NCBI GenBank assembly: GCA_963169645.1
Contig: CAUJCO010000013.1
Location: 386,142 to 450,141 of the forward strand
Direction of reading: 5' to 3'
DNA: 64,000 nt
Source of the DNA: Bacteroidota bacterium
Lineage (GTDB): Bacteria; Bacteroidota; Bacteroidia; Chitinophagales; JADIYW01
In this document: positions 1 through 64,000 of the stretch, piece by piece
Layout of the letters: every line of letters begins with the position of its first letter
Numbering within the stretch: position 1 is the stretch's first letter
Program-made: the position numbers and the translations under genes
The notes under the pieces: generated by a model
Seen by the model: the letters and a program-made list of their open reading frames with translations, nothing else
What the model was told of the DNA's origin: nothing
Database searches by the model: none

Positions 1-2
1 AA

Positions 3-365
3 GATGTAGGAAAATATGTAACAAAATATAATGATGCAATTTACTATAATACTTGGTTAGATTTTTTAAATAGTATTTTATTACACAACATATTTTTCCC
101 AAATACAAAATATACTTTATTAGGATTTGATATAATCGAAGAAATCCTCTATGCAGTATTATCTCAACCTTACATTTCTACCAATCAACTAACTGATTTA
201 GGTTACGTAACTCAGACATTAGAAAGCGTTGGGTTCACTCATCTAAAAAGATTTGATTATTATCATCCTGAGTATAAAATTATTATTGAAGATTTACACG
301 ATGAAAATGTACTTACAATAGATGAGCATTTATTCTTTATTGATACAGTCTTTTTATTACAATAA
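3..365 (+). CDS. C-terminal part of a kinase-like hypothetical protein (5' cut by window edge)
   Basis: An open frame enters from the left edge and ends at a TAA two bases before the next gene, giving about 120 residues without a start. The product is rich in aromatic and acidic residues. Near its end it has DLHDENVL followed by FIDTVF. This resembles the catalytic loop D-x-H-x-x-N plus metal-binding Asp of kinase-fold proteins (aminoglycoside phosphotransferase or UbiB-like, or the Bacteroidota 'polyvalent protein kinase' domain), but the protein ends too soon after it for a full APH fold. The kinase reading is inference. It is spaced like an operon partner of the thi genes that follow. Confidence 0.6.
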   Translation, partial: DVGKYVTKYNDAIYYNTWLDFLNSILLHNIFFPNTKYTLLGFDIIEEILYAVLSQPYISTNQLTDLGYVTQTLESVGFTHLKRFDYYHPEYKIIIEDLHDENVLTIDEHLFFIDTVFLLQ

Positions 366-367
366 CG

Positions 368-994
368 ATGCAAGCAATCCTCTACACAGCACCAACAGAA
401 ATTGAAAACGAAATAGAAATAATTTCTACATTAATGGATGTTGGTGTAGATTATCTTTATATCAGAAAACCGGAATTAGATGATTTTTCTTTGGTAGATT
501 TTATGGAAAAACTTCCGGAAAAATATTGGAAACAATGTATTTCTACTTCGCTCATCATCACCAAAGAATTTGACTTAGGTGGTTATCATTTCACACGAGA
601 AATCTTACAAAAAAACACAGCTTACAACAACAAAATTCTGGATTGGCTGCATGCAAACTATAAAATATCTTCTATTTCTGCACACCATATTGATGATATC
701 AAAAAATACGATGATCAATTTAATCACATCATAGTATCACCTATATTCAAAAGTATTTCTAAAGAAAACCATCATAATAATTGGAATTTTGATGAATTAA
801 GTTTAATTCTATCTCAATATAAATCCTCTAAAAAATTTGCAATCGGTGGAATAGAAGCGGATGTTCAGAAAATCAATATCGTAAAAAAATGTAACTTTGA
901 TGGTATTGGCATTTTAGGTGCAATTTGGAACGAGCCACAAAATGCCATCGAACAATACAAAAAAATTGAACAACAGATTAATAATGCCAAATAA
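368..994 (+). CDS. Thiamine phosphate synthase-like protein (TenI/ThiE family)
   Basis: The 208-residue product has the TIM-barrel landmarks of the ThiE/TenI family in order: YIRKPELD where ThiE has QLRxK, GYHFTRE, SAHHIDDI, SPIFKSISK in the phosphate-binding region, and AIGGIE plus GIGILGA at the C-terminus. Several residues differ from canonical ThiE, so a TenI-like role (thiazole tautomerase) or a degenerate ThiE is possible. A second, more canonical ThiE lies at 2683-3327. The gene follows the preceding frame by 2 bp and overlaps thiD by 11 bp, which points to one mRNA. No TPP riboswitch is visible, but the operon's 5' end is outside the window. Confidence 0.82.
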   Translation: MQAILYTAPTEIENEIEIISTLMDVGVDYLYIRKPELDDFSLVDFMEKLPEKYWKQCISTSLIITKEFDLGGYHFTREILQKNTAYNNKILDWLHANYKISSISAHHIDDIKKYDDQFNHIIVSPIFKSISKENHHNNWNFDELSLILSQYKSSKKFAIGGIEADVQKINIVKKCNFDGIGILGAIWNEPQNAIEQYKKIEQQINNAK

Positions 995-1742
995 AAACAG
1001 ACCATACGTTTTATCTATTGCAGGTTACGATGCCAGTGCCGGCGCCGGCGTGTTGGCAGATGTAAAAACGATGGAAAACATTGGCGTGTATGGATTGGCC
1101 GTAACCACTTGCATTACCTATCAGAACGATGATAAATTTGAAGGCATTCATTGGCTAAGCAAGAAGAAAATAAAAAACCAACTTTATCCAATTTTAGAAA
1201 AATATCAAATCGAATTTGTTAAGATTGGATTGATAGAAAATTTGGAACTTTTATCTGAACTAATACAATTCTTATTGACCTATAATCCAGGCATAAAAAT
1301 AATTTGGGATCCGATTTTACGCGCTTCCGCAGGCTTTGATTTTCACAAAAAAATGTCGAAAAAATTAGTTCATTCCATTTTACAGCAGATTTATTTTATT
1401 ACGCCAAATTGGAATGAAGTAGAATTATTATCTCAAGAGAAAGATGTCGTTGTAGGTGCTGAAAAATTAGCACAAAAATGCAATGTCTATTTAAAAGGTG
1501 GGCACAACATTGAAACGCCAGCAACCGATATGATTTGGATACAACAAAAATTAGACATCTTACATCCAACTGCAATTACAGAACTTAGCAAGCATGGCAC
1601 CGGATGTGTATTATCTTCGGCACTGGCAGCCTTTTTAGCACTCGGCAATACTACTCACAAAGCGTGTGAGCTGGCAAAAGCGTACACCTATCAATTTTTA
1701 GTTAGTAATAAAAACAACTTGGGTTATCATTCTATTGTTTGA
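984..1742 (+). CDS. thiD: Hydroxymethylpyrimidine/phosphomethylpyrimidine kinase
   Basis: ThiD phosphorylates HMP and HMP-P to give HMP-PP, the pyrimidine half of thiamine phosphate. The N-terminus has the ribokinase-family signature SIAGYDASAGAG (usually SIAGxDxSGGAG). The C-terminus has the anion-hole motif HGTGCVLSSA. I take the ATG at 984 (252 residues, a normal length); the same frame is open back to 918, but that adds an unconserved leader inside the upstream gene. It overlaps the TenI-like gene by 11 bp, so the two are probably translationally coupled. The 3' end overlaps the convergent RES toxin gene by 11 bp. Confidence 0.93.
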   Translation: MPNKNRPYVLSIAGYDASAGAGVLADVKTMENIGVYGLAVTTCITYQNDDKFEGIHWLSKKKIKNQLYPILEKYQIEFVKIGLIENLELLSELIQFLLTYNPGIKIIWDPILRASAGFDFHKKMSKKLVHSILQQIYFITPNWNEVELLSQEKDVVVGAEKLAQKCNVYLKGGHNIETPATDMIWIQQKLDILHPTAITELSKHGTGCVLSSALAAFLALGNTTHKACELAKAYTYQFLVSNKNNLGYHSIV

Positions 1743-2178
1743 TGCGCGTATCAAACAAAAATGGCTCAATTGCTTTTAATTTCACTTTCTTAAAATTGCG
1801 ATGTTGTGTATTGATAAGATAATTAAATTCATTCGGAATAATCACACTCGGTACTTGCAGAACCAAACTTTCTTGCCGATAAAACCAATCATCTCCTAAA
1901 TATCTACAAATATGTTCGTGGTCAAATTGTTGCCAATTTTTCGGCAAATCCGTTGGTTTTATTTTCTCTATTCGTTCTGTATTCGGAATTTCTATTACCA
2001 TCGTTTGAAATAAATCATTCAAACCTTCGCCACTTCTATGTACTACATTTTCTAAGCAAGCCAAGGCTCGCGAGGCTGCTGTATATAGCACTTTCACACC
2101 ATGACTATTCCATCTCGCTTCAATACCGGAAGCTTGTAAGGTGGCAAATCTCTCTAAGGTAATTCTATAAACCAACAT
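1732..2178 (-). CDS. RES-domain toxin (NAD+-degrading family)
   Basis: The 148-residue product fits the RES family, named for conserved Arg, Glu and Ser. Visible are YRIT near the N-terminus, RWNSHG then VLYTA, LENVVH, and near the C-terminus VPSVIIP followed by NYLINTQH and F. Characterised RES toxins deplete cellular NAD+. The ATG at 2178 lies 1 bp after the stop of the Xre-type antitoxin gene, the usual antitoxin-then-toxin order. It is convergent with thiD and overlaps its 3' end. The pair sits inside a run of thiamine genes, so it was probably acquired. All family landmarks are present, so it looks intact. Confidence 0.9.
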   Translation of the reverse strand: MLVYRITLERFATLQASGIEARWNSHGVKVLYTAASRALACLENVVHRSGEGLNDLFQTMVIEIPNTERIEKIKPTDLPKNWQQFDHEHICRYLGDDWFYRQESLVLQVPSVIIPNEFNYLINTQHRNFKKVKLKAIEPFLFDTRIKQ

Positions 2179-2179
2179 A

Positions 2180-2614
2180 CTAAGCTAATGCACCAAAGGC
2201 AATTCGTTGAAGCTGATTAATTACTAAGTTAATACCGCTAATAGTATTCAAAATTTGTTCGGGAATTTTATTTCCTAAACCATAAGCCGGTTTTTGCAGC
2301 CATTGCTTAAAGTTTTCTGTGGTGCCAAAAACTTCTTTTCCTACTTTATAGAGCTGTTCTATTTTTAAAACAAACTCTGTTTGTGTAGCTGATAAGATGT
2401 TGTCTTGTTGCTGATATCGTTGTATAGATTTAGTGGAAATACCCATAAAACCTGCCCAATCATGGATAGAGATATCGTATCTATCCGATAATTTATTAAG
2501 ATATTGAATAGGAATGCCGGAATGAGAATGTGCAATAACGGTATATTCTGTAGCAGGCTCATTTAAAATAGAGGCTGACTCATCAGCAACTTTATATCTT
2601 TTTTCTTTTCCCAT
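2180..2614 (-). CDS. Xre/MbcA/ParS-type antitoxin of the RES toxin
   Basis: This 144-residue protein has an Xre-like helix-turn-helix in the N-terminal half (around GFMGISTKSIQRYQ) and a DUF2384-type C-terminal toxin-binding region (EVFGTTENFKQWL, then QILNTISGINLVINQL). Such proteins neutralise the RES toxin and repress their own promoter. I choose the ATG at 2614. The longer frame begins with a TTG at 2647 that instead looks like the -33 promoter element: TTG, 19 nt, then TAACTTTG at 2618-2625. That box ends 3 nt before the ATG, so the transcript may be leaderless. Two 9-bp repeats upstream are the likely operator. Confidence 0.9.
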   Translation of the reverse strand: MGKEKRYKVADESASILNEPATEYTVIAHSHSGIPIQYLNKLSDRYDISIHDWAGFMGISTKSIQRYQQQDNILSATQTEFVLKIEQLYKVGKEVFGTTENFKQWLQKPAYGLGNKIPEQILNTISGINLVINQLQRIAFGALA

Positions 2615-2617
2615 ACT

Positions 2618-2625
2618 CAAAGTTA
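2618..2625 (-). promoter_or_regulatory. -7 box of the antitoxin-toxin promoter
   Basis: TAACTTTG on the minus strand matches the Bacteroidota -7 consensus TAnnTTTG, with a TTG 19 nt upstream (2645-2647). The ATG of the antitoxin follows after only three bases, so transcription should start at or beside the start codon. Confidence 0.65.
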
Positions 2626-2627
2626 AT

Positions 2628-2657
2628 ACTTTTGTCCTAAATTTCAAGACTTTTGTC
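2628..2657 (-). promoter_or_regulatory. Candidate antitoxin operator: two direct repeats 21 bp apart
   Basis: The 9-mer GACAAAAGT (minus strand) occurs at 2628-2636 and again at 2649-2657, a start-to-start distance of 21 bp, two helical turns. The first copy lies between the -33 and -7 elements of the antitoxin promoter. The second overlaps the TTG (2653-2655) that could serve the divergent thiE promoter. The position suits binding of the Xre antitoxin, alone or with RES toxin. The repeats are seen directly; their role as operator is inference. Confidence 0.6.
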
Positions 2658-2671
2658 TATTTTTTTTCAAT

Positions 2672-2679
2672 TATTTTTG
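2672..2679 (+). promoter_or_regulatory. -7 box of the thiE promoter
   Basis: TATTTTTG fits TAnnTTTG and ends three bases before the thiE ATG at 2683, mirroring the divergent antitoxin promoter. A TTG lies 16 nt upstream at 2653-2655, slightly closer than the usual spacing, inside the second operator repeat. The tract is T-rich, so a chance match is possible. Confidence 0.5.
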
Positions 2680-2682
2680 TAT

Positions 2683-3327
2683 ATGATTCATCGATTCCAA
2701 TATCTTACACAAGATGTAGATTCCATATCGCATCAAGAATTAGCGGAAATTGCGTGTAAAAATGGCATTCGATGGTTGCAATTGCGTGTAAAAAATAAAC
2801 CATTTGACACCTACTTATCCATTGCAAATGATGTAAAAAAGATATGTAATAAATGGAATTGCATTTTAATTATAAATGACAATGTTGAAATATGCAAAGC
2901 AATTGACGCACACGGTGTGCATCTCGGAAAAAATGACATGGTAATAGCTGAAGCCAGAAAAATAGTTGGTAGCAACAAGATAATCGGAGGCACAGCAAAT
3001 ACAATTGAAGACATTGAACGTATTGAAAAACAAGGTATAGATTACATTGGATTAGGTCCTTATAAATTTACCAACACGAAAGAAAATCTTTCAAGCGTCA
3101 TTGGTTTAGATGGATATCAAAAGATATTGCATTCTACCATATACAACATCAAAAAACCTGTAATTGCCATTGGCGGAATTCAACTAACCGACATTAAACC
3201 ATTAATGAATACGGGTATTCATGGCATTGCAGTTTCTTCAGCCATCAATCTATCTACTAAGAAGGAAGAAACTATCAGTGCGTTTTTAAAGCATTTTTCT
3301 GCAAAAGATACATCTCACATTTACTAA
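2683..3327 (+). CDS. thiE: Thiamine phosphate synthase
   Basis: ThiE joins HMP-PP and thiazole phosphate to make thiamine phosphate. The 214-residue product carries the canonical motifs: LRVKNK near residue 40, INDNVEIC then HGVHLGKND, GTANT, GLGPYKFTNTKEN at the pyrophosphate site, and AIGGI. I take the ATG at 2683; the frame is open from 2653, but that part is promoter and operator sequence. The gene is cut off from the upstream thi genes by the minus-strand RES/Xre pair and so appears to have its own promoter. Its 3' end overlaps the convergent membrane-protein gene by 53 bp. Confidence 0.92.
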   Translation: MIHRFQYLTQDVDSISHQELAEIACKNGIRWLQLRVKNKPFDTYLSIANDVKKICNKWNCILIINDNVEICKAIDAHGVHLGKNDMVIAEARKIVGSNKIIGGTANTIEDIERIEKQGIDYIGLGPYKFTNTKENLSSVIGLDGYQKILHSTIYNIKKPVIAIGGIQLTDIKPLMNTGIHGIAVSSAINLSTKKEETISAFLKHFSAKDTSHIY

Positions 3328-4957
3328 ACACATCTTTCTTAAAGCCGTATTGTTCGTAGTGTTGTATAAAATAATTCCAAGAACTATCAGAAGCCACATG
3401 CGGATCGCGTAACAAAGAAGGCAATACAATCACCATATCAATATTTGCACTATCTAAATAATGCTGAAACGGACGATGTTTTTTCTTATCAAAAATGGTA
3501 TTTACTTCTTTAAAATTAGTCGGCAACATACCATGTACAAAAGGCAAATTTGTAAAGATTGTATGTTGTTTGCTTGCATACTTACTTTCAATATGATGAA
3601 TCAATTCAATATTGCATAAATAGTCTGTATCCGTATTTACTTTCATAAATTGATAACTTTTTACATTAGGTGTAGCTAAAAATAACAATCCACATAAAAC
3701 AACAAACAATCCATTGTGATAGGTAAAATATTGAAAGAAAAATGAAAACACAGAAATAAAAATGAAAATGTACAACATCATCTGTAGAAACAAATAATGG
3801 TCGCGTGGAAATACCACAACACAGGAAATCAATGTTGGAAAAATAAAACAAGCTATCAATAATAAATAGAACTTAAAAGATACCAATGATTGAATGAAAT
3901 ATGTTCGTGTGGGCTTCCAAATCAACAATCCAATGAATGAAAGCACCGAAATTCCGATTAACAATAATTGGATTTTTTTCCAACGGAAAAGTTCAAATGG
4001 CACTGCAAACGAAAACACTTTCAACAACTGCAACAAGAAAGTACGTACATTAAACAACGTATTGCGTATAAATTCCATCGGTTCATTTAGGATAACACAC
4101 AACATCGAATTGCAATCTCCAAATTTAGATTTTGCTAAATCTTCCCAAATCAACCACGCATCAAAAGTGCCATTTGTACGCATTTTATAATTCCATGCAT
4201 AATGCTGGTAAAACGCTGCCACACCACGATTATATCCAAAAAAATCATTCGATGGAAATCGGAAAACAAAATGCAATAAGGCAATTATTAGTATAAAAAA
4301 AAGAAAAAGAATCCATTCTCTTTTCACCAATTGTTGTCTATTAAAATAGATACAAACAAGCGTTACCAACAGCATGAATGCAAATGCCAAATAAAATTCC
4401 GGTCGTGCATAGGCACACATCAAACACGCCACAGTAAACACGTAACACTTATAAATCTTGTTGCGTAAAAATGAAACAACTATCAACGCAAACAAACACA
4501 ATACCACACAGAAATGAGAAATTCGTGGCCAAACCGACACATTTAAATTACTCACCAATACGCTAAATGTAATAAATAATGCTAAATACGGATGTATATT
4601 TATGCGTAACAAAAACACATACAGCAATAAAACTAACAACACAGAAACCAATGCAAAATTCAGATAATACAACTGAATCGTATCTTGCGAAAAATAAGAC
4701 AAAAGTTTGTACCACACAGCATACATTGGACCCCAATTGTAATTTATCTTTTCAAACAAATCTAAACCGAAACGTAAATAAGCTGCTTCATCTGCAAACT
4801 GAATATCCATGGCATTAGGCAAACCATTGTATAACTTAATACCGCAACATACAAAAAGCAAAGTGCCTAAAATATAAGGAATAAAATTCGGTGATGTATC
4901 CAATTCATCATCAGCAACAAATAAAGCAGAAAACAGTAATTGAATATTCTTCAGCAT
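3275..4957 (-). CDS. Polytopic GT-C-like membrane protein, paralogue A
   Basis: The 560-residue protein has about ten to twelve hydrophobic helices and a soluble C-terminal domain of roughly 110 residues. The first extracytoplasmic loop contains MDIQFADEAAYL followed by WGPMYAVWYKLLS; an acidic pair in that loop is typical of GT-C glycosyltransferases (PMT/ArnT type) using lipid-linked sugars. A second shared motif is FPRDHYLFL. It is a clear paralogue of the neighbour at 4970-6619, including the C-terminal block SDSSWNYFIQHYEQYG. The 12-bp gap suggests one operon. A role in surface glycan assembly is inferred; donor and acceptor are unknown. Confidence 0.7.
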   Translation of the reverse strand: MLKNIQLLFSALFVADDELDTSPNFIPYILGTLLFVCCGIKLYNGLPNAMDIQFADEAAYLRFGLDLFEKINYNWGPMYAVWYKLLSYFSQDTIQLYYLNFALVSVLLVLLLYVFLLRINIHPYLALFITFSVLVSNLNVSVWPRISHFCVVLCLFALIVVSFLRNKIYKCYVFTVACLMCAYARPEFYLAFAFMLLVTLVCIYFNRQQLVKREWILFLFFILIIALLHFVFRFPSNDFFGYNRGVAAFYQHYAWNYKMRTNGTFDAWLIWEDLAKSKFGDCNSMLCVILNEPMEFIRNTLFNVRTFLLQLLKVFSFAVPFELFRWKKIQLLLIGISVLSFIGLLIWKPTRTYFIQSLVSFKFYLLLIACFIFPTLISCVVVFPRDHYLFLQMMLYIFIFISVFSFFFQYFTYHNGLFVVLCGLLFLATPNVKSYQFMKVNTDTDYLCNIELIHHIESKYASKQHTIFTNLPFVHGMLPTNFKEVNTIFDKKKHRPFQHYLDSANIDMVIVLPSLLRDPHVASDSSWNYFIQHYEQYGFKKDVFSKCEMYLLQKNALKTH

Positions 4958-4969
4958 GCAACGATGGTA

Positions 4970-6619
4970 TTATTTTTTTTGTAAAATATAAATATTACAC
5001 TCATTAAAAACTTGTTTTTTCTCGTAACCAAGCGTTTCATAATGTTGTAAAAAATGATTCCAAGTGCTATCTTTTGAAAGGTATGGATTCTTCAAAATAT
5101 TTTGATTAACGAAAATAATATCAATGTTTTTTTCTTGTCGAACTTGTTCAAATTGCATTCCTTTCTTAAAATCATATTCCACACTATAATCGCTGTAATT
5201 TTCCGGAAGTAGATAAGAGAAATTCAAGATGTCAGAAAAAATCACATGTGTATTTTGAGTGTCTTTATTAAAATGTTGGATAAATTTTTGGCCACACATA
5301 TTTCCTAAATCCGGATTATCTCTAAAAAATTTATACGCACTTGCTTTCGGAGCAATGAGCACAAATAGCAACATTACAACCAAGATAATTCCATTCGGTA
5401 TGCGTAATTTTTGATAAATGAACGTAAGAAAAGTAGCCAAAATAAAAATCAGCAAGAAAATATGACACAATAAATAATGCAAACGAGGAAATATTAAAAC
5501 GCTGGTCATCATAGTTGGAATACCAATAATAAAGAGTGATAGAAACACCCAAATATGTTGCTTAATACGAGCAACTAATTGTTGGCGAAACGGTTTATAT
5601 GCAAAACAAGCAACGAACAACAATACTAAGGAAGCACAAATAAGCAAAAATAATTTCTTCTTTTTTATTAATAATATGGGAAAAAGAAAACTACCTAAAG
5701 TATTTAAAATTGTCAATAAATAATTAGAGATATTGTATTGTATATTTTTAAAAATTGCAGAAGGATACATTTTTAGAATGCACGTGAATGTATCGCAAGC
5801 CGGGAAAACTTTATCAGCATATACACGCCAACCTGCCATGGCATCTACTGTTCTATCGTGATGCAGAAACTCGTTTACAGCAACATGTTGGCAAAATGCA
5901 ATATACATTCTATCAACATTTCCTCTGTAATTTTCTGCGGGAGAACCATATATAATTTGGAAGAAAAGTAACAAACAAAAAGCAACTACTAAAAAATAAA
6001 TCACTTGTCGAACCGGTGTTTTTTGGCGATACCAAACCCAAAATGCCATTGCAAAAATTATAAGTGCAAACGGCCGAACTTCCGGCCTTGCATATGCAAC
6101 AATTACGGCTATACCGGCAAATAAAAAAAGTTGTTGGGTAGCATTTTTTAGATAAGAAGCAATGAACAAGCCCAACATCAATACAATAAAAACAAAATGC
6201 GATACACGTGGCCAAGTTTCTATATTAATCTCCGACAAGAAGAACATTCCGGAAATAAAAAGTGCTACTATTATATGTATATCGTAACGTTCTAATACGA
6301 TAAACAAAAGCATTGTTGCCAACACTGCGGTAACCGTATAATTGAGATAATACAATTCAACTTTCGAATCTGTAAAAATAGAAAGCAACTTATACCAAAT
6401 GTTATAACTCGGTCCCCAATCTTTATAAATATGCTGAAATAAGGCTGTTCCATTGCGTAAATATTCCGCTTCGTCTGCAGCTAATATATCCATTACATTC
6501 ATTAAATCGCTGTGCCACTTGTAACCTAAAAATACAAACAGCAACAAACAAGCTACATAAGCTACCTTGTATGAAATAGATTTTTTATAACTCGGATTTT
6601 TTTCGTCCCAAAATTGCAT
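4970..6619 (-). CDS. Polytopic GT-C-like membrane protein, paralogue B
   Basis: This 549-residue paralogue of the downstream protein has the same plan: a short cytoplasmic N-terminus, the first-loop motif MDILAADEAEYL, then WGPSYNIWYKLLS, about ten to twelve membrane spans, FPRLHYLL, and a soluble C-terminal domain with KDSTWNHFLQHYETLGY. I take the ATG at 6619; a TTG at 6658 would add 13 residues with no conserved feature. It lies 51 bp after an acyltransferase gene. The conserved acidic pair and topology suggest a GT-C glycosyltransferase, but no specific family is recognised. Confidence 0.7.
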   Translation of the reverse strand: MQFWDEKNPSYKKSISYKVAYVACLLLFVFLGYKWHSDLMNVMDILAADEAEYLRNGTALFQHIYKDWGPSYNIWYKLLSIFTDSKVELYYLNYTVTAVLATMLLFIVLERYDIHIIVALFISGMFFLSEINIETWPRVSHFVFIVLMLGLFIASYLKNATQQLFLFAGIAVIVAYARPEVRPFALIIFAMAFWVWYRQKTPVRQVIYFLVVAFCLLLFFQIIYGSPAENYRGNVDRMYIAFCQHVAVNEFLHHDRTVDAMAGWRVYADKVFPACDTFTCILKMYPSAIFKNIQYNISNYLLTILNTLGSFLFPILLIKKKKLFLLICASLVLLFVACFAYKPFRQQLVARIKQHIWVFLSLFIIGIPTMMTSVLIFPRLHYLLCHIFLLIFILATFLTFIYQKLRIPNGIILVVMLLFVLIAPKASAYKFFRDNPDLGNMCGQKFIQHFNKDTQNTHVIFSDILNFSYLLPENYSDYSVEYDFKKGMQFEQVRQEKNIDIIFVNQNILKNPYLSKDSTWNHFLQHYETLGYEKKQVFNECNIYILQKK

Positions 6620-6670
6620 GCAAAAGAAATTATAGTAAACGCATATTGACCTTAACAAATATACGTCTTT

Positions 6671-7900
6671 TTATTTCTTTGGCTTTTTGAAAATTTTAGT
6701 ATCAATAAGTGTATGCAATGGTTTCTCGTAAAATTTATACAAAATTCCTGCGAAGAAATAATCCAGTGCTAAAAATGCAATTAAGCCGATTATATCTGCC
6801 AAAACACCCGGAATGAAATTGCGCAAAATACCCGCAACTAAAAACATGCCGACTAAAATAAACAGGAATTGGAAAATATACATACTTAATGACAAACCAC
6901 CAATTTGCACCAACAAAGGGTTGAGTAAGATTTTAAATTTCTGTGGGAAATTTAAAATACAAGCAAATAAAATAAAGATGAAGAAGGCCACCGTAGAATC
7001 GATCACTTGAATTCCTAAATACGGAATTACGTGTATATCTTCGCGTAAAGTAGTACGCAACGGCAAGCCGGTATCCACACTAATTAAATACGCTCTATAA
7101 AATGCCCAACCATAACACAATATAGCAGCAAACAATAATGCCCAAAATAACTTTTTGCTCTTTTTAAAATCGTACAAACAAAGGATAAATCCATAAAAGA
7201 CAGTGTCTAATTGCATAAATGGAATTTTCTCAAAGATGTATTCTCTACTTATCGGATCGCTCGGAATCTTTGACAACAATTCCCAAGCTATAAATCGGAA
7301 AATTACCATTGCAATAACGCCAATTACTGATATTTTCAATAGCAAATCTCGGTTGCGTATAAATGCGATAAAAAGGAAAATAATAATGCACAATTGCAAA
7401 TCAAAAGAAATATACCAAAGGTGCGGATAAGTCATCGGTGTTTCCGGAACATACTTATGCAACACAAATACATTATATACTTCGCGGAAATTGTACGTGT
7501 ACGTAACCAAACCAATTCCGAATTGTTTCAGCTCACGAATGGCATCAATTTTTTCAGCATCAATTTTAAAAATCAACATCATTGCAACACTAATCAACAA
7601 CATCACAAAGATATATAAGTAGTAAACCGGCATTATTTTTAAAATCCGTTTTAACACAAACTCTTTAAATGTTTTCCAAGTATTAACTTCTGTATTTTCG
7701 AATTTCTTAAACAAACCTAAGCTCACAAAATAGGCTGAAATTAAAAAGAACGAATGTGTTCCGGTATAACCTAACACGCTCGGCAAGTTGTATTTACGCA
7801 AGCGGAAATGTATTGCGAATATTAGCAATGCAGCCACACCTCGCCAACCTGCCAAATGATACATCGGGTTATTCGGATCTATTTTTTGTTTTTCAGACAT
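6671..7900 (-). CDS. Acyltransferase family 3 membrane protein
   Basis: This 409-residue integral membrane protein begins with the acyltransferase-3 (OafA/OatA/NodX) signature: LAGWRGVAALLIFAIHF, then YTGTHSFFLISAY. The conserved His of the first helix lies in AIHF. Some ten hydrophobic helices follow (HLWYISFDLQLC mid-protein, LSMYIFQFLFIL near the end) and the C-terminus reads YEKPLHTLI. Such proteins move acetyl or other acyl groups across the membrane onto lipopolysaccharide, capsule or peptidoglycan sugars. The next gene upstream is a second member 49 bp away, and two GT-C-like genes follow, which suggests glycan modification. Confidence 0.87.
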   Translation of the reverse strand: MSEKQKIDPNNPMYHLAGWRGVAALLIFAIHFRLRKYNLPSVLGYTGTHSFFLISAYFVSLGLFKKFENTEVNTWKTFKEFVLKRILKIMPVYYLYIFVMLLISVAMMLIFKIDAEKIDAIRELKQFGIGLVTYTYNFREVYNVFVLHKYVPETPMTYPHLWYISFDLQLCIIIFLFIAFIRNRDLLLKISVIGVIAMVIFRFIAWELLSKIPSDPISREYIFEKIPFMQLDTVFYGFILCLYDFKKSKKLFWALLFAAILCYGWAFYRAYLISVDTGLPLRTTLREDIHVIPYLGIQVIDSTVAFFIFILFACILNFPQKFKILLNPLLVQIGGLSLSMYIFQFLFILVGMFLVAGILRNFIPGVLADIIGLIAFLALDYFFAGILYKFYEKPLHTLIDTKIFKKPKK

Positions 7901-7949
7901 ACTTGGTTATTTGTGTTATAAAAATAAATTATGCCAATTTAATAAATAC

Positions 7950-9170
7950 CTATTTTTTAAATTTAGCTAAATATTTTTCTTTTTTCTTTAAAAAATATAC
8001 TTCTAATGTGTTATAACTGAAGTTGGCAACGAACAACATTGCAGGCAAAGATAACATCATGGAAAACAGCTCTGCCCAGAAACGACCTACTTTTAAAGTC
8101 TCAAAAAAGAAGGGAAAAATAAATACAAAAACCGGAATTAAAAATAAATATTGATATACGTAGGAATTGTACGACAAGCGTGCACCTACATCTTTAAAGA
8201 ATTTGTTTTTATAAATTGCAAATCGTGTTTCATCTTTAAAGCATAAATAGAAAAAGACAACACATAACATGTTCACCAATACATCTATATAAATATATTG
8301 TCCATTGCGTGTCATAAAATCATAGCTTGTAATAATCTTAAAGAAATTTTCTCCGGTTTGTGCTTGAATTATCCAGCCATTAATTGGTATTGTTAAAACA
8401 AACAAAGCAATTAATAAATAAAAAATTCGGTTCATCGTTTTATCGCTCCAAGTAATATCAAACAATGCTAAAAATGTTCCGTAGAAAAATGCATCGTATT
8501 GGAAAATCGTACATCTATACAAAATAAAAGAGCGATGCATATTATCATCCGTCAATGTACCTAACCAATTAAAACCCACAATCCGGATAATAGGAAAAAT
8601 GAGTATCATGGCAATAGTCAACCATTTAATTTGTTTAATGCTCAAAAAATAAATCATAAAAGGCACAATGACATAAAATTGCTCTTCCAATGCCAACGAC
8701 CACAAGTGCGGAAAGAACATACATTTGGCATACATATAATCGGTAAATAAGCAATATAAATCTTTAAAATTATAGGTGAAAGTTAGCAACATCCAACCAA
8801 AATATTTGAGTTCATAGATGATGCCTAAGATAGACTTTGCCGGCGTTGGTGCGGTAACTACACCTATAAATGCTACAAAAAAAATGTAGGCAAAATAAAC
8901 CGGAAAAATACGCAAAGTGCGTTTTATATAAAAAGTAAAGAAAAATGTTTTGAAACTATCCGAGCGTTGTTTATCTATCATTAATGCACGTGTTATTAAA
9001 AACGATGACATGATAAAAAAACAATGCATCGTAAAATAACCAAGATTAGATGGTAAATTAAGATAGGTGAAATGATGATGAATGATTAAAATGGAAAAAC
9101 AAAACACACCTCTGATTCCATCGAATTGCGGTAAGTAAATATTCTTTAATCGATAATCATTTGCTGCCAT
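7950..9170 (-). CDS. Acyltransferase family 3 membrane protein, second copy
   Basis: This 406-residue relative of the downstream acyltransferase carries the same signature: PQFDGIRGVFCFSILIIHHHF at the N-terminus and GYFTMHCFFIMSSF in the second helix. HLWSLALEEQFYVIVPF is the family's central motif (LWSLxxEEQFY) and is better conserved here than in the neighbour. It is probably the first gene of a four-gene minus-strand operon ending at 3275. TACATTTG at 9172-9179 matches the -7 consensus but leaves only one base before this ATG, so either the box is chance or translation starts slightly downstream. Confidence 0.87.
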   Translation of the reverse strand: MAANDYRLKNIYLPQFDGIRGVFCFSILIIHHHFTYLNLPSNLGYFTMHCFFIMSSFLITRALMIDKQRSDSFKTFFFTFYIKRTLRIFPVYFAYIFFVAFIGVVTAPTPAKSILGIIYELKYFGWMLLTFTYNFKDLYCLFTDYMYAKCMFFPHLWSLALEEQFYVIVPFMIYFLSIKQIKWLTIAMILIFPIIRIVGFNWLGTLTDDNMHRSFILYRCTIFQYDAFFYGTFLALFDITWSDKTMNRIFYLLIALFVLTIPINGWIIQAQTGENFFKIITSYDFMTRNGQYIYIDVLVNMLCVVFFYLCFKDETRFAIYKNKFFKDVGARLSYNSYVYQYLFLIPVFVFIFPFFFETLKVGRFWAELFSMMLSLPAMLFVANFSYNTLEVYFLKKKEKYLAKFKK

Positions 9171-9291
9171 TCAAATGTATTCTAAAGATGCTAATATAGA
9201 TGAAATTCCTGAATAGACCTATACTTAATCTTAATTATACGAGGTGTACTATCTCTATAATTATATCAAAATACAAAAAAATTAAACCAGC

Positions 9292-11412
9292 TTATTTCAG
9301 CAACTGATATGCTAAAAATGAAGTAAAATAGGCTGTTCCGGACATAAATAAAAATTGAACAATCGGCCATTTAAGACTCTTCGTTTCATTACGCACCGTT
9401 GATAATGTGCTGATACATTGCATAGCAAACAAATAAAATAAAATCAACGACAATGCCACTGCTGTGGTGAACGTCGGCTTTCCATCGGCATTTTTTTCTT
9501 GTTTTAATTTTTCTTTGATGGTGAGATTATCTACCTCTTTTCCGATAGAATACAACGTAGAAATAGTACCTACAAAAACCTCTCTTGCAGCAAATGATGT
9601 TATCAATGCAATGCCAATTTTCCAATCAAACCCGAGTGGTTTTATAATAGGTTCAATCAGTTTTCCGGCAATTCCGGCATACGATGCTTCTAATTTTTTA
9701 GAAGCAATATGCAGTTCGGTTGTTTCTGAATCGTACTGCATCAACGAGGACTCTATGGCAGCAACTTGTTCTGCTTCTTTCATTTTTTTAGATGGACCGA
9801 AACTTGCTAAAACCCACAATACCAACGACACAAGAAAGATGACTTTTCCGGCACCGAAAACAAAACTATTCACTTTTCCATACACCGTAAAAAACACATT
9901 TTTCCAATAAGGTTTCTTGTATTCCGGTAATTCCAACATCAAGTAAGATGCATCGGATGATTTCAATATTTTTTTAAAAATATACGCTGCTATTAATGCT
10001 GCCGCAATACCTACTAAATACAATGCCATAAATACCAAACCTTGCGAATTAAAAATCCATATTTTATAGCTTGGCATTACAAAACCAATTAATACGGCAA
10101 ATACCGGAATACGTGCAGAACAACTGATAAAGGGTGTTACTAAAATGGTGATTAATCGTTCTTTTTGATTACTGATAGTTCGAGTACTCATAATTGCCGG
10201 AATGGCACATGCACCACCGGAAATTAGCGATACGATACTCCGTCCATTTAATCCGAATTTCTGCATCACATTATCAAACATGTATACCGCACGAGCCATG
10301 TAACCAACTTCTTCTAACAAAGAAATTAATAAAAATAAGATGGTAATTTGTGGCACAAAAATAACGATACCACCGATGCCAGGAATAATACCTTCTACAA
10401 GTATTCTGGTAAAAATAGAATTGGGTAAAGCTTGTTGAAAATACGTTGCCAATGCCGCAAATTGCGTATCAATCCAATCCATTGGAATACTGGACCATGC
10501 AAATATCGCCTGAAAAATAAAGAACATTAAGCCAAAGAAAATCAACGGACCAACGTAATTATTTGTCAACACAGCATCTATCTTATCGGTTGTATTTTTT
10601 GCATTCGCATACGATTTATTCAACACCTGACGCACAATGGGCGAAAACACATCATAGCGTTGCATAATCTCATCTAACTGAGTATCTAAGCTATCAAAAG
10701 CCGTTGTTTTAATGGCATTTTCAATATGTTGTTTGGTGGATTGTGGCAAAAAATTACTTCTGCGTGCGTGGTGTATCATCAATAACGTATGATACGTATT
10801 TCTTGATTTTAGATGAGGTGCACATTGTTGAATGATATTTTTAGCAACTTCATTCATTTCAAAAAAATCTTTCGGGTGTGTTGATGTTGTTCTATCTGCT
10901 TGCAGTAATGCAGTTAAGGCTTGTTTTATATTTTCTACACCATCGCCATTTCTTCCATTAATTTTGACACAAGGAACTCCTAACGCTTCGCTTAATTTTT
11001 TTTCATCACAATAAATATGTTGTTGTGCAGCCACATCGTTCATATTTAAAGCTACCACAATTGGAATTTGCAAATCGATAATTTGAGTTAAAAGCAACAA
11101 ATGTCGCTCTAACTGCATAACATCTAAAATATATACTACTGCATCCGGAAAATCGTTGTTCGATGTATCAATTAATGCATTCAGTGCAATGCGTTCATCC
11201 AAGGAAGTTGGATACAAACTATACGTTCCCGGAAGATCAATAATTTCAACATCTAAGGTTGCATGTAATTTGGTGAATCCACTTTTACGCTCCACCGTAA
11301 CGCCCGGAAAGTTGCCTACTTTCTGTCGCAGTCCGGTTAGCTGATTAAACAGCGATGATTTTCCGGCATTCGGATTTCCGAGTAATGCTATTTTTTGCAC
11401 GCTATTTGCCAT
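9292..11412 (-). CDS. feoB: Ferrous iron transporter B
   Basis: FeoB is the inner-membrane Fe2+ transporter with an N-terminal GTPase domain. Visible are the P-loop GNPNAGKSSLFNQ, switch I GNFPGVTVERKSG, DLPGTYSL (G3) and NMND (G4). They are followed by a helical GDI-like region and the Gate-containing membrane domain (EVGYMARAVYM, SCSARIPVF, FAAREVFVGT). I take the ATG at 11412, giving 706 residues with the P-loop about 10 residues in; the frame is open 14 codons further up but those codons overlap feoA. The start overlaps the feoA stop by 11 bp, so coupling is likely. Confidence 0.95.
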   Translation of the reverse strand: MANSVQKIALLGNPNAGKSSLFNQLTGLRQKVGNFPGVTVERKSGFTKLHATLDVEIIDLPGTYSLYPTSLDERIALNALIDTSNNDFPDAVVYILDVMQLERHLLLLTQIIDLQIPIVVALNMNDVAAQQHIYCDEKKLSEALGVPCVKINGRNGDGVENIKQALTALLQADRTTSTHPKDFFEMNEVAKNIIQQCAPHLKSRNTYHTLLMIHHARRSNFLPQSTKQHIENAIKTTAFDSLDTQLDEIMQRYDVFSPIVRQVLNKSYANAKNTTDKIDAVLTNNYVGPLIFFGLMFFIFQAIFAWSSIPMDWIDTQFAALATYFQQALPNSIFTRILVEGIIPGIGGIVIFVPQITILFLLISLLEEVGYMARAVYMFDNVMQKFGLNGRSIVSLISGGACAIPAIMSTRTISNQKERLITILVTPFISCSARIPVFAVLIGFVMPSYKIWIFNSQGLVFMALYLVGIAAALIAAYIFKKILKSSDASYLMLELPEYKKPYWKNVFFTVYGKVNSFVFGAGKVIFLVSLVLWVLASFGPSKKMKEAEQVAAIESSLMQYDSETTELHIASKKLEASYAGIAGKLIEPIIKPLGFDWKIGIALITSFAAREVFVGTISTLYSIGKEVDNLTIKEKLKQEKNADGKPTFTTAVALSLILFYLFAMQCISTLSTVRNETKSLKWPIVQFLFMSGTAYFTSFLAYQLLK

Positions 11413-11638
11413 TCGTAATCCATACATGTTTTGCTTCTTCCTTACGCAAGGCAACGTAATGATTGTGTGCTTTTATATAAAATGCACCGCCAAAAGGTGC
11501 TTTGCGAACCAACAAAACCATGGAACCGGGCAACATGCCCATTGCCATTAATTTTCCGGCCACTGTTGTGTTGGTAAATTCACGGATTTCCGCTTTTTCA
11601 CCCACGCCTAACAACGTAATATTTCGCAATGAATTCAA
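11402..11638 (-). CDS. feoA: Ferrous iron transport protein A, TTG start
   Basis: FeoA is a small SH3-like cytosolic protein that assists FeoB. The family core is visible: TLLGVGEKAEI, KLMAMGMLPGS, APFGGAF and ALRKEEAKHV. The frame is open to an ATG at 11746, but a good -7 box (TACCTTTG, 11666-11673) lies inside that extension, so the real start must be downstream. TTG at 11638 gives 78 residues, the normal FeoA length; a TTG at 11629 is also possible. The gene overlaps feoB by 11 bp. The start assignment is inference from promoter position and family length. Confidence 0.88.
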   Translation of the reverse strand: MNSLRNITLLGVGEKAEIREFTNTTVAGKLMAMGMLPGSMVLLVRKAPFGGAFYIKAHNHYVALRKEEAKHVWITNGK

Positions 11639-11665
11639 TTGATAATTTATAATAAATCTAAATAA

Positions 11666-11673
11666 CAAAGGTA
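11666..11673 (-). promoter_or_regulatory. -7 box of the feoAB promoter
   Basis: TACCTTTG on the minus strand matches TAnnTTTG. Transcription would begin near 11662, about 24 nt before the TTG chosen for feoA, and excludes the upstream ATG at 11746. I see no obvious Fur-type palindrome. Confidence 0.6.
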
Positions 11674-11752
11674 CGTGCTTATTCTGATAAACGCATGGTG
11701 TTTGTAATTTTTTAATAAAGGAATACCTAATATTAGTGATATACAAAGAAAT

Positions 11753-12844
11753 TTATGCTGTCGCTACTTTGTGCTCAAAATATCTATTGGCACGTTTAAA
11801 TGTTCCTAAATCATTAAAACGAACGCCTTGTTCGCGCATTACTTTATGAGCCTTGGATGCAGTCAGTTGCCGAATATAAAAAGTTTCGTTTACTACAAAA
11901 TGATGTATGGCGTGTGTGCTGCCAAAATTGAAACAAAAAAGTTGGAACGGAATAAAATACCATTTATTCAATACTTGGGTTTGTTGTATCACATTTCCAC
12001 TTTCTACATCGCCATAATAATGCATATTGGAAGTTATAAAATGCAAACAATACATACGAAATAAATTAGGAAAGATTAAGATAGCCACTAATGGATTTAT
12101 CCATTTAAATTGTGCCGTAATAAAATCCGGACTTTGATATGAAATATGCAAAGCCGTTGTAACAAATAATACAGCATAGTGTATTAAAAAGAAATACCAA
12201 ATGAGATATAGAAACGTGGTAAATGGCAGCATGCCGTAAAGTTTAATCCGTTTAAATTCTAAGGCTTGCGTTTTAGATAATTCACCGGATTTAACCGCAT
12301 CTATTATATCTCTGCGAATAATTTTTGCTCGCAAAATTCCGCCAAATAAAATATCGGCAATGGTAATTAATCTTCTAATATTCCAGCTTTCACCATTCGT
12401 TAAGCCTCGTTCTTCCACATCTGTTTTAGTTCCCGATACGCGATGGTGATGAAAATGTATGGCTCTGCGAAACCAAGGATTAATGGTCATCGGTCTAAAA
12501 ATCCAAACACCTAACATCATGACGTTTTGAAGAAACTTATTTTTTTTGAAATACATAAAGTGAATCAAGTCGTGCTCTAACTCATGCAAAAAGGATGTCC
12601 AAAATGCAACAGACAAGACGACCAACAAAACAGAAATTTTACCTTGCAAATAGCCAATTGCTGATAAAATAATCATACCAATTGAAAATGAAAAAATGAA
12701 AAAACCAATCGCATTTTGATGTTTTAAAATAGGGTATTTTTCCCGAATTTCTTTGCTTGCTAATTGCACTTCTTTTCGGATAATGCGTGTTTTTTGCTCA
12801 TCGTTAATCGATGTAGCTTGTGTAGATTCAATTACTGTATTCAT
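11753..12844 (-). CDS. Membrane fatty acid desaturase family protein
   Basis: The 363-residue protein has the three His boxes of membrane di-iron desaturases/hydroxylases: HELEHDLIH (H87, H91, H95), HFHHH at about residue 130 and HAIHH near residue 315. Hydrophobic pairs lie around residues 45-85 and 205-265. The family introduces double bonds or hydroxyl groups into acyl chains or similar lipids; the substrate cannot be told from sequence. It stands alone between feoA and cmk. TAATTTTA lies six bases upstream of the ATG, a weaker form of the -7 box. Confidence 0.88.
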   Translation of the reverse strand: MNTVIESTQATSINDEQKTRIIRKEVQLASKEIREKYPILKHQNAIGFFIFSFSIGMIILSAIGYLQGKISVLLVVLSVAFWTSFLHELEHDLIHFMYFKKNKFLQNVMMLGVWIFRPMTINPWFRRAIHFHHHRVSGTKTDVEERGLTNGESWNIRRLITIADILFGGILRAKIIRRDIIDAVKSGELSKTQALEFKRIKLYGMLPFTTFLYLIWYFFLIHYAVLFVTTALHISYQSPDFITAQFKWINPLVAILIFPNLFRMYCLHFITSNMHYYGDVESGNVIQQTQVLNKWYFIPFQLFCFNFGSTHAIHHFVVNETFYIRQLTASKAHKVMREQGVRFNDLGTFKRANRYFEHKVATA

Positions 12845-12928
12845 CTACATTAAAATTAATGAAAATATCGATTTATAAAAAAGGAAATGTGATAGAAAAC
12901 AAACAAGATAAACACAAATTATCCAAAG

Positions 12929-13612
12929 CTAATCCTTTATATATTGCTGAGCAAGTGCAACAATTTGTTGTATTTGTGTTTCCAACGTTAGATATGTTGT
13001 ATCAATTTCGATGGCATCTGCTACCTTTGTCAAGGGTGAGTCTTCGCGTGTAGAATCTATTTTATCGCGGTGTAATAAGTTGGCTTTCAATTCTGCTAAC
13101 GAAAATAATTTCCCGGATTTTTTCAGCAATTCATCTTGGCGTCTTTTGGTACGCACGTCCACATCAGCCGTCATAAAAATTTTTAATTCGGCATCCGGCA
13201 TCACCACACTTCCTATATCTCTTCCTTCCATCACTACTCCTTTTTGTGTTGCCATTTTTTGTTGTTGCTCTACTAATTTTCTGCGCACATTGCTCATAGC
13301 GGCTACTTCCGAAACAATAGCAGCTACGCGTGGTTCACGTATGACTAATTCAACATCTTCTCCGTTTAAAAAAGTATGGAATTTATCGTTTACTTTTCTA
13401 AATTCTATAGATATTTTGGGCAATGCTTGCTCAATACCTTCAGCATTGTCTATATCAATTAAGTGTTGTTGCAAATAATACGTAACAGCTCGGTACATTG
13501 CACCGGAATCTATATAAATATAACCCAACTGTGCTGCTACGCGTTTTGCTGTGGATGATTTTCCACATGCAGAATAGCCATCAATGGCAATGTTTATTTT
13601 ATTATTTTGAAT
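12929..13612 (-). CDS. cmk: Cytidylate kinase with no ordinary start codon
   Basis: Cmk phosphorylates CMP and dCMP. The frame has the P-loop DGYSACGKSS, YIDSGAMYRAVT, GRDIGSVVMPDAELKIF, and the LID region RDKIDSTREDSPL. The first canonical start in frame is a TTG at 13528, but that lies after the P-loop and would destroy the enzyme. Upstream of the P-loop the frame is open to a stop at 13664-13666 with no ATG, GTG or TTG. Candidates are ATT at 13612 (227 residues, the usual Cmk length) or ATC at 13618. I use the ATT. Gene identity is secure; the start is inference. porQ lies directly upstream, a common Bacteroidota neighbour. Confidence 0.85.
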   Translation of the reverse strand: MQNNKINIAIDGYSACGKSSTAKRVAAQLGYIYIDSGAMYRAVTYYLQQHLIDIDNAEGIEQALPKISIEFRKVNDKFHTFLNGEDVELVIREPRVAAIVSEVAAMSNVRRKLVEQQQKMATQKGVVMEGRDIGSVVMPDAELKIFMTADVDVRTKRRQDELLKKSGKLFSLAELKANLLHRDKIDSTREDSPLTKVADAIEIDTTYLTLETQIQQIVALAQQYIKD

Positions 13613-13694
13613 TTCGATGGCCGGGTGATTATAGTTGAATAAAAAATTTAATCCTGTTATTAATTATCAAATTAGTACATTTTCAAATTACCAA

Positions 13695-14747
13695 TTATTT
13701 TGCTTTTTTCCCAAATTCATCTAGCTTAACTCTAAATGTTAATTGGTGATCACTGCCGGCTTTATGGTATTGTGCATACGCATAATCGAATGCAAACTGT
13801 TTGATATTAATACCAAATCCGGCAGAAATTCCGGCAAAGCCTTTCTTTTTGCCAATACCTAATTCTTGTCGGCGAAGATGATTATAACCCAAGCGTAAAC
13901 GCACCGGCTTTCCTGCTTGCACTTCAGCACCAAAAGCTAAATGTCTGAAAATATTATCAATCACCTCTATCCGTTTATTGCGTTTTTGCGTTGTTCCAAA
14001 AATAGTATTTTGTTGTTCTTCTTCCGGAAATCGCAAATTCCATACTTGCAAATTATGTGCTGTAACGGATAAAGTGATGGGTATTTTTTTGAATCGTTTG
14101 GAGAAAGAAATATCTAATTGAATTGGCAAACGTTGTCTTCCGGAAGTTACATCGTACGGTTTCATTTCGACACCGGCATTGCGGATAATCGTTGCAAATG
14201 TCCAATTAGACTTTGGATGGTGATAACCAATCGCCACATCCGTTGCAAAACCCAACGAAGTATAACTTTCTATATGTGATATTATAAATTTTAAGTTGAC
14301 TCCATAATAGAACCTGCGAATACTTCTACCAATGCCCACTTGAAAATTAAAATCAGCTGCTCTAAAAGTTCCGGTTGGATTTCCGGCTGCATCACGACCC
14401 TCAAATTTACCATACGATGCATATTGCATGGTATAAGCTAAAGCCGATTTTATTTTAGGATGATAATACGCAAACGTGATATTGCCAATATTGGATTTAT
14501 CCGTGTAAAATGCATTGGAAATAGAAAGTTGTTTATGAAACGAAGAATCGATAAAACAAGGATTTGAAACAGCCAATGACACATCCGCATCGTTGTTAAA
14601 TTTGATGCTTTGTACACCACCACCTAAGGCTTCCATCCGTGATGAAGTAGGAAACTGAAGAAAGTCATACGCATTTTTACCGCCAATTTGTGCCTGCACA
14701 AAATGGACTAAAAATAGAAAAAATGATATAGCAATCTGTTTCTTCAA
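13695..14747 (-). CDS. porQ: Type IX secretion system protein PorQ
   Basis: PorQ is an outer-membrane beta-barrel of the UPF0164/PorV-like group, which with PorU, PorV and PorZ processes and anchors type IX cargo. The 350-residue product has an N-terminal signal peptide ending at VQAQ, then the PorQ-like start GGKNAYDFLQFPTSSRMEALGG, and ends in alternating barrel strands. The start is a TTG at 14747: it precedes KKQIA and the signal peptide, and no ATG occurs in frame nearby. Adjacency to cmk supports the assignment. Confidence 0.88.
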   Translation of the reverse strand: MKKQIAISFFLFLVHFVQAQIGGKNAYDFLQFPTSSRMEALGGGVQSIKFNNDADVSLAVSNPCFIDSSFHKQLSISNAFYTDKSNIGNITFAYYHPKIKSALAYTMQYASYGKFEGRDAAGNPTGTFRAADFNFQVGIGRSIRRFYYGVNLKFIISHIESYTSLGFATDVAIGYHHPKSNWTFATIIRNAGVEMKPYDVTSGRQRLPIQLDISFSKRFKKIPITLSVTAHNLQVWNLRFPEEEQQNTIFGTTQKRNKRIEVIDNIFRHLAFGAEVQAGKPVRLRLGYNHLRRQELGIGKKKGFAGISAGFGINIKQFAFDYAYAQYHKAGSDHQLTFRVKLDEFGKKAK

Positions 14748-14889
14748 AATATTGTTACAAGTTACATATTTTTTTTAATTTCAAATAGATGCTCCAAAGA
14801 CTACAATCACCATTCGCATAATAAAAACAGCGTATTTGCATTATCTAAAATAATGGAAGAAAGAGAAATAAAATGAATTTCTGAAAAAA

Positions 14890-15837
14890 TTAAATACTAC
14901 ACAACAACTCCAGATTTTGTCCTTTGAGTTGCTTTTTGGTGAGTTCGTAGTTTTGGGTGAAACCTAAGATAAAGCCTCCACCACCGGCACCGCAAAGTTT
15001 AAGATAATATTCGCCACTGTCTAATCCGCGTTTCCACATTTTATTAAACAAAGTTGGAATCATTGGTTTAAAATGTTCGAATTGAAATTTAGAGAGCAAC
15101 TTTAAATACGCGAATAAAGTTTCTTTATCACCTTCTAAAAAAGCTTGGATACAGTTGTTGGCAAATGGCTTAAGTTGCTTGTCCACGAACTCGCGGAAAG
15201 TAGGCTCTTCCATTCGTTGCATATAATATTTCACCAACGGTTCCGTGCTTCTGGAAATACCGGTATCTATTAGAAAGATAGCTCCTTTGCCTTCGTTATT
15301 TTGAGCAATTTTAACCGGCTCAACACCCTCTTTTCCTTTTATTAAAAGTGGTAAATTCAAATAACAAATCAATGGATCTACACCGGAACTATTTCCATGA
15401 AAATAAGACTCCATTTGTGCAAATATGGATTTCAATTTTAATATAGCATTTTTATCCGGTGCTGTTTCGATACTAATTTTATCAATGGCATATTTTTCAT
15501 ACACTGCTGCTACTAATGCACCACTGCTACCTACGCCAAAACCTTGTGGAATGGAAGACTGAAAATAAATTCCTTTTTCTATATCTTCTTTAAAAGCATC
15601 AATATCAAAATCTATACAAAGTTGCTTGCTTCTTATTTTTTGTTGTAAATAATTGGCAAAATCGGCTAAATGGTCATTGGATTCCAAAACGAACTGTGCA
15701 TTCATCTCCTTTTTATCAAACGTCAGTTTACCTTTAAACTCGGTGTACGGTAACGTCAATCCCATAGAATCTTGAATGATACTATACTCTCCGAAGAGTA
15801 AAATTTTCGAGTTGAAAGATTGTTCGGTTGGTTTCAT
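14890..15837 (-). CDS. Mevalonate kinase (GHMP kinase family)
   Basis: The 315-residue GHMP kinase has motif 1 KILLFGEYSII, motif 2 IPQGFGVGSSGALVAAVY (ATP loop) near residue 100 and motif 3 CGAGGGGFILGF near the end. Its partner 21 bp upstream is diphosphomevalonate decarboxylase, which supports mevalonate as substrate. Phosphomevalonate kinase and the upper mevalonate pathway are not in the window. A different GHMP substrate is possible but less likely. Confidence 0.88.
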   Translation of the reverse strand: MKPTEQSFNSKILLFGEYSIIQDSMGLTLPYTEFKGKLTFDKKEMNAQFVLESNDHLADFANYLQQKIRSKQLCIDFDIDAFKEDIEKGIYFQSSIPQGFGVGSSGALVAAVYEKYAIDKISIETAPDKNAILKLKSIFAQMESYFHGNSSGVDPLICYLNLPLLIKGKEGVEPVKIAQNNEGKGAIFLIDTGISRSTEPLVKYYMQRMEEPTFREFVDKQLKPFANNCIQAFLEGDKETLFAYLKLLSKFQFEHFKPMIPTLFNKMWKRGLDSGEYYLKLCGAGGGGFILGFTQNYELTKKQLKGQNLELLCSI

Positions 15838-15858
15838 ACCCTACTTTTAATTAGGGAC

Positions 15859-16920
15859 TTATTTCAATTTTATTGGTCCCTTTCCAACTTCATCAAAGAT
15901 TACTTTGTTGTTTTCGCAATATGGCAACAAATTCTCTTTAATAAAAGCCGTTACTTCAGTTGCATTTTTCTCCGGATACAACAAGTGTACGTTGGGTCCT
16001 GCATCTAAAGTATAATACAAAGGTACATTTTTTTCTTGACGGTAGGTTTTTATTAAATCAATAATTTTCAATGTATTAGGCAGCATCAACATATAAGATG
16101 GTGTGCTACACATCATTAAAGCGTGCAAGGTAAGTGCCTCATTTTCAACTATCTCTCCAAATTTATCCAAATCTCCCGATTTTAAACAGTCTGCTAGTTG
16201 TGTCAAATGTGTCGTTGCTTGCTGATATCTACTGGTTGCAAAAGGATTATTTTCCATTAATGCATGTCCGGCACGACTTGATACGGACTTTTCATCACTA
16301 GAAACAATTAAGATAGCATCTTTATACGTTTTAAAAACAGGATGTACATTGTTTTCAAATGGAATTGCATGTTCATTATGCGAAAAAGGAATAGCATCGT
16401 GCTTACCCCAAACAGCCAAATACGGATAAACGGAGCGACACGCACTGCCGGAGCCTAAACGGGCAATCATACTTGCTTTTTCAAAAAATAAAGACGGATA
16501 CATACCGCCATCCAATTCATTTTCAATAGCTGTTAAACATAGAGCCAATGCTGCCATTGATGAAGCAGAGCTCGCTATTCCGGTAGAATGCGGAAAGGAA
16601 TTTGACGAATTTATTTCCAAAGAAAAATACGGCAGATAAGGAAAATGCGGTACGATACTTTCCAGAAAACGTTGAATTTTATCGGCAAATTTGGGATTTT
16701 CTTTGCCTTCAAAAAAGAATTTTAATGTAATTTGTTTATCTACCTGTGATTTGGCAATATATTTTACACTTGTTTGTGTGTAAGCATTGTTTAGGGTAAA
16801 ACTAACAGAGGCATTACGTGGCAATTGGTTGCCGTATTTTCCCCAATATTTTACCAAGGCAATATTAGACGGTGCTTGCCAAGCTGTTTCGCCTTGTATA
16901 TTTTTAAACGGATTTGTCAT
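15859..16920 (-). CDS. mvaD: Diphosphomevalonate decarboxylase
   Basis: MvaD makes isopentenyl diphosphate from mevalonate diphosphate. The 353-residue product begins with the family signature SNIALVKYWGKYGNQLPRNA. It continues with HSTGIASSASSMAALAL, the ATP/phosphate loop, and GSGSACRSVYPYLAVWG. DAGPNVHLL near the C-terminus contains the Asp used in decarboxylation. It is cotranscribed with mevalonate kinase, so the organism makes isoprenoids by the mevalonate rather than the MEP route. Confidence 0.95.
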   Translation of the reverse strand: MTNPFKNIQGETAWQAPSNIALVKYWGKYGNQLPRNASVSFTLNNAYTQTSVKYIAKSQVDKQITLKFFFEGKENPKFADKIQRFLESIVPHFPYLPYFSLEINSSNSFPHSTGIASSASSMAALALCLTAIENELDGGMYPSLFFEKASMIARLGSGSACRSVYPYLAVWGKHDAIPFSHNEHAIPFENNVHPVFKTYKDAILIVSSDEKSVSSRAGHALMENNPFATSRYQQATTHLTQLADCLKSGDLDKFGEIVENEALTLHALMMCSTPSYMLMLPNTLKIIDLIKTYRQEKNVPLYYTLDAGPNVHLLYPEKNATEVTAFIKENLLPYCENNKVIFDEVGKGPIKLK

Positions 16921-16953
16921 GTATGCTATTCGAATTTGCGTGTAAGCAATCGA

Positions 16954-17715
16954 TTACAAACCATTGATAGAAAGACCAAATACAATTGGATTGAATTTTG
17001 GTCCTTTGTTGGTGGCAAATGCACTTCCGATAGAATAGTAACAGAATAAACTCAACGGACCATAACCACCTCGTATGGTTGGACCAAATCTAAATTTACT
17101 CATATTGCCTACTTTCATATCTTTAAAAGTGATCTGTTCGTTATCTTTTAAGTAAGGATCTTCGCCTTTGTATTTCCATTTGCTGCCTACTAAGAATCCT
17201 AATTTAAAACCAACTGCTAATTTCCAGCTCATACCGGTTTTTTTGTTTGGCGTAGAACGATATCTGAACTCAATGGGAATATCGATATACGTCATATTTA
17301 ATTTTGATTTCTTTGAGCTGACTGTTGAATCAAAAGCATAAAAACGCGTAATGGTATCGCGATGCCAACTCATACCGTATTTTTTAAAATAATAATTTTC
17401 AGAGCCGACTCCGATACCCGGTGCAATACTAAAATGACGTGTTTTTGTTTTTTTGCCCAATAAGATATCGTACATAAAATATACATTGATACCTCTATTA
17501 AATGCACCTAATTTAAAATCGTTCGGAACGGTAACACCACCATCTTTTTTCACAATCGCATTCATCATGGCAAGCTCAATAACCAAACGATCATTGGCAC
17601 CTAAAATACGTTTTTTCACTTGTGGTGATATTTTCTTTGGTGGAATCGAATCTTGTGCATGTATCAACGATACGGAGCAGAGTAAAAGAGATAAACTTAA
17701 AATAAGTTTTTGCAT
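16954..17715 (-). CDS. Outer-membrane beta-barrel protein (PorT-like)
   Basis: The 253-residue product has a signal peptide (LILSLSLLLCSVSLIHAQ) and about eight amphipathic strands, with short phrases typical of PorT/OMP_b-brl_2 proteins (YIDIPIEFRYR, SWKLAVGFKLGFLVG, FRFGPTIRGGYG). Type IX genes porQ and porZ are close on either side, so a role as PorT is conceivable, but many Bacteroidota barrels share these features. It lies 33 bp upstream of mvaD and may be the operon's first gene. A -7 box lies at 17744-17751. Confidence 0.7.
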   Translation of the reverse strand: MQKLILSLSLLLCSVSLIHAQDSIPPKKISPQVKKRILGANDRLVIELAMMNAIVKKDGGVTVPNDFKLGAFNRGINVYFMYDILLGKKTKTRHFSIAPGIGVGSENYYFKKYGMSWHRDTITRFYAFDSTVSSKKSKLNMTYIDIPIEFRYRSTPNKKTGMSWKLAVGFKLGFLVGSKWKYKGEDPYLKDNEQITFKDMKVGNMSKFRFGPTIRGGYGPLSLFCYYSIGSAFATNKGPKFNPIVFGLSINGL

Positions 17716-17743
17716 AAGTATGTATTCTTGTTAAAATGAAATG

Positions 17744-17751
17744 CAAAAGTA
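17744..17751 (-). promoter_or_regulatory. -7 box upstream of the beta-barrel/mvaD/mevalonate kinase operon
   Basis: TACTTTTG on the minus strand matches TAnnTTTG and would start transcription near 17740, about 25 nt before the ATG at 17715. Confidence 0.6.
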
Positions 17752-17961
17752 AGATTTTTAATTGATTATAGTCATCATTTAACTTTTATTAATGCAGTGA
17801 AATATATACACGAAAAATCTTATAACAACTCTTTATGAATACGTCTGCTAAATATTGAAAAAGCGATGAAAAATAGCAGTAAACTAAAAAATAATGTCAA
17901 AATGGTTATTTTTACAAGGATTCTCATTGAATTAGATTACTCATCTACATAATAATTAACT

Positions 17962-20277
17962 GTGTTGCGACCATTTCAACTATTTGCATTCTTTATTTTG
18001 TTCCAACTAAATAATTTAGTTGCACAAAATTTACCACTCGGCACTTGGACGGCACATTTACCTTTTAGCAATGCCTTATCCATTTGCCAAAGCAAAGATT
18101 ATATTTATGCGGCTTGTGAATATGGTGTGATGAGTGTACACGTGGATAATCATTTCGTAGAAAAATATACTAAAGTAGATGGATTAGCAGAAGTTATGAC
18201 GGCACAAGTTGGATACGACACTACACTTTCAACTTTAGTTGTAGCCTATAAAAATTCCGATATTGACTTAATTACGAATGGTAAAATCAGCAACATACCT
18301 TATTTAAAAAATGCTGCTATCACCGGTGACAAGAGCATCCGATCTATATATTGCCACAATGGAATAGCCTATATTGCCACAGGATTGGGCGTTTTAAAAT
18401 TAGATATCGAAAAAAAAGAAATTTCCGAAACATACAACTTCAACGACGGCATGCAAACGTATGGTGTTTATGCTATTTGGGCAGATGAAAATTCCATTTA
18501 CTGTGCGACAGAATATGGCATTGTAAAAGGCAACATTGCACCAAATATCAACTTAGTCAATTTTAATAATTGGGAAAAATTTACCGTTGGCATACCAACA
18601 TCTAAAGCAAGTGCCATTACGCAGTATCAAGGAAAGATAATTGCAGCCATTGGGAATGCATTATTCCAATACGATGGTACAAGTTGGACATACTTATTTG
18701 CCGAAGCAAATTGGGAAACAGTGCACCTTAATAATTCCAATGGACAACTTTTGATTGCTCAACATAAAATAATTAGCAATAACGTTACGGATAGTCGCAT
18801 TGGAATTTGGAATGGTATAGATTTTACATTCTATACACAAGTATCCAATATAGAAATGCCGATGCAGCTGCTGCAAGATAGAAACGGCAACTTATGGCAT
18901 GCCGATTTGTATCGCGGTTTAGTACAGCAGTCGAACACAAATTTTAATGCAATAATTCCTAACGGACCTTTAGGAATTTCCAATAAAGAAATGGACTTTT
19001 TAGGAAAAACACTTTGGGTAACCAGCTCTACGATTAGCAATGGTTGGAACCCAACCGGATTGCCAAAAGGAAATCATTTTTATAGTTGCGAAGATTATAC
19101 TTGGACAACCTATCGACACTATGAATTTCCGATTTTAGATACGTTTGCACAAATTGCAGTTGTAAAAACATTAGCAAACGAAAACAAAGTCATTTTTGGT
19201 GCTGCAGGCTATGCCGATGGTGGAATTATAGAGTTTTCTCCAGCAGACAATACTTTCAACTTAAAAAAATATGCACCAAATGTAACAGAATCATTCCGAA
19301 TTACCGGTGCTGATGTGGATGCGTTTGGAAATATGTGGTTTTCTAATGCTTACTCAACTGCACCAATTATTTGCAGAAAAGCAGATGGTGAATATGTATT
19401 TTTTAATTCCGGATTTTTAAATGGAAAATTAGCCAAAAATGTATTGGTAGATGATTACAACCAAATATGGATTGCCAAAGAAGATGGAAGCGGTGGTGTA
19501 GTTGTATTCAATTACGGTGCAACTATTGAGGATAAATCGGATGACCAATATTATAATTTAGCTGCAGGAAGTGGTTATGAAAATCTTCCGGCAAACAATG
19601 TAATCTGCATGGCAAAAGATGCGGATGGAATTATCTGGTTAGGTACATCTCAAGGAATTGCAGTTGTTTCATGTGCAGCGTATGTGCCTGAGTATGCTTG
19701 TGAAGCCGAGCAAATATGTATAGATAGAAAAGATGGCAGTGGCTTTTGCGATAATTTATTAGAAGATGAAGTTATTAATTGCATTGCTGTAGATGCTGCA
19801 AATAGGAAATGGATTGGCACTAACAATGGTGTATTTTTGGTGAGTGCAGATGGAATGCAAACGATACATAATTTCAACGCGATGAACTCACCTTTATTAT
19901 CAAATAATGTTCGTTCGTTAGCTATAAACGCAGAAAATGGCGATGTATTTATAGGAACAGATAAAGGTATTTGTTCGTATCGGGCAGATGCCACGAACAC
20001 TACAGAAACGACGGAAGATGCTTTTGTGTATCCCAATCCGATTCGGGCTAATTACACTGGGCTGATTGCATTTAAAGGCATCCCAAATAATTGCAATGTA
20101 AAAATAGTAGATGTGAGCGGCAACTTAGTATATGAAACAACAGCAAATGGTGGACAAGCTACTTGGGATGGCAACCTCATTAATGGCGAACGTGCTGCAA
20201 CCGGTGTGTATTACGCACTTTGCAAAGGCAGTGGCAAAAAAGAAAAAGCCAAACTAAAATTTGTACTCATTCACTGA
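17962..20277 (+). CDS. porZ: Type IX secretion protein PorZ, beta-propeller with C-terminal sorting domain
   Basis: PorZ is a cell-surface component of the PorUVQZ attachment complex and delivers anionic LPS to the sortase in Porphyromonas. The 771-residue product has a signal peptide (FAFFILFQLNNLVAQ), then LPLGTWTAHLPFSNA, the characteristic PorZ beginning. Two seven-bladed propellers follow, with repeats such as IYAACEYGVM, IAYIATGLGVLKL, IWLGTSQGI and KWIGTNNGVF. The last ~85 residues (VYPNPI, VKIVDVSGN, GERAATGVYYAL) form a type A sorting domain. No ATG is available; GTG at 17962 or TTG at 17965 starts the gene just after an in-frame stop. Confidence 0.9.
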   Translation: MLRPFQLFAFFILFQLNNLVAQNLPLGTWTAHLPFSNALSICQSKDYIYAACEYGVMSVHVDNHFVEKYTKVDGLAEVMTAQVGYDTTLSTLVVAYKNSDIDLITNGKISNIPYLKNAAITGDKSIRSIYCHNGIAYIATGLGVLKLDIEKKEISETYNFNDGMQTYGVYAIWADENSIYCATEYGIVKGNIAPNINLVNFNNWEKFTVGIPTSKASAITQYQGKIIAAIGNALFQYDGTSWTYLFAEANWETVHLNNSNGQLLIAQHKIISNNVTDSRIGIWNGIDFTFYTQVSNIEMPMQLLQDRNGNLWHADLYRGLVQQSNTNFNAIIPNGPLGISNKEMDFLGKTLWVTSSTISNGWNPTGLPKGNHFYSCEDYTWTTYRHYEFPILDTFAQIAVVKTLANENKVIFGAAGYADGGIIEFSPADNTFNLKKYAPNVTESFRITGADVDAFGNMWFSNAYSTAPIICRKADGEYVFFNSGFLNGKLAKNVLVDDYNQIWIAKEDGSGGVVVFNYGATIEDKSDDQYYNLAAGSGYENLPANNVICMAKDADGIIWLGTSQGIAVVSCAAYVPEYACEAEQICIDRKDGSGFCDNLLEDEVINCIAVDAANRKWIGTNNGVFLVSADGMQTIHNFNAMNSPLLSNNVRSLAINAENGDVFIGTDKGICSYRADATNTTETTEDAFVYPNPIRANYTGLIAFKGIPNNCNVKIVDVSGNLVYETTANGGQATWDGNLINGERAATGVYYALCKGSGKKEKAKLKFVLIH

Positions 20278-20389
20278 CATACAACACATTATAAACTATT
20301 GTAATATATTAAAATAATTTACAGAAGGGTACTATTTTTCATAGAATTCTGTTTACATTTATCTATTATTAACCAAAAACAATTTTAAA

Positions 20390-20857
20390 ATGGGTTTATT
20401 ATCATTTATTAAAGGTGTAGGCGAGAAAGTTTTCGGACACAAAGAAACACCGGAAGAAAGACAACAAAAAGTGGTTGACCACTTGAACAAATTCGGTTTA
20501 TTACAACCCGGTGTAACAGTTACAGTAGATGACGAGCACAAAGTTACATTAAGTGGACAAATGGACAGTTTAGAAGCACGTAAAAAATTAATTGCAACAG
20601 TAGCTAACATTGAAGGTATAGAATCTGTGGATGATCAAATTGTAGTAGTGGTGAGAGAACAAGTAGTACCTGTTGCAGCAGAGCCTGAAAAACAATTTTA
20701 TCAAGTAAAAGCGGGTGATAGCTTATCTAAAATTGCTAAAGAAGTGTATGGTGATGCCAATAAATATCCGGCTATTTTTGAAGCAAACAAACCGATGCTT
20801 ACAGATCCGGACAAAATTTATATTGGACAAACATTAGTAATACCAGATTTAGCTTAA
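20390..20857 (+). CDS. BON and LysM domain protein (Kbp/YgaU-like)
   Basis: The 155-residue protein has the plan of E. coli Kbp (149 residues). After an N-terminal helix comes a BON domain at about residues 25-85 (VTVTVDDEHKVTLSGQMDS, IEGIESVDDQIVV), and then a LysM domain from residue 103 (YQVKAGDSLSKIAKEVYGD, IFEANKPML, IYIGQTLVIP). There is no signal peptide. Kbp binds K+ in E. coli; whether this homologue does is unknown. TACATTTA at 20354-20361 is a weaker -7 box, and a strong terminator follows. Confidence 0.88.
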   Translation: MGLLSFIKGVGEKVFGHKETPEERQQKVVDHLNKFGLLQPGVTVTVDDEHKVTLSGQMDSLEARKKLIATVANIEGIESVDDQIVVVVREQVVPVAAEPEKQFYQVKAGDSLSKIAKEVYGDANKYPAIFEANKPMLTDPDKIYIGQTLVIPDLA

Positions 20858-20880
20858 TGTATGGTGATACCAAAATAAAA

Positions 20881-20904
20881 AACGCACGTTCTGTGCGTTT
20901 TTTT
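20881..20904. terminator. Bidirectional intrinsic terminator after the BON-LysM gene
   Basis: A perfect 7-bp stem AACGCAC/GTGCGTT (20881-20887 and 20893-20899) with a 5-nt loop is followed by a T run and preceded by an A run. It can serve both the plus-strand BON-LysM gene and the convergent gene ending at 20909. Confidence 0.85.
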
Positions 20905-20908
20905 ATTT

Positions 20909-21334
20909 TTAAAAAGGATCTTCACTGTCATCATAATCGAAATAGCTTTTATCTAGTGAAGAAACGAGATAATAATCTTCCAAATTAAGCTGTTTATTAA
21001 AGATTTTAAAATCAAAACATTCATAAATATCCCACACTTTACCATTGTCTGTATTAAACAGCAATGAAAAATATCTTCTATTGATTGGAGCAAGAAAAAG
21101 ATAACCCGGATTACAACAATTATCGCAGATATTAGAATTACAAAATCCGGGAAAGGCTTGTAAAACTTTCTCTTTATTTAAGTACTGAAATCTGATAGAC
21201 ATCGACTGAATAAAACGTTCCACATTGAAACTTTCCAGACGCGTATCAGATTTTAATATAAGCTCTATCATTTCCAAATCCATCATTTGGATATAATAAA
21301 TCATGGCTTCTGCTTCTGTTTTCGGTTGCTCCAT
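20909..21334 (-). CDS. Cys-rich hypothetical protein downstream of DUF2779
   Basis: I do not recognise this 141-residue protein. The N-terminal ~50 residues are helical and acidic. The middle has a compact Cys cluster, C65-x4-C70-x2-C73-C74 (FCNSNICDNCCNPGYLF), that could hold a zinc ion. Beta-rich sequence and an acidic tail (YFDYDDSEDPF) follow. There is no signal peptide or membrane segment, so it is likely cytosolic. It starts 18 bp after the DUF2779 gene and is probably cotranscribed with it. Confidence 0.7.
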   Translation of the reverse strand: MEQPKTEAEAMIYYIQMMDLEMIELILKSDTRLESFNVERFIQSMSIRFQYLNKEKVLQAFPGFCNSNICDNCCNPGYLFLAPINRRYFSLLFNTDNGKVWDIYECFDFKIFNKQLNLEDYYLVSSLDKSYFDYDDSEDPF

Positions 21335-21352
21335 TCCTTGCTGTATTTCGTA

Positions 21353-22846
21353 TTATATGGTTTGAACGATGGCTTTTAATTGTTCTACTACTTGATACAA
21401 AACAAGCGTATCTGTGTAACAGTATTTTTGTAAATGAGCTAATTTTTGCTCAACTTCGTGCTTATTTTCCCAATAAAATAATTCATTATAAATTGCCATT
21501 GCTTCTTCCCCATCTTTTACTTCACTATTGTTAAATTCATTTCGTTGTAACAAGGCATTTCCAATAGCTTTTAATGAAAAACTACCTTGCTGTGCCGGAT
21601 GATAATAATACAATTCTTTAAACGGAATTTCAATATCTACAATACGATTAATGCGTTCTAAAATTTCATTTTTATAGCTTGGATAATCTTGTAATAAACG
21701 GAATAATATACCTTTTTCCAGTAGCGTATTAAACACATAAATTTTACCGGGCATTTTTGTTGCTTCCAAAAAATGTTCTATAAAATGCACTCTATCATCT
21801 TTGCCGATAGGCGAAATATAGCTGATATGTTTCAAGGCACTTTCTTCCTTCTCTTTATAATGTAACGAATATAAAAATGGAATTCGTTCATACGGTTTTG
21901 TATTATTAAAAACAGGAATTGCCGGCTGAAAGGCCTCTACATCAAAATAATATGCCGGATAGCTAAGCACTGATACAAATTGTTCTAACATCTCTTTATC
22001 GCAATGCACCTCATTGGTTTGAAATGCTTTGATAATTACTTTTTGGCGAGCGTTTAACTCTTCTGTATCATTAATATCATGCACCGTTTCGATACCTTTT
22101 TCTAAAAACAAACCTTTTTCTTGCATCGAAATTCCGGGCAAATACCAAATAGAATCTTTGGAAATATCCGACCAACAATATCCTTGATAATCGCACGGAT
22201 ATGGTTTGGTACAATGCGCTCCAATTGGAATGTCCGGTACCGTTTTTTTGCTTAATGTTTCAATGGCTTCTTCAATTGTTTTTTCAACAAAAGGAATACG
22301 CTCTTGAATTTCGGCGAGTACAGAAGTTGACTTAAAATAACGTGTTACATCTAATGTCTCATTTAAAACATATTCATTATCTATATTAATAATAAAAAAA
22401 TCAGCTAACTGCAATCCACTTTTTTGAATTATATAATATTGAATGGCAGCATCCAATAAATACGTATTCGAAATCCGAAACGAACTTTTCACTTCATGTG
22501 CATACCATTTTCCATCTTTATAGGTCAACATATCTAAGGCAACCAAAATACCATTGTACTTAAACGCTGCTTCATAAATTACAGGAAATTGCTGTTGTAT
22601 TAATAGTTTGGTGGCAGATACCGACTCATCATAACTAAATGGATTCGGTGGCGAACAATCTTTTCCATTTGGAAACAGTTGGTGTGCCAACTTCCCTACG
22701 CGATGGCCTCTATCAAAACGCTGCTGCTGAACGGTGTCCGGTTTATCTCGTAAGTTATAATTGTTTTTATATAAATATAAAGACTTTGAACATTGAATAC
22801 TGCGAATTAAAGTGGACTTACTCAGTGTATGTTTTCTATTACTCAT
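21353..22846 (-). CDS. DUF2779 protein: Cas4-like nuclease fused to an exonuclease-like domain
   Basis: The 497-residue protein appears to have two parts. The N-terminal half fits a Cas4/RecB-type PD-(D/E)xK nuclease: LDML with D105, then HEVKSS with E118-x-K120. C19 together with C212, C218 and C224 could bind an Fe-S cluster as in Cas4/AddB. The C-terminal half (DUF2779) has D302-x-E304 in YFDVEAF, E377 in FNTLLEKGIL and D479 in YCYTDTLVLY, the spacing of a DEDD 3'-5' exonuclease. The residues are seen; the activities are inferred. Its role is unknown. It is the first gene of a two-gene operon with the Cys-rich protein. Confidence 0.82.
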   Translation of the reverse strand: MSNRKHTLSKSTLIRSIQCSKSLYLYKNNYNLRDKPDTVQQQRFDRGHRVGKLAHQLFPNGKDCSPPNPFSYDESVSATKLLIQQQFPVIYEAAFKYNGILVALDMLTYKDGKWYAHEVKSSFRISNTYLLDAAIQYYIIQKSGLQLADFFIINIDNEYVLNETLDVTRYFKSTSVLAEIQERIPFVEKTIEEAIETLSKKTVPDIPIGAHCTKPYPCDYQGYCWSDISKDSIWYLPGISMQEKGLFLEKGIETVHDINDTEELNARQKVIIKAFQTNEVHCDKEMLEQFVSVLSYPAYYFDVEAFQPAIPVFNNTKPYERIPFLYSLHYKEKEESALKHISYISPIGKDDRVHFIEHFLEATKMPGKIYVFNTLLEKGILFRLLQDYPSYKNEILERINRIVDIEIPFKELYYYHPAQQGSFSLKAIGNALLQRNEFNNSEVKDGEEAMAIYNELFYWENKHEVEQKLAHLQKYCYTDTLVLYQVVEQLKAIVQTI

Positions 22847-22952
22847 TCTAATTTTACTAAATTATGCTTTTAATTGCGTATATTTGAACGATGCACTACA
22901 GCATAATTAGTTGTGTTGTTTTGCTGTCCAAAATCAAATAATATATTAGGAT

Positions 22953-23915
22953 ATGAAACTAAGAATTTTTACAATTATTTTCTTTTCCATTTTTTTAACA
23001 TCACAATTGATGGCACAAAAAGGTGGAAGTTTGAGCGTAGGTGCCACACCGGGTTTGTCGTATATGTTGGCACAAAACACGTATTACTTGGCTGAAAACA
23101 GTAAAGAATTGGATTACAAACCAAAATTCAGTTATCATGTATTTATACAAGGTGGTTATAACTTTAAAGAGCAACACGGCATTGTTGCTTTTGCCAATTT
23201 TTGTCAAGAAGGCCAACGGTATAAAGACGAATTTAAATGGAAAAAATATCCGGCATTAATTGGAACGCACGAAAAAAATGTTGATTTTAAATACATGGGC
23301 TTCGGTGTATTGTATCGCTTTGCACCTTTGTTGCCCGGACAAAAAGAACATATCCGCGTAAAGTCGGATGACTTTCATTTTAGAATGAAATTATTAGTGG
23401 GTTTTGAAGCCGATTTCTTGATAAATGCACAAATGAAATACACTATAACACCAACCAATGGTACGGCAACTGTTGTAGGTTATCCAATTGATCCAAGCAT
23501 TGGCGGCTATCCTGGCTATACACCAAACCAAAGCGACAATTACAAAGAATATTTTAAAAAGATACAAGGTGTTGGTGTATTAAAATATGGATTTGATTAC
23601 ATCTTTAACAACAATATGTATATGGGTTTTGCATTAGAAACCAAATTTGGTTTTAACGACATTAATGCACCTGCTTACAAAGTTCATCCCAAATACAAAA
23701 AATCTAAAAATTATTTCCTTGGCTTAAATGTAGAAATTGGATATAATTTCCAAAAAGCGAAAATGAAGGCCAATGCAGAAAAGAAAAAAGCAGCCAAAAC
23801 TACTGAAACAAAACCTGCAAAAGTAAAACCACCGGGCATTGATAAAAACAAACGTGTTGACCAAGTAGATAAAGCAACCAAAAAACGGTTGGGTGTAAAA
23901 AATAAATACGAATAA
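22953..23915 (+). CDS. Secreted outer-membrane beta-barrel-like protein with Lys-rich tail
   Basis: The 320-residue protein has a signal peptide (FTIIFFSIFLTSQLMAQ) and about eight amphipathic strands in residues 25-270 (SVGATPGLSYML, VFIQGGYNF, YMGFGVLYRF, FLGLNVEIGYNF), a PorT-like barrel. The last ~55 residues form a highly basic Lys/Ala/Pro-rich tail (AEKKKAAKTTETKPAKVKPP) ending DKATKKRLGVKNKYE. The tail is unusual and may bind peptidoglycan, LPS or nucleic acid. Its function is unknown. A strong terminator follows. Confidence 0.72.
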   Translation: MKLRIFTIIFFSIFLTSQLMAQKGGSLSVGATPGLSYMLAQNTYYLAENSKELDYKPKFSYHVFIQGGYNFKEQHGIVAFANFCQEGQRYKDEFKWKKYPALIGTHEKNVDFKYMGFGVLYRFAPLLPGQKEHIRVKSDDFHFRMKLLVGFEADFLINAQMKYTITPTNGTATVVGYPIDPSIGGYPGYTPNQSDNYKEYFKKIQGVGVLKYGFDYIFNNNMYMGFALETKFGFNDINAPAYKVHPKYKKSKNYFLGLNVEIGYNFQKAKMKANAEKKKAAKTTETKPAKVKPPGIDKNKRVDQVDKATKKRLGVKNKYE

Positions 23916-23927
23916 AATCACTTTAAA

Positions 23928-23960
23928 AACTGCCGACAAAAAAGTCGGCAGTTTTTTTTT
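23928..23960. terminator. Bidirectional intrinsic terminator between the barrel gene and murB
   Basis: A perfect 10-bp stem, AACTGCCGAC (23928-23937) and GTCGGCAGTT (23944-23953), with an A6 loop is followed by a long T run that reaches into the end of murB. It serves the plus-strand gene; A runs upstream of the stem let it also act on convergent murB transcripts. Confidence 0.88.
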
Positions 23961-24978
23961 ACAACCAGACATTTACTTCCGGCTCTAAGTGTATGCCAAA
24001 TGTTTCATTTACGGATAGTTGCACTTGCTGTGCGTGTTGCCAAATTTCTGTTCCGCTGGCATTGCCATAATTTACAATCACCAAAGCCTGTTTTGCATGA
24101 TTGCCGGTATTGCCTATTTTTTTACCTTTCCAACCACATTGCTCTATTAGCCAAGCAGCGGGAATTTTTACCTTTCCATTTTCAAGTTCATACATTGGCA
24201 AATTCGGATGCGAATGTTGTATTTGCAAAGCCAATGTTTTTTCTACTTCCGGATTTTTAAAAAAACTACCGGCATTGCCCAATACTTTTGGATTTGGCAG
24301 CTTGCTTTCACGTATAGAAATGACCGCGTCAGAAATATCTTTTGCCGTTGGATGCAAAATATTTTTTTCAGATATTACTTTTTGAATATCACCGTATGCT
24401 GTATTTATTTTTGGTTTTTTATGCAACTTTAGTGTTACCGAATAAATGAAATAATTTCCTTTTTCTGCCTTTTTAAAAATACTTTCTCGATAGCCAAATT
24501 CACAAGCTGCATTCGAGAAAATTTTGGATTTTGCCGTGCGTAAATCAATTGCTTCCAATTCCTCAAAAACATCTTTAAGTTCGGCTCCATACGCACCAAT
24601 ATTTTGCATTGGTGCAGCACCAATTGTTCCGGGAATTAATGATAAATTTTCAATACCGTACCAATCTCTATCAACACAATACAAAACAACATCATGCCAA
24701 GTAGTTCCGGACAAACATTGAATCCAAACATAATCGTCGTCTTCTTTAATAATTTCTATTCCAACAATTTCATTGATGATTGCTAAACCATCCACATTAG
24801 AACAAAAAAGCAGGTTGCTTCCGCCACCAATAATTAAATGTTGACGGTAATATTGCCATTCATCTTCAATTAAATATTGAATATCACTTTTAGATTGAAC
24901 GCGACAGAAATAATGTGCCGTGGCATCCAACCCAAATGTATTATACGGTTGTAACGAAACATATTCTAAAATAGACAT
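23959..24978 (-). CDS. murB: UDP-N-acetylenolpyruvoylglucosamine reductase
   Basis: MurB reduces UDP-GlcNAc-enolpyruvate to UDP-MurNAc with NADPH and FAD. The 339-residue product has the FAD site GGGSNLLF, IPGTIGAAPMQNIGAYGAEL, the catalytic-region motif GYRESIFK, and GSFFKNP with the catalytic Ser. The C-terminal EPEV carries the catalytic Glu. I take the ATG at 24978; a TTG two codons earlier overlaps the -7 box. That box, TATTTTTG (24982-24989), ends three bases before the ATG, so the mRNA may be leaderless. Confidence 0.95.
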   Translation of the reverse strand: MSILEYVSLQPYNTFGLDATAHYFCRVQSKSDIQYLIEDEWQYYRQHLIIGGGSNLLFCSNVDGLAIINEIVGIEIIKEDDDYVWIQCLSGTTWHDVVLYCVDRDWYGIENLSLIPGTIGAAPMQNIGAYGAELKDVFEELEAIDLRTAKSKIFSNAACEFGYRESIFKKAEKGNYFIYSVTLKLHKKPKINTAYGDIQKVISEKNILHPTAKDISDAVISIRESKLPNPKVLGNAGSFFKNPEVEKTLALQIQHSHPNLPMYELENGKVKIPAAWLIEQCGWKGKKIGNTGNHAKQALVIVNYGNASGTEIWQHAQQVQLSVNETFGIHLEPEVNVWL

Positions 24979-24981
24979 ACA

Positions 24982-24989
24982 CAAAAATA
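24982..24989 (-). promoter_or_regulatory. -7 box of murB, three bases before ATG
   Basis: TATTTTTG on the minus strand matches TAnnTTTG, followed by TGT and then the murB ATG. It is embedded in the 3' side of an inverted repeat (24987-24994 with 25004-25011) that could also terminate the upstream TPR gene. Confidence 0.55.
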
Positions 24990-25011
24990 CTATCTCTTTT
25001 GTGGATAGTAT
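24983..25011 (-). terminator. Weak hairpin/terminator-like repeat upstream of murB
   Basis: ATACTATC (24987-24994) and GATAGTAT (25004-25011) form an 8-bp AT-rich inverted repeat with a 9-nt loop. On the minus strand it is followed by four T residues. It could terminate the TPR gene ending at 25055 or act as an operator for murB. Confidence 0.4.
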
Positions 25012-25054
25012 ATTTTTAATTTAAAATTATTAGCAATTTGATTGTCTTATTTTC

Positions 25055-26527
25055 CTACTTTTTTAGCCTGTTTAATCCGGCTTTTGCTTCGGCATCTATG
25101 CTATCAGCGTATTCATCTTTATCTAATGCCATGGCTTTTTTATAATATTGCGTAGCATTGCTTATTTTATGTTGTTTCTCAAAAATAGCAGCTACTTTTA
25201 TGCAGGCATTTGCCGCAAAATAATAATCATACGAAGTACCTTTTTGAATGGTGTATAGATAATTTTTTACGGCATCTTGTTCCATATCCAATGCATCATA
25301 AATACGGGCTTTGCGATAATAATATTCTATCTTATCTCTGGATGAAACTAATTTTTCCGGATGCATCGCATTCATAACAGCAAGAGCCTGTTCATAATTA
25401 TCACCATCACTCAATACGCGTGCTTTTAGCAATTCTTTATTGGGTATTATCTTTTTTTCGGCTTCTTTCTGGGCAGCTTTATCTTCATCTGTTGGTGCAT
25501 CTTTAATCGTTAAAATATGTGCCATGTATTTTTTGTAAGTAGCTACATCGCCCTGAATTAAATAATGCCAAGCCAGTTTTCTATACGCTTCTTTTTGGTA
25601 AGACCGTCCTTTGTTTTGAGCAATAAATTTTTGAATATACAGTACAGCATCCGCATCTAAATTATTCAACAGGGCATTGCCCAACATAAAATCTAAAAAA
25701 GGAAATGGATAATAGTTAATTCCATTTGGTTTTGCCGATAAAATAGAAATGACTTTATCGTTTTTCTCTGTATGTGCAGCCACTGTTGCAGCAATAAAAT
25801 AATTCAGCAAATTATCACCTAATGGAATTTCTGTTTTTTCAATGATGTTCCAAGCATTTTTGGTATCTTTTTGTAAATGCAATAATAAGAGTGTATAAAC
25901 GATGATGGTTTCTTCTTTAAATTGAAATTGCTCATCTTTTAAAATGGTATTCAATTCTTTTAAGCCTTCTTCTATAGAGCCTTTAAAACCGAGTAGTTTT
26001 GCACCAAACTTATACTTATCAGGAATAGCTCCAAAGATGGTATGCAACAAGCCTAAGCTTTTCATATTGGGTTTAAAATCTGGAAATTTTTTTTGATTTT
26101 CCAACAACAACGAATGTGCTTTTTTTACCTCAAAAATGGCGCTCAAATTATCGCCAAATTTAATTTTACAAAATGCCCACTGTAAATGAATATCTGCTTG
26201 CGTATATAAATAATACGGAGATTTAGGAGATGCGCTCTTTAGCTTATTCAATCTTGCTTCCACTTTAGGTGCTATGGATTCGTATAATTTGCGATTGTCA
26301 TTGATAAATAATTTCAAAAAATCAGCATAATTTTCAATAAAATAGGGCATGCAATTCGATGGATTCTCTTTCTTTTCTTTTTCTAACATTGCAACACCAT
26401 CGTTCATTTTTAATTTAAAAATAGACTGATATGCTTGTTTACAATTCGAATTAAAATCGAATTGCTGCGCCGATAAAACAACACATTTCATCAGCAACAA
26501 ACAGCATATACTTAGAGATATTCGCAT
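25055..26527 (-). CDS. Secreted tetratricopeptide-repeat protein
   Basis: The 490-residue protein has a signal peptide (LSICCLLLMKCVVLSAQ) and then mostly amphipathic helices, with TPR-like units near the C-terminus (YEQALAVMNAMHP, YYYRKARIYDALDMEQDAVKNY, ISNATQYYKKAMALDKDEYADS). The middle has the block FGAIPDKYKFGAKLLGFKG, repeatedly seen in DUF3808/IML2-like TPR proteins of Bacteroidota. It is presumably a periplasmic or outer-membrane scaffold; the partner is unknown. It is divergent from a small barrel gene 72 bp away. TATTTTTA (26539-26546) is a probable -7 box. Confidence 0.75.
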   Translation of the reverse strand: MRISLSICCLLLMKCVVLSAQQFDFNSNCKQAYQSIFKLKMNDGVAMLEKEKKENPSNCMPYFIENYADFLKLFINDNRKLYESIAPKVEARLNKLKSASPKSPYYLYTQADIHLQWAFCKIKFGDNLSAIFEVKKAHSLLLENQKKFPDFKPNMKSLGLLHTIFGAIPDKYKFGAKLLGFKGSIEEGLKELNTILKDEQFQFKEETIIVYTLLLLHLQKDTKNAWNIIEKTEIPLGDNLLNYFIAATVAAHTEKNDKVISILSAKPNGINYYPFPFLDFMLGNALLNNLDADAVLYIQKFIAQNKGRSYQKEAYRKLAWHYLIQGDVATYKKYMAHILTIKDAPTDEDKAAQKEAEKKIIPNKELLKARVLSDGDNYEQALAVMNAMHPEKLVSSRDKIEYYYRKARIYDALDMEQDAVKNYLYTIQKGTSYDYYFAANACIKVAAIFEKQHKISNATQYYKKAMALDKDEYADSIDAEAKAGLNRLKK

Positions 26528-26599
26528 TTTTATAAGCTTAAAAATACTATTTTAAGAACGAATTAGAAATTATAATTTAATTTTAAAAAAAATAAAAAG

Positions 26600-27277
26600 A
26601 TGAAAAAATTGCTCTGCTATTTTATCGGATGTTTTATTGTTGTATTGGCAAATGCACAAGATGATATTGTCATAAATCTGGATTCAATTAAGAATATCAA
26701 ATCAACACGATATTCCAGCATCAACGAAGTAGGTGTTGGTATTAATGTTGGTGGCAAACTCATTCAGAAATTTCCTAACAATACACAAAAAAGAACGCTT
26801 GGTATAGACAAACCGGATTTTATTTTTAGAACTGTTCACGGTGCTCTAATTAATCCAAAATTATTTATAGGTGCTGGTTTGGGTATTGATTTTAGGCCGA
26901 ATGGTAATTATGGTTCCAGATATTTTTATTTTACGTTTCCCATTTTTGCTGAATTCAGAGAATACTTTTTAGATGGAAATTTTAACCTGTTTGTTTCACA
27001 ACGCATTGGTGGTGCTTTTCACCTCGATTCTTATTTCAACAACAGCATCAACAAAGGAAGATATTCCGGTGCTTTTGGAGAATTTATGTTGGGTGGAAGA
27101 TATGTTACAAATGGAAAAAAATTAGCAGTGCATTTTGGCGTGGGTTATCGTTTGCAACATTTACAACGCAAAGTAGATATACAAGATTTGAATGGCAATG
27201 CCGGACAAACCTATAACAACGTACCTGAAATTACTATCAAGCATTACGTGCCTATTACCATTGGTATTACTTACTAA
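26600..27277 (+). CDS. Secreted outer-membrane beta-barrel-like hypothetical protein
   Basis: The 225-residue product has a signal peptide (LCYFIGCFIVVLANAQ) and beta-rich repeats typical of small outer-membrane barrels (INEVGVGINVGGKLI, FIGAGLGIDFRPNG, YFTFPIFAEFREYF, VHFGVGYRLQHLQRK). No family-specific motif is recognised. It is divergent from the TPR protein gene and overlaps the 3' end of convergent batE by 4 bp. Confidence 0.72.
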   Translation: MKKLLCYFIGCFIVVLANAQDDIVINLDSIKNIKSTRYSSINEVGVGINVGGKLIQKFPNNTQKRTLGIDKPDFIFRTVHGALINPKLFIGAGLGIDFRPNGNYGSRYFYFTFPIFAEFREYFLDGNFNLFVSQRIGGAFHLDSYFNNSINKGRYSGAFGEFMLGGRYVTNGKKLAVHFGVGYRLQHLQRKVDIQDLNGNAGQTYNNVPEITIKHYVPITIGITY

Positions 27278-28026
27278 ATCAATTCGATATTAGCAGCTGC
27301 AATCCAACCGGTTTTGTCGTTGGGCAATTGTATTTTACACCAATTTTTATCGGTATCTATAATTTTAATTTTGGTGCCGGCTTTCACTGCGTTTGTTGTA
27401 TCTGAACTTGCCACCGGAGATTTTAGCAGATAGGTATTTGCTGTCATGACAATGGCAAAATCATTCCGATGTTCGCTTTGATAGGTGATATACGTGAAAT
27501 AAGAAAATAACAAGGCTAAAACAAACAATAACGCTCCTGATTTAAACGCCAAAGGTTTAGATTTTAAAAAATGAAAAGATAACAATACAACCGCCAACCA
27601 CAGCGTTGTCAAAAAATAAATACTCCACGTATTTGATGATTGTGTATGTGCCAACCCTTTTATTTTTTTTGTAACAAAAAACTCTTTGCTAAACTCCATT
27701 TTGGAGAATAATTTATTATTGGTCAAATCGATATTGTGTTGAATTTGCTTGCTATCCGGATGTAATTTTTTTGCCCGTTCATAATATAAAACTGCATTGG
27801 AATATTGTTGCAAATGGAAATACGTATTGCCTAAATTATAATAAGCATTTGCATTGTTTTTGTCTTTTTTCAAAATCATCAAATACAATTTCTCAGCCTC
27901 ATCATATTGTTTGTTTTGATAATAACTATTGGCAGTTTGGAACATTGCTTTCGTATCTTGTGCATACGTGGCTACAAGTGGAATGCTTAATAAAAGCAGT
28001 AACAGAATACGAATGTTTGTTTTCAT
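27274..28026 (-). CDS. batE: BatE-like TPR and SH3 protein, last gene of the Bat operon
   Basis: The 250-residue protein has a signal peptide (ILLLLLLSIPLVATYAQ), two TPR units at about residues 30-100 (YYQNKQYDEAEKLYL, AYYNLGNTYFHLQQYSNAVLYYE), two membrane helices around 130-180, and a C-terminal SH3b-like domain (ANTYLLKSPVASSD, IKIIDTDKNWCKIQLP, GWIAAANIE). This is the BatE plan. Its ATG directly abuts the batD stop codon, so the genes are coupled. Bat proteins have been tied to aerotolerance or envelope stress in Bacteroides, but the mechanism is unsettled. Confidence 0.87.
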   Translation of the reverse strand: MKTNIRILLLLLLSIPLVATYAQDTKAMFQTANSYYQNKQYDEAEKLYLMILKKDKNNANAYYNLGNTYFHLQQYSNAVLYYERAKKLHPDSKQIQHNIDLTNNKLFSKMEFSKEFFVTKKIKGLAHTQSSNTWSIYFLTTLWLAVVLLSFHFLKSKPLAFKSGALLFVLALLFSYFTYITYQSEHRNDFAIVMTANTYLLKSPVASSDTTNAVKAGTKIKIIDTDKNWCKIQLPNDKTGWIAAANIELI

Positions 28027-29886
28027 TTAAGCTTTTAAATTATCTTTCAATTGTTCTTCAAAATCCATTATCAATGCTATCGCTTTTTGGTAAGTTTGCT
28101 GCATAGCGTTTTCTTTTCCAACAGGAGAAAATAATGCTTGTTCGCACGTATCCAATGTTTGATGTAAGTCGTTTATTTTCTCTATTTGTACATTTCTTGC
28201 AAATAATTTCTCCGCAATATTCTCTTTTGATAGTTCACTTTGCGGAATATATAATTTATCGGATAAGTAATGCCACAATGCACGTATAACTTCGTTATAG
28301 AAATCTTGTTCTTTATTTGTTTGCATTATTTTTTTAGCAATAGCCAATCGTTTTAAGGCAATTTTATTGGCCTTATTTCTACGCATCGACAATAAATCCG
28401 CATCGGAATATTTTCGTTTTCTAAATAAAAATGCCAATAACAACAACATAAACGGAATAGCTGTAAGCACTGTAAATGCTGTACTTCCAACAAATTTAGT
28501 GTCGTGTGCGTATTGCTTTCTGATGCCATAGATTCCGCGCGGTTTGTCTTCTTTTTCACGTTTAAAAAAGTTGACCACATTTTCGCTCAACTTCGCTTTT
28601 CCGCTTACTTCAATCGTAGTTTCGGGCAAAGTAAATTTCACATAATCGTGCTTATCTACATCAAAATAAGCAAATTCATATTTTGGTAATTTATACGTTC
28701 CGCCATCTTGTGGAATGATAATGTATTCAAAAGATTTAGAGCCGGAAACCACATTGCCATTGTTTGTATAATTATCTTTTGTTTTTGGTTCATACGCTTC
28801 AAACTCTTCCGGAAAAGTAAGTTTAGGTGCTGTGATGAGTTTTAAATTTCCGGTACCATTATACGTCAGCTTCAACGAAATAAGCTCACCGACGGATGTT
28901 TTTGTTTTATCATACGATGCTTCAAAGGCAAATTTACCTACTGCTCCATTAAATTTTGAAGGTTTATTTTTTTCGGGCAATGGTTTTACATCCAACACTA
29001 TCGAATTGCTTTTAAATGCATATTCATAAGGCTGATAACCCAAGTAAACATTGGCAGTCAGCTCCATCGGTTCAATAGAAATTTTTCCGGTATTTTGTGG
29101 AAACAAAGTGATGCGTTTCACTTCCAATGTTTGATATTCCACACCATTTAAGATTTCAATTTTAGGTTGTTGTTGTTCCGGAAGTTTATATTCTTCGCTT
29201 AAAAAACCATTAAAGGATGGCATCTTTGTTGCCACTATTCCATCACAGGTAACACGTGCATAAATTTTATACGACAAGGTGGTTTGCTCACCTTGATAGA
29301 GTGTTGTTTTCGCCGGCACTACACGCACTAACAAATTATTAGCTAAGTATTGTTTTATCTCTGCTTCCGTGTATGCCGGTTGCTGAAAATCTTGCATCAT
29401 TTGGCGCTGCATCTCTTCCATTTCTTCCATCATAGCTTGAAATGGGTCATTGCTACGACGACGCTCTTGTGCAGCTACAACTTGGATTGAAACACTATTG
29501 GATTTCATTTCGTTGCCATTAATGACAGCGGTTGCAGGTCCAAAAATGAAGTTGCCTTGTTTCTTCGGTTTCAGCGTGTACGAGATGGTAACTGATTTAG
29601 ATACTTTTCCGTTTATCACCGAAATATTAGTGCCTTGTGCCGGCCCATACGCTTCGAAACCATCAAATTTAGGTGGATTGAATGATTGGGCTTTACCTCC
29701 TTCTATTGTATAAGTGATATCTACGGTGTAATTAAGTGGTACTTGGTTGTAATCTACAGATGCCGTAAAACGCTGAGCAAATGCTATAAAAGAAGTGAGC
29801 CATAAAATAAAAAACAACATACTATTTTTTATTCCACTTGTAGAATGGAAAATAAAATGGTTGGTATGTATTTTAATTGTGTTCAT
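28027..29886 (-). CDS. batD: BatD protein (oxygen-tolerance family)
   Basis: The 619-residue protein has a signal sequence (MLFFILWLTSFIAFAQ) and several Ig-like beta domains (SVDYNQVPLNYTVDITYTIEGG at the start, ELISLKLTYNGTGNLKLI mid-protein). An insert rich in Met, Glu and Gln lies near residue 170. A membrane helix near residue 490 (AFTVLTAIPFMLLLLAFLF) precedes a helical cytoplasmic C-terminus. The start is either the ATG at 29886 or the ATG at 29820, directly before the signal peptide; the latter gives a more usual N-terminus. It lies in the canonical batC-batD-batE order. Confidence 0.88.
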   Translation of the reverse strand: MNTIKIHTNHFIFHSTSGIKNSMLFFILWLTSFIAFAQRFTASVDYNQVPLNYTVDITYTIEGGKAQSFNPPKFDGFEAYGPAQGTNISVINGKVSKSVTISYTLKPKKQGNFIFGPATAVINGNEMKSNSVSIQVVAAQERRRSNDPFQAMMEEMEEMQRQMMQDFQQPAYTEAEIKQYLANNLLVRVVPAKTTLYQGEQTTLSYKIYARVTCDGIVATKMPSFNGFLSEEYKLPEQQQPKIEILNGVEYQTLEVKRITLFPQNTGKISIEPMELTANVYLGYQPYEYAFKSNSIVLDVKPLPEKNKPSKFNGAVGKFAFEASYDKTKTSVGELISLKLTYNGTGNLKLITAPKLTFPEEFEAYEPKTKDNYTNNGNVVSGSKSFEYIIIPQDGGTYKLPKYEFAYFDVDKHDYVKFTLPETTIEVSGKAKLSENVVNFFKREKEDKPRGIYGIRKQYAHDTKFVGSTAFTVLTAIPFMLLLLAFLFRKRKYSDADLLSMRRNKANKIALKRLAIAKKIMQTNKEQDFYNEVIRALWHYLSDKLYIPQSELSKENIAEKLFARNVQIEKINDLHQTLDTCEQALFSPVGKENAMQQTYQKAIALIMDFEEQLKDNLKA

Positions 29887-29904
29887 GTACGTTGTAAGTA
29901 TCTA

Positions 29905-30714
29905 TTACCAATCTTTCTGCACTTTTCCTTTTTTCACTTCACCTTTTTCTTTGGATAATTTTTGCTGCACTTTACCTTCTTCAGCACCCAACGCTTCCAA
30001 TAATTTTTCTGCTTGTTCTTTGGTCATTTGTCCTTGTTGTGGTTGCTGCTGCGGTTGTTTATCGTTGCCTTGTCGATTTTGGTTTTGATTTTGTTGTTGC
30101 TGATTTTTGTCTTGTTTATCTCCGGAAGATTTATCTTGTTTCTTATCTTTTTGATTATTTTTATCTTGATTGTTTTGGTTGTTTTTGCCGCCACCACCAT
30201 TTTTATCTTTTTTTATTTTAGCCAATGCCATCATTAAATTGTATTTGGCATCCATATCTTTTGGGTTTAATTTTAAGGATTCCTTATAGGCTTTGGCACT
30301 CTCTTCCCATTTCTCTTGTTTATAAAAAATATTTCCTTTGTTATAATACGCACGTGCTTTTATATCCGTGTTGGTGCTTCCTTTTGTTACCGCGTCAAAC
30401 ATTTCGTTGGATTTCTCCAATTCGTTTAAACGATAAAAAGCATCACCTTGATTAAAATAAGCACGCACATCGCGAGGTGCTTGTTGTAATGCTTTCGCAT
30501 AGCTTTCTGTTGCGTTGTTGTATTTCTGTTGTTTGTAGAGTTTATTACCTTCTCGTAAAAGTGTGTTGGCTGTTTGTGCGTTGGCACTATTAGCTTTGGA
30601 CACCATAAAAAAAACGATGGCAACTTTTACCAAAAATTTTATCACACCTAAAATAATAAACAAGGTTTTGTGTTTTTGAATAAATGCTTTGATATGTGCA
30701 ATCTTATTTTTCAT
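29905..30714 (-). CDS. batC: BatC-like TPR protein with Gln/Asn-rich linker
   Basis: The 269-residue product has a membrane anchor near residues 20-40 (LFIILGVIKFLVKVAIVFFMV), three TPR units at about residues 50-160 (LYKQQKYNNATESYAKAL, AYFNQGDAFYRLNELEKS, YKESLKLNPKDMDAKYN) and a long low-complexity Lys/Gln/Asn-rich segment at about 170-230. The tail is EQAEKLLEALGAEEGKVQ. I take the ATG at 30714, which overlaps the batB stop by 11 bp; the frame is open to 30780 but that part lies inside batB. Confidence 0.85.
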   Translation of the reverse strand: MKNKIAHIKAFIQKHKTLFIILGVIKFLVKVAIVFFMVSKANSANAQTANTLLREGNKLYKQQKYNNATESYAKALQQAPRDVRAYFNQGDAFYRLNELEKSNEMFDAVTKGSTNTDIKARAYYNKGNIFYKQEKWEESAKAYKESLKLNPKDMDAKYNLMMALAKIKKDKNGGGGKNNQNNQDKNNQKDKKQDKSSGDKQDKNQQQQNQNQNRQGNDKQPQQQPQQGQMTKEQAEKLLEALGAEEGKVQQKLSKEKGEVKKGKVQKDW

Positions 30715-31729
30715 TTTTAATATCGAGCCATTTTTTGCGGTAAGTGATAAAAATATCAAACAAAAATACAATGAATGCAAATGCTAAAAAATATTGGAAT
30801 TGCTCCACATAATCGGTATATACTTTATCATTGATGGTTTTTGTTTCCATTTTTGCAATGTCTTTAGACAAGAAATCGGCAACTTGTTTGGTGTTATCCA
30901 ATACATAATAATTTCCGTTTCCGGCTTTTGCTAATGCTTGTAACATGTTTGCATTGGCTTTGGTTACAATCGGATTTCCGTTCTCGTCTTTTTTTACATC
31001 TATGATTTTACCGAATTGGTCATAAATTGGAATCGTGCCACCATTTGGCGTTCCAACGCCGATCGTGAATATTTTGGTGCCATCGGAAGCTAACTCCTCC
31101 GCTTTATCAATGGCATCTTCTTCGTGGTCTTCACCATCTGTAATTACAACAATAGATTTATATTTTTTGTCGGTTTGGTTAAACGCATTTTCTGCTTTAT
31201 CCAATGCCTCCGTGATAATGGTACCTTGTGTTGGTACTGAGTTAGTATTGATAGAACGCAAATACAACATCAATGAAGAATAATCTACCGTGAGTGGCAT
31301 TTGCAAATATGCATTTCCGGCAAAGATGACCAAACCAACTCTATCACCATCTAATTTTTTTAATAAAGTTTGGATAAGCAATTTTGATTTTTCCAAACGA
31401 GATGGTGCTACATCTTGCGACAGCATACTATTGGATACGTCTAAAGCAATCATTACATCGATTCCTTTGCGCTCTACTTTTTCCATTTTTGTTCCCATCT
31501 GAGGCTGTGCCAATGCCAACACAACAAAAAATAAAACCAAAGAAAAGGCGACTAATTTAATGCGTGATTTTTTTTCATCTCTTTCCGGCATTAATCGTTT
31601 TATCAAATTAATATTGCCGATTTGTTGTAATTGTTTTTTAGTTTGATAGTGAACAAAAAAATACAAGCCTATTGCTATTGGTATCAATAATAATAGGAAT
31701 AAATAGGCGGTATGTTCGAAACGTATCAT
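30704..31729 (-). CDS. batB: BatB: von Willebrand factor A membrane protein
   Basis: The 341-residue protein has N-terminal membrane helices (residues ~8-25 and 58-77), a VWA domain with the metal site DVSNSMLSQD (DxSxS) and VVITDGEDHEEDA, and a C-terminal helix (FQYFLAFAFIVFLFDIFI). It is a paralogue of the upstream BatA. VWA proteins beside MoxR ATPases are thought to work with them as chaperone-like complexes; the client is unknown. It overlaps batC by 11 bp. Confidence 0.92.
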   Translation of the reverse strand: MIRFEHTAYLFLLLLIPIAIGLYFFVHYQTKKQLQQIGNINLIKRLMPERDEKKSRIKLVAFSLVLFFVVLALAQPQMGTKMEKVERKGIDVMIALDVSNSMLSQDVAPSRLEKSKLLIQTLLKKLDGDRVGLVIFAGNAYLQMPLTVDYSSLMLYLRSINTNSVPTQGTIITEALDKAENAFNQTDKKYKSIVVITDGEDHEEDAIDKAEELASDGTKIFTIGVGTPNGGTIPIYDQFGKIIDVKKDENGNPIVTKANANMLQALAKAGNGNYYVLDNTKQVADFLSKDIAKMETKTINDKVYTDYVEQFQYFLAFAFIVFLFDIFITYRKKWLDIKNEK

Positions 31730-31776
31730 TCTATATTAGCTATAAATGGATGCTTTATATTATTACTTATTTTTTA

Positions 31777-32784
31777 TCAAGATAAAATTGTTTTTAAATA
31801 GGTTTTAGATAAAATAAACTCCAATAACAAACTGCACAATGCCAAAAATAAAAACAGATGGTAACGTTCACTTTTACGATGATAATTACTGATTTTGATT
31901 TTTGATTTTTCCAATTTATCTATTTGTTTATACACTTCTTTTAACGAAGCATTTCCGGTTGCCCTGAAATAATTTCCACCGGTTTCTTGTGCAATTTTTC
32001 TAAGTAACGGTTCATCTATCTGCACCGGATAATTTTGATAGAATGTTTTGCCATTTTGGTCTTTCACCGGATACGGAGCCATTCCATTTTTCCCTACACC
32101 GATGGTGTAAACGCGAATGCCATAGCTTTTAGCAATTTTAATGGCTGTGTATGGGTCTACAAATCCCATATTATTTACACCGTCTGTCATTAAAATAATC
32201 ACTTTGGTTTTTGATTTACTTTCTTTCAGACGCGCTACAGAAGTTGCCAAACCCATGCCAATTGCTGTACCATCTTCGACCATACCACTATGGATATCTT
32301 TAAACAAATTCAACAACACTTGATGGTCAATAGTGATTGGACATTGTGTGAAACTTTCGCCGGAAAAAACAACCAATCCAATTCTATCATTTTTTCTGTC
32401 TTTAATAAATTGCATCGCTACTTTTTTGGCTGCTTCTAATCTATCCGGCTCAAAATCTCTTGCCAACATAGAGCCGGAAATATCCATCGACAAAACAATA
32501 TCAATACCTTGAGTTTCAATTTCGCTTTCAGAGAGTGAACTTTGCGGTCGTGCCAATGCGATAACAAATAAAATAAATGCAAGAATTTTTAAAACCGGCA
32601 ACAATTGCAGCAACTTTACTTTGATTGATGTAGGTTGTGCAAATACACCACCATGTTGTGGCACATTGAAAGATGGGAAATAAGTATTTCTCTTATAATA
32701 AAACCAATACGCTAATAAAGGCAACAACAACAACAACCAAAAGAAGTGTGGATGTGCGAACGTGTATGGAAATAGTTTTATCAT
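31777..32784 (-). CDS. batA: BatA: von Willebrand factor A membrane protein
   Basis: The 335-residue protein has two N-terminal helices (FFWLLLLLPLLAYWFYY and a second near 60-78), the VWA metal-binding motif DISGSMLARD, a conserved Thr (GTAIGMGLATSVARLK) and LMTDGVNNMGFVDP, then a C-terminal helix (LFLFLALCSLLLEFIL). The DxSxS, Thr and Asp residues of the MIDAS are all present, so it should bind Mg2+. It is the first of two VWA genes in the operon. Confidence 0.92.
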   Translation of the reverse strand: MIKLFPYTFAHPHFFWLLLLLPLLAYWFYYKRNTYFPSFNVPQHGGVFAQPTSIKVKLLQLLPVLKILAFILFVIALARPQSSLSESEIETQGIDIVLSMDISGSMLARDFEPDRLEAAKKVAMQFIKDRKNDRIGLVVFSGESFTQCPITIDHQVLLNLFKDIHSGMVEDGTAIGMGLATSVARLKESKSKTKVIILMTDGVNNMGFVDPYTAIKIAKSYGIRVYTIGVGKNGMAPYPVKDQNGKTFYQNYPVQIDEPLLRKIAQETGGNYFRATGNASLKEVYKQIDKLEKSKIKISNYHRKSERYHLFLFLALCSLLLEFILSKTYLKTILS

Positions 32785-32818
32785 GTATTGTCAATAGGAA
32801 TTTGCGAGTAGAATAACC

Positions 32819-33820
32819 TTATTTTTTATCTTTGTTCGATTTTTCTTCTTCTATTAATTTTGTTTTATCAATAAAATCTTTGATGATTTGCATTGCATTT
32901 TCGTTTTCCATAAAATCCGGTTGTGCTTTGGCAAATTTTACAAAATCACTCAACATTAACACTTCATTTAAGGTCGTTTTTAATGATTGTTTTATTATGC
33001 CTTTATGCATAGATGTCATCAACTCATCCGTTGTTTTTTCCATTGCCGGAATTTTATACCGCAACTCGATATAAGTTCGTGCAATATCTGTCAAGGATGA
33101 ATAATAATTTTTCACATCGCCGTTTTGCCACAATTTCTGTTGCTGTAATTTATCCAATTCTTTCAGTGCCCAAACGTGTGGTGGCAACGTATATTTTTCA
33201 TCAATGGGTTGTTGTTTTTTCTTTCTATAATAAAACCAATACCAAACAAAAATGCCGACTAACAAAGCTGCTACTAAAAAGCCAATTATATATGGCAAAA
33301 TCTCTTTAAAAGTATACGGTATTTTTAGTGGCTCTTTAATGTCTTTAATATCTTTGGTCGTATCAATCTTTACACCGGCAACACGTACTTGTATAGCATC
33401 AGAAGTAAGGGTGTCAATTTGGCCATTGTTCTCTACTAAAAATTGAAATTGCGGCAATAAAATTTTCCCGGTATCAAATACGATTAAATTAACCAATTGG
33501 TGGAACTCATATTGATTTCCTTTTTTGATGGTATCGACCGGCGTGAAGTTGACAATTTCTATTGTTTCTGAAATAGAATCTTTCAAATTTGGAAATGCCA
33601 CTTTATTATGAGCTGTTGTCGTTACAAATAAATCAACCGGAATCCAATCTCCAATTAGATATTCTTTTTCTTTTGTAGTAGCGGTTGCTGTTTGCGCTAA
33701 GGATTGTTTCGAAATTAACAGACAGCATACAAATAGCGATGAAAGTATAGAATAACGAAGCCATGTAATAACAGGGTAATTCTTCGTTGACATACTTTTA
33801 TTTATTCTACTTGGATGCAT
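32819..33820 (-). CDS. Membrane protein between DUF58 and batA in the Bat operon
   Basis: The 333-residue protein has a signal sequence (LFVCCLLISKQSLAQ), a beta-rich BatD-like periplasmic domain (residues ~45-150), one membrane helix (ILPYIIGFLVAALLVGIFVWYW) and a helical cytoplasmic part (PPHVWALKELDKLQQQKLW, AMEKTTDELM). This is the plan of the third gene of Bacteroidota moxR-bat operons and resembles DUF4381-type proteins. Starts at 33820 or 33793 (before MSTKNYPVITW) are both possible; the latter gives a normal N-terminus. Its function is unknown. Confidence 0.82.
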   Translation of the reverse strand: MHPSRINKSMSTKNYPVITWLRYSILSSLFVCCLLISKQSLAQTATATTKEKEYLIGDWIPVDLFVTTTAHNKVAFPNLKDSISETIEIVNFTPVDTIKKGNQYEFHQLVNLIVFDTGKILLPQFQFLVENNGQIDTLTSDAIQVRVAGVKIDTTKDIKDIKEPLKIPYTFKEILPYIIGFLVAALLVGIFVWYWFYYRKKKQQPIDEKYTLPPHVWALKELDKLQQQKLWQNGDVKNYYSSLTDIARTYIELRYKIPAMEKTTDELMTSMHKGIIKQSLKTTLNEVLMLSDFVKFAKAQPDFMENENAMQIIKDFIDKTKLIEEEKSNKDKK

Positions 33821-33857
33821 GATTAATTTATTTCGATGCTTTATTACACTTACTACT

Positions 33858-34724
33858 TTACGCTCGTTTTTTAAAGAAATTCATCAATATATGCACGTAA
33901 GATTGTGCGGTATTAATTTTTAATTTATCGGCACCTGCTTTCAAAAAACTTTGGTCGAAATTTCTATCATACACATTGGCTCTTTCTTCATAAATTCTTC
34001 GAGTAGTAGCATCATTGGTGTCTATCCATTTTGTTTCACCAGTTTCCACATCACATACTTGTAACAAGCCAATTTTGGGTAATTGCATATCTAAATTATC
34101 GTACACTTTCACACCTATGACATCGTGTTTTTTAGAAATATGTCGCAGTTCATCTGTGTAATTTTCATCGATAAAATCTGATAATACGAATGCTATACTT
34201 TTGCGTTTCACCATGTTGTTGAAATTTTCTAAAGCTATAGAAATATTGGTATTTTTACTGGTTGGTTCAAAATTTAATATCTCTCGGATAATGCGTAAAA
34301 TATGCGATTTCCCTTTCTTTGGTGGAATAAATAATTCTATTTTATCACTAAAAAAAAGCACGCCTACTTTATCATTATTTTGGATGGCTGAAAAAGCAAG
34401 AACACCGGCTATTTCTGCAATAATTTCATTTTTCAGTTGACTTTGAGTACCAATAAATGCGGACTTACTGACATCTATAAGCAGCATAATAGTTAGCTCT
34501 CTTTCTTCTTCAAATATCTTTACATAAGGATGTTGAAAGCGAGCTGTAACATTCCAATCAATATTGCGTACATCATCGCCGTATTGGTATTCGCGTACTT
34601 CACTAAACGACATACCGCGACCTTTAAATGCGGAGTGATACTCACCGGAAAATATGTGATTCGTCAAGCCCTTCGTCTTGATTTCAATTTTTCGTACTTT
34701 CTTTATGAGTTCACTTACTTCCAT
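33858..34724 (-). CDS. DUF58 domain protein of the MoxR-Bat operon
   Basis: The 288-residue soluble protein has the DUF58 signature: GRGMSFSEVREYQYGDDVRNIDWNV, then PYVKIFEEERELT followed by LLIDVSKSAF, a degenerate VWA metal site. DUF58 proteins are encoded next to MoxR ATPases and are presumed substrates or adaptors. It is the second gene of the operon, 75 bp after the MoxR gene. Confidence 0.92.
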   Translation of the reverse strand: MEVSELIKKVRKIEIKTKGLTNHIFSGEYHSAFKGRGMSFSEVREYQYGDDVRNIDWNVTARFQHPYVKIFEEERELTIMLLIDVSKSAFIGTQSQLKNEIIAEIAGVLAFSAIQNNDKVGVLFFSDKIELFIPPKKGKSHILRIIREILNFEPTSKNTNISIALENFNNMVKRKSIAFVLSDFIDENYTDELRHISKKHDVIGVKVYDNLDMQLPKIGLLQVCDVETGETKWIDTNDATTRRIYEERANVYDRNFDQSFLKAGADKLKINTAQSYVHILMNFFKKRA

Positions 34725-34799
34725 TTTCTTAAGATTTGAGATTAAAGATTTGAGAAATGAGAAAAATCTCCTATCTCACGTCTGAATTCAAAGATGCTA

Positions 34800-35792
34800 C
34801 TAAGGAACTTCTACACGATTTAAGATGGTGTCTATAATGTGTTCTTGCGTGATGTTTTCCGCTTCTGCTTCGTAGGTTATTCCGATACGATGTCGAAGTA
34901 CATCGTGTGCTACAGCACGAACATCTTCCGGAATTACGTATCCTCTGCGTTTTATAAATGCGTATGCTTTGGATGCCATTGCCAAACTGATGCTGGCACG
35001 TGGTGAGCCTCCGTAACTGATGAGATGTTTTAGATTATCTATTTTATATTTTGATGCATCACGGGTGGCAAAAATGATATCTAAGATATACTTTTCAATT
35101 TTTTCATCCATATACACTTTCCGAACGGTATCTCTTGCTTGCAAGATAGTTTGTGCCGTGATTATAGGTTTAATATTTGCATTTGTACCGGCTACATTTT
35201 GACGCATAATTTGACGTTCTTCTTCAAACTCCGGATAACCGATTTTCACTTTCAACATAAAACGGTCAACTTGTGCTTCGGGCAGGTTGTATGTTCCTTC
35301 TTGTTCAATTGGATTTTGCGTTGCCATTACTAAAAATGGCTCTTCCAATTTATATGTTGTATCACCTAAGGTTACCACTCTTTCTTGCATGGATTGCAAC
35401 AAAGCACTTTGCACTTTAGCCGGTGCACGGTTTATCTCATCTGCTAATAAAAAATTAGAAAATACAGGTCCTTTTTTTACTTCAAAATTTCCTTTTGCTT
35501 GATTGTAAATCATCGTTCCCAAAATATCGGCCGGTAATAAATCCGGTGTAAATTGTATACGCGAAAACTTGGTATCAATAGCATCTGATAACGATTTAAT
35601 GGCTAATGTTTTTGCCAATCCCGGAACACCTTCTAACAAGATATGACCTTGCGATAACAAGGCAATCATCAAACGTTCCAACATGTATTTTTGACCAACA
35701 ATCGATTTGCCAATTTCGATATTCAATAACTCTAAAAAAGCACTATCCTGTTGTATTTTTTCGTTTAATGCTTTAATGTCGAAAGATTCCAT
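34800..35792 (-). CDS. MoxR-family AAA+ ATPase
   Basis: The 330-residue ATPase has Walker A LEGVPGLAKT, Walker B LLADEINRAPAKVQSALLQSMQE, sensor 1 ATQNPIEQEGTYNLPEAQVDRF and the lid motif GGSPRASISLAMASKAYAF. MoxR ATPases act as chaperones, usually with the VWA proteins encoded beside them (here BatA and BatB). It leads the eight-gene operon and is preceded by a good -7 box at 35816-35823. Confidence 0.95.
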   Translation of the reverse strand: MESFDIKALNEKIQQDSAFLELLNIEIGKSIVGQKYMLERLMIALLSQGHILLEGVPGLAKTLAIKSLSDAIDTKFSRIQFTPDLLPADILGTMIYNQAKGNFEVKKGPVFSNFLLADEINRAPAKVQSALLQSMQERVVTLGDTTYKLEEPFLVMATQNPIEQEGTYNLPEAQVDRFMLKVKIGYPEFEEERQIMRQNVAGTNANIKPIITAQTILQARDTVRKVYMDEKIEKYILDIIFATRDASKYKIDNLKHLISYGGSPRASISLAMASKAYAFIKRRGYVIPEDVRAVAHDVLRHRIGITYEAEAENITQEHIIDTILNRVEVP

Positions 35793-35815
35793 AAGGTATT
35801 ATTTTTTGATAGGCA

Positions 35816-35823
35816 CAAATTTA
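35816..35823 (-). promoter_or_regulatory. -7 box of the moxR-bat operon
   Basis: TAAATTTG on the minus strand matches TAnnTTTG; transcription should start near 35812, about 20 nt upstream of the MoxR ATG. No other consensus box is evident between the genes down to batE. Confidence 0.6.
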
Positions 35824-35891
35824 AAATCCTAAACACTTTTGTCTTTTGATATATTGTTAAATTATGTTACCTATTAAGTATTATTTACAAT

Positions 35892-35923
35892 AAAAAATGC
35901 CACGATAAATTACCGTGGCATTT
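35892..35923 (-). terminator. Terminator of the DUF3078 gene
   Basis: AAATGCCACG (35895-35904) pairs with CGTGGCATTT (35914-35923) over a 9-nt loop. On the minus strand the hairpin is followed by a T run. It insulates the bat operon promoter downstream. Confidence 0.82.
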
Positions 35924-35944
35924 ATATAGAATCGATATAAATAA

Positions 35945-36973
35945 TTAGAGTTTTTTAGCCTTTTCTCCTTTGGCTTTGCTGTAATTCATTTGATAGGTTA
36001 ATCCAACACCAATAATATCTCTGAATTGTACTTTAGAGGTTTTGATATTTGGATTGCTGGTTTCAAACGTGATGTCATTATCCCAAATTAAATGCATAAA
36101 AACGCTGGCCGACAAAAATTTATTCACTTTTAATCCTACTGTTGTTTGCCAATCTACGTCGATATTTTTTCTATAATGAGATTTACTTTCTTTTGGTAAT
36201 GTAGCATCAAACGGATCTTTTGCGGAATGCAAGTAATTTTTATACACTTTCATCACCGATAAAATGCTGATATTTTGTTTCCAAAAATCTTGTTTATATG
36301 TTGCTATTAACACTGCACCAAATTCTTTTTTCACTTTAGATGGATAGAAATTACCAAAAGTATTTAAAGCAGCAATATCATTTGCAGCGACATAGGTAAC
36401 TTTAGCTGCTAACGGCGAGAAGAATAACGAAAAATAAGGAACGGGAACATAATCTAAACCAATTGCTCCTTCAAATATCAAGGGTGCTGCAGCGCGCGAA
36501 ATAACATATTTGGCGGTATCTGTATAATTGTAAGAATTGGAAAACTGCGATTTTAAATCGGTATATGCTGCAAAATAGAGTGGCTTATGAATTCTGTAAC
36601 CATATTTTGCAAATATTTCCCAACGGTCTGCATTTTTTCTTAATTTATATATATCGCCTTTGGTAAATTGCAAACCATATTCTGCAGCTGCCCACATTTG
36701 CAATAAATGGTTGTTCTTTTTATAATCTGCGAAGAAACGCATATTGAATAATAAAGAAAAGGAGTTGGTACCGCCGGCAGCCCAGTTTTTAAAACCAGCT
36801 TGATTAAATGTAACACCGCCAATTCCGCCAAATTTCCAGCCGTTTGTTGTGTCTTCTAACTTTTTCTTTTCGTCTGCTGAGAGTGCTTCTCCTTTAATTT
36901 GTTTTTCTACTTGTGTCCATGCTGTCATATAAACAGAAAGCAGGCACAAAAGAATGAAGATTGATTTTTTCAT
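35945..36973 (-). CDS. DUF3078 outer-membrane protein
   Basis: The 342-residue protein has a signal peptide (IFILLCLLSVYMTAWTQ) and the DUF3078 opening WKFGGIGGVTFNQAGFKNWAAGG, followed by barrel-like alternating strands up to FRDIIGVGLTYQMNY and a basic end. The family is widespread in Bacteroidota and has no assigned function. Its promoter region carries a 9-bp inverted repeat over the -7 box, suggesting regulation, and a terminator follows. Confidence 0.87.
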   Translation of the reverse strand: MKKSIFILLCLLSVYMTAWTQVEKQIKGEALSADEKKKLEDTTNGWKFGGIGGVTFNQAGFKNWAAGGTNSFSLLFNMRFFADYKKNNHLLQMWAAAEYGLQFTKGDIYKLRKNADRWEIFAKYGYRIHKPLYFAAYTDLKSQFSNSYNYTDTAKYVISRAAAPLIFEGAIGLDYVPVPYFSLFFSPLAAKVTYVAANDIAALNTFGNFYPSKVKKEFGAVLIATYKQDFWKQNISILSVMKVYKNYLHSAKDPFDATLPKESKSHYRKNIDVDWQTTVGLKVNKFLSASVFMHLIWDNDITFETSNPNIKTSKVQFRDIIGVGLTYQMNYSKAKGEKAKKL

Positions 36974-37022
36974 GATTGATATTTATTTCTAAAATGAATG
37001 GATGAACAAACGGAAGTGCACG

Positions 37023-37062
37023 TTGCATCGTAACAGTTTATTCAATTAACGATGCAAAATTA
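37023..37062 (-). promoter_or_regulatory. DUF3078 promoter with overlapping inverted repeat
   Basis: TAATTTTG (37055-37062, minus strand) fits the -7 consensus, about 78 nt upstream of the ATG. ACGATGCAA (37049-37057) and TTGCATCGT (37023-37031) form a perfect 9-bp inverted repeat that overlaps the box and covers the start of the transcript. It could be an operator or a 5'-end hairpin. Confidence 0.5.
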
Positions 37063-37128
37063 ATTGACCAAAAATAAAGAAAAGGTTAATAATTTCTATA
37101 TTAAAAATCTTGTTTTATGGCTTGTTTG

Positions 37129-39285
37129 TTATAATTTTTCTTGTAGAAATCGGTACATTTTTAAATACAAATCGTATCGAACATTATTATTTCCAATGCC
37201 ATGAGCACCATCTACATAAGGGAAAAACAGATACGATTTATTTGCGACGTTGAGTGCTTTCGTGAGTTCTAAGGTGTGTTGAAAATGCACATTGTCATCG
37301 GCGGTTCCGTGCACAAGCATAAAACTTCCCTGTAGCTTTTTTGCATTTGCAATTGGATTGTTCGCTGCATATCCACTTGGGTTTTCTTCCGGTGTTCGCA
37401 GGTAGCGTTCTGTATATATATTATCGTAAAAACGCCAATCTGTAACTGGTGCCACAGCGATACCGGCTTTAAAAATCGCATTGGATTCGAATAAACAATT
37501 GGCTGCCATAAATCCGCCGTAGCTCCATCCAAAAATGCCAATTCTATTGCTATCTACAAAAGATAATTTACCGAAATATTTAGCCGCATTTGTTTGATCT
37601 TCTGTTTCTAATTTTCCCAATTGTAAATACGTCGCTTTCTTAAACTCAACACCTTTTCCATTGGTACCTCGGTTATCTACACATGCTACGGCAATGCCAT
37701 TCGATGCCAAAAAATTAAAAAAGAAATCGTTGTTGCTTTGCCATTCATTTACTACTTTTTGACTATGTGGTCCACCATAAACAAACATCAATAATGGATA
37801 TTTTTTTGTGCTATCCATGATTGATGGTTTAATCATCCACGCATTTAGCGTAGCTGTCGGTAATTGAATTTTCAAGAATTCTTTTTGTGCAATATTTTGT
37901 GCAGTGTCTTGCAATGTTTTATTATCCAACCAATCTATTTTCTTTCCGGTTGCTGTATGTATAATTTGTGTTTTGGGTGCTTGTGAGGCAGATGAGAACG
38001 TGTGTATAAAGAAAGATGCATCATTCGAAAATTGTGCATCATTTGTACCGGAAAAATTAGATAATTTACGCTTCTCTAACGTTTCATAATTTATTTGATA
38101 AATGTATGCATCGATGTCATTTCCTTCATTGCTTTGAAAATAGATGTTTTGAGTGTGTTCATCCAGTGCATAAATTTTATTGACTTCAAAATTGCCTTTT
38201 GTAATTTGCTGCTTTAATGTGCCATCCGGCGAATAGTGATAAATATGATTAAAACCATCTTTCTCTGAAAGAATTATAAAAGATTTATCGGATAAAAAAT
38301 GGATTGTATTTGGAATATCAAGATATGTATCAGATGTTTCAAGGTATATTTGCTTTATTTTTTTTGATTTTATATTATAAGAAATCAACCTTAATGTATC
38401 TTGATGTCGATTAAGTAATAGAGCAATCACATCATCTCCGTTCCAATAAATCCTTGGAATATATTCATACGAAAATGGGATTGGAATTTGTTTATTTTTT
38501 TTTGATTTTACATCATAATACCACCAAGTAACTTTAGCATTGGCTTCGCCAACTTTTGGATATTTATAGGTAAACTCGGAAGGATATGTTTGTTGATTAT
38601 ATTGTGTGATAGTAGCCATTTTTACGGCACTTTCATCCCATTTTAAATAAGCAATTTTATTGCTGTTTGCATTCCATTCAAAAGCTCGTTTTAATTCCAA
38701 TTCTTCTTCATACACCCAATCACTTTTCCCATTAATAATATAGTTCCATTTTCCATCTTTTGTAATAGGAAATTCTGATAAGGTTACTAATGATTTACAA
38801 TACAAATTATTGTCTTTTACAAAAGCAATCCATTTGTCATCCGGTGAAAAGGTTGGATAAAACTGATATGAATCACTGAGCGAAATAAGTTGCTTATCTG
38901 GTGTGGCAATGAAATATTTGCACATTGTAGAATAGCGATATAATTGGGTGCAAGATGAGCTAAATAAAAAATAGGTATCAGTATTGGAAATCGTTAAATT
39001 GTTCAAACTATTTGATAACAAGGGTATTTCCGATATGTAATTAGATAGAGAAATCGTTCTTTCTATTTTATTCTCTGCATTAAAAATTTGTATTTCCGAA
39101 CTTGTGCTTGTTTTTTTCAACTTAGCAAACATCGGCTTTGTGTGTAAAAAATGAACTATTCCAATTTGCTTTGCCACAAACTTATTTTGCAAGAAAATTT
39201 GCTCTAAACTTAATTGACTATGTCCAAATTGGAAATTAGTTAAAAAAACAAATAATGCTATTATTTTTACATTTGACAATCGCAT
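37129..39285 (-). CDS. Dipeptidyl peptidase IV-type S9 prolyl peptidase
   Basis: The 718-residue protein has a signal peptide (IALFVFLTNFQFGHSQ), an eight-bladed propeller with the DPP-IV Glu motif WVYEEEL, and an alpha/beta hydrolase domain. The catalytic residues are visible: Ser in GWSYGGFMA, Asp in GTADDNVHF and His in DGAHGI. Length and motifs fit periplasmic DPP-IV, which removes X-Pro dipeptides during peptide use. It is divergent from a small barrel gene. TAACTTTA upstream is a weak -7 candidate. Confidence 0.93.
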   Translation of the reverse strand: MRLSNVKIIALFVFLTNFQFGHSQLSLEQIFLQNKFVAKQIGIVHFLHTKPMFAKLKKTSTSSEIQIFNAENKIERTISLSNYISEIPLLSNSLNNLTISNTDTYFLFSSSCTQLYRYSTMCKYFIATPDKQLISLSDSYQFYPTFSPDDKWIAFVKDNNLYCKSLVTLSEFPITKDGKWNYIINGKSDWVYEEELELKRAFEWNANSNKIAYLKWDESAVKMATITQYNQQTYPSEFTYKYPKVGEANAKVTWWYYDVKSKKNKQIPIPFSYEYIPRIYWNGDDVIALLLNRHQDTLRLISYNIKSKKIKQIYLETSDTYLDIPNTIHFLSDKSFIILSEKDGFNHIYHYSPDGTLKQQITKGNFEVNKIYALDEHTQNIYFQSNEGNDIDAYIYQINYETLEKRKLSNFSGTNDAQFSNDASFFIHTFSSASQAPKTQIIHTATGKKIDWLDNKTLQDTAQNIAQKEFLKIQLPTATLNAWMIKPSIMDSTKKYPLLMFVYGGPHSQKVVNEWQSNNDFFFNFLASNGIAVACVDNRGTNGKGVEFKKATYLQLGKLETEDQTNAAKYFGKLSFVDSNRIGIFGWSYGGFMAANCLFESNAIFKAGIAVAPVTDWRFYDNIYTERYLRTPEENPSGYAANNPIANAKKLQGSFMLVHGTADDNVHFQHTLELTKALNVANKSYLFFPYVDGAHGIGNNNVRYDLYLKMYRFLQEKL

Positions 39286-39341
39286 CTAAACTATTTTAAG
39301 TAAAGTTACGTTTTAGCAATATAATAATGCATTTTTACAAT

Positions 39342-40037
39342 ATGAATAAAGTTTACTTTCTTGTTTTTATACTCATTTTTGGTGGAGCTTGGAATACCTT
39401 TGCACAAGATGAAATATACGATGAACCTATACGAATAATAGATACGTTACAAGAAAGTAATTCTCAAAAAACATCCATCTCTCATGTCGATGCGAAAAAA
39501 TCAAAACGACAAATGGAAAAAGAGCGGTACGACGCTTTAACTGCAATGGAGAAAAAGAAAGAAAAACTCAATCGGCTTCGCTTGGGTGGCAATGTCGGTT
39601 TTCAATTTGGCAGTTATACGTATATCAATTTTTCGCCTACGGCCGGATATATGGTATTAAAAGACCGTTTGGAATTAGGTGCCGGTCCTATACTAATCTA
39701 TCAGCGTTACCGATATTCTCAATCGTATGTTTATCGTTCATTTGTGTATGGTGCAGATGCATATGCACGTGGCTTTTTGTATAAAGGTTTGTATTTAGAA
39801 GCTCGCTACGATCCGGTTAATAAGCCTTCGTATTTTACATTAGATAAGCGACTTTGGGTACATCATTTATTATTAGGTGCCGGCTACGCTGCAACTATCT
39901 CTAAGTTTGGCGTATTCAATATTTCATTATTGTACAATGTGTTGGACAACAACGAATCAATCTATCAAGGAACATTTAGTGACAAAGTACCTTTAATTGT
40001 TACGATGGGAGTTGGCTTTGGTATTGGTGGAAAATAA
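39342..40037 (+). CDS. Secreted outer-membrane beta-barrel-like hypothetical protein
   Basis: The 231-residue product has a signal peptide (VYFLVFILIFGGAWNTFAQ), a charged segment of about 60 residues (AKKSKRQMEKERYDALTAME) and then a beta-rich barrel (LRLGGNVGFQFGSYTYINFS, LGAGPILIYQRYRY, VPLIVTMGVGFGIGG). I choose the ATG at 39342 because it directly precedes the signal peptide; an ATG at 39327 is in frame too. No family is recognised. It is convergent with the next gene at 11 bp. Confidence 0.75.
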   Translation: MNKVYFLVFILIFGGAWNTFAQDEIYDEPIRIIDTLQESNSQKTSISHVDAKKSKRQMEKERYDALTAMEKKKEKLNRLRLGGNVGFQFGSYTYINFSPTAGYMVLKDRLELGAGPILIYQRYRYSQSYVYRSFVYGADAYARGFLYKGLYLEARYDPVNKPSYFTLDKRLWVHHLLLGAGYAATISKFGVFNISLLYNVLDNNESIYQGTFSDKVPLIVTMGVGFGIGGK

Positions 40038-40048
40038 GTTTTCACTCA

Positions 40049-40741
40049 CTATCTTTTTTCTTGTATCGTTTGCACGCCGGGTAAATACTGAATGCATCCT
40101 TTTGCCAAATACAACAAGCAAAATATCATAGCATATACTATAATTTTTTGTGCGGTTTGCTGCACATAGGCTACTTCTTTAGGATTGGGTCCAAATTTCA
40201 TTATCAAAATATAGATGGCAATTGACACAACAATAATCATCAACGCATTTCCATATTTATTGGGCAATGTATGATGTTTACGTATCAGCATGGTGTACGA
40301 GAAACTCAACGGAATTAACGTACCAAATGCAGCATAAACAAACTTCATGTGTAATGGCAAAAATAAATCACAAGGTGTGAGTGCGATACCGGCTAACAAG
40401 AATGGAAACAATGAGCCACTTATCAATGCAACATAATAAATTTTTTCGTCTAACTCTTTGCTTTGTGTTCTTTTTAAAATATCTAAATTAAAAATAAACA
40501 TGGAAGCTGAATGAAAAAGCAAGGCTATTTCAAAACAGAAAAATGAAATCCATTTAGTGCCGCCTAAATGCGTACGCCATCTACCTAACTCCGAAAAAAA
40601 ATTATTAAAAAAACTGTATCCTTTTGTGTAATGATTTAAGATAGTTCCACCGGGAAAATAAATCATGCCGATAGCTGTAAACGTAATAAATACGATGCAA
40701 CTGACGTACAACAGTCGAAAAGAAAATGGGATTTTTTGCAT
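40049..40741 (-). CDS. DUF998-like integral membrane protein
   Basis: The 230-residue protein has about six membrane helices. The first loop holds FPGGTILNHYTKGYSFFNNFFSELGR, a pattern typical of DUF998 proteins, followed by spans near residues 55-75, 100-120, 130-150, 165-180 and 200-220. The function of the family is unknown. It lies downstream of gyrB on the same strand but behind that gene's terminator, so it probably has its own promoter. Confidence 0.72.
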   Translation of the reverse strand: MQKIPFSFRLLYVSCIVFITFTAIGMIYFPGGTILNHYTKGYSFFNNFFSELGRWRTHLGGTKWISFFCFEIALLFHSASMFIFNLDILKRTQSKELDEKIYYVALISGSLFPFLLAGIALTPCDLFLPLHMKFVYAAFGTLIPLSFSYTMLIRKHHTLPNKYGNALMIIVVSIAIYILIMKFGPNPKEVAYVQQTAQKIIVYAMIFCLLYLAKGCIQYLPGVQTIQEKR

Positions 40742-40775
40742 AGAAACAAGATAGAAATTTTTATTGAATATGCAT

Positions 40776-40805
40776 AAAAAAGTCCATTCAAAAACGAATG
40801 GACTT
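40776..40805 (-). terminator. Terminator of gyrB
   Basis: AAGTCCATTC (40780-40789) pairs perfectly with GAATGGACTT (40796-40805) over a 6-nt loop. On the minus strand it is followed by a T run (40776-40779 and beyond). Confidence 0.83.
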
Positions 40806-40827
40806 ATGATAAAAAATGCTGATTTTA

Positions 40828-42837
<2,010 letters not shown>

Positions 42838-42876
42838 CTAAAAACACCTCTGTTTATTTATCTAAAATAAGACCAA

Positions 42877-42884
42877 CAAAGATA
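42877..42884 (-). promoter_or_regulatory. -7 box of gyrB
   Basis: TATCTTTG on the minus strand matches TAnnTTTG; the predicted start near 42873 gives a leader of about 78 nt, longer than most others in the window. Confidence 0.6.
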
Positions 42885-42969
42885 CAAAAAGCCCACCTGA
42901 AAAATTGAAAAACAAATCCTTGTTTATCCACATTTTACGTTAACAAATCATAATATTTTGGAAAGATTT

Positions 42970-43488
42970 TCAAGGCAGGATTTTATTCAAATCCATTATC
43001 TTTTCGGCCTTTTTCAATAGCTCATCCATTCCTAAAGAATCCAGCTTTCCGGATAGAGAATCTAAGTTGATATTTTTAAGATTTATCTTGTTTTTTAGCG
43101 AATCTAAATCGCTTGTTTTTATTAATTCATCAAAGACAGAAAGTGGGTTGGCAGCAATAGCATAAATAGTATCACCATTGGCTAATAATGCTGTATTATC
43201 TGTTGGAATTAAATTCAATTGGGCATTTCCTAAAAATGGGATAGAATTAACTTGAGCTACAGTTCCTTTCGTTGCCTGAAAATCATGTTTCAAATCCAAC
43301 GTTGCAATTACGCTATTACCTACAATTTTTAAGCCTGAAATTTCACCAACTTCCAACCCTTTGCATTTTACTTTACTGCCCTCACTTAATCCATTGGCAT
43401 CTTCCAAAACAGCATATATTTTATAGGAATCGTTGTTACATCCTTTAAATGAAAGGATACCGATTATAAACATCACTAGTAGTTTCAT
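42970..43488 (-). CDS. MCE/MlaD-domain protein, probable lipoprotein
   Basis: The 172-residue protein begins with a short hydrophobic segment ending FKGCNND, possibly a lipobox Cys at residue 17. A single MCE domain follows (YKIYAVLEDANGLSEGSKVKC, GLEVGEISGLKI, FLGNAQLNLIP), and the C-terminus is a Leu/Asp-rich helix (LDSLSGKLDSLGMDELLKKAEK). MCE proteins bind lipids for transport between membranes. Neither an MlaE permease nor an MlaF ATPase is nearby, so it may serve a complex encoded elsewhere. Confidence 0.82.
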   Translation of the reverse strand: MKLLVMFIIGILSFKGCNNDSYKIYAVLEDANGLSEGSKVKCKGLEVGEISGLKIVGNSVIATLDLKHDFQATKGTVAQVNSIPFLGNAQLNLIPTDNTALLANGDTIYAIAANPLSVFDELIKTSDLDSLKNKINLKNINLDSLSGKLDSLGMDELLKKAEKIMDLNKILP

Positions 43489-43564
43489 AGTTAACTATTT
43501 TATGGTAAAGTGTATCAAATACGTACTGATTTTCCAGCAATACTATCTACATAAAAATACAAAA

Positions 43565-44875
43565 TTACAAACGTTTTATATCTGCACCTAATGCTTGCAA
43601 TCGTGTATCTATATTTTGATATCCACGATCTATTTGATGAATATTAGAAATTGTGCTTTTGCCATCTGCTGAAAGTGCCGCAATTAACAAGGCAACACCG
43701 GCTCTAATATCAGGTGAACTCATAGCAATGCCGCGTAAACTATATTCTCTATTAATGCCAATTACGGTGGCTCTATGTGGATCGCACAAGATTATTTTAG
43801 CGCCCATATCAATTAACTTATCAACGAAAAACAAGCGTGATTCAAACATTTTCTGATGAATTAAAACACTGCCATCCGCTTGTGTAGCTGTTACTAAAAC
43901 GATACTCAATAAATCGGGTGTAAAAAGCGGCCAAGGACCATCAGAAATAGTTAAAATAGAACCATCAATAAATGTTTGGACTTCGTAAGGTTCTTGTCCG
44001 TGCACAATAATATCATCATCCTTCAACTCCAATTTTATGCCTAATTTTTGAAAATATTTTGGTATTACACCTAACATATCAATTCGGCAATCTTTTATGG
44101 TGATATTTGATTTTGTCATGGCTGCTAAGCCAATAAAACTGCCTATTTCAATCATGTCCGGCAACAATCGATGTGTTGTGCCGTTCAATTTCTGAACGCC
44201 TTTTATATGCAACAAATTAGAACCAATTCCGGATATTTTGGCACCCATTTTATTGAGCATGGAGCATAATTGCTGTAAATACGGTTCGCATGCTGCATTA
44301 AAAATGGTGGTTTCTCCTTCAGCTAAAACAGCCGCCATCACTATATTTGCCGTTCCGGTTACGGAAGGTTCTTCCAACAAAATATATTTCCCAATTAGTT
44401 TATCGGCGGTTAAGGAATAAAAGGATTTTTCTTTGTCGAAATGGAAATTTGCGCCTAATTCTGTGAAGCCTAAGAAATGAGTATCTAAGCGTCTTCTACC
44501 GATTTTATCGCCTCCGGGTGTAGGTAAATAGGCACGTTTAAAGCGGGCTAAAAGTGGACCTAATATCATGACAGAACCACGCAAATGGCCGGCTCTTTTC
44601 TTAAATTTTTCGGTAAGTAAAATATCGGGATCCACTGCTTGTGCGTTAAAAGTGTATGTATCATCGTTTACTTTCTGTACTCGAACGCCCATTTCAGATA
44701 GCAACTCTATCAACACATTTACATCCAAAATATTTGGGATATTGGAAATGGTTATATCATCATCCGTTAGCAATACGGCAGAAAGTATTTGCAATGCTTC
44801 ATTTTTGGCACCTTGCGGTGTAATGGTTCCTCGCAATGACTTTCCACCTCTTACTTCAAAAGTATCTGCACTCAT
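43565..44875 (-). CDS. murA: UDP-N-acetylglucosamine 1-carboxyvinyltransferase, Asp-type active site
   Basis: MurA adds enolpyruvate to UDP-GlcNAc, the first step of murein synthesis. The 436-residue product has QGAKNEALQI with the substrate Lys, HLRGSVMILGPLLARF, and the catalytic loop LPTPGGDKIGRRRLDTH. Asp123 stands where most MurA proteins have the Cys alkylated by fosfomycin. The ATG at 44875 fits the conserved start; the frame is open 50 codons further, but those codons are the repeat tail of the upstream gene read in another frame. It begins 7 bp after the DUF4290 gene. Confidence 0.94.
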   Translation of the reverse strand: MSADTFEVRGGKSLRGTITPQGAKNEALQILSAVLLTDDDITISNIPNILDVNVLIELLSEMGVRVQKVNDDTYTFNAQAVDPDILLTEKFKKRAGHLRGSVMILGPLLARFKRAYLPTPGGDKIGRRRLDTHFLGFTELGANFHFDKEKSFYSLTADKLIGKYILLEEPSVTGTANIVMAAVLAEGETTIFNAACEPYLQQLCSMLNKMGAKISGIGSNLLHIKGVQKLNGTTHRLLPDMIEIGSFIGLAAMTKSNITIKDCRIDMLGVIPKYFQKLGIKLELKDDDIIVHGQEPYEVQTFIDGSILTISDGPWPLFTPDLLSIVLVTATQADGSVLIHQKMFESRLFFVDKLIDMGAKIILCDPHRATVIGINREYSLRGIAMSSPDIRAGVALLIAALSADGKSTISNIHQIDRGYQNIDTRLQALGADIKRL

Positions 44876-44882
44876 ACAATTA

Positions 44883-45551
44883 TTAATAACGTTTTCGATT
44901 ATTGTTGTTATTTCGGTTCTTATTGTTGTTATTTCGGTTCTTGTTGTTATTATTTCGGTTCTTGTTGTTATTATTTTTGTTATTGCTAAAGTTGCGTTTT
45001 GGTTGGTTGCGCGACATCGATTCAATATTCATCTCTGCACTGATTTCTAATTCACCACCGGAAATTGTACGCATATCTTCTTTTATTAAGTCATTACTTA
45101 CTTCTTCATTGCTCCAATTTTTGTATGCCATCTTCATAAAGTTACCTATAATCTCGGTAAATACTTCTCGTTTACCTTCATCTTCCATCTTAATAGCTTT
45201 ATCTACTAAAGCTTCTACATTTTTACCGTAATGTTTTAATCGGATGCGAGATTGTGGATAGGATAATTTTGCCGGTTGTATTCTATATGTTTCCTCACTT
45301 GGTTTGGGATAAGGAGAATCTACATCTAATTTAAAATCAGAAATAATAAATAGATGATCCCAAAGTTTGTGTCTATAATCTGCAATATTTCGCAACGTAG
45401 GATTTAAAATACCCATTAATTGGATGATATTTTCGGCCGCCTTTTGTCGTTCTGCTCTGTTTTCTATATTTACTACATAGTCGACCATTTGTTGCATGTG
45501 ACGACCATATTCACGCATGGTTATATCAACCCTTCCTGTATTATATTTCAT
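44883..45551 (-). CDS. DUF4290 protein with Asn/Arg/Lys repeat tail
   Basis: The 222-residue protein has the DUF4290 start (YNTGRVDITMREYGRHMQQMVDY) and the helical core of the family (HLFIISDF, RLKHYGKNVEALVDKAIK, FMKMAYKNWS). The last ~30 residues are a heptad tandem repeat of NNNNKNR type, encoded by 21-nt DNA repeats at about 44895-44975, ending NNNRKRY. The basic disordered tail may bind RNA. The gene precedes murA by 7 bp, a conserved Bacteroidota pairing. Its function is unknown. Confidence 0.88.
   Translation of the reverse strand: MKYNTGRVDITMREYGRHMQQMVDYVVNIENRAERQKAAENIIQLMGILNPTLRNIADYRHKLWDHLFIISDFKLDVDSPYPKPSEETYRIQPAKLSYPQSRIRLKHYGKNVEALVDKAIKMEDEGKREVFTEIIGNFMKMAYKNWSNEEVSNDLIKEDMRTISGGELEISAEMNIESMSRNQPKRNFSNNKNNNNKNRNNNNKNRNNNNKNRNNNNNRKRY
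44895..44975 (-). repeat. 21-nt tandem repeat encoding the DUF4290 tail
   Basis: About three to four copies of a 21-nt unit (TTTCGGTTCTTGTTGTTATTA on the plus strand would be one; the first copy differs by a few bases) encode Asn-rich heptads on the minus strand. Because 21 is a multiple of three, copy-number changes would keep the frame. Confidence 0.8.
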
Positions 45552-45590
45552 TGTTTGTAATTGTTTGTAATTGTTTGTAATTATTTGTTA
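45551..45590 (-). repeat. 10-bp tandem repeat directly before the DUF4290 start codon
   Basis: TTGTTTGTAA (plus strand) is repeated three times without error at 45551-45580, with a degenerate fourth copy to 45590. On the minus strand this reads TTACAAACAA and runs straight into the ATG, so it fills most of the 5' leader. A weak -7 candidate (TATCTTTT, 45597-45604) lies just upstream. Confidence 0.85.
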
Positions 45591-45831
45591 TTATTAAAAA
45601 GATATATAGAAAATCTATTTTCTATAATTGAGAAAAATTAATTGGAAAAAGAGTGCAAATGCATACTAAACACTAGAACGGTTTGAATATGATTGCGTAG
45701 GCATTGCAAATATATCAAATTCTTTGAAAAACATTTCTAATTCATTTAAAAATATAGGATAATATCATCAAAAAGCAAAGAACATGGATGAAATATAATA
45801 TGTGAAAATCTAAAAATAGCTACAGATTACC
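45591..45831. other. Intergenic remainder between divergent DUF4290 and U32 genes
   Basis: The gap between the two start codons (45552-45865) is 314 bp. Apart from the 10-bp repeats at its left end and the promoter box at 45832-45839, I see AT-rich sequence with no convincing hairpin, small ORF or RNA gene. Confidence 0.6.
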
Positions 45832-45839
45832 TAATTTTG
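45832..45839 (+). promoter_or_regulatory. -7 box of the U32-ferredoxin operon
   Basis: TAATTTTG matches TAnnTTTG; the predicted start near 45843 gives a leader of about 23 nt before the ATG at 45866. Confidence 0.6.
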
Positions 45840-45865
45840 CAAGGCAGTGTTGAAGACTGTAACTT

Positions 45866-47101
45866 ATGAAAAAGAAAATTGAACTTATGGCTCCAGCCGG
45901 AAGCCATGAAGCATTAATTGCTGCCATAAATGCCGGTTGTGATTCCGTTTATTTCGGTGTGGAACAATTTAACATGAGAGCACGTGCTACCATGAATTTC
46001 ACGATTGACGATTTAGATTACATAGCTAATTTATGTAATGAACATACGGTAAGAAGTTATCTTACATTAAATACCATCATCTACGACCACGATTTATCTG
46101 CCATTAAAACGGTGTTAGACAGAGCCAAAAAAGCCGGCATTACGGCTGTTATTGCCAGCGACCAAGCTGTTATTGCATATGCTCGTACTATACAATTGGA
46201 AGTACATATTTCTACGCAAGTAAATATTACCAATATAGAAACAGTAAAGTTTTATGCCTTGTTTGCAGATACTGTTGTTTTATCGAGAGAATTAAGTCTA
46301 TCTCAGATAAAAACAATATGCGATTTAATTGAAAAAGAAAATATTTGCGGACCGAGTGGCAAACCAATAGAAGTAGAAATATTTGTGCATGGTGCATTGT
46401 GTATGGCCGTTTCAGGCAAATGTTACTTAAGCCTCCACACTGCTAATGCTTCTGCAAACCGTGGTGCTTGTGTGCAAAATTGCAGACGCAGCTACACTGT
46501 AATCGATAATGAAGACGGACATGAGTTAGCCATCGAGAATGAATATATCATGTCTGCACAAGATTTATGTACGATTGATATTTTGGACAAAGTCATTGAA
46601 TCGGGCATAACAGTGATGAAAATTGAAGGAAGAGGGAAAGGTGCAGATTATGTAAAAACAGTAGTAGAATGTTATCGTGCTGCCATCGATGCTTACTATA
46701 GTGGAAACTATAACCAAGAAAAAGTAAAGGAATGGATGGAACGACTACAACGCGTATATAATCGTGGATTTTGGAATGGTTATTATTTAGGTCAAGAGTT
46801 AGGAAAATGGACAGATTCACCCGGGTCCAAAGCTACCACTAAAAAAATATACCTAGGAAAAGGCACCAACTACTTTGATAAAATAAAAGTTGCCGAATTT
46901 AAGATTGAGGCTTTTGATTTGAAAGTTGGCGATCAAGTGTTAATTACAGGTCCAACCACCGGTGCTGTCGAAACACAAGTAACGGAATTACACAACAACA
47001 CCGGTAAAGTGGACAGTGTAAAAAAAGGTGAAAATTGTGCTTTTAAATTAGAGGTACCAATTCGTAGCAGCGACAAGCTATATAAAATTGTAAATACGTA
47101 A
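45866..47101 (+). CDS. Peptidase U32-family protein (TrhP/RlhA-like RNA hydroxylation family)
   Basis: The 411-residue protein has the U32 signature: ELMAPAGSHEALIAAINAGCD at the start, and a central Cys set C179, C186, C202 and C206 (CMAVSGKCYLS, GACVQNCRRSY). The C-terminal part has KIEGRGKGADYV and a beta-barrel tail (DLKVGDQVLITGPTTG). E. coli U32 members TrhP and RlhA hydroxylate tRNA U34 and 23S rRNA C2501, a process that depends on iron-sulfur biogenesis; older annotations call the family collagenase-like. A ferredoxin gene starts 6 bp downstream. tRNA ho5U synthesis is the best guess; the RNA target is inference. Confidence 0.88.
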   Translation: MKKKIELMAPAGSHEALIAAINAGCDSVYFGVEQFNMRARATMNFTIDDLDYIANLCNEHTVRSYLTLNTIIYDHDLSAIKTVLDRAKKAGITAVIASDQAVIAYARTIQLEVHISTQVNITNIETVKFYALFADTVVLSRELSLSQIKTICDLIEKENICGPSGKPIEVEIFVHGALCMAVSGKCYLSLHTANASANRGACVQNCRRSYTVIDNEDGHELAIENEYIMSAQDLCTIDILDKVIESGITVMKIEGRGKGADYVKTVVECYRAAIDAYYSGNYNQEKVKEWMERLQRVYNRGFWNGYYLGQELGKWTDSPGSKATTKKIYLGKGTNYFDKIKVAEFKIEAFDLKVGDQVLITGPTTGAVETQVTELHNNTGKVDSVKKGENCAFKLEVPIRSSDKLYKIVNT

Positions 47102-47107
47102 AGAGCG

Positions 47108-47335
47108 ATGGTTACTATTATACAACAACGCAACAAATGTATCGGCTGTAATTATTGTGTAGAGTTGGCTCCGCAGCGCTGGCGTATGAGCAAGAAAGAT
47201 GGTAAAAGTGTACTGTTAGGAGCAAAAGATAAAAAAGGATTTTGGAATGTTAGCGTCCGCGAAGAGGAGCTAGAATCCAATGAAGCAGCGGCAAAAGCAT
47301 GTCCGGTAAACATTATTCAAGTGATTCAGAAATAA
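47108..47335 (+). CDS. Small 4Fe-4S ferredoxin
   Basis: The 75-residue protein carries one cluster motif, C-I-G-C-N-Y-C near residue 11 plus the distant Cys-Pro in AKACPVNII, enough for a single [4Fe-4S] cluster. It is charged and soluble. The 6-bp gap to the U32 gene suggests it delivers electrons to that protein or to the same RNA modification pathway. It is convergent with deoD, with 7 bp between the stops. Confidence 0.88.
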   Translation: MVTIIQQRNKCIGCNYCVELAPQRWRMSKKDGKSVLLGAKDKKGFWNVSVREEELESNEAAAKACPVNIIQVIQK

Positions 47336-47342
47336 CATTATC

Positions 47343-48044
47343 CTATGCACATAAAGTAGTTAACGCTACTTGCACCATGGCATCAAACGTATTTTGTCGC
47401 TCTTGAGCAGAAGTACTTTCTCCTGTAACCAAACTGTCACTTATTGTTAAAAGTGACAGCGCCTGCACGCTATATTTTGCTGCTAAACTATACAATGCAT
47501 TTGCTTCCATTTCTACACACAAAACTCCGTATTCCATCCATTTTTTATGATAATCCGCATCGGCATAAAATTCATCTGCAGACAATACGTTTCCTGCTTT
47601 AAATGGAATATTTAATTGAGTAGCTGCTTGATGTGCTTTTAGCAATAAATCAAAATTGGCACATGGAGCAAAATCACATTGATTGAATTTATTTTTATTT
47701 ATAGATGAAGTTGTACTGGCAGATATGGCGGCTACTAAATCACGAATCTGTATTTCATTCTGTAATGAACCCGCCGTTCCAATACGTATAAGCTTTTTTA
47801 CTTCGTATTCTGTTATTAATTCATTTACATAGATGGAAATAGATGGCATTCCCATTCCGGTTCCTTGAACAGAAATTCGCTTTCCATTATAATATCCGGT
47901 ATAACCAAGCATTCCTCGAACTTCGTTGTAGCACGTAACATCTTTCAAAAATGTTTCGGCCACATGTTTAGCCCTTAACGGATCGCCGGGTAGTAAAATA
48001 TGCTCCGCTATTGCTCCTTTTTTTGCTCCGATATGTAAACTCAT
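47343..48044 (-). CDS. deoD: Purine nucleoside phosphorylase, DeoD type
   Basis: DeoD phosphorolyses purine (deoxy)nucleosides. The 233-residue protein shows [14 protein letters not shown] (phosphate site), [34 protein letters not shown] (ribose-binding Met-Glu) and SDSLVTGE with the catalytic Asp. It follows deoC by 12 bp, forming a deoxynucleoside salvage operon. Confidence 0.95.
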
Positions 48045-48056
48045 TATAATATTTAT

Positions 48057-48725
48057 TTAGTAAGATTGATTTGTCGAGATTTGACCATTCACAATTTGAA
48101 CACCATTACTTGTGCCAATTCGCGTAACGCCCAATTCTATATATTTTAAAGCTGTTTCTGCATCGCGAATACCACCGCTTGCTTTTATTTGTATGCTATT
48201 TTGAGTGATTGATTTTATCAACGCGACATCTTCCAAAGTAGCACCATTTGTTCCAAATCCGGTCGATGTTTTCACAAAATCGGCCTTCGCTTCTATTATA
48301 AGCTCTGTAGCTCTTTTTTTCTCATCATTTGTTAGATAACAAGTTTCAATAATTACTTTTAAAATTTTATTGCCGATAGCATTTTTTACAGCAGCAATTT
48401 CATCTTTTACAAGTGTATATTTTTTATCTTTTAGCCAAGCAATATTCAGCACCATATCAATTTCATCCGCACCATCTTGCGTTGCACACTTGGCTTCTTG
48501 TACTTTAGAAATCGTTGCTGCCGCACCTAATGGAAAACCAATAACGGAAGCTATTTGAATATTGGAAGTCGCCAACAACATTTTACATAAGTTGACATAA
48601 CAACCATTCACACAAACAGCAAAAAAATTATTTTGTATTGCCTCATTACACAATACTTGTATATCAGATTCAGACGCAGTGGGCTTTAATAACGTATGGT
48701 CTATATAGTTAGAAAGTGGTAACAT
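48057..48725 (-). CDS. deoC: Deoxyribose-phosphate aldolase
   Basis: DeoC splits deoxyribose 5-phosphate into glyceraldehyde 3-phosphate and acetaldehyde. The 222-residue TIM-barrel has YIDHTLLKPTA at the start, the Schiff-base Lys in VKTSTGFG and the second Lys in IKASGGIRD. It lies first in a deoC-deoD operon, divergent from nadB. Confidence 0.95.
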   Translation of the reverse strand: MLPLSNYIDHTLLKPTASESDIQVLCNEAIQNNFFAVCVNGCYVNLCKMLLATSNIQIASVIGFPLGAAATISKVQEAKCATQDGADEIDMVLNIAWLKDKKYTLVKDEIAAVKNAIGNKILKVIIETCYLTNDEKKRATELIIEAKADFVKTSTGFGTNGATLEDVALIKSITQNSIQIKASGGIRDAETALKYIELGVTRIGTSNGVQIVNGQISTNQSY

Positions 48726-48784
48726 ATCCTACAAAATAACAAAAAATTACAACTATAAAATAGGAAGAAAATCATGCTTATTGT

Positions 48785-48792
48785 TAATTTTA
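48785..48792 (+). promoter_or_regulatory. -7-like box four bases before the nadB ATG
   Basis: TAATTTTA is a G-to-A variant of TAnnTTTG and ends four bases before the nadB start codon, a spacing that would give an almost leaderless transcript. Confidence 0.4.
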
Positions 48793-48796
48793 TGCC

Positions 48797-50392
48797 ATGG
48801 CAGATATACTTATTATTGGTTCAGGAATTGCCGGATTAAGTTTAGCACTCAAAACAGCAGAGAAGTTTCCAGAGAAAAAAATACTCGTGCTAACTAAAGC
48901 AAATGAAGATGACAGCAACACACAATATGCACAAGGTGGCATTGCGGTAGTAACCGATTTCCAAAAAGATACTTTTGAGAAACATATAGAGGATACACTC
49001 ATTGCTGGCGATGGATTATGCAATGAAAAAATTGTGGACATTGTTATCCGTGAAGGCAGACAACGTGTGGATGAATTAATTAACTGGGGAACTAACTTTG
49101 ACAAAGGAGATGAAGGGAATTATAAATTAGGAAAAGAAGGTGGTCATTCCGAATTCAGAGTTTTACATCACAAAGACATTACCGGCTGGGAAATTGAGCG
49201 TGCTTTGTTAGAGAAAGTACATCAAACTAAAAACATAGAAATATCACAACACCACTTTGTCATAGATTTACTGACACAACATCATCTCGGACGCATTATT
49301 ACTCGTGTTACGGAAGATATCCAATGTTATGGTGTGTATGTTTTGAATTTAAAAACCAACCAAATCGAAAAAATTGAAAGCAAAATAGTCGTGTTGGCAA
49401 CAGGCGGATTTGGACAAATTTACCGAGCAACGACCAACCCAAGCATTGCCACCGGTGACGGGATTGCGATGGTTTACCGTGCAAAAGGCAGAGTAGCCAA
49501 CTTAGAATTTGTACAGTTTCATCCAACAGCATTATATGAGCCGGGTGTAAGTCCTAATTTTTTAATTACAGAAGCTGTTCGGGGTGATGGTGCTATTTTA
49601 CGCACTAAAAATGGAAGCGACTTAATGGCAAACTATGACGCTCGTGGCTCCTTAGCACCAAGAGATATTGTTGCCAGAGCTATTGACAACGAAATGAAAA
49701 AAAGTGGTGAGGACCACATGTATTTAGATTGTCGTCATATGGACAAAGAAAATTTCTTACATCATTTTCCAAATATCTATGAAAAATGTAAATCCGTAGG
49801 AATAGATGTTTTTAAAGATATGATTCCGGTGGTACCGGCTGCACATTATGCGTGCGGCGGAATTAATGTAGATGCACATGGTAGAACATCTATAAAAAAC
49901 CTTTATGCATGTGGCGAATGCAGCAATACCGGCTTACATGGAGCCAATCGTTTAGCAAGTAATTCACTTTTAGAAGCCATCGTATTTTCACATCGAATTT
50001 TTGAAGATATCTGCAAAGCGTTACCTACTATAGAATTTCCGAACGAACAATTCCCGGAATGGAATGCAGACGGCACCAGCGACCCAAAAGAAATGGTTAT
50101 CATTACCCAAAGCATCAAAGAATTAAAAGATATTATGAGTAGTTACGTTGGCATCGTGCGAAACAATGCTCGTTTAAGACGTGCTCAAGAACGTTTATAT
50201 CTTTTATTTAAAGATACAGAAGAATTATACGAAACTACAACGATTTCACCTCAACTGCTTGAATTGAGAAATATGATAACCATTGGATATCTAATTACTC
50301 GAAGTGCTAAACTCCGCAAAGAAAGCCGAGGATTACATTATACAACCGATTATCCGGAACATGCTCGGGTAGCAGAAGGTACCATGTTGTAA
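48797..50392 (+). CDS. nadB: L-aspartate oxidase
   Basis: NadB oxidises aspartate to iminoaspartate for NAD synthesis. The 531-residue flavoprotein has the dinucleotide motif ILIIGSGIAGLSLALK, NTQYAQGGIAVV, FVQFHPTALY, the catalytic Arg in VRGDGAILRT and ACGECSNTGLHGANRLASNS. Its length is normal. nadA and nadC are not nearby. The RES toxin encoded at 1.7 kb belongs to a family that consumes NAD+, but no regulatory link is visible. Confidence 0.95.
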   Translation: MADILIIGSGIAGLSLALKTAEKFPEKKILVLTKANEDDSNTQYAQGGIAVVTDFQKDTFEKHIEDTLIAGDGLCNEKIVDIVIREGRQRVDELINWGTNFDKGDEGNYKLGKEGGHSEFRVLHHKDITGWEIERALLEKVHQTKNIEISQHHFVIDLLTQHHLGRIITRVTEDIQCYGVYVLNLKTNQIEKIESKIVVLATGGFGQIYRATTNPSIATGDGIAMVYRAKGRVANLEFVQFHPTALYEPGVSPNFLITEAVRGDGAILRTKNGSDLMANYDARGSLAPRDIVARAIDNEMKKSGEDHMYLDCRHMDKENFLHHFPNIYEKCKSVGIDVFKDMIPVVPAAHYACGGINVDAHGRTSIKNLYACGECSNTGLHGANRLASNSLLEAIVFSHRIFEDICKALPTIEFPNEQFPEWNADGTSDPKEMVIITQSIKELKDIMSSYVGIVRNNARLRRAQERLYLLFKDTEELYETTTISPQLLELRNMITIGYLITRSAKLRKESRGLHYTTDYPEHARVAEGTML

Positions 50393-50519
50393 TAAAATCA
50401 TGTTGATGTAAATTAACCCGCACAACGCGTTAAATTATTTTTTCGATTCCAACTTTTGGATATCCTAAAATGTAGGTTATTATATCATTACTTGCTTTAA
50501 TCACAACCTAATTTTTTGC

Positions 50520-50527
50520 TATCTTTG
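50520..50527 (+). promoter_or_regulatory. -7 box of carB
   Basis: TATCTTTG matches TAnnTTTG; the predicted start near 50531 gives a leader of about 14 nt before the ATG at 50545. Confidence 0.6.
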
Positions 50528-50544
50528 TAAAACTTTCCCAAAAA

Positions 50545-53361
50545 ATGCCAAAGGATACATCCATCAAGTCCGTACTGATTATAGGCAGCGGACCTATTAT
50601 TATCGGGCAAGCTTGCGAATTCGACTATTCAGGTTCTCAAGCAGCACGCTCACTAAGAGAAGAAGGAATCGAAGTTTCTCTGATTAATTCCAATCCGGCA
50701 ACCATCATGACGGATGAGGTTACGGCAGATCATATTTACCTCAAACCGTTAACCGTAGATTCTATTCTCGAAATTTTAGAAGAAAGACAAATCGATGCAG
50801 TATTGCCAACGATGGGTGGACAAACGGCATTAAATCTTTGCAAAGAAGCTTCTGAAATTGGCATTTGGGAAAAATACAATGTACGTATTATTGGGGTTGA
50901 TTTGAATGTTATTGAAACAACAGAAAACCGAGAAGCATTTCGTAAATATTGTGTAGATATGGGCTTAGGCGTTGCTCCTTCCTATATTGCTAACTCTATG
51001 TTAGAAGGGAAAGAAGCCGCTCAAAAAATTGGTTTTCCATTAGTAATTCGACCATCGTACACCTTAGGTGGCACCGGTGGTGGTTTTGTACATAAACCGG
51101 AAGAGTTTGAAGCAGCATTATCGTACGGCTTAAAAGCGTCTCCGGTACACGAAGTTTTGGTAGAAAAAGCAGTTTTGGGATGGAAAGAATACGAATTAGA
51201 ATTACTTCGAGATATAAATGATAGCGTAGTAATTATTTGTACAGTAGAAAACTTGGACCCAATGGGTGTGCATACCGGTGATTCCATTACCGTTGCACCG
51301 GCAATGACCTTGCCTGATCCGGTTTTCCAAGAAATGAGAAACCAAGCACAAAAACTAATGCGCGGTTTAGGCAGTTTTGCAGGAGGTTGTAATGTACAGT
51401 TTGCCGTTAATCCGGAAACAGAAGAAATAATCGTTATAGAAATTAATCCTCGTGTATCCCGTTCATCTGCTTTGGCATCCAAAGCAACCGGATATCCAAT
51501 TGCTAAGATTGCATCCAAATTGGCTATCGGTTATAATTTAGATGAACTTAACAATCAAATTACTAAAACAACTTCTGCTTGTTTTGAGCCGGCATTAGAC
51601 TATGTTATCGTAAAAATTCCACGTTGGAATTTTGATAAATTCTATGGTTGTGATGCAACTTTAGGTTTACAAATGAAAGCGGTTGGCGAAGTTATGGGTA
51701 TTGGTAGAAATTTTGCGGAAGCCTTACAAAAAGCTTGTCAATCTCTTGAAAACAATAAAATAGGTTTGGGTGCAGATGGAAAAGGATTAGCTAAAACAGA
51801 AGAAATTATCGACAGTTTACAACATCCTAGTTGGGATCGAATTTTCAAAATTAAAGATGCCATTTCATTAGGTGTTCCATTACATACTATACAAAAACTT
51901 ACCGGAATCGACAATTGGTTTTTAATGCAAATCCAAGATTTGGTAAAATTGGAAAAAGAAATCCAAAAATATACATTAGATACACTTCCAAAAGATATCT
52001 TAGTAAGAGCAAAAAAGAAAGGCTATTCCGATGAACAATTGGGCTTTTTATTAGGACGAATTTCGCCGGATGATGTTTACGAAAAAAGAAAAGCATTAGG
52101 TGTAAAGCGTGTATATAAAATGGTAGATACGTGTGCCGCAGAATTTGAAGCAAAAACACCTTATTATTATTCTGCTTTTGATGAAGAAAACGAAAGCAAA
52201 CGCTCCGACAAAAAGAAAATTATTGTATTAGGTGCCGGACCAAATAGAATCGGGCAAGGCATCGAGTTTGATTATTGCTGCGTACACGGACTTTTAGCTA
52301 TCAAAGAAGTTGGCTACGAAGCCATCATGATTAACTGTAATCCGGAAACCGTATCCACAGACTTTGATATCGCCGACAAATTATATTTTGAGCCGGTATA
52401 TTGGGAACACCTTTGGGAATTAATTGAACATGAGCAACCGGAAGGTGTGATTGTGCAGTTAGGTGGACAAACCGCCTTAAAACTCTCTAAGAAATTAAGT
52501 GAAAGAGGTATCAAAATAATTGGTTCTTCGTTTGAGAGTATGGATTTAGCAGAAGACAGAGGTCGTTTCTCTGATTTATTAAAAGAATTAGAAATTCCGT
52601 ATCCGGATTATGGAACGGCTACCGATGCCGATGAAGCATTAGCTGTTGCGAATAAAGTAGGCTATCCGGTATTGGTTCGTCCAAGCTATGTTTTAGGTGG
52701 ACAAAGAATGCGAATTGTAATTAACGATCAAGAATGCGAAACATCTGTCATTAATTTATTAAAAGATATTCCGGATAATATTATCCTCATCGACCATTTC
52801 TTAGACAGAGCCAAAGAAGCAGAAATAGATGCTATTTATGATGGTGAAACGGTACAAATAATGGGTGTAATGGAACACATTGAGCCGGCCGGAATTCATA
52901 GTGGCGATAGCAATAGTGTATTACCTCCGTATAGCTTAGGTGCCATCGTTATTGAAACGATGAAACATTACACAGAGAAATTATGCCGAGCATTAGATAT
53001 TCGTGGATTAATCAACATACAATTTGCAATAAAAGGTGAAAAAGTATATGTAATCGAAGCCAATCCGAGAGCATCCAGAACAACACCATTTATTTGCAAA
53101 GCCTACCAAATACCTTATTTAAATGTAGCAACGAAAGTAATGTTGGGAACACATACATTGAAAGATTTTTCTTTCCAAGAAAAATTAACCGGATATGCTA
53201 TTAAAGAACCTGTTTTCTCATTTGACAAATTCCCAAATGTCAATAAAGAATTGGGACCGGAAATGAAATCTACCGGCGAAGCCATTTACTTTATCAAAGA
53301 TTTGTTTGACCCATATTTCAGACAATTATACAAAGATAAAAGCATGTTCTTAAGCCGATAA
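50545..53361 (+). CDS. carB: Carbamoyl-phosphate synthase large subunit without MGS domain
   Basis: CarB makes carbamoyl phosphate for pyrimidine and arginine synthesis. The 938-residue protein has both ATP-grasp halves: the first from GSGPIIIGQACEFDYSGSQA with SYTLGGTGGGF, the second from GAGPNRIGQGIEFDYCC with RPSYVLGGQRM. It ends shortly after the second half; the C-terminal MGS-like domain of E. coli CarB (about residues 936-1073), which binds UMP and ornithine, is absent. Short CarB proteins are usual in this phylum, so this is not a truncation. carA is not adjacent. A terminator follows. Confidence 0.95.
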   Translation: MPKDTSIKSVLIIGSGPIIIGQACEFDYSGSQAARSLREEGIEVSLINSNPATIMTDEVTADHIYLKPLTVDSILEILEERQIDAVLPTMGGQTALNLCKEASEIGIWEKYNVRIIGVDLNVIETTENREAFRKYCVDMGLGVAPSYIANSMLEGKEAAQKIGFPLVIRPSYTLGGTGGGFVHKPEEFEAALSYGLKASPVHEVLVEKAVLGWKEYELELLRDINDSVVIICTVENLDPMGVHTGDSITVAPAMTLPDPVFQEMRNQAQKLMRGLGSFAGGCNVQFAVNPETEEIIVIEINPRVSRSSALASKATGYPIAKIASKLAIGYNLDELNNQITKTTSACFEPALDYVIVKIPRWNFDKFYGCDATLGLQMKAVGEVMGIGRNFAEALQKACQSLENNKIGLGADGKGLAKTEEIIDSLQHPSWDRIFKIKDAISLGVPLHTIQKLTGIDNWFLMQIQDLVKLEKEIQKYTLDTLPKDILVRAKKKGYSDEQLGFLLGRISPDDVYEKRKALGVKRVYKMVDTCAAEFEAKTPYYYSAFDEENESKRSDKKKIIVLGAGPNRIGQGIEFDYCCVHGLLAIKEVGYEAIMINCNPETVSTDFDIADKLYFEPVYWEHLWELIEHEQPEGVIVQLGGQTALKLSKKLSERGIKIIGSSFESMDLAEDRGRFSDLLKELEIPYPDYGTATDADEALAVANKVGYPVLVRPSYVLGGQRMRIVINDQECETSVINLLKDIPDNIILIDHFLDRAKEAEIDAIYDGETVQIMGVMEHIEPAGIHSGDSNSVLPPYSLGAIVIETMKHYTEKLCRALDIRGLINIQFAIKGEKVYVIEANPRASRTTPFICKAYQIPYLNVATKVMLGTHTLKDFSFQEKLTGYAIKEPVFSFDKFPNVNKELGPEMKSTGEAIYFIKDLFDPYFRQLYKDKSMFLSR

Positions 53362-53380
53362 GTATTGGTAAAATAGAATA

Positions 53381-53410
53381 AAATAGGTTGGCGAATTGCC
53401 AACCTATTTT
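53381..53410. terminator. Bidirectional terminator between carB and hflX
   Basis: A perfect 12-bp stem, AAATAGGTTGGC (53381-53392) and GCCAACCTATTT (53398-53409), with the loop GAATT lies between the convergent ends of carB and hflX. The flanking T tract is short, but the stem is strong. Confidence 0.8.
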
Positions 53411-53495
53411 CGTATATAGAAGACGGATTTATTTGTCTTTCTCTATCTCTCAGTGCCGCACCAATCGATAGAAATAGAATTTAGCAACATCCTAT

Positions 53496-54680
53496 TTATC
53501 CGTAAAAACTGCTTTTGTATGGATAACGTTTGTGGTACATATCTTGTACCATCAAAATTAATGTATTGCGTAATTCCTCGATGTTTTCTTTGTTAGTAGC
53601 AGAAATAAACACACAATTACAATTCATCCATGCACGCATACTTTTCTCAAAATCTTCTGAGAGATCCTTTTTAACGTCATCCGGCAGGAACTTATCAAAA
53701 TGTTTTGCTCGATACAAATCCATTTTATTAAACACTACTAAACGAGGTTGTTTAGTAACACTTAAATCCGATAACGTTTCATTCACTACATTGATGTGAT
53801 CTCTAAAATTTTCGTGCGAAGCATCTACCACATGTACAATAATATCGGATTCTTTAGTTTCGTCCAAGGTTGATTTAAAACTTTCTACTAAATGATGCGG
53901 TAACTTCCGAATAAAACCAACGGTATCACTCAATAAAAAAGCAATATTTTCTATTACTACTTTGCGAACTGTTGTATCTAATGTGGCAAATAATTTATTT
54001 TCAGCCAACACTTCACTTTTACTCATTAAATTCATAATGGTAGATTTTCCAACATTGGTATATCCTACTAATGCCACACGAATAAGCTCACCGCGTGTTT
54101 TACGTCGAGTTTGTTCTTGTTTATCTAAAATCTCCAATTCATTTTTGAGCTTGGCAATTTTATCGTTAATAACGCGTCGGTCAGTTTCTATTTCTTTTTC
54201 ACCCGGACCACGCATACCAATACCACCGCGTTGGCGTTCTAAGTGTGTCCATAACCCTTTTAACCGTGGTAACAGATATTGCATTTGTGCCAACTCTACT
54301 TGTGTGCGAGCTTGTGCTGTTTGAGCACGCATGGCAAAAATATCCAAGATTAAACTTGTGCGATCTAATATTTTACACTTTAGTTCGGTTTCTAAATTGC
54401 GTTGTTGTGCCGGCGAAATCTCATCATCAATAATCACGGTATTGACATTGGCATACTCAATATATGTTTTGATTTCTTCTAACTTACCGGAACCTACAAA
54501 ATAGCGAACATCCGGATGTTTTAGTTTTTGAGTAAACTTTTTAAGTGTAGCAGCACCGGCCGTTTCTGCCAAAAATGCCAATTCGTCTAAATATTCTTCT
54601 ACTTGTTCGGCAGTTTGATTATCTCGGATAACACCAACCAAAACGGCTCTTTCTTCAATATGTACTTTTACTTCGTGCAA
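53496..54680 (-). CDS. hflX: Ribosome-associated GTPase HflX, TTG start
   Basis: HflX splits or rescues stalled ribosomes. The 394-residue protein has the HflX N-domain (IIDDEISPAQQRNLE, ARTQVELAQMQYLLPRL), the glycine-rich linker GGIGMRGPGEKEIETDRR, then G1 GYTNVGKSTIMN, DTVGFIRKLPHHLVESFKST (G3) and NKMD (G4). The start is a TTG at 54680: no ATG is in frame nearby, and a promoter box at 54698-54705 puts the transcript start just upstream. Confidence 0.94.
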   Translation of the reverse strand: MHEVKVHIEERAVLVGVIRDNQTAEQVEEYLDELAFLAETAGAATLKKFTQKLKHPDVRYFVGSGKLEEIKTYIEYANVNTVIIDDEISPAQQRNLETELKCKILDRTSLILDIFAMRAQTAQARTQVELAQMQYLLPRLKGLWTHLERQRGGIGMRGPGEKEIETDRRVINDKIAKLKNELEILDKQEQTRRKTRGELIRVALVGYTNVGKSTIMNLMSKSEVLAENKLFATLDTTVRKVVIENIAFLLSDTVGFIRKLPHHLVESFKSTLDETKESDIIVHVVDASHENFRDHINVVNETLSDLSVTKQPRLVVFNKMDLYRAKHFDKFLPDDVKKDLSEDFEKSMRAWMNCNCVFISATNKENIEELRNTLILMVQDMYHKRYPYKSSFYG

Positions 54681-54697
54681 ACAAAAAAATTGAACTA

Positions 54698-54705
54698 CAA
54701 AGATA
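54698..54705 (-). promoter_or_regulatory. -7 box of hflX
   Basis: TATCTTTG on the minus strand matches TAnnTTTG, giving a leader of about 14 nt before the TTG start. It follows the gltA terminator by only 8 bp. Confidence 0.6.
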
Positions 54706-54706
54706 A

Positions 54707-54740
54707 ACTAAAAAAAGCTGTCTAAAAAATAGACAGCTTT
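54707..54740 (-). terminator. Terminator of gltA
   Basis: TAGACAGCTTT (54730-54740) and AAAGCTGTCTA (54714-54724) form a perfect 11-bp stem with an A5 loop, followed on the minus strand by a T run. It separates gltA from hflX. Confidence 0.87.
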
Positions 54741-54763
54741 TATATAATCAAAAAAGAATAAAA

Positions 54764-56020
54764 TTATCGTTCACTCACCGCAACGTACGGACGGAGTGTT
54801 GCACCTGTATATATTTGGCGCGGGCGACCAATTGGTTCTTTGTTTTCTTTCATTTCTTTCCATTGAGCAACCCATCCTGGTAATCTTCCTAATGCAAATA
54901 ACGTAGTAAATGTATCTGTTGGGAATTCCATTGCTTTATAGATAATTCCTGAATAGAAGTCAACGTTTGGATACAATTTTCTTGTTACAAAATATTCATC
55001 GTGTAAAGCAGCTTGTTCTAATTCTGTTGCGATAGTTAATTTTTTATCTTTCACACCTAAATCGTTCAATACTTCATCACAAGATTTCTTTATAATACGT
55101 GCTCTTGGATCAAAGTTTTTATACACGCGATGCCCGAAGCCCATTAAACGGAAACCGGAATTTTTATCTTTCGCCATTGCCACGAATTTAGCGGTATCAC
55201 CACCATCTTTTTCAATGGCTTCTAATTGCTCCAATACTGCTTGGTTAGCACCACCGTGCAATGGACCCCAAAGTGCACTGATGCCGGCACTAATAGATGC
55301 ATAAATATTTGCATTGGATGAACCAACAATACGAACAGTAGAAGTAGAACAATTTTGTTCGTGGTCTGCGTGTAAGATGAGTAATTTATCCATTGCATCC
55401 ACTAATACAGCAGATGCCGGTTTGCCGAATGTCATTTGTAAGAAATTAGAAACGTAATCTGCATTTTTATCATTCGGAATAAAATCTAAACCTTGTGAGT
55501 TTCTAATAACCATTGCTACCAATACCGGAAATTTTGCCAAGATATTGATGATATTTTCTTCGCTCAATTTTGCTCCATCGCCAAACACTCCGGAAAGTGC
55601 AACTGTTACAGCAGCTAATTGTGCCATCGGATGCGTACCTTTTGGCATCGCTTTTAAGATTGCTCCGGTTTCAGCCGGCACATCGGAAGCATCTTTTAAT
55701 TTTTGATTGAAATCAGCTAACTGTGCAGCTGTTGGTAATTCGCCATACAATAATAAATAGGCAACTTCTGTAAAGTTAGACTTCTCTGCTAAATCAGAGA
55801 TATCGTAACCACGATAACGAAGAATACCTTCTTCGCCATCTAAGAATGTAATTTTACTGGTGGTTGCACCTGTGTTCTTATATCCAAAATCTAATGTTAC
55901 AAATCCGGTTTCTTCTCGAAGTTTATCAATGTTGATGGCATATTCATTTTCTGTACCAACCAAAACAGGTAACTCTGATGTTTTACCATTCAGTGTTATG
56001 CTTACTTTTTCTGCTGACAT
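54764..56020 (-). CDS. gltA: Citrate synthase
   Basis: GltA condenses oxaloacetate and acetyl-CoA. The 418-residue protein is of the hexameric bacterial type: a beta-rich N-terminal domain, FLDGEEGILRYRGYDI, LILHADHEQNCSTSTVR with a catalytic His, GPLHGGANQAVLE, GFGHRVYKNFDPRA with the second His, and PNVDFYSGI with the catalytic Asp. TATTTTTA upstream is a weak -7 candidate. Confidence 0.96.
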   Translation of the reverse strand: MSAEKVSITLNGKTSELPVLVGTENEYAINIDKLREETGFVTLDFGYKNTGATTSKITFLDGEEGILRYRGYDISDLAEKSNFTEVAYLLLYGELPTAAQLADFNQKLKDASDVPAETGAILKAMPKGTHPMAQLAAVTVALSGVFGDGAKLSEENIINILAKFPVLVAMVIRNSQGLDFIPNDKNADYVSNFLQMTFGKPASAVLVDAMDKLLILHADHEQNCSTSTVRIVGSSNANIYASISAGISALWGPLHGGANQAVLEQLEAIEKDGGDTAKFVAMAKDKNSGFRLMGFGHRVYKNFDPRARIIKKSCDEVLNDLGVKDKKLTIATELEQAALHDEYFVTRKLYPNVDFYSGIIYKAMEFPTDTFTTLFALGRLPGWVAQWKEMKENKEPIGRPRQIYTGATLRPYVAVSER

Positions 56021-56103
56021 ATCTTTTATATTGTGGCTTAAAAATACAAAAAAGAAAAATGATTAAAAGTTAAGATAATATTACTCTACTTTAATATTAC
56101 TAC

Positions 56104-57015
56104 TTACTTTTCCGGATTAAATTCTTCTGAAACGACAATATCTCGCACCGGCATATTTTTGGGAACTAAACCACTGAGTAGAATAGCTTTTGATATTTGA
56201 CGTTTTAAAAGAAAACTTGTAAATCCTTGTATCACCAACTCTGGGCAACTCCCGATATAGATACTTATGGGTCTATCTAACGGATATTGTTCGTTGGCAA
56301 TTGTTTGTTGCGAAATTGCCGTTACTTTATTCTTATAAGAAACAGGTAATATTTTAAAATTAGCACGAATAAATTGTGCTTTTTGCTCAAACTTATTACT
56401 TAAAAGATTAAACGGGATAAAGCCAATTGCATTTTTATTCCGACGTACATATTCAATAACTTCATCGGCGTTTTGCAATACGTATGCCTGTTTAAAATCA
56501 TCCTTAGAAGATTGAGAAATTTGCATCAGCGTACGTGCAATACCGGATTTAGCGTTATCGAAAACAAGTTGAGTTTGTTTATTATTTAATAGGCTTTTGG
56601 TTTGTTCTATCGTGAAAACGGAATCTACATTTTCTTTATTCGAAATAACGGCAATGGCATCATATGCAAAAGTAATTTTTTCTAGCTCCACATCTTGAGC
56701 AATGGATGCATTATTTATTTCATTTTCATCCAACAATCTACTTATCGCAATAGCTCTGTTTTTTTTAGTTTTAAAACGCTGGATGGTAATATCTTCCGGT
56801 GTATAAATAAAATTGATATGTGCTTTTGGAAAATAATTTTGATAAATAACAACTAATGGCTGCAACACATCTTTCAAATTGGAATCAGCTTCAATATCTA
56901 TGCTTCCAACATTCCAATCATTATTAGCTTGTTTGGATGTAGTATTAGATTGGCATGCTAAAAACAACTGAACAATAAGGAAAATAGATAAGAAAATAAT
57001 GTACCTGTTTTTCAT
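56104..57015 (-). CDS. PstS-like substrate-binding lipoprotein
   Basis: The 303-residue protein has a lipoprotein signal (FLIVQLFLACQSN, Cys at about residue 21) and a periplasmic binding fold of the phosphate-binding type (IDIEADSNLKDVLQPLVVIY, TFAYDAIAVISNKEN, IGFIPFNLLS). Solute-binding proteins of this kind are often found near TonB/ExbBD genes in Bacteroidota; the ligand is unknown. Its start overlaps the stop of the preceding 67-residue membrane protein (ATGA), so the two are coupled. Confidence 0.8.
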   Translation of the reverse strand: MKNRYIIFLSIFLIVQLFLACQSNTTSKQANNDWNVGSIDIEADSNLKDVLQPLVVIYQNYFPKAHINFIYTPEDITIQRFKTKKNRAIAISRLLDENEINNASIAQDVELEKITFAYDAIAVISNKENVDSVFTIEQTKSLLNNKQTQLVFDNAKSGIARTLMQISQSSKDDFKQAYVLQNADEVIEYVRRNKNAIGFIPFNLLSNKFEQKAQFIRANFKILPVSYKNKVTAISQQTIANEQYPLDRPISIYIGSCPELVIQGFTSFLLKRQISKAILLSGLVPKNMPVRDIVVSEEFNPEK

Positions 57016-57215
57016 TCTGATTCTTTTAATGCATGGAACGCTCTATACAATCTAAACAAACCATACGCCATTAATAACACGGCAAATAAGATTTTTGTTG
57101 TGCCTTTTAATAAGGCTAATTGCATCGGCAAAGCCATTAACACAATACCTAAGATAATATAGGCAATGGCAATACAAAAACGTAAAATAAATGCCGGATT
57201 AAAATAAGATTTCAT
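57012..57215 (-). CDS. Small two-helix membrane protein coupled to the PstS-like lipoprotein
   Basis: The 67-residue protein has two hydrophobic helices (FCIAIAYIILGIVLMALP and ILFAVLLMAYGLFRLY) with a short loop and a charged end. No family is recognised. It lies 143 bp after the tonB operon and behind its terminator, and has its own -7-like box (TAATTTTA, 57220-57227) four bases before the ATG. Confidence 0.78.
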   Translation of the reverse strand: MKSYFNPAFILRFCIAIAYIILGIVLMALPMQLALLKGTTKILFAVLLMAYGLFRLYRAFHALKESE

Positions 57216-57219
57216 GGTA

Positions 57220-57227
57220 TAAAATTA
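57220..57227 (-). promoter_or_regulatory. -7-like box four bases before the small membrane protein
   Basis: TAATTTTA on the minus strand is a variant of TAnnTTTG. It is followed by TACC and then the ATG, the same geometry as nadB. Confidence 0.4.
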
Positions 57228-57307
57228 CACAATCTTATTTGTTATAAAGGAACAAATGTATTGATGTAAAAAGGAATTTAAGAATTTATATTTCTGAAGT
57301 AAAGAGC

Positions 57308-57337
57308 AAAAAAAATAGCCTCAAAAAAGAGGCTATT
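57308..57337 (-). terminator. Terminator of the exbBD-tonB operon
   Basis: GAGGCTATT (57329-57337) pairs with AATAGCCTC (57314-57322) over an A6 loop. On the minus strand a T run follows at 57308-57313. Confidence 0.85.
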
Positions 57338-57358
57338 ATCATTTGAAAAAAAGATTTA

Positions 57359-58192
57359 TTAGTTAGATAGTTTGAATGTAACCGGCAATACGTAAAATAC
57401 TTTTACTTTTTTACCACGTTGCGTTCCTGGTGTCCATTTAGGCATTGCCTTTACAACACGCATTGCTTCATCAGCACAACCGCCTCCTACACCATCTTTT
57501 AATATTTCCGGATTTCTTACAGATCCGTCCACATCAACATAAAACTTCACGATTACTTTTCCTTCCAAGTTATTTTCACGAGCTAAAGATGGATATTTAA
57601 TATTTTTACTTAAATATTTCATCATCTCTACTGGTCCGCCCGGATACGTTGGCATTACTTCTGCACGGTCAAAAATTTCCGGTTCTTTTGGTGCTTCCGG
57701 TTCCGGAGCAGTAGCAGGGCCGTTTCCTGGTTTTTCATCTGTTACAATTGCTTTTGCTTCTTTATCACCTTCTTGCGTAACTGTAGAAATAGCTACTTCT
57801 TTTGTTTCTTCTACTTTGGTAACAGGCGTTTCTTCCGCTACTTCCGCATCCTTTTTTGCTATCATCTCTACAAATTTCACTGTAGGACGTTGTGGTGGCG
57901 GCGGCGGCGGTGGTGGCGGTGGTGGTGCTGCTTCAACCGGTGGTGGCACATCCTCCATCACCACATCTGTCATTTCTAAGTCTACTACTTTTTCTTTTTT
58001 ATTGGCACGTGAGAAAACACCTAGTCTTAAAATTAAGATAAGTGCTATAAAACCCGCCATAGAATAAAGAAAACCACGTAGTGTATTTTTATTTACCAAT
58101 TTGCGCAATACATAAGCACCATAATCTTTATTCAGATTATCGAACACGATATCGTCCCAAGAGGCATTTTTATAATCTTTTATTGTGCTCAT
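57359..58192 (-). CDS. tonB: TonB family energy transducer
   Basis: The 277-residue protein has a cytoplasmic start (NLNKDYGAYVLRKLVNKNT, typical of Bacteroidota TonB), one membrane helix (LYSMAGFIALILILRLGVF), a Pro-rich stretch of eleven consecutive Pro residues near position 95, and the C-terminal TonB domain (YPGGPVEMMKYLSKNIKYP, VIVKFYVDVDGSV, MPKWTPGTQRGKKVKV). TonB passes proton-motive energy to outer-membrane receptors. It is the last gene of the exbB-exbD-exbD-tonB operon. Confidence 0.93.
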   Translation of the reverse strand: MSTIKDYKNASWDDIVFDNLNKDYGAYVLRKLVNKNTLRGFLYSMAGFIALILILRLGVFSRANKKEKVVDLEMTDVVMEDVPPPVEAAPPPPPPPPPPPQRPTVKFVEMIAKKDAEVAEETPVTKVEETKEVAISTVTQEGDKEAKAIVTDEKPGNGPATAPEPEAPKEPEIFDRAEVMPTYPGGPVEMMKYLSKNIKYPSLARENNLEGKVIVKFYVDVDGSVRNPEILKDGVGGGCADEAMRVVKAMPKWTPGTQRGKKVKVFYVLPVTFKLSN

Positions 58193-58205
58193 AGTTTATT
58201 TTTAG

Positions 58206-58769
58206 TTAGTCAGATGTCTTTGCATTTCCACCATTTGCAATGGCTTCCAATTCTAATGGGTCAATATCTTGAATGGCATAAATTTTTGTTTTTGTTATGT
58301 CCATTTCATCCAAAATATCTACCATATTTTTATAGTTAGAATCATCTGTAAGTTTAATCAATACGATCATTTGGCTATCGCCTTCTTTATCTAAACCAAA
58401 TTTTGCTTTTACTTCTTTTTGCTTATCTAAAATAATCTCACGGATACCTTTTGGAGTATAGTCGGTTTGTTTAAGGCCGGCTACGGTTGTTCCGGGGTAA
58501 TACCAGAGTGTATTCTCTTTATCGGCAATTAAGTTGAGCACTTTTGATTCTTTTACTTCCGTAGGTGGAGCATTCAAATCTTTCTTAGGCATGGACAAGT
58601 TCATGGCTACAGATTTTCCCAATTGGGTAGTAAGCATGAAGAAGGATATCAATAAGAAAGCCAAATCCACCATAGGTGTTAAGTCAACTTTTGTCGACAT
58701 CTTTTTGGAACGGACACCGCCTTTATGTTTGCCGTGTCCGCCACCGGACGAGGTATCTAAATCTGCCAT
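58206..58769 (-). CDS. exbD: ExbD/TolR-type protein, second copy
   Basis: The 187-residue protein has a charged Gly/His/Lys N-terminus, the ExbD helix with the proton-relay Asp (VDLTPMVDLAFLLISFFMLTT) and a periplasmic domain with an insert around IADKENTLWYYPGTT. It lies between the first ExbD and TonB with 13-16 bp gaps. Two unequal ExbD proteins per operon are common in Bacteroidota. Confidence 0.9.
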   Translation of the reverse strand: MADLDTSSGGGHGKHKGGVRSKKMSTKVDLTPMVDLAFLLISFFMLTTQLGKSVAMNLSMPKKDLNAPPTEVKESKVLNLIADKENTLWYYPGTTVAGLKQTDYTPKGIREIILDKQKEVKAKFGLDKEGDSQMIVLIKLTDDSNYKNMVDILDEMDITKTKIYAIQDIDPLELEAIANGGNAKTSD

Positions 58770-58785
58770 ATTCTATTTTGTTTTG

Positions 58786-59427
58786 TTAATCGGCCTTACC
58801 TTCAAGCATCGTGATTAGCTTATAGCGATTCACATCTTTTTCTTTTAGGATTTCGATTACACGTTTTACACCTTTAATATTTGTATCTTGATCACCTTTT
58901 ATTGCTATCGGTGGTTGATCTTCATTTTCTTCTTCTGCGTATACATAACGAATTGCCATAATCCAATCGGCTAGTTGATTATCCGTAGAATCGGTTGGGA
59001 TTCCGGTTAATTTTCCGGCGCGTTGTAATTCCATTAAATTGCTTGCACTTTGTGTTACGACTGAAGGTAGCTGACTGATGGGTGAACCGAATATTTCTTG
59101 ACGCACGAATAATTTTTTCGTTTGATCATTCATTGGGATATTAGCATACTTTTCTTTATTTAATTCAAAGAATTTATCTAATATCTGCAATTTTCTATCC
59201 GGTTTACCTACTGCCATGTACACTTTTCCGTCTTTATCTACGGTAAATGTTACAAACTTATCCGCTACTTCTTCCGTTGCTCTGGAAGTGGGTGATTTAA
59301 TAGGAACAATTTCTGTTGGCTTGAATTTGGCAGTCAAAATAAAGAAAGATAGCAACAAGAAAGCTACGTCACACATGGCGGTCATGTCCACCCATGTGCT
59401 GCTTCGTTTTACTTTAAACTTTGGCAT
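58786..59427 (-). CDS. exbD: ExbD/TolR-type protein, first copy
   Basis: The 213-residue protein has the ExbD helix with the Asp (VDMTAMCDVAFLLLSFFILTA) and a periplasmic domain of about 165 residues, longer than in E. coli ExbD (141 residues in total), ending in VKRVIEILKEKDVNRYKLITML. It follows exbB by 24 bp. Confidence 0.9.
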   Translation of the reverse strand: MPKFKVKRSSTWVDMTAMCDVAFLLLSFFILTAKFKPTEIVPIKSPTSRATEEVADKFVTFTVDKDGKVYMAVGKPDRKLQILDKFFELNKEKYANIPMNDQTKKLFVRQEIFGSPISQLPSVVTQSASNLMELQRAGKLTGIPTDSTDNQLADWIMAIRYVYAEEENEDQPPIAIKGDQDTNIKGVKRVIEILKEKDVNRYKLITMLEGKAD

Positions 59428-59451
59428 TTTCTTGTTCTTTTCTTTTTATTA

Positions 59452-60234
59452 TTAATGTTTACGACTAGCAAATGTTTGAGCGATTGTATATCCTAATTCA
59501 TCGATAGCATATGTAAGCTTATCGATTTTTTGTGTACAAAGGTTGTAGAAAATAATTGCTAATGCAGAAGTGAAGATACCTAATGCTGTATTGATTAAGG
59601 CCTCAGAGATACCTTCTGCTAATTTTTCCGGGTCAGAACCACCGGCACCTGCCAAACCTTTGAACGCTTTAATCATACCGATAACCGTTCCTAATAATGC
59701 GATTAATGTACCTACAGAAGCGATAGTAGCTAATACCCACATGTTTTTTTCCAATGCCGGTAATTCTAATGCCGTAGTTTCTTCAACTTCTTTTTGGATG
59801 TTTAAGATTTTTTGCTCACCGGTTAATTCGGTGTTTTTTTCCATATCAGCATATTTATGCAAACCTGCTTGTACCACGTTTGCTACAGCTCCTTTTTGTT
59901 TGTTACATTCTGCTAATGCACCATTGATATCGTTAGAAACCAATTTTGATTTAATATTTTGTAAGAAAGTTTCCAATGCACCAGAACCTTGTGCTTTGCT
60001 GATAGTTAATAAACGCTCGATAGCGAATGTGATACAGATAATAAATGTAGCCATCAAGAAAGGTACAATGAAACCGCCTTTATACATTAAGCCTATTACA
60101 TTTTGTTCGCCAGATGTTTTTACCTGACCTTTGAATACAGTATAGAAAATTACATTACAGACAATAATTGCAATTAGAACTACTAATCCGATGCCTAATC
60201 CACCTGAACTCTTTTTTGTTTGTGCTTGTGCCAT
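59452..60234 (-). CDS. exbB: MotA/TolQ/ExbB proton channel protein
   Basis: The 260-residue protein has three membrane segments (LGIGLVVLIAIIVCNVIFY, GFIVPFLMATFIICITFAI and the ATIASVGTLIALLGTVIGM/ALINTALGIFTSALAIIFY pair) and the MotA/ExbB signature around LLGTVIGMIKAF. It forms the proton channel with ExbD. It leads the operon; TATTTTTA at 60286-60293 is a weak -7 candidate, and the 265-bp gap before mnmE shows nothing else. Confidence 0.93.
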   Translation of the reverse strand: MAQAQTKKSSGGLGIGLVVLIAIIVCNVIFYTVFKGQVKTSGEQNVIGLMYKGGFIVPFLMATFIICITFAIERLLTISKAQGSGALETFLQNIKSKLVSNDINGALAECNKQKGAVANVVQAGLHKYADMEKNTELTGEQKILNIQKEVEETTALELPALEKNMWVLATIASVGTLIALLGTVIGMIKAFKGLAGAGGSDPEKLAEGISEALINTALGIFTSALAIIFYNLCTQKIDKLTYAIDELGYTIAQTFASRKH

Positions 60235-60499
60235 AATTTGTCAATTTAATTTTAAAATGATGTTGTTTTAATATTTTAGAAGCGGTAAAAATATGCCTTT
60301 TTTTTTATTTCTATTGCATTTGTGAACGAAAAAATGAAGTTAATATTGCAACATCATTGCATGAATTAACGTTTCTTTAGATAGACTACTCCTATTTATA
60401 GCTATAAACGAATAAAACAAAACACACATTGTACACTAAAAAAACAAAATAAATTGGTGTAATAATAATAGAAAATAGCGTCCGGAAATTAGAAACAAT

Positions 60500-61873
60500 C
60501 TATTTTCCGATACAAAATTTTCCAAAGATAGTAGCAAGGATATCCTTGTCAACATCGATACTACCGGTTATTGATCCTAAATGACGCAAGGCAGTTTTTA
60601 AATCCTGCGAAATAAAATCAGATGAAATCTGTTGCTGCAATCCGGCAAGCACATTATCAATAGCTTGTTCGGAAAGTTGAAGGGCTTCGTAATGTCGTTG
60701 ATTGGTAATTACTATAGCATCTTGTGTTGTATTATTATCTTCCAACACTTTTTGTAATAATAAATCTTTTAAGGTTTGGATGCCCGTATTTTCTTTAGCA
60801 GAAATAGCAATCCAATCTGTCGATGTTTCATTTTGTATAATCGCATCTTGCGTAATATCATGTTTGTTTGCCAGCACAATTACCTTCTTATCTTTTGGAA
60901 TGACATTTAATGCTTGAACAACTTCAGTCTTATTTTCTTGGCTCGAGTCGTATAAATAAAGTACTATTTGTGCCTTCTGTATCGTCTCTTTACTTCGTTC
61001 TACTCCAATTTTTTCAATCACATCTGTAGTATCTCTCAAGCCTGCAGTATCAATAAATCGGAATAAGATGCCTTCTATTGTTAGTGTTTCTTCTATCGTA
61101 TCTCTTGTTGTTCCGGCAATATCCGACACGATGGCACGTTCTTCTTGTACTAAAATATTTAACAATGTAGACTTTCCGGCATTCGGCTTACCCACAATTG
61201 CCACCGGCACACCTGTTTTTATGGCATTTCCGAATTTAAACGATGAAGACAATCTATAAATCTCATCTTTTATGGCATGTAATAATGATATTAATTTTTC
61301 TCTGTTGGCAAACTCTACATCTTCTTCTCCAAAATCCAATTCTAATTCAATCAACGCTGTAAATTCTATTAAAGATTGGCGAAGTTCTGCCAATTTATGT
61401 GTAATACCACCACGCATCTGTTGCATAGCAATTTTATGTGCAGCTTGTGAATCCGAAGCAATTAAATCGGCTACGGCTTCTGCTTGCGATAAATCAAATC
61501 GACCATTTAAATAAGCACGTTGTGTAAATTCGCCGGCTCTTGCCAAACGGCAACCTTTTTCGAGTAATAATTCTATCACTCGATTTAAAATATAAGGTGA
61601 ACCATGACATGAAATTTCTACAACATTTTCTTTCGTATAAGAATTCGGAGCTATAAATAAACTAACCAAAACCTCATCTATAATTTCATTTGCAGCAACT
61701 AATTTTCCTAAGTGGATAGTATGTGATTTTTGTGCCAATAAATTCTTTCCTTCAAAAATGGAATTAACGATATTTAAGGATTCCTTTCCGGATACACGGA
61801 TAACACCAATAGCACCAATGGCATTCGGTGTAGCTATTGCAACAATGGTATCCTCAAAATCAACATTAAACAT
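60500..61873 (-). CDS. mnmE: tRNA modification GTPase MnmE
   Basis: MnmE with MnmG makes the cmnm5 modification at tRNA U34. The 457-residue protein has the N-terminal formyl-THF domain (DTIVAIATPNAIGAIGVIRVSG), the helical region (GEFTQRAYLNGRFDLSQAEAV), G1 GKPNAGKSTLLN, switch II DTAGLRDT, NKHD (G4), and the C-terminal FCIGK with the catalytic Cys. It is intact and of usual length, and divergent from the SLBB gene. Confidence 0.96.
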   Translation of the reverse strand: MFNVDFEDTIVAIATPNAIGAIGVIRVSGKESLNIVNSIFEGKNLLAQKSHTIHLGKLVAANEIIDEVLVSLFIAPNSYTKENVVEISCHGSPYILNRVIELLLEKGCRLARAGEFTQRAYLNGRFDLSQAEAVADLIASDSQAAHKIAMQQMRGGITHKLAELRQSLIEFTALIELELDFGEEDVEFANREKLISLLHAIKDEIYRLSSSFKFGNAIKTGVPVAIVGKPNAGKSTLLNILVQEERAIVSDIAGTTRDTIEETLTIEGILFRFIDTAGLRDTTDVIEKIGVERSKETIQKAQIVLYLYDSSQENKTEVVQALNVIPKDKKVIVLANKHDITQDAIIQNETSTDWIAISAKENTGIQTLKDLLLQKVLEDNNTTQDAIVITNQRHYEALQLSEQAIDNVLAGLQQQISSDFISQDLKTALRHLGSITGSIDVDKDILATIFGKFCIGK

Positions 61874-62037
61874 AACAATATGATTATTAAAAACTTACAA
61901 ACTAATATTTGGTTGTAGTAAATAAAAGCAAAGATAATTCTTATCCTATTCATTACCACATTAAAATATTGTACATTTTTTTAGATATTTCAATAATGTA
62001 CTTACATAAATGGTTTTAATATTAACTTATAGTTTAT

Positions 62038-62045
62038 TACCTTTG
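62038..62045 (+). promoter_or_regulatory. -7 box of the polysaccharide-export gene
   Basis: TACCTTTG matches TAnnTTTG; the predicted start near 62049 gives a leader of about 17 nt rich in CAA before the ATG at 62066. Confidence 0.6.
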
Positions 62046-62065
62046 TTCGTCAACAACAACAATAA

Positions 62066-64000
62066 ATGAGAAAACACTTTGCGCTTTACTTACTCATAAG
62101 TATAGTATTTATTTGTAATGGTCAGAATTTTGGAAATTTAGCCGGTTCCATGACTGGCACAGGAATTACATCAGCGGCATCCAATGCAGCAAAACAATTG
62201 CAAACTATGGTTGCAGGCAATACAACTGCCACCAATAATTTATCACAATTGCAACTTTTAGGATTAGACCCGGCGGCAATTCAAAAATACCTTAAATCAA
62301 AATCTGAAACAGCCGCTGCTTCAGAAAATCCTGTTCAAGATGTATTACAAACCATTTTAGAAATTAAATACAGACAAGACTCTTTACAAGATGCCTTAGA
62401 TAAGCAACAAAAGCAAATTGAAGCAAACAACGAAGTAAAACCGAATGAAATTTTTGGTCACGATTTTTTTGGTTCCGGCAAATTAGCATTATTCTCCAAA
62501 TCATCCGAAACAAAAGCACCGGACTCTTATGTATTGGGTGCCGGAGATGAGATTAGCATTGCTGTTTGGGGTTATGCCGATTACAACAATAAATTGAAAG
62601 TTACAGATGATGGATTTATTCAAATTCCGGAATTTGGAAGAATTTATGTAAAAGGATTAACATTTGGTGCTGTAAAATCACAAATTGGAAAACGATTAGC
62701 ATCTTTCATCAATCCGGCTAACACAAAATATGAAATTACTTTAAACTACTCCAGAACTATTGATGTAAACATCGTAGGTGAAGTAAAAACTCCGGGAACG
62801 TATCAAATTCCGGCAATCAATTCTGTATACAATGCTATAAACGCTGCAAATGGTATCACTGATATCGGTAGTGTTCGCGATATTCAAGTAAGACGCGATG
62901 GAAAAACAATCAAACGTTTCGACGTTTATGAATTCTTGTTCAATCCTTTATTACAAGAAAATTTCTTCTTACAAAAAGGTGATTTTATTTACGTTTCTAC
63001 ACAAAGCAAATTAGTGAAAATAAGCGGTGCCGTTCGTCGTCCTGCTAAATACGAACTATTGTCAAGAGAAAACCTAAAAGAGCTCATAAAATTTGCCGGT
63101 AGTTTTGCTCCGGATGCGTACACAAGCTCTATTCAAGTTACAAGAACAAGCGGTGATAAATCAAGAATTATTGATGTAAACTATGCTGATATTGAAACGG
63201 CAAACTTTGAATTAATGGATGGAGATGAAGTTAATATACCAACTATTCCGGGTGGTATTGAGAATTATGTAAGCATTAGTGGTACGATTCGTTATCCGGG
63301 AAAATATGAATTAAAAGATGCCTATAGAATTTCAGATGTTATCAAATCTGCCGGAGGTATTCGATTAGAAACGTATGTGGATAGAGCATATATCAAAAGA
63401 AGATTAGACGACAACTCTACTGTTATCCAAAAATTCTCTTTGAAAAATATATTAATGGATGAAAATTCTGCTGACAACTTATTGTTAAAAGAATTCGACC
63501 AAATCCAAATTTTCTCCAAAAATGATTTCTTAGAAAAATTCACTGTCTATGTAGATGGTTCTGTTTTAAAACCAACAACCATGGAATATACAGAAGGAAT
63601 TACCTTAAATGATTTATTGTTTTATGCAGGTGGATTAAAAAAAGAAGCCGCTAATTCTAAGATAGAAATATCTAGAGTTATGAATGTAGATTCTAGCTTA
63701 GAACAAAAATTTGTACCACAACGTATTGTAGTACAAACGATCACAATTGGACCCAACTTAGAAATTGACGAAGCCTCCAAAGCATTCTTATTATCACCAA
63801 TGGATAGAATATTTGTGCGTAAAACTTACGGTTTTGACGAACAAATGACCGTAACCATTAAAGGAGAAGTAAAATATCCGGGCATCTATCCAATCTTAGA
63901 TAAAAATGAGAAAGTATTAGATATCATTGAAAGAGCCGGTGGCTTAACGCCGTATGCATTCATAAAAAATGCCCGATTAACACGTCCGGATAATAAATTA
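62066..64000 (+). CDS. SLBB-domain polysaccharide export protein (3' end outside window)
   Basis: The frame is open from the ATG at 62066 to the window end (645 codons). After a signal peptide (ALYLLISIVFICNGQ) comes a low-complexity segment and a coiled-coil-like stretch near residues 90-125. The polysaccharide export domain lies at about 152-230 (YVLGAGDEISIAVWGYADY, VTDDGFIQIPEFGRI). Several SLBB repeats follow (VNIVGEVKTPGTYQIP, VKISGAVRRPAKYEL, VSISGTIRYPGKYELKD, TIKGEVKYPGIYPIL). This is a Wza-like outer-membrane exporter with extra SLBB domains; capsule or exopolysaccharide genes probably follow outside the window. Confidence 0.9.
   Translation, partial: MRKHFALYLLISIVFICNGQNFGNLAGSMTGTGITSAASNAAKQLQTMVAGNTTATNNLSQLQLLGLDPAAIQKYLKSKSETAAASENPVQDVLQTILEIKYRQDSLQDALDKQQKQIEANNEVKPNEIFGHDFFGSGKLALFSKSSETKAPDSYVLGAGDEISIAVWGYADYNNKLKVTDDGFIQIPEFGRIYVKGLTFGAVKSQIGKRLASFINPANTKYEITLNYSRTIDVNIVGEVKTPGTYQIPAINSVYNAINAANGITDIGSVRDIQVRRDGKTIKRFDVYEFLFNPLLQENFFLQKGDFIYVSTQSKLVKISGAVRRPAKYELLSRENLKELIKFAGSFAPDAYTSSIQVTRTSGDKSRIIDVNYADIETANFELMDGDEVNIPTIPGGIENYVSISGTIRYPGKYELKDAYRISDVIKSAGGIRLETYVDRAYIKRRLDDNSTVIQKFSLKNILMDENSADNLLLKEFDQIQIFSKNDFLEKFTVYVDGSVLKPTTMEYTEGITLNDLLFYAGGLKKEAANSKIEISRVMNVDSSLEQKFVPQRIVVQTITIGPNLEIDEASKAFLLSPMDRIFVRKTYGFDEQMTVTIKGEVKYPGIYPILDKNEKVLDIIERAGGLTPYAFIKNARLTRPDNKL

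Follow-up and report, generated by a model that had tools for sequence, protein, structure and literature searches.

A predicted pair of Xre-RES operators, 21 bp apart, in the gap between a toxin-antitoxin operon and thiE in Bacteroidota

The Xre-RES complex of Pseudomonas putida is a 4:2 hexamer with two Xre dimers that represses its own operon; one dimer sits on an imperfect palindrome of its promoter, while contacts in the crystal, together with an AlphaFold 3 model, led to the proposal of a second site at a distance of about 20 bp (PMC12204516). NatR-NatT of Pseudomonas aeruginosa, of the same RES/Xre family as the pair studied here, also represses its own promoter as a 4:2 form and releases it on falling apart; its toxin depletes NAD (PMC11535050).

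The locus that we describe shares with P. putida Xre-RES (PDB 6gw6, 9r35) an xre-res operon, an HTH antitoxin with a DUF2384/MbcA-ParS C-terminal domain and a RES toxin, as well as an imperfectly palindromic promoter site with a second site, in P. putida a proposed one, about 20 bp away. However, the proteins are distant (phmmer E 0.00056 for our Xre against the 6gw6 antitoxin), the two sites are here near-identical copies whose constant pitch of 21/22 bp is visible in the sequence itself, and a divergent metabolic gene, thiE, shares the region. The solved structures nearest by sequence are ParST (6d0h) for the RES toxin (1.5e-22) and the RES/DUF2384 pair 8gug for Xre (3.3e-7). A literature search found no paper on a 21/22-bp rule in xre promoters or on the insertion of such a module into a riboswitch operon; these two findings, the rule being seen at many xre promoters within the phylum, are what the present analysis adds.

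The window, that is, the whole 64,000-nucleotide stretch of DNA analysed, comes from a genome that we call G000, and its relevant features are collected in Table 1. Xre scores 104 bits against NCBIfam NF049845 (cut-off 90) and RES 156 bits against NF049844 (cut-off 110); the toxin also matches the solved RES toxins 6d0h, 8gug and 6gw6, and its stretches RWN and VPSVI-P-E-N align with ParT. The toxin gene lies downstream of xre in the same operon, with 1 bp between them, and converges with thiD, whose last bases it overlaps. These domain and family matches identify xre-res as a type II RES/Xre toxin-antitoxin operon (ParST/MbcTA/NatRT), and from the known activity of the RES family a NAD-consuming or ADP-ribosylating toxicity, neutralised by Xre, would be expected. 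On the other side of the gap, thiE is the sole match of its kind in G000. Upstream of it, on the same strand, are a TPP riboswitch, thiC, a hypothetical gene, a TenI-like gene and thiD; the riboswitch, the only one of its type in G000, precedes thiC about 6 kb upstream of thiE. The TenI/ThiE-like protein scores far under both the thiE equivalog and the TenI cut-offs.

Table 1. Genes, promoter elements and candidate operators at the thi/xre-res locus, in positions of the 64,000-nucleotide window
Feature	Position	Strand	Description
TenI/ThiE-like gene of the thi operon	368-994	+	PF02581, 35 bits
thiD, HMP-P kinase	984-1742	+	PF08543; now the last gene of the TPP-riboswitch operon
res toxin, 148 aa	1732-2178	-	RES domain, ParT subfamily; PF08808
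xre antitoxin, 144 aa	2180-2614	-	Xre-like HTH and Xre/MbcA/ParS C-terminal domain; PF20432, PF09722
xre -7 box TAACTTTG	2618-2625	-	Ends 3 bases before ATG; TAnnTTTG kept in G003 and G005
Candidate operator O1 GACAAAAGTA	2627-2636	-	21 bp from O0; within the xre promoter spacer
Possible xre -33 element TTG	2645-2647	-	19 bases before the -7 box; TTA in G005
Candidate operator O0 GACAAAAGTC	2648-2657	-	Near-palindrome GAC----GTC; identical in G003 and G005
thiE -7 box TATTTTTG	2672-2679	+	Ends 3 bases before ATG; identical in G003 and G005
thiE, thiamine phosphate synthase, 214 aa	2683-3327	+	NF000736, 234 bits, cut-off 227

We compared gene order among related genomes. In five of them thiE follows thiD by about 9-33 bp with no toxin-antitoxin pair between, and in a sixth it lies within 74 bp of thiD, again with nothing between; in G000 and two further species of its genus, G003 and G005, res-xre stands between thiD and thiE in the opposite direction, which leaves thiE outside the riboswitch operon in G000. 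Two of the module-free genomes (G001 and G004) have in their TPP-riboswitch operon the same order tenI-thiD-thiE downstream of thiC as G000, but there thiE comes straight after thiD, where in G000 res-xre separates the two. The comparison thus shows an insertion of res-xre after thiD, by which thiE was separated from the riboswitch operon.

A tree of three joined thi proteins places the carriers in one group (support 0.945), which fits a single insertion. The single-gene trees differ from the joined tree, and the ThiE tree does not group the three carriers. Between G000 and G003, identity across window positions 368-3327 changes from 93% in ThiD to 77% in RES, 95% in Xre and 69% in ThiE; this, with the conflict among single-gene trees, makes recombination at the thi/TA locus probable. 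The inner part of res (about 1754-2113) of G000 is nearer to that of G005 than to that of G003, and this pattern of identity points to the toxin gene having recombined or exchanged alleles. At the thiD/res junction of G000, a hairpin (TTGTTTGAT/ATCAAACAA, window 1735-1758, -8.4 kcal/mol) is possibly a two-way terminator; it is present in G000 only, and no terminator between thiD and res is conserved.

The first-pass annotation of this DNA, made from its letters, had reported an exact repeat in the gap between xre (ATG at 2614, minus strand) and thiE (ATG at 2683, plus strand), and the repeat is there as described: GACAAAAGT occurs at 2628-2636 and 2649-2657, both on the minus strand and 21 bp apart. 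The window holds five copies of GACAAAAGT against 0.72 expected; 464 kb of G000 hold nine, of which only this pair lies within 60 bp, and a 21-bp-spaced pair with up to two mismatches is found once in the whole genome. A wider Xre regulon in G000, looked for as 21-bp pairs with at most two mismatches, thus gave only this one match, and 22-bp pairs matched only with three mismatches, no more commonly than in a reversed control.

The gap measures 68 bp in all three carriers, and 57 of its 68 positions are identical in all of them, against 25-42% of the third codon positions in the flanking xre, res, thiD and thiE (a comparison for which a binomial estimate was made). G003 and G005 have the repeats unaltered in all 18 bases and at the same 21-bp spacing, and both their -7 boxes still fit the TAnnTTTG consensus; the repeats thus persist in close homologues, one of the points on which the earlier reading had been staked. 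The exact arrangement GACAAAAGT-N12-GACAAAAGT is present once each in G000, G003, G005 and G004, always before xre; the G004 copy precedes a different and only distantly related xre (29% identity) at a locus apart from the thi genes.

Bacteroidota sigma-ABfr promoters carry a TTTG -33 element, and TAnnTTTG is the known Bacteroidetes -7 element (PMC7366714). That both promoters of the gap have TAnnTTTG ending three bases before ATG, as had been noted earlier, was borne out (TAACTTTG and TATTTTTG). Among 366 ORFs of G000 (those of the window plus 400 kb of the same contig), 19 have TAnnTTTG ending 3-5 bases before ATG where about two are expected from background, an enrichment of about nine times; the distance in xre and thiE is not coincidental. 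This promoter class suggests that leaderless transcripts are common in G000, and since xre and thiE belong to it, their transcripts would begin at or next to the start codon, a leaderless start in both cases. Because -33 elements are weak among G000 promoters of this class, the match upstream of thiE, a TTTTG contained in ACTTTTGTC 16 bases before the -7 box, is not relied on here. The in-frame TTG at 2653 is unlikely to serve as a start for thiE, because the -7 box would have transcription begin around the ATG, and the start codon of homologous ThiE genes lies there or close by (GTG in G005).

Taking into consideration that (i) a near-palindromic site is present in the antitoxin promoter (GACAAAAGTC/A; relatives' consensus GACAAATGTC), and (ii) a second site of the kind proposed for P. 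putida about 20 bp off is present as well, here at 21 bp; we hypothesize that a 4:2 Xre-RES hexamer would place one of its Xre dimers on each GACAAAAGT near-palindrome. O0 and O1, two helical turns apart, would then lie on one face of the DNA, and hexamer binding would repress xre-res, with the bound complex covering the xre spacer and reaching the xre -33 region.

Whether such pairs recur was addressed in 109 distinct xre upstream regions collected from an order-wide search; these promoters are related to one another, so that the counts are not independent. A motif-free repeat scan peaks at spacings of 21 (28 regions) and 22 (18 regions), with 1-12 regions at each other spacing from 6 to 60. 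Near-palindromic GACAAATGTC-like pairs are spaced by 21 in 35 promoters and by 22 in 15, in total 50 of 109, against 0-3 at other spacings and about 1.2 in shuffled sequence. In 37 of the 50, the two sites flank the -7 box, the inner one lying between this box and the start codon. O1 lies directly upstream of the xre -7 box, as the first site does in those 37; the window's clade and some flavobacteria have the whole pair upstream of the -7 box, one step of 21 bp further out.

When GTDB species genomes were scanned for GACAAAAGT pairs with 9-15 bases between them, at least 131 matches came up, at least 53 of them with 12 bases. Among the matches listed, nine have xre just downstream, all with 12 or 13 bases between the copies (21/22 bp spacing), against none of the 59 pairs at other spacings; many of the listed matches with a 12-base gap and no xre belong to tandem repeats, fall within coding sequence or stand alone. 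The search for such pairs upstream of related xre-res operons that the first-pass annotation had proposed has found them at 21/22 bp, as GACAAATGTC-like pairs in the order set and as GACAAAAGT pairs among the GTDB matches listed.

Six promoters carry the operator GTAAATTTAC in copies 22 bp apart, and in four of the six the Xre recognition helix reads SISSMQKK; GACA-type operators go mostly with recognition helices ending in QRY. These four loci represent a second operator class. The pattern supports a co-variation of recognition helix and operator sequence across Xre proteins, and comparison shows the 21/22-bp pair to be general and tied to Xre.

Two near-palindromes 21 bp apart are what a 4:2 hexamer would need, which makes autoregulation well supported, and the repeats are very probably the operator by which Xre-RES controls xre-res. 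The earlier proposal that Xre binds here thus stands as far as its own operon is concerned, on the conservation in G003 and G005, the 50 of 109 promoters, the GTDB matches listed and the co-variation of helix and operator; binding by the Xre of G000 itself is what we infer from these comparisons. From the P. putida structure alone it was not settled that the hexamer's second Xre dimer has its own DNA site, about 20 bp off. Dozens of xre promoters, distant from one another, have a pair at strictly 21/22 bp, and the operator changes with the helix; this is evolutionary support for that second site, and the pairs give exact sites to test.

The other half of the proposal, that the bound complex could also repress thiE, is an even call in our judgement. 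In our reading a RES/Xre operon was inserted between thiD and thiE in an ancestor of part of the genus; the insertion cut thiE from the TPP-riboswitch operon and left it with a short, probably leaderless promoter of its own, the -33 region of which is the upstream site O0. O0 overlaps the thiE -33 region, at about -26 to -35 relative to the gene, and abuts the possible -33 TTG of xre. Xre-RES on O0 would repress thiE together with xre-res, and both would be freed when the hexamer falls apart. Taken jointly, the operator pair, the inserted module and a thiE promoter repressed at the upstream site form a reading that we consider rather probable. A physiological use of this control, and a link between NAD+ and thiamine, may be supposed, the latter from the known activity of the RES family.

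It is possible, though short of probable, that the pair serves autoregulation only, and that the adjoining thiE is not measurably repressed or is expressed mainly by read-through from the riboswitch operon. Elsewhere in the phylum the same pair and spacing are found at xre promoters whose divergent neighbour is unrelated or missing; because flavobacterial xre promoters that have no thiE nearby also carry the pair in this register, its placement need not be an adaptation to thiE, and the idea that the upstream register is a special adaptation was dropped as unsupported. Since no terminator is conserved between thiD and res, read-through from thiD, antisense over res-xre, could express thiE; it would, however, have about 940 bp of convergent operon to cross. 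Against a role in autoregulation only, O0 occupies a position where a bound repressor normally hinders polymerase, and the thiE -7 box is kept in all three species.

That the repeats instead act without Xre, either as plus-strand -33 elements (TTTTG) of a promoter or in the control of thiamine genes, is very improbable: the TTTTG before the thiE -7 box would suit this idea, but xre promoters with no thi gene anywhere near also have the pair, and a thiamine-linked motif was ruled out because the thiE of relatives without the toxin-antitoxin module has no such repeat upstream. A chance repeat, which the AT-rich DNA of G000 (34% GC) might be thought to favour, is ruled out by the conservation and the order-wide spacing peak, and we give it the least credence.

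If repression of thiE by Xre-RES holds, the state of the toxin-antitoxin pair would switch thiamine phosphate synthesis. We advance tentatively, at somewhat under an even chance, the broader proposal that paired Xre-dimer sites at 21/22 bp are a general DNA code of the Xre-RES hexamer in Bacteroidota, and that in this genus the insertion moved the only thiE from TPP-riboswitch control to that of a NAD-linked toxin-antitoxin repressor. The locus is a natural case of a toxin-antitoxin module that entered a riboswitch operon and brought a biosynthetic gene the one promoter that can be seen for it, and such insertion is a route by which these modules can become wired into metabolism.

Other xre-res operons have divergent neighbours of their own. 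At four flavobacterial loci, xre-res is divergent from a conserved gene for a protein of about 275 aa, with a 21-bp operator pair in the gap; the protein looks like a voltage-gated potassium channel (TTVGYGD filter), and a search for its gene in the order set gave no match. In one further family, the divergent neighbour of xre-res is a single conserved gene, by eye an ABC-2 type permease in appearance, and the linkage is found in at least eight loci.
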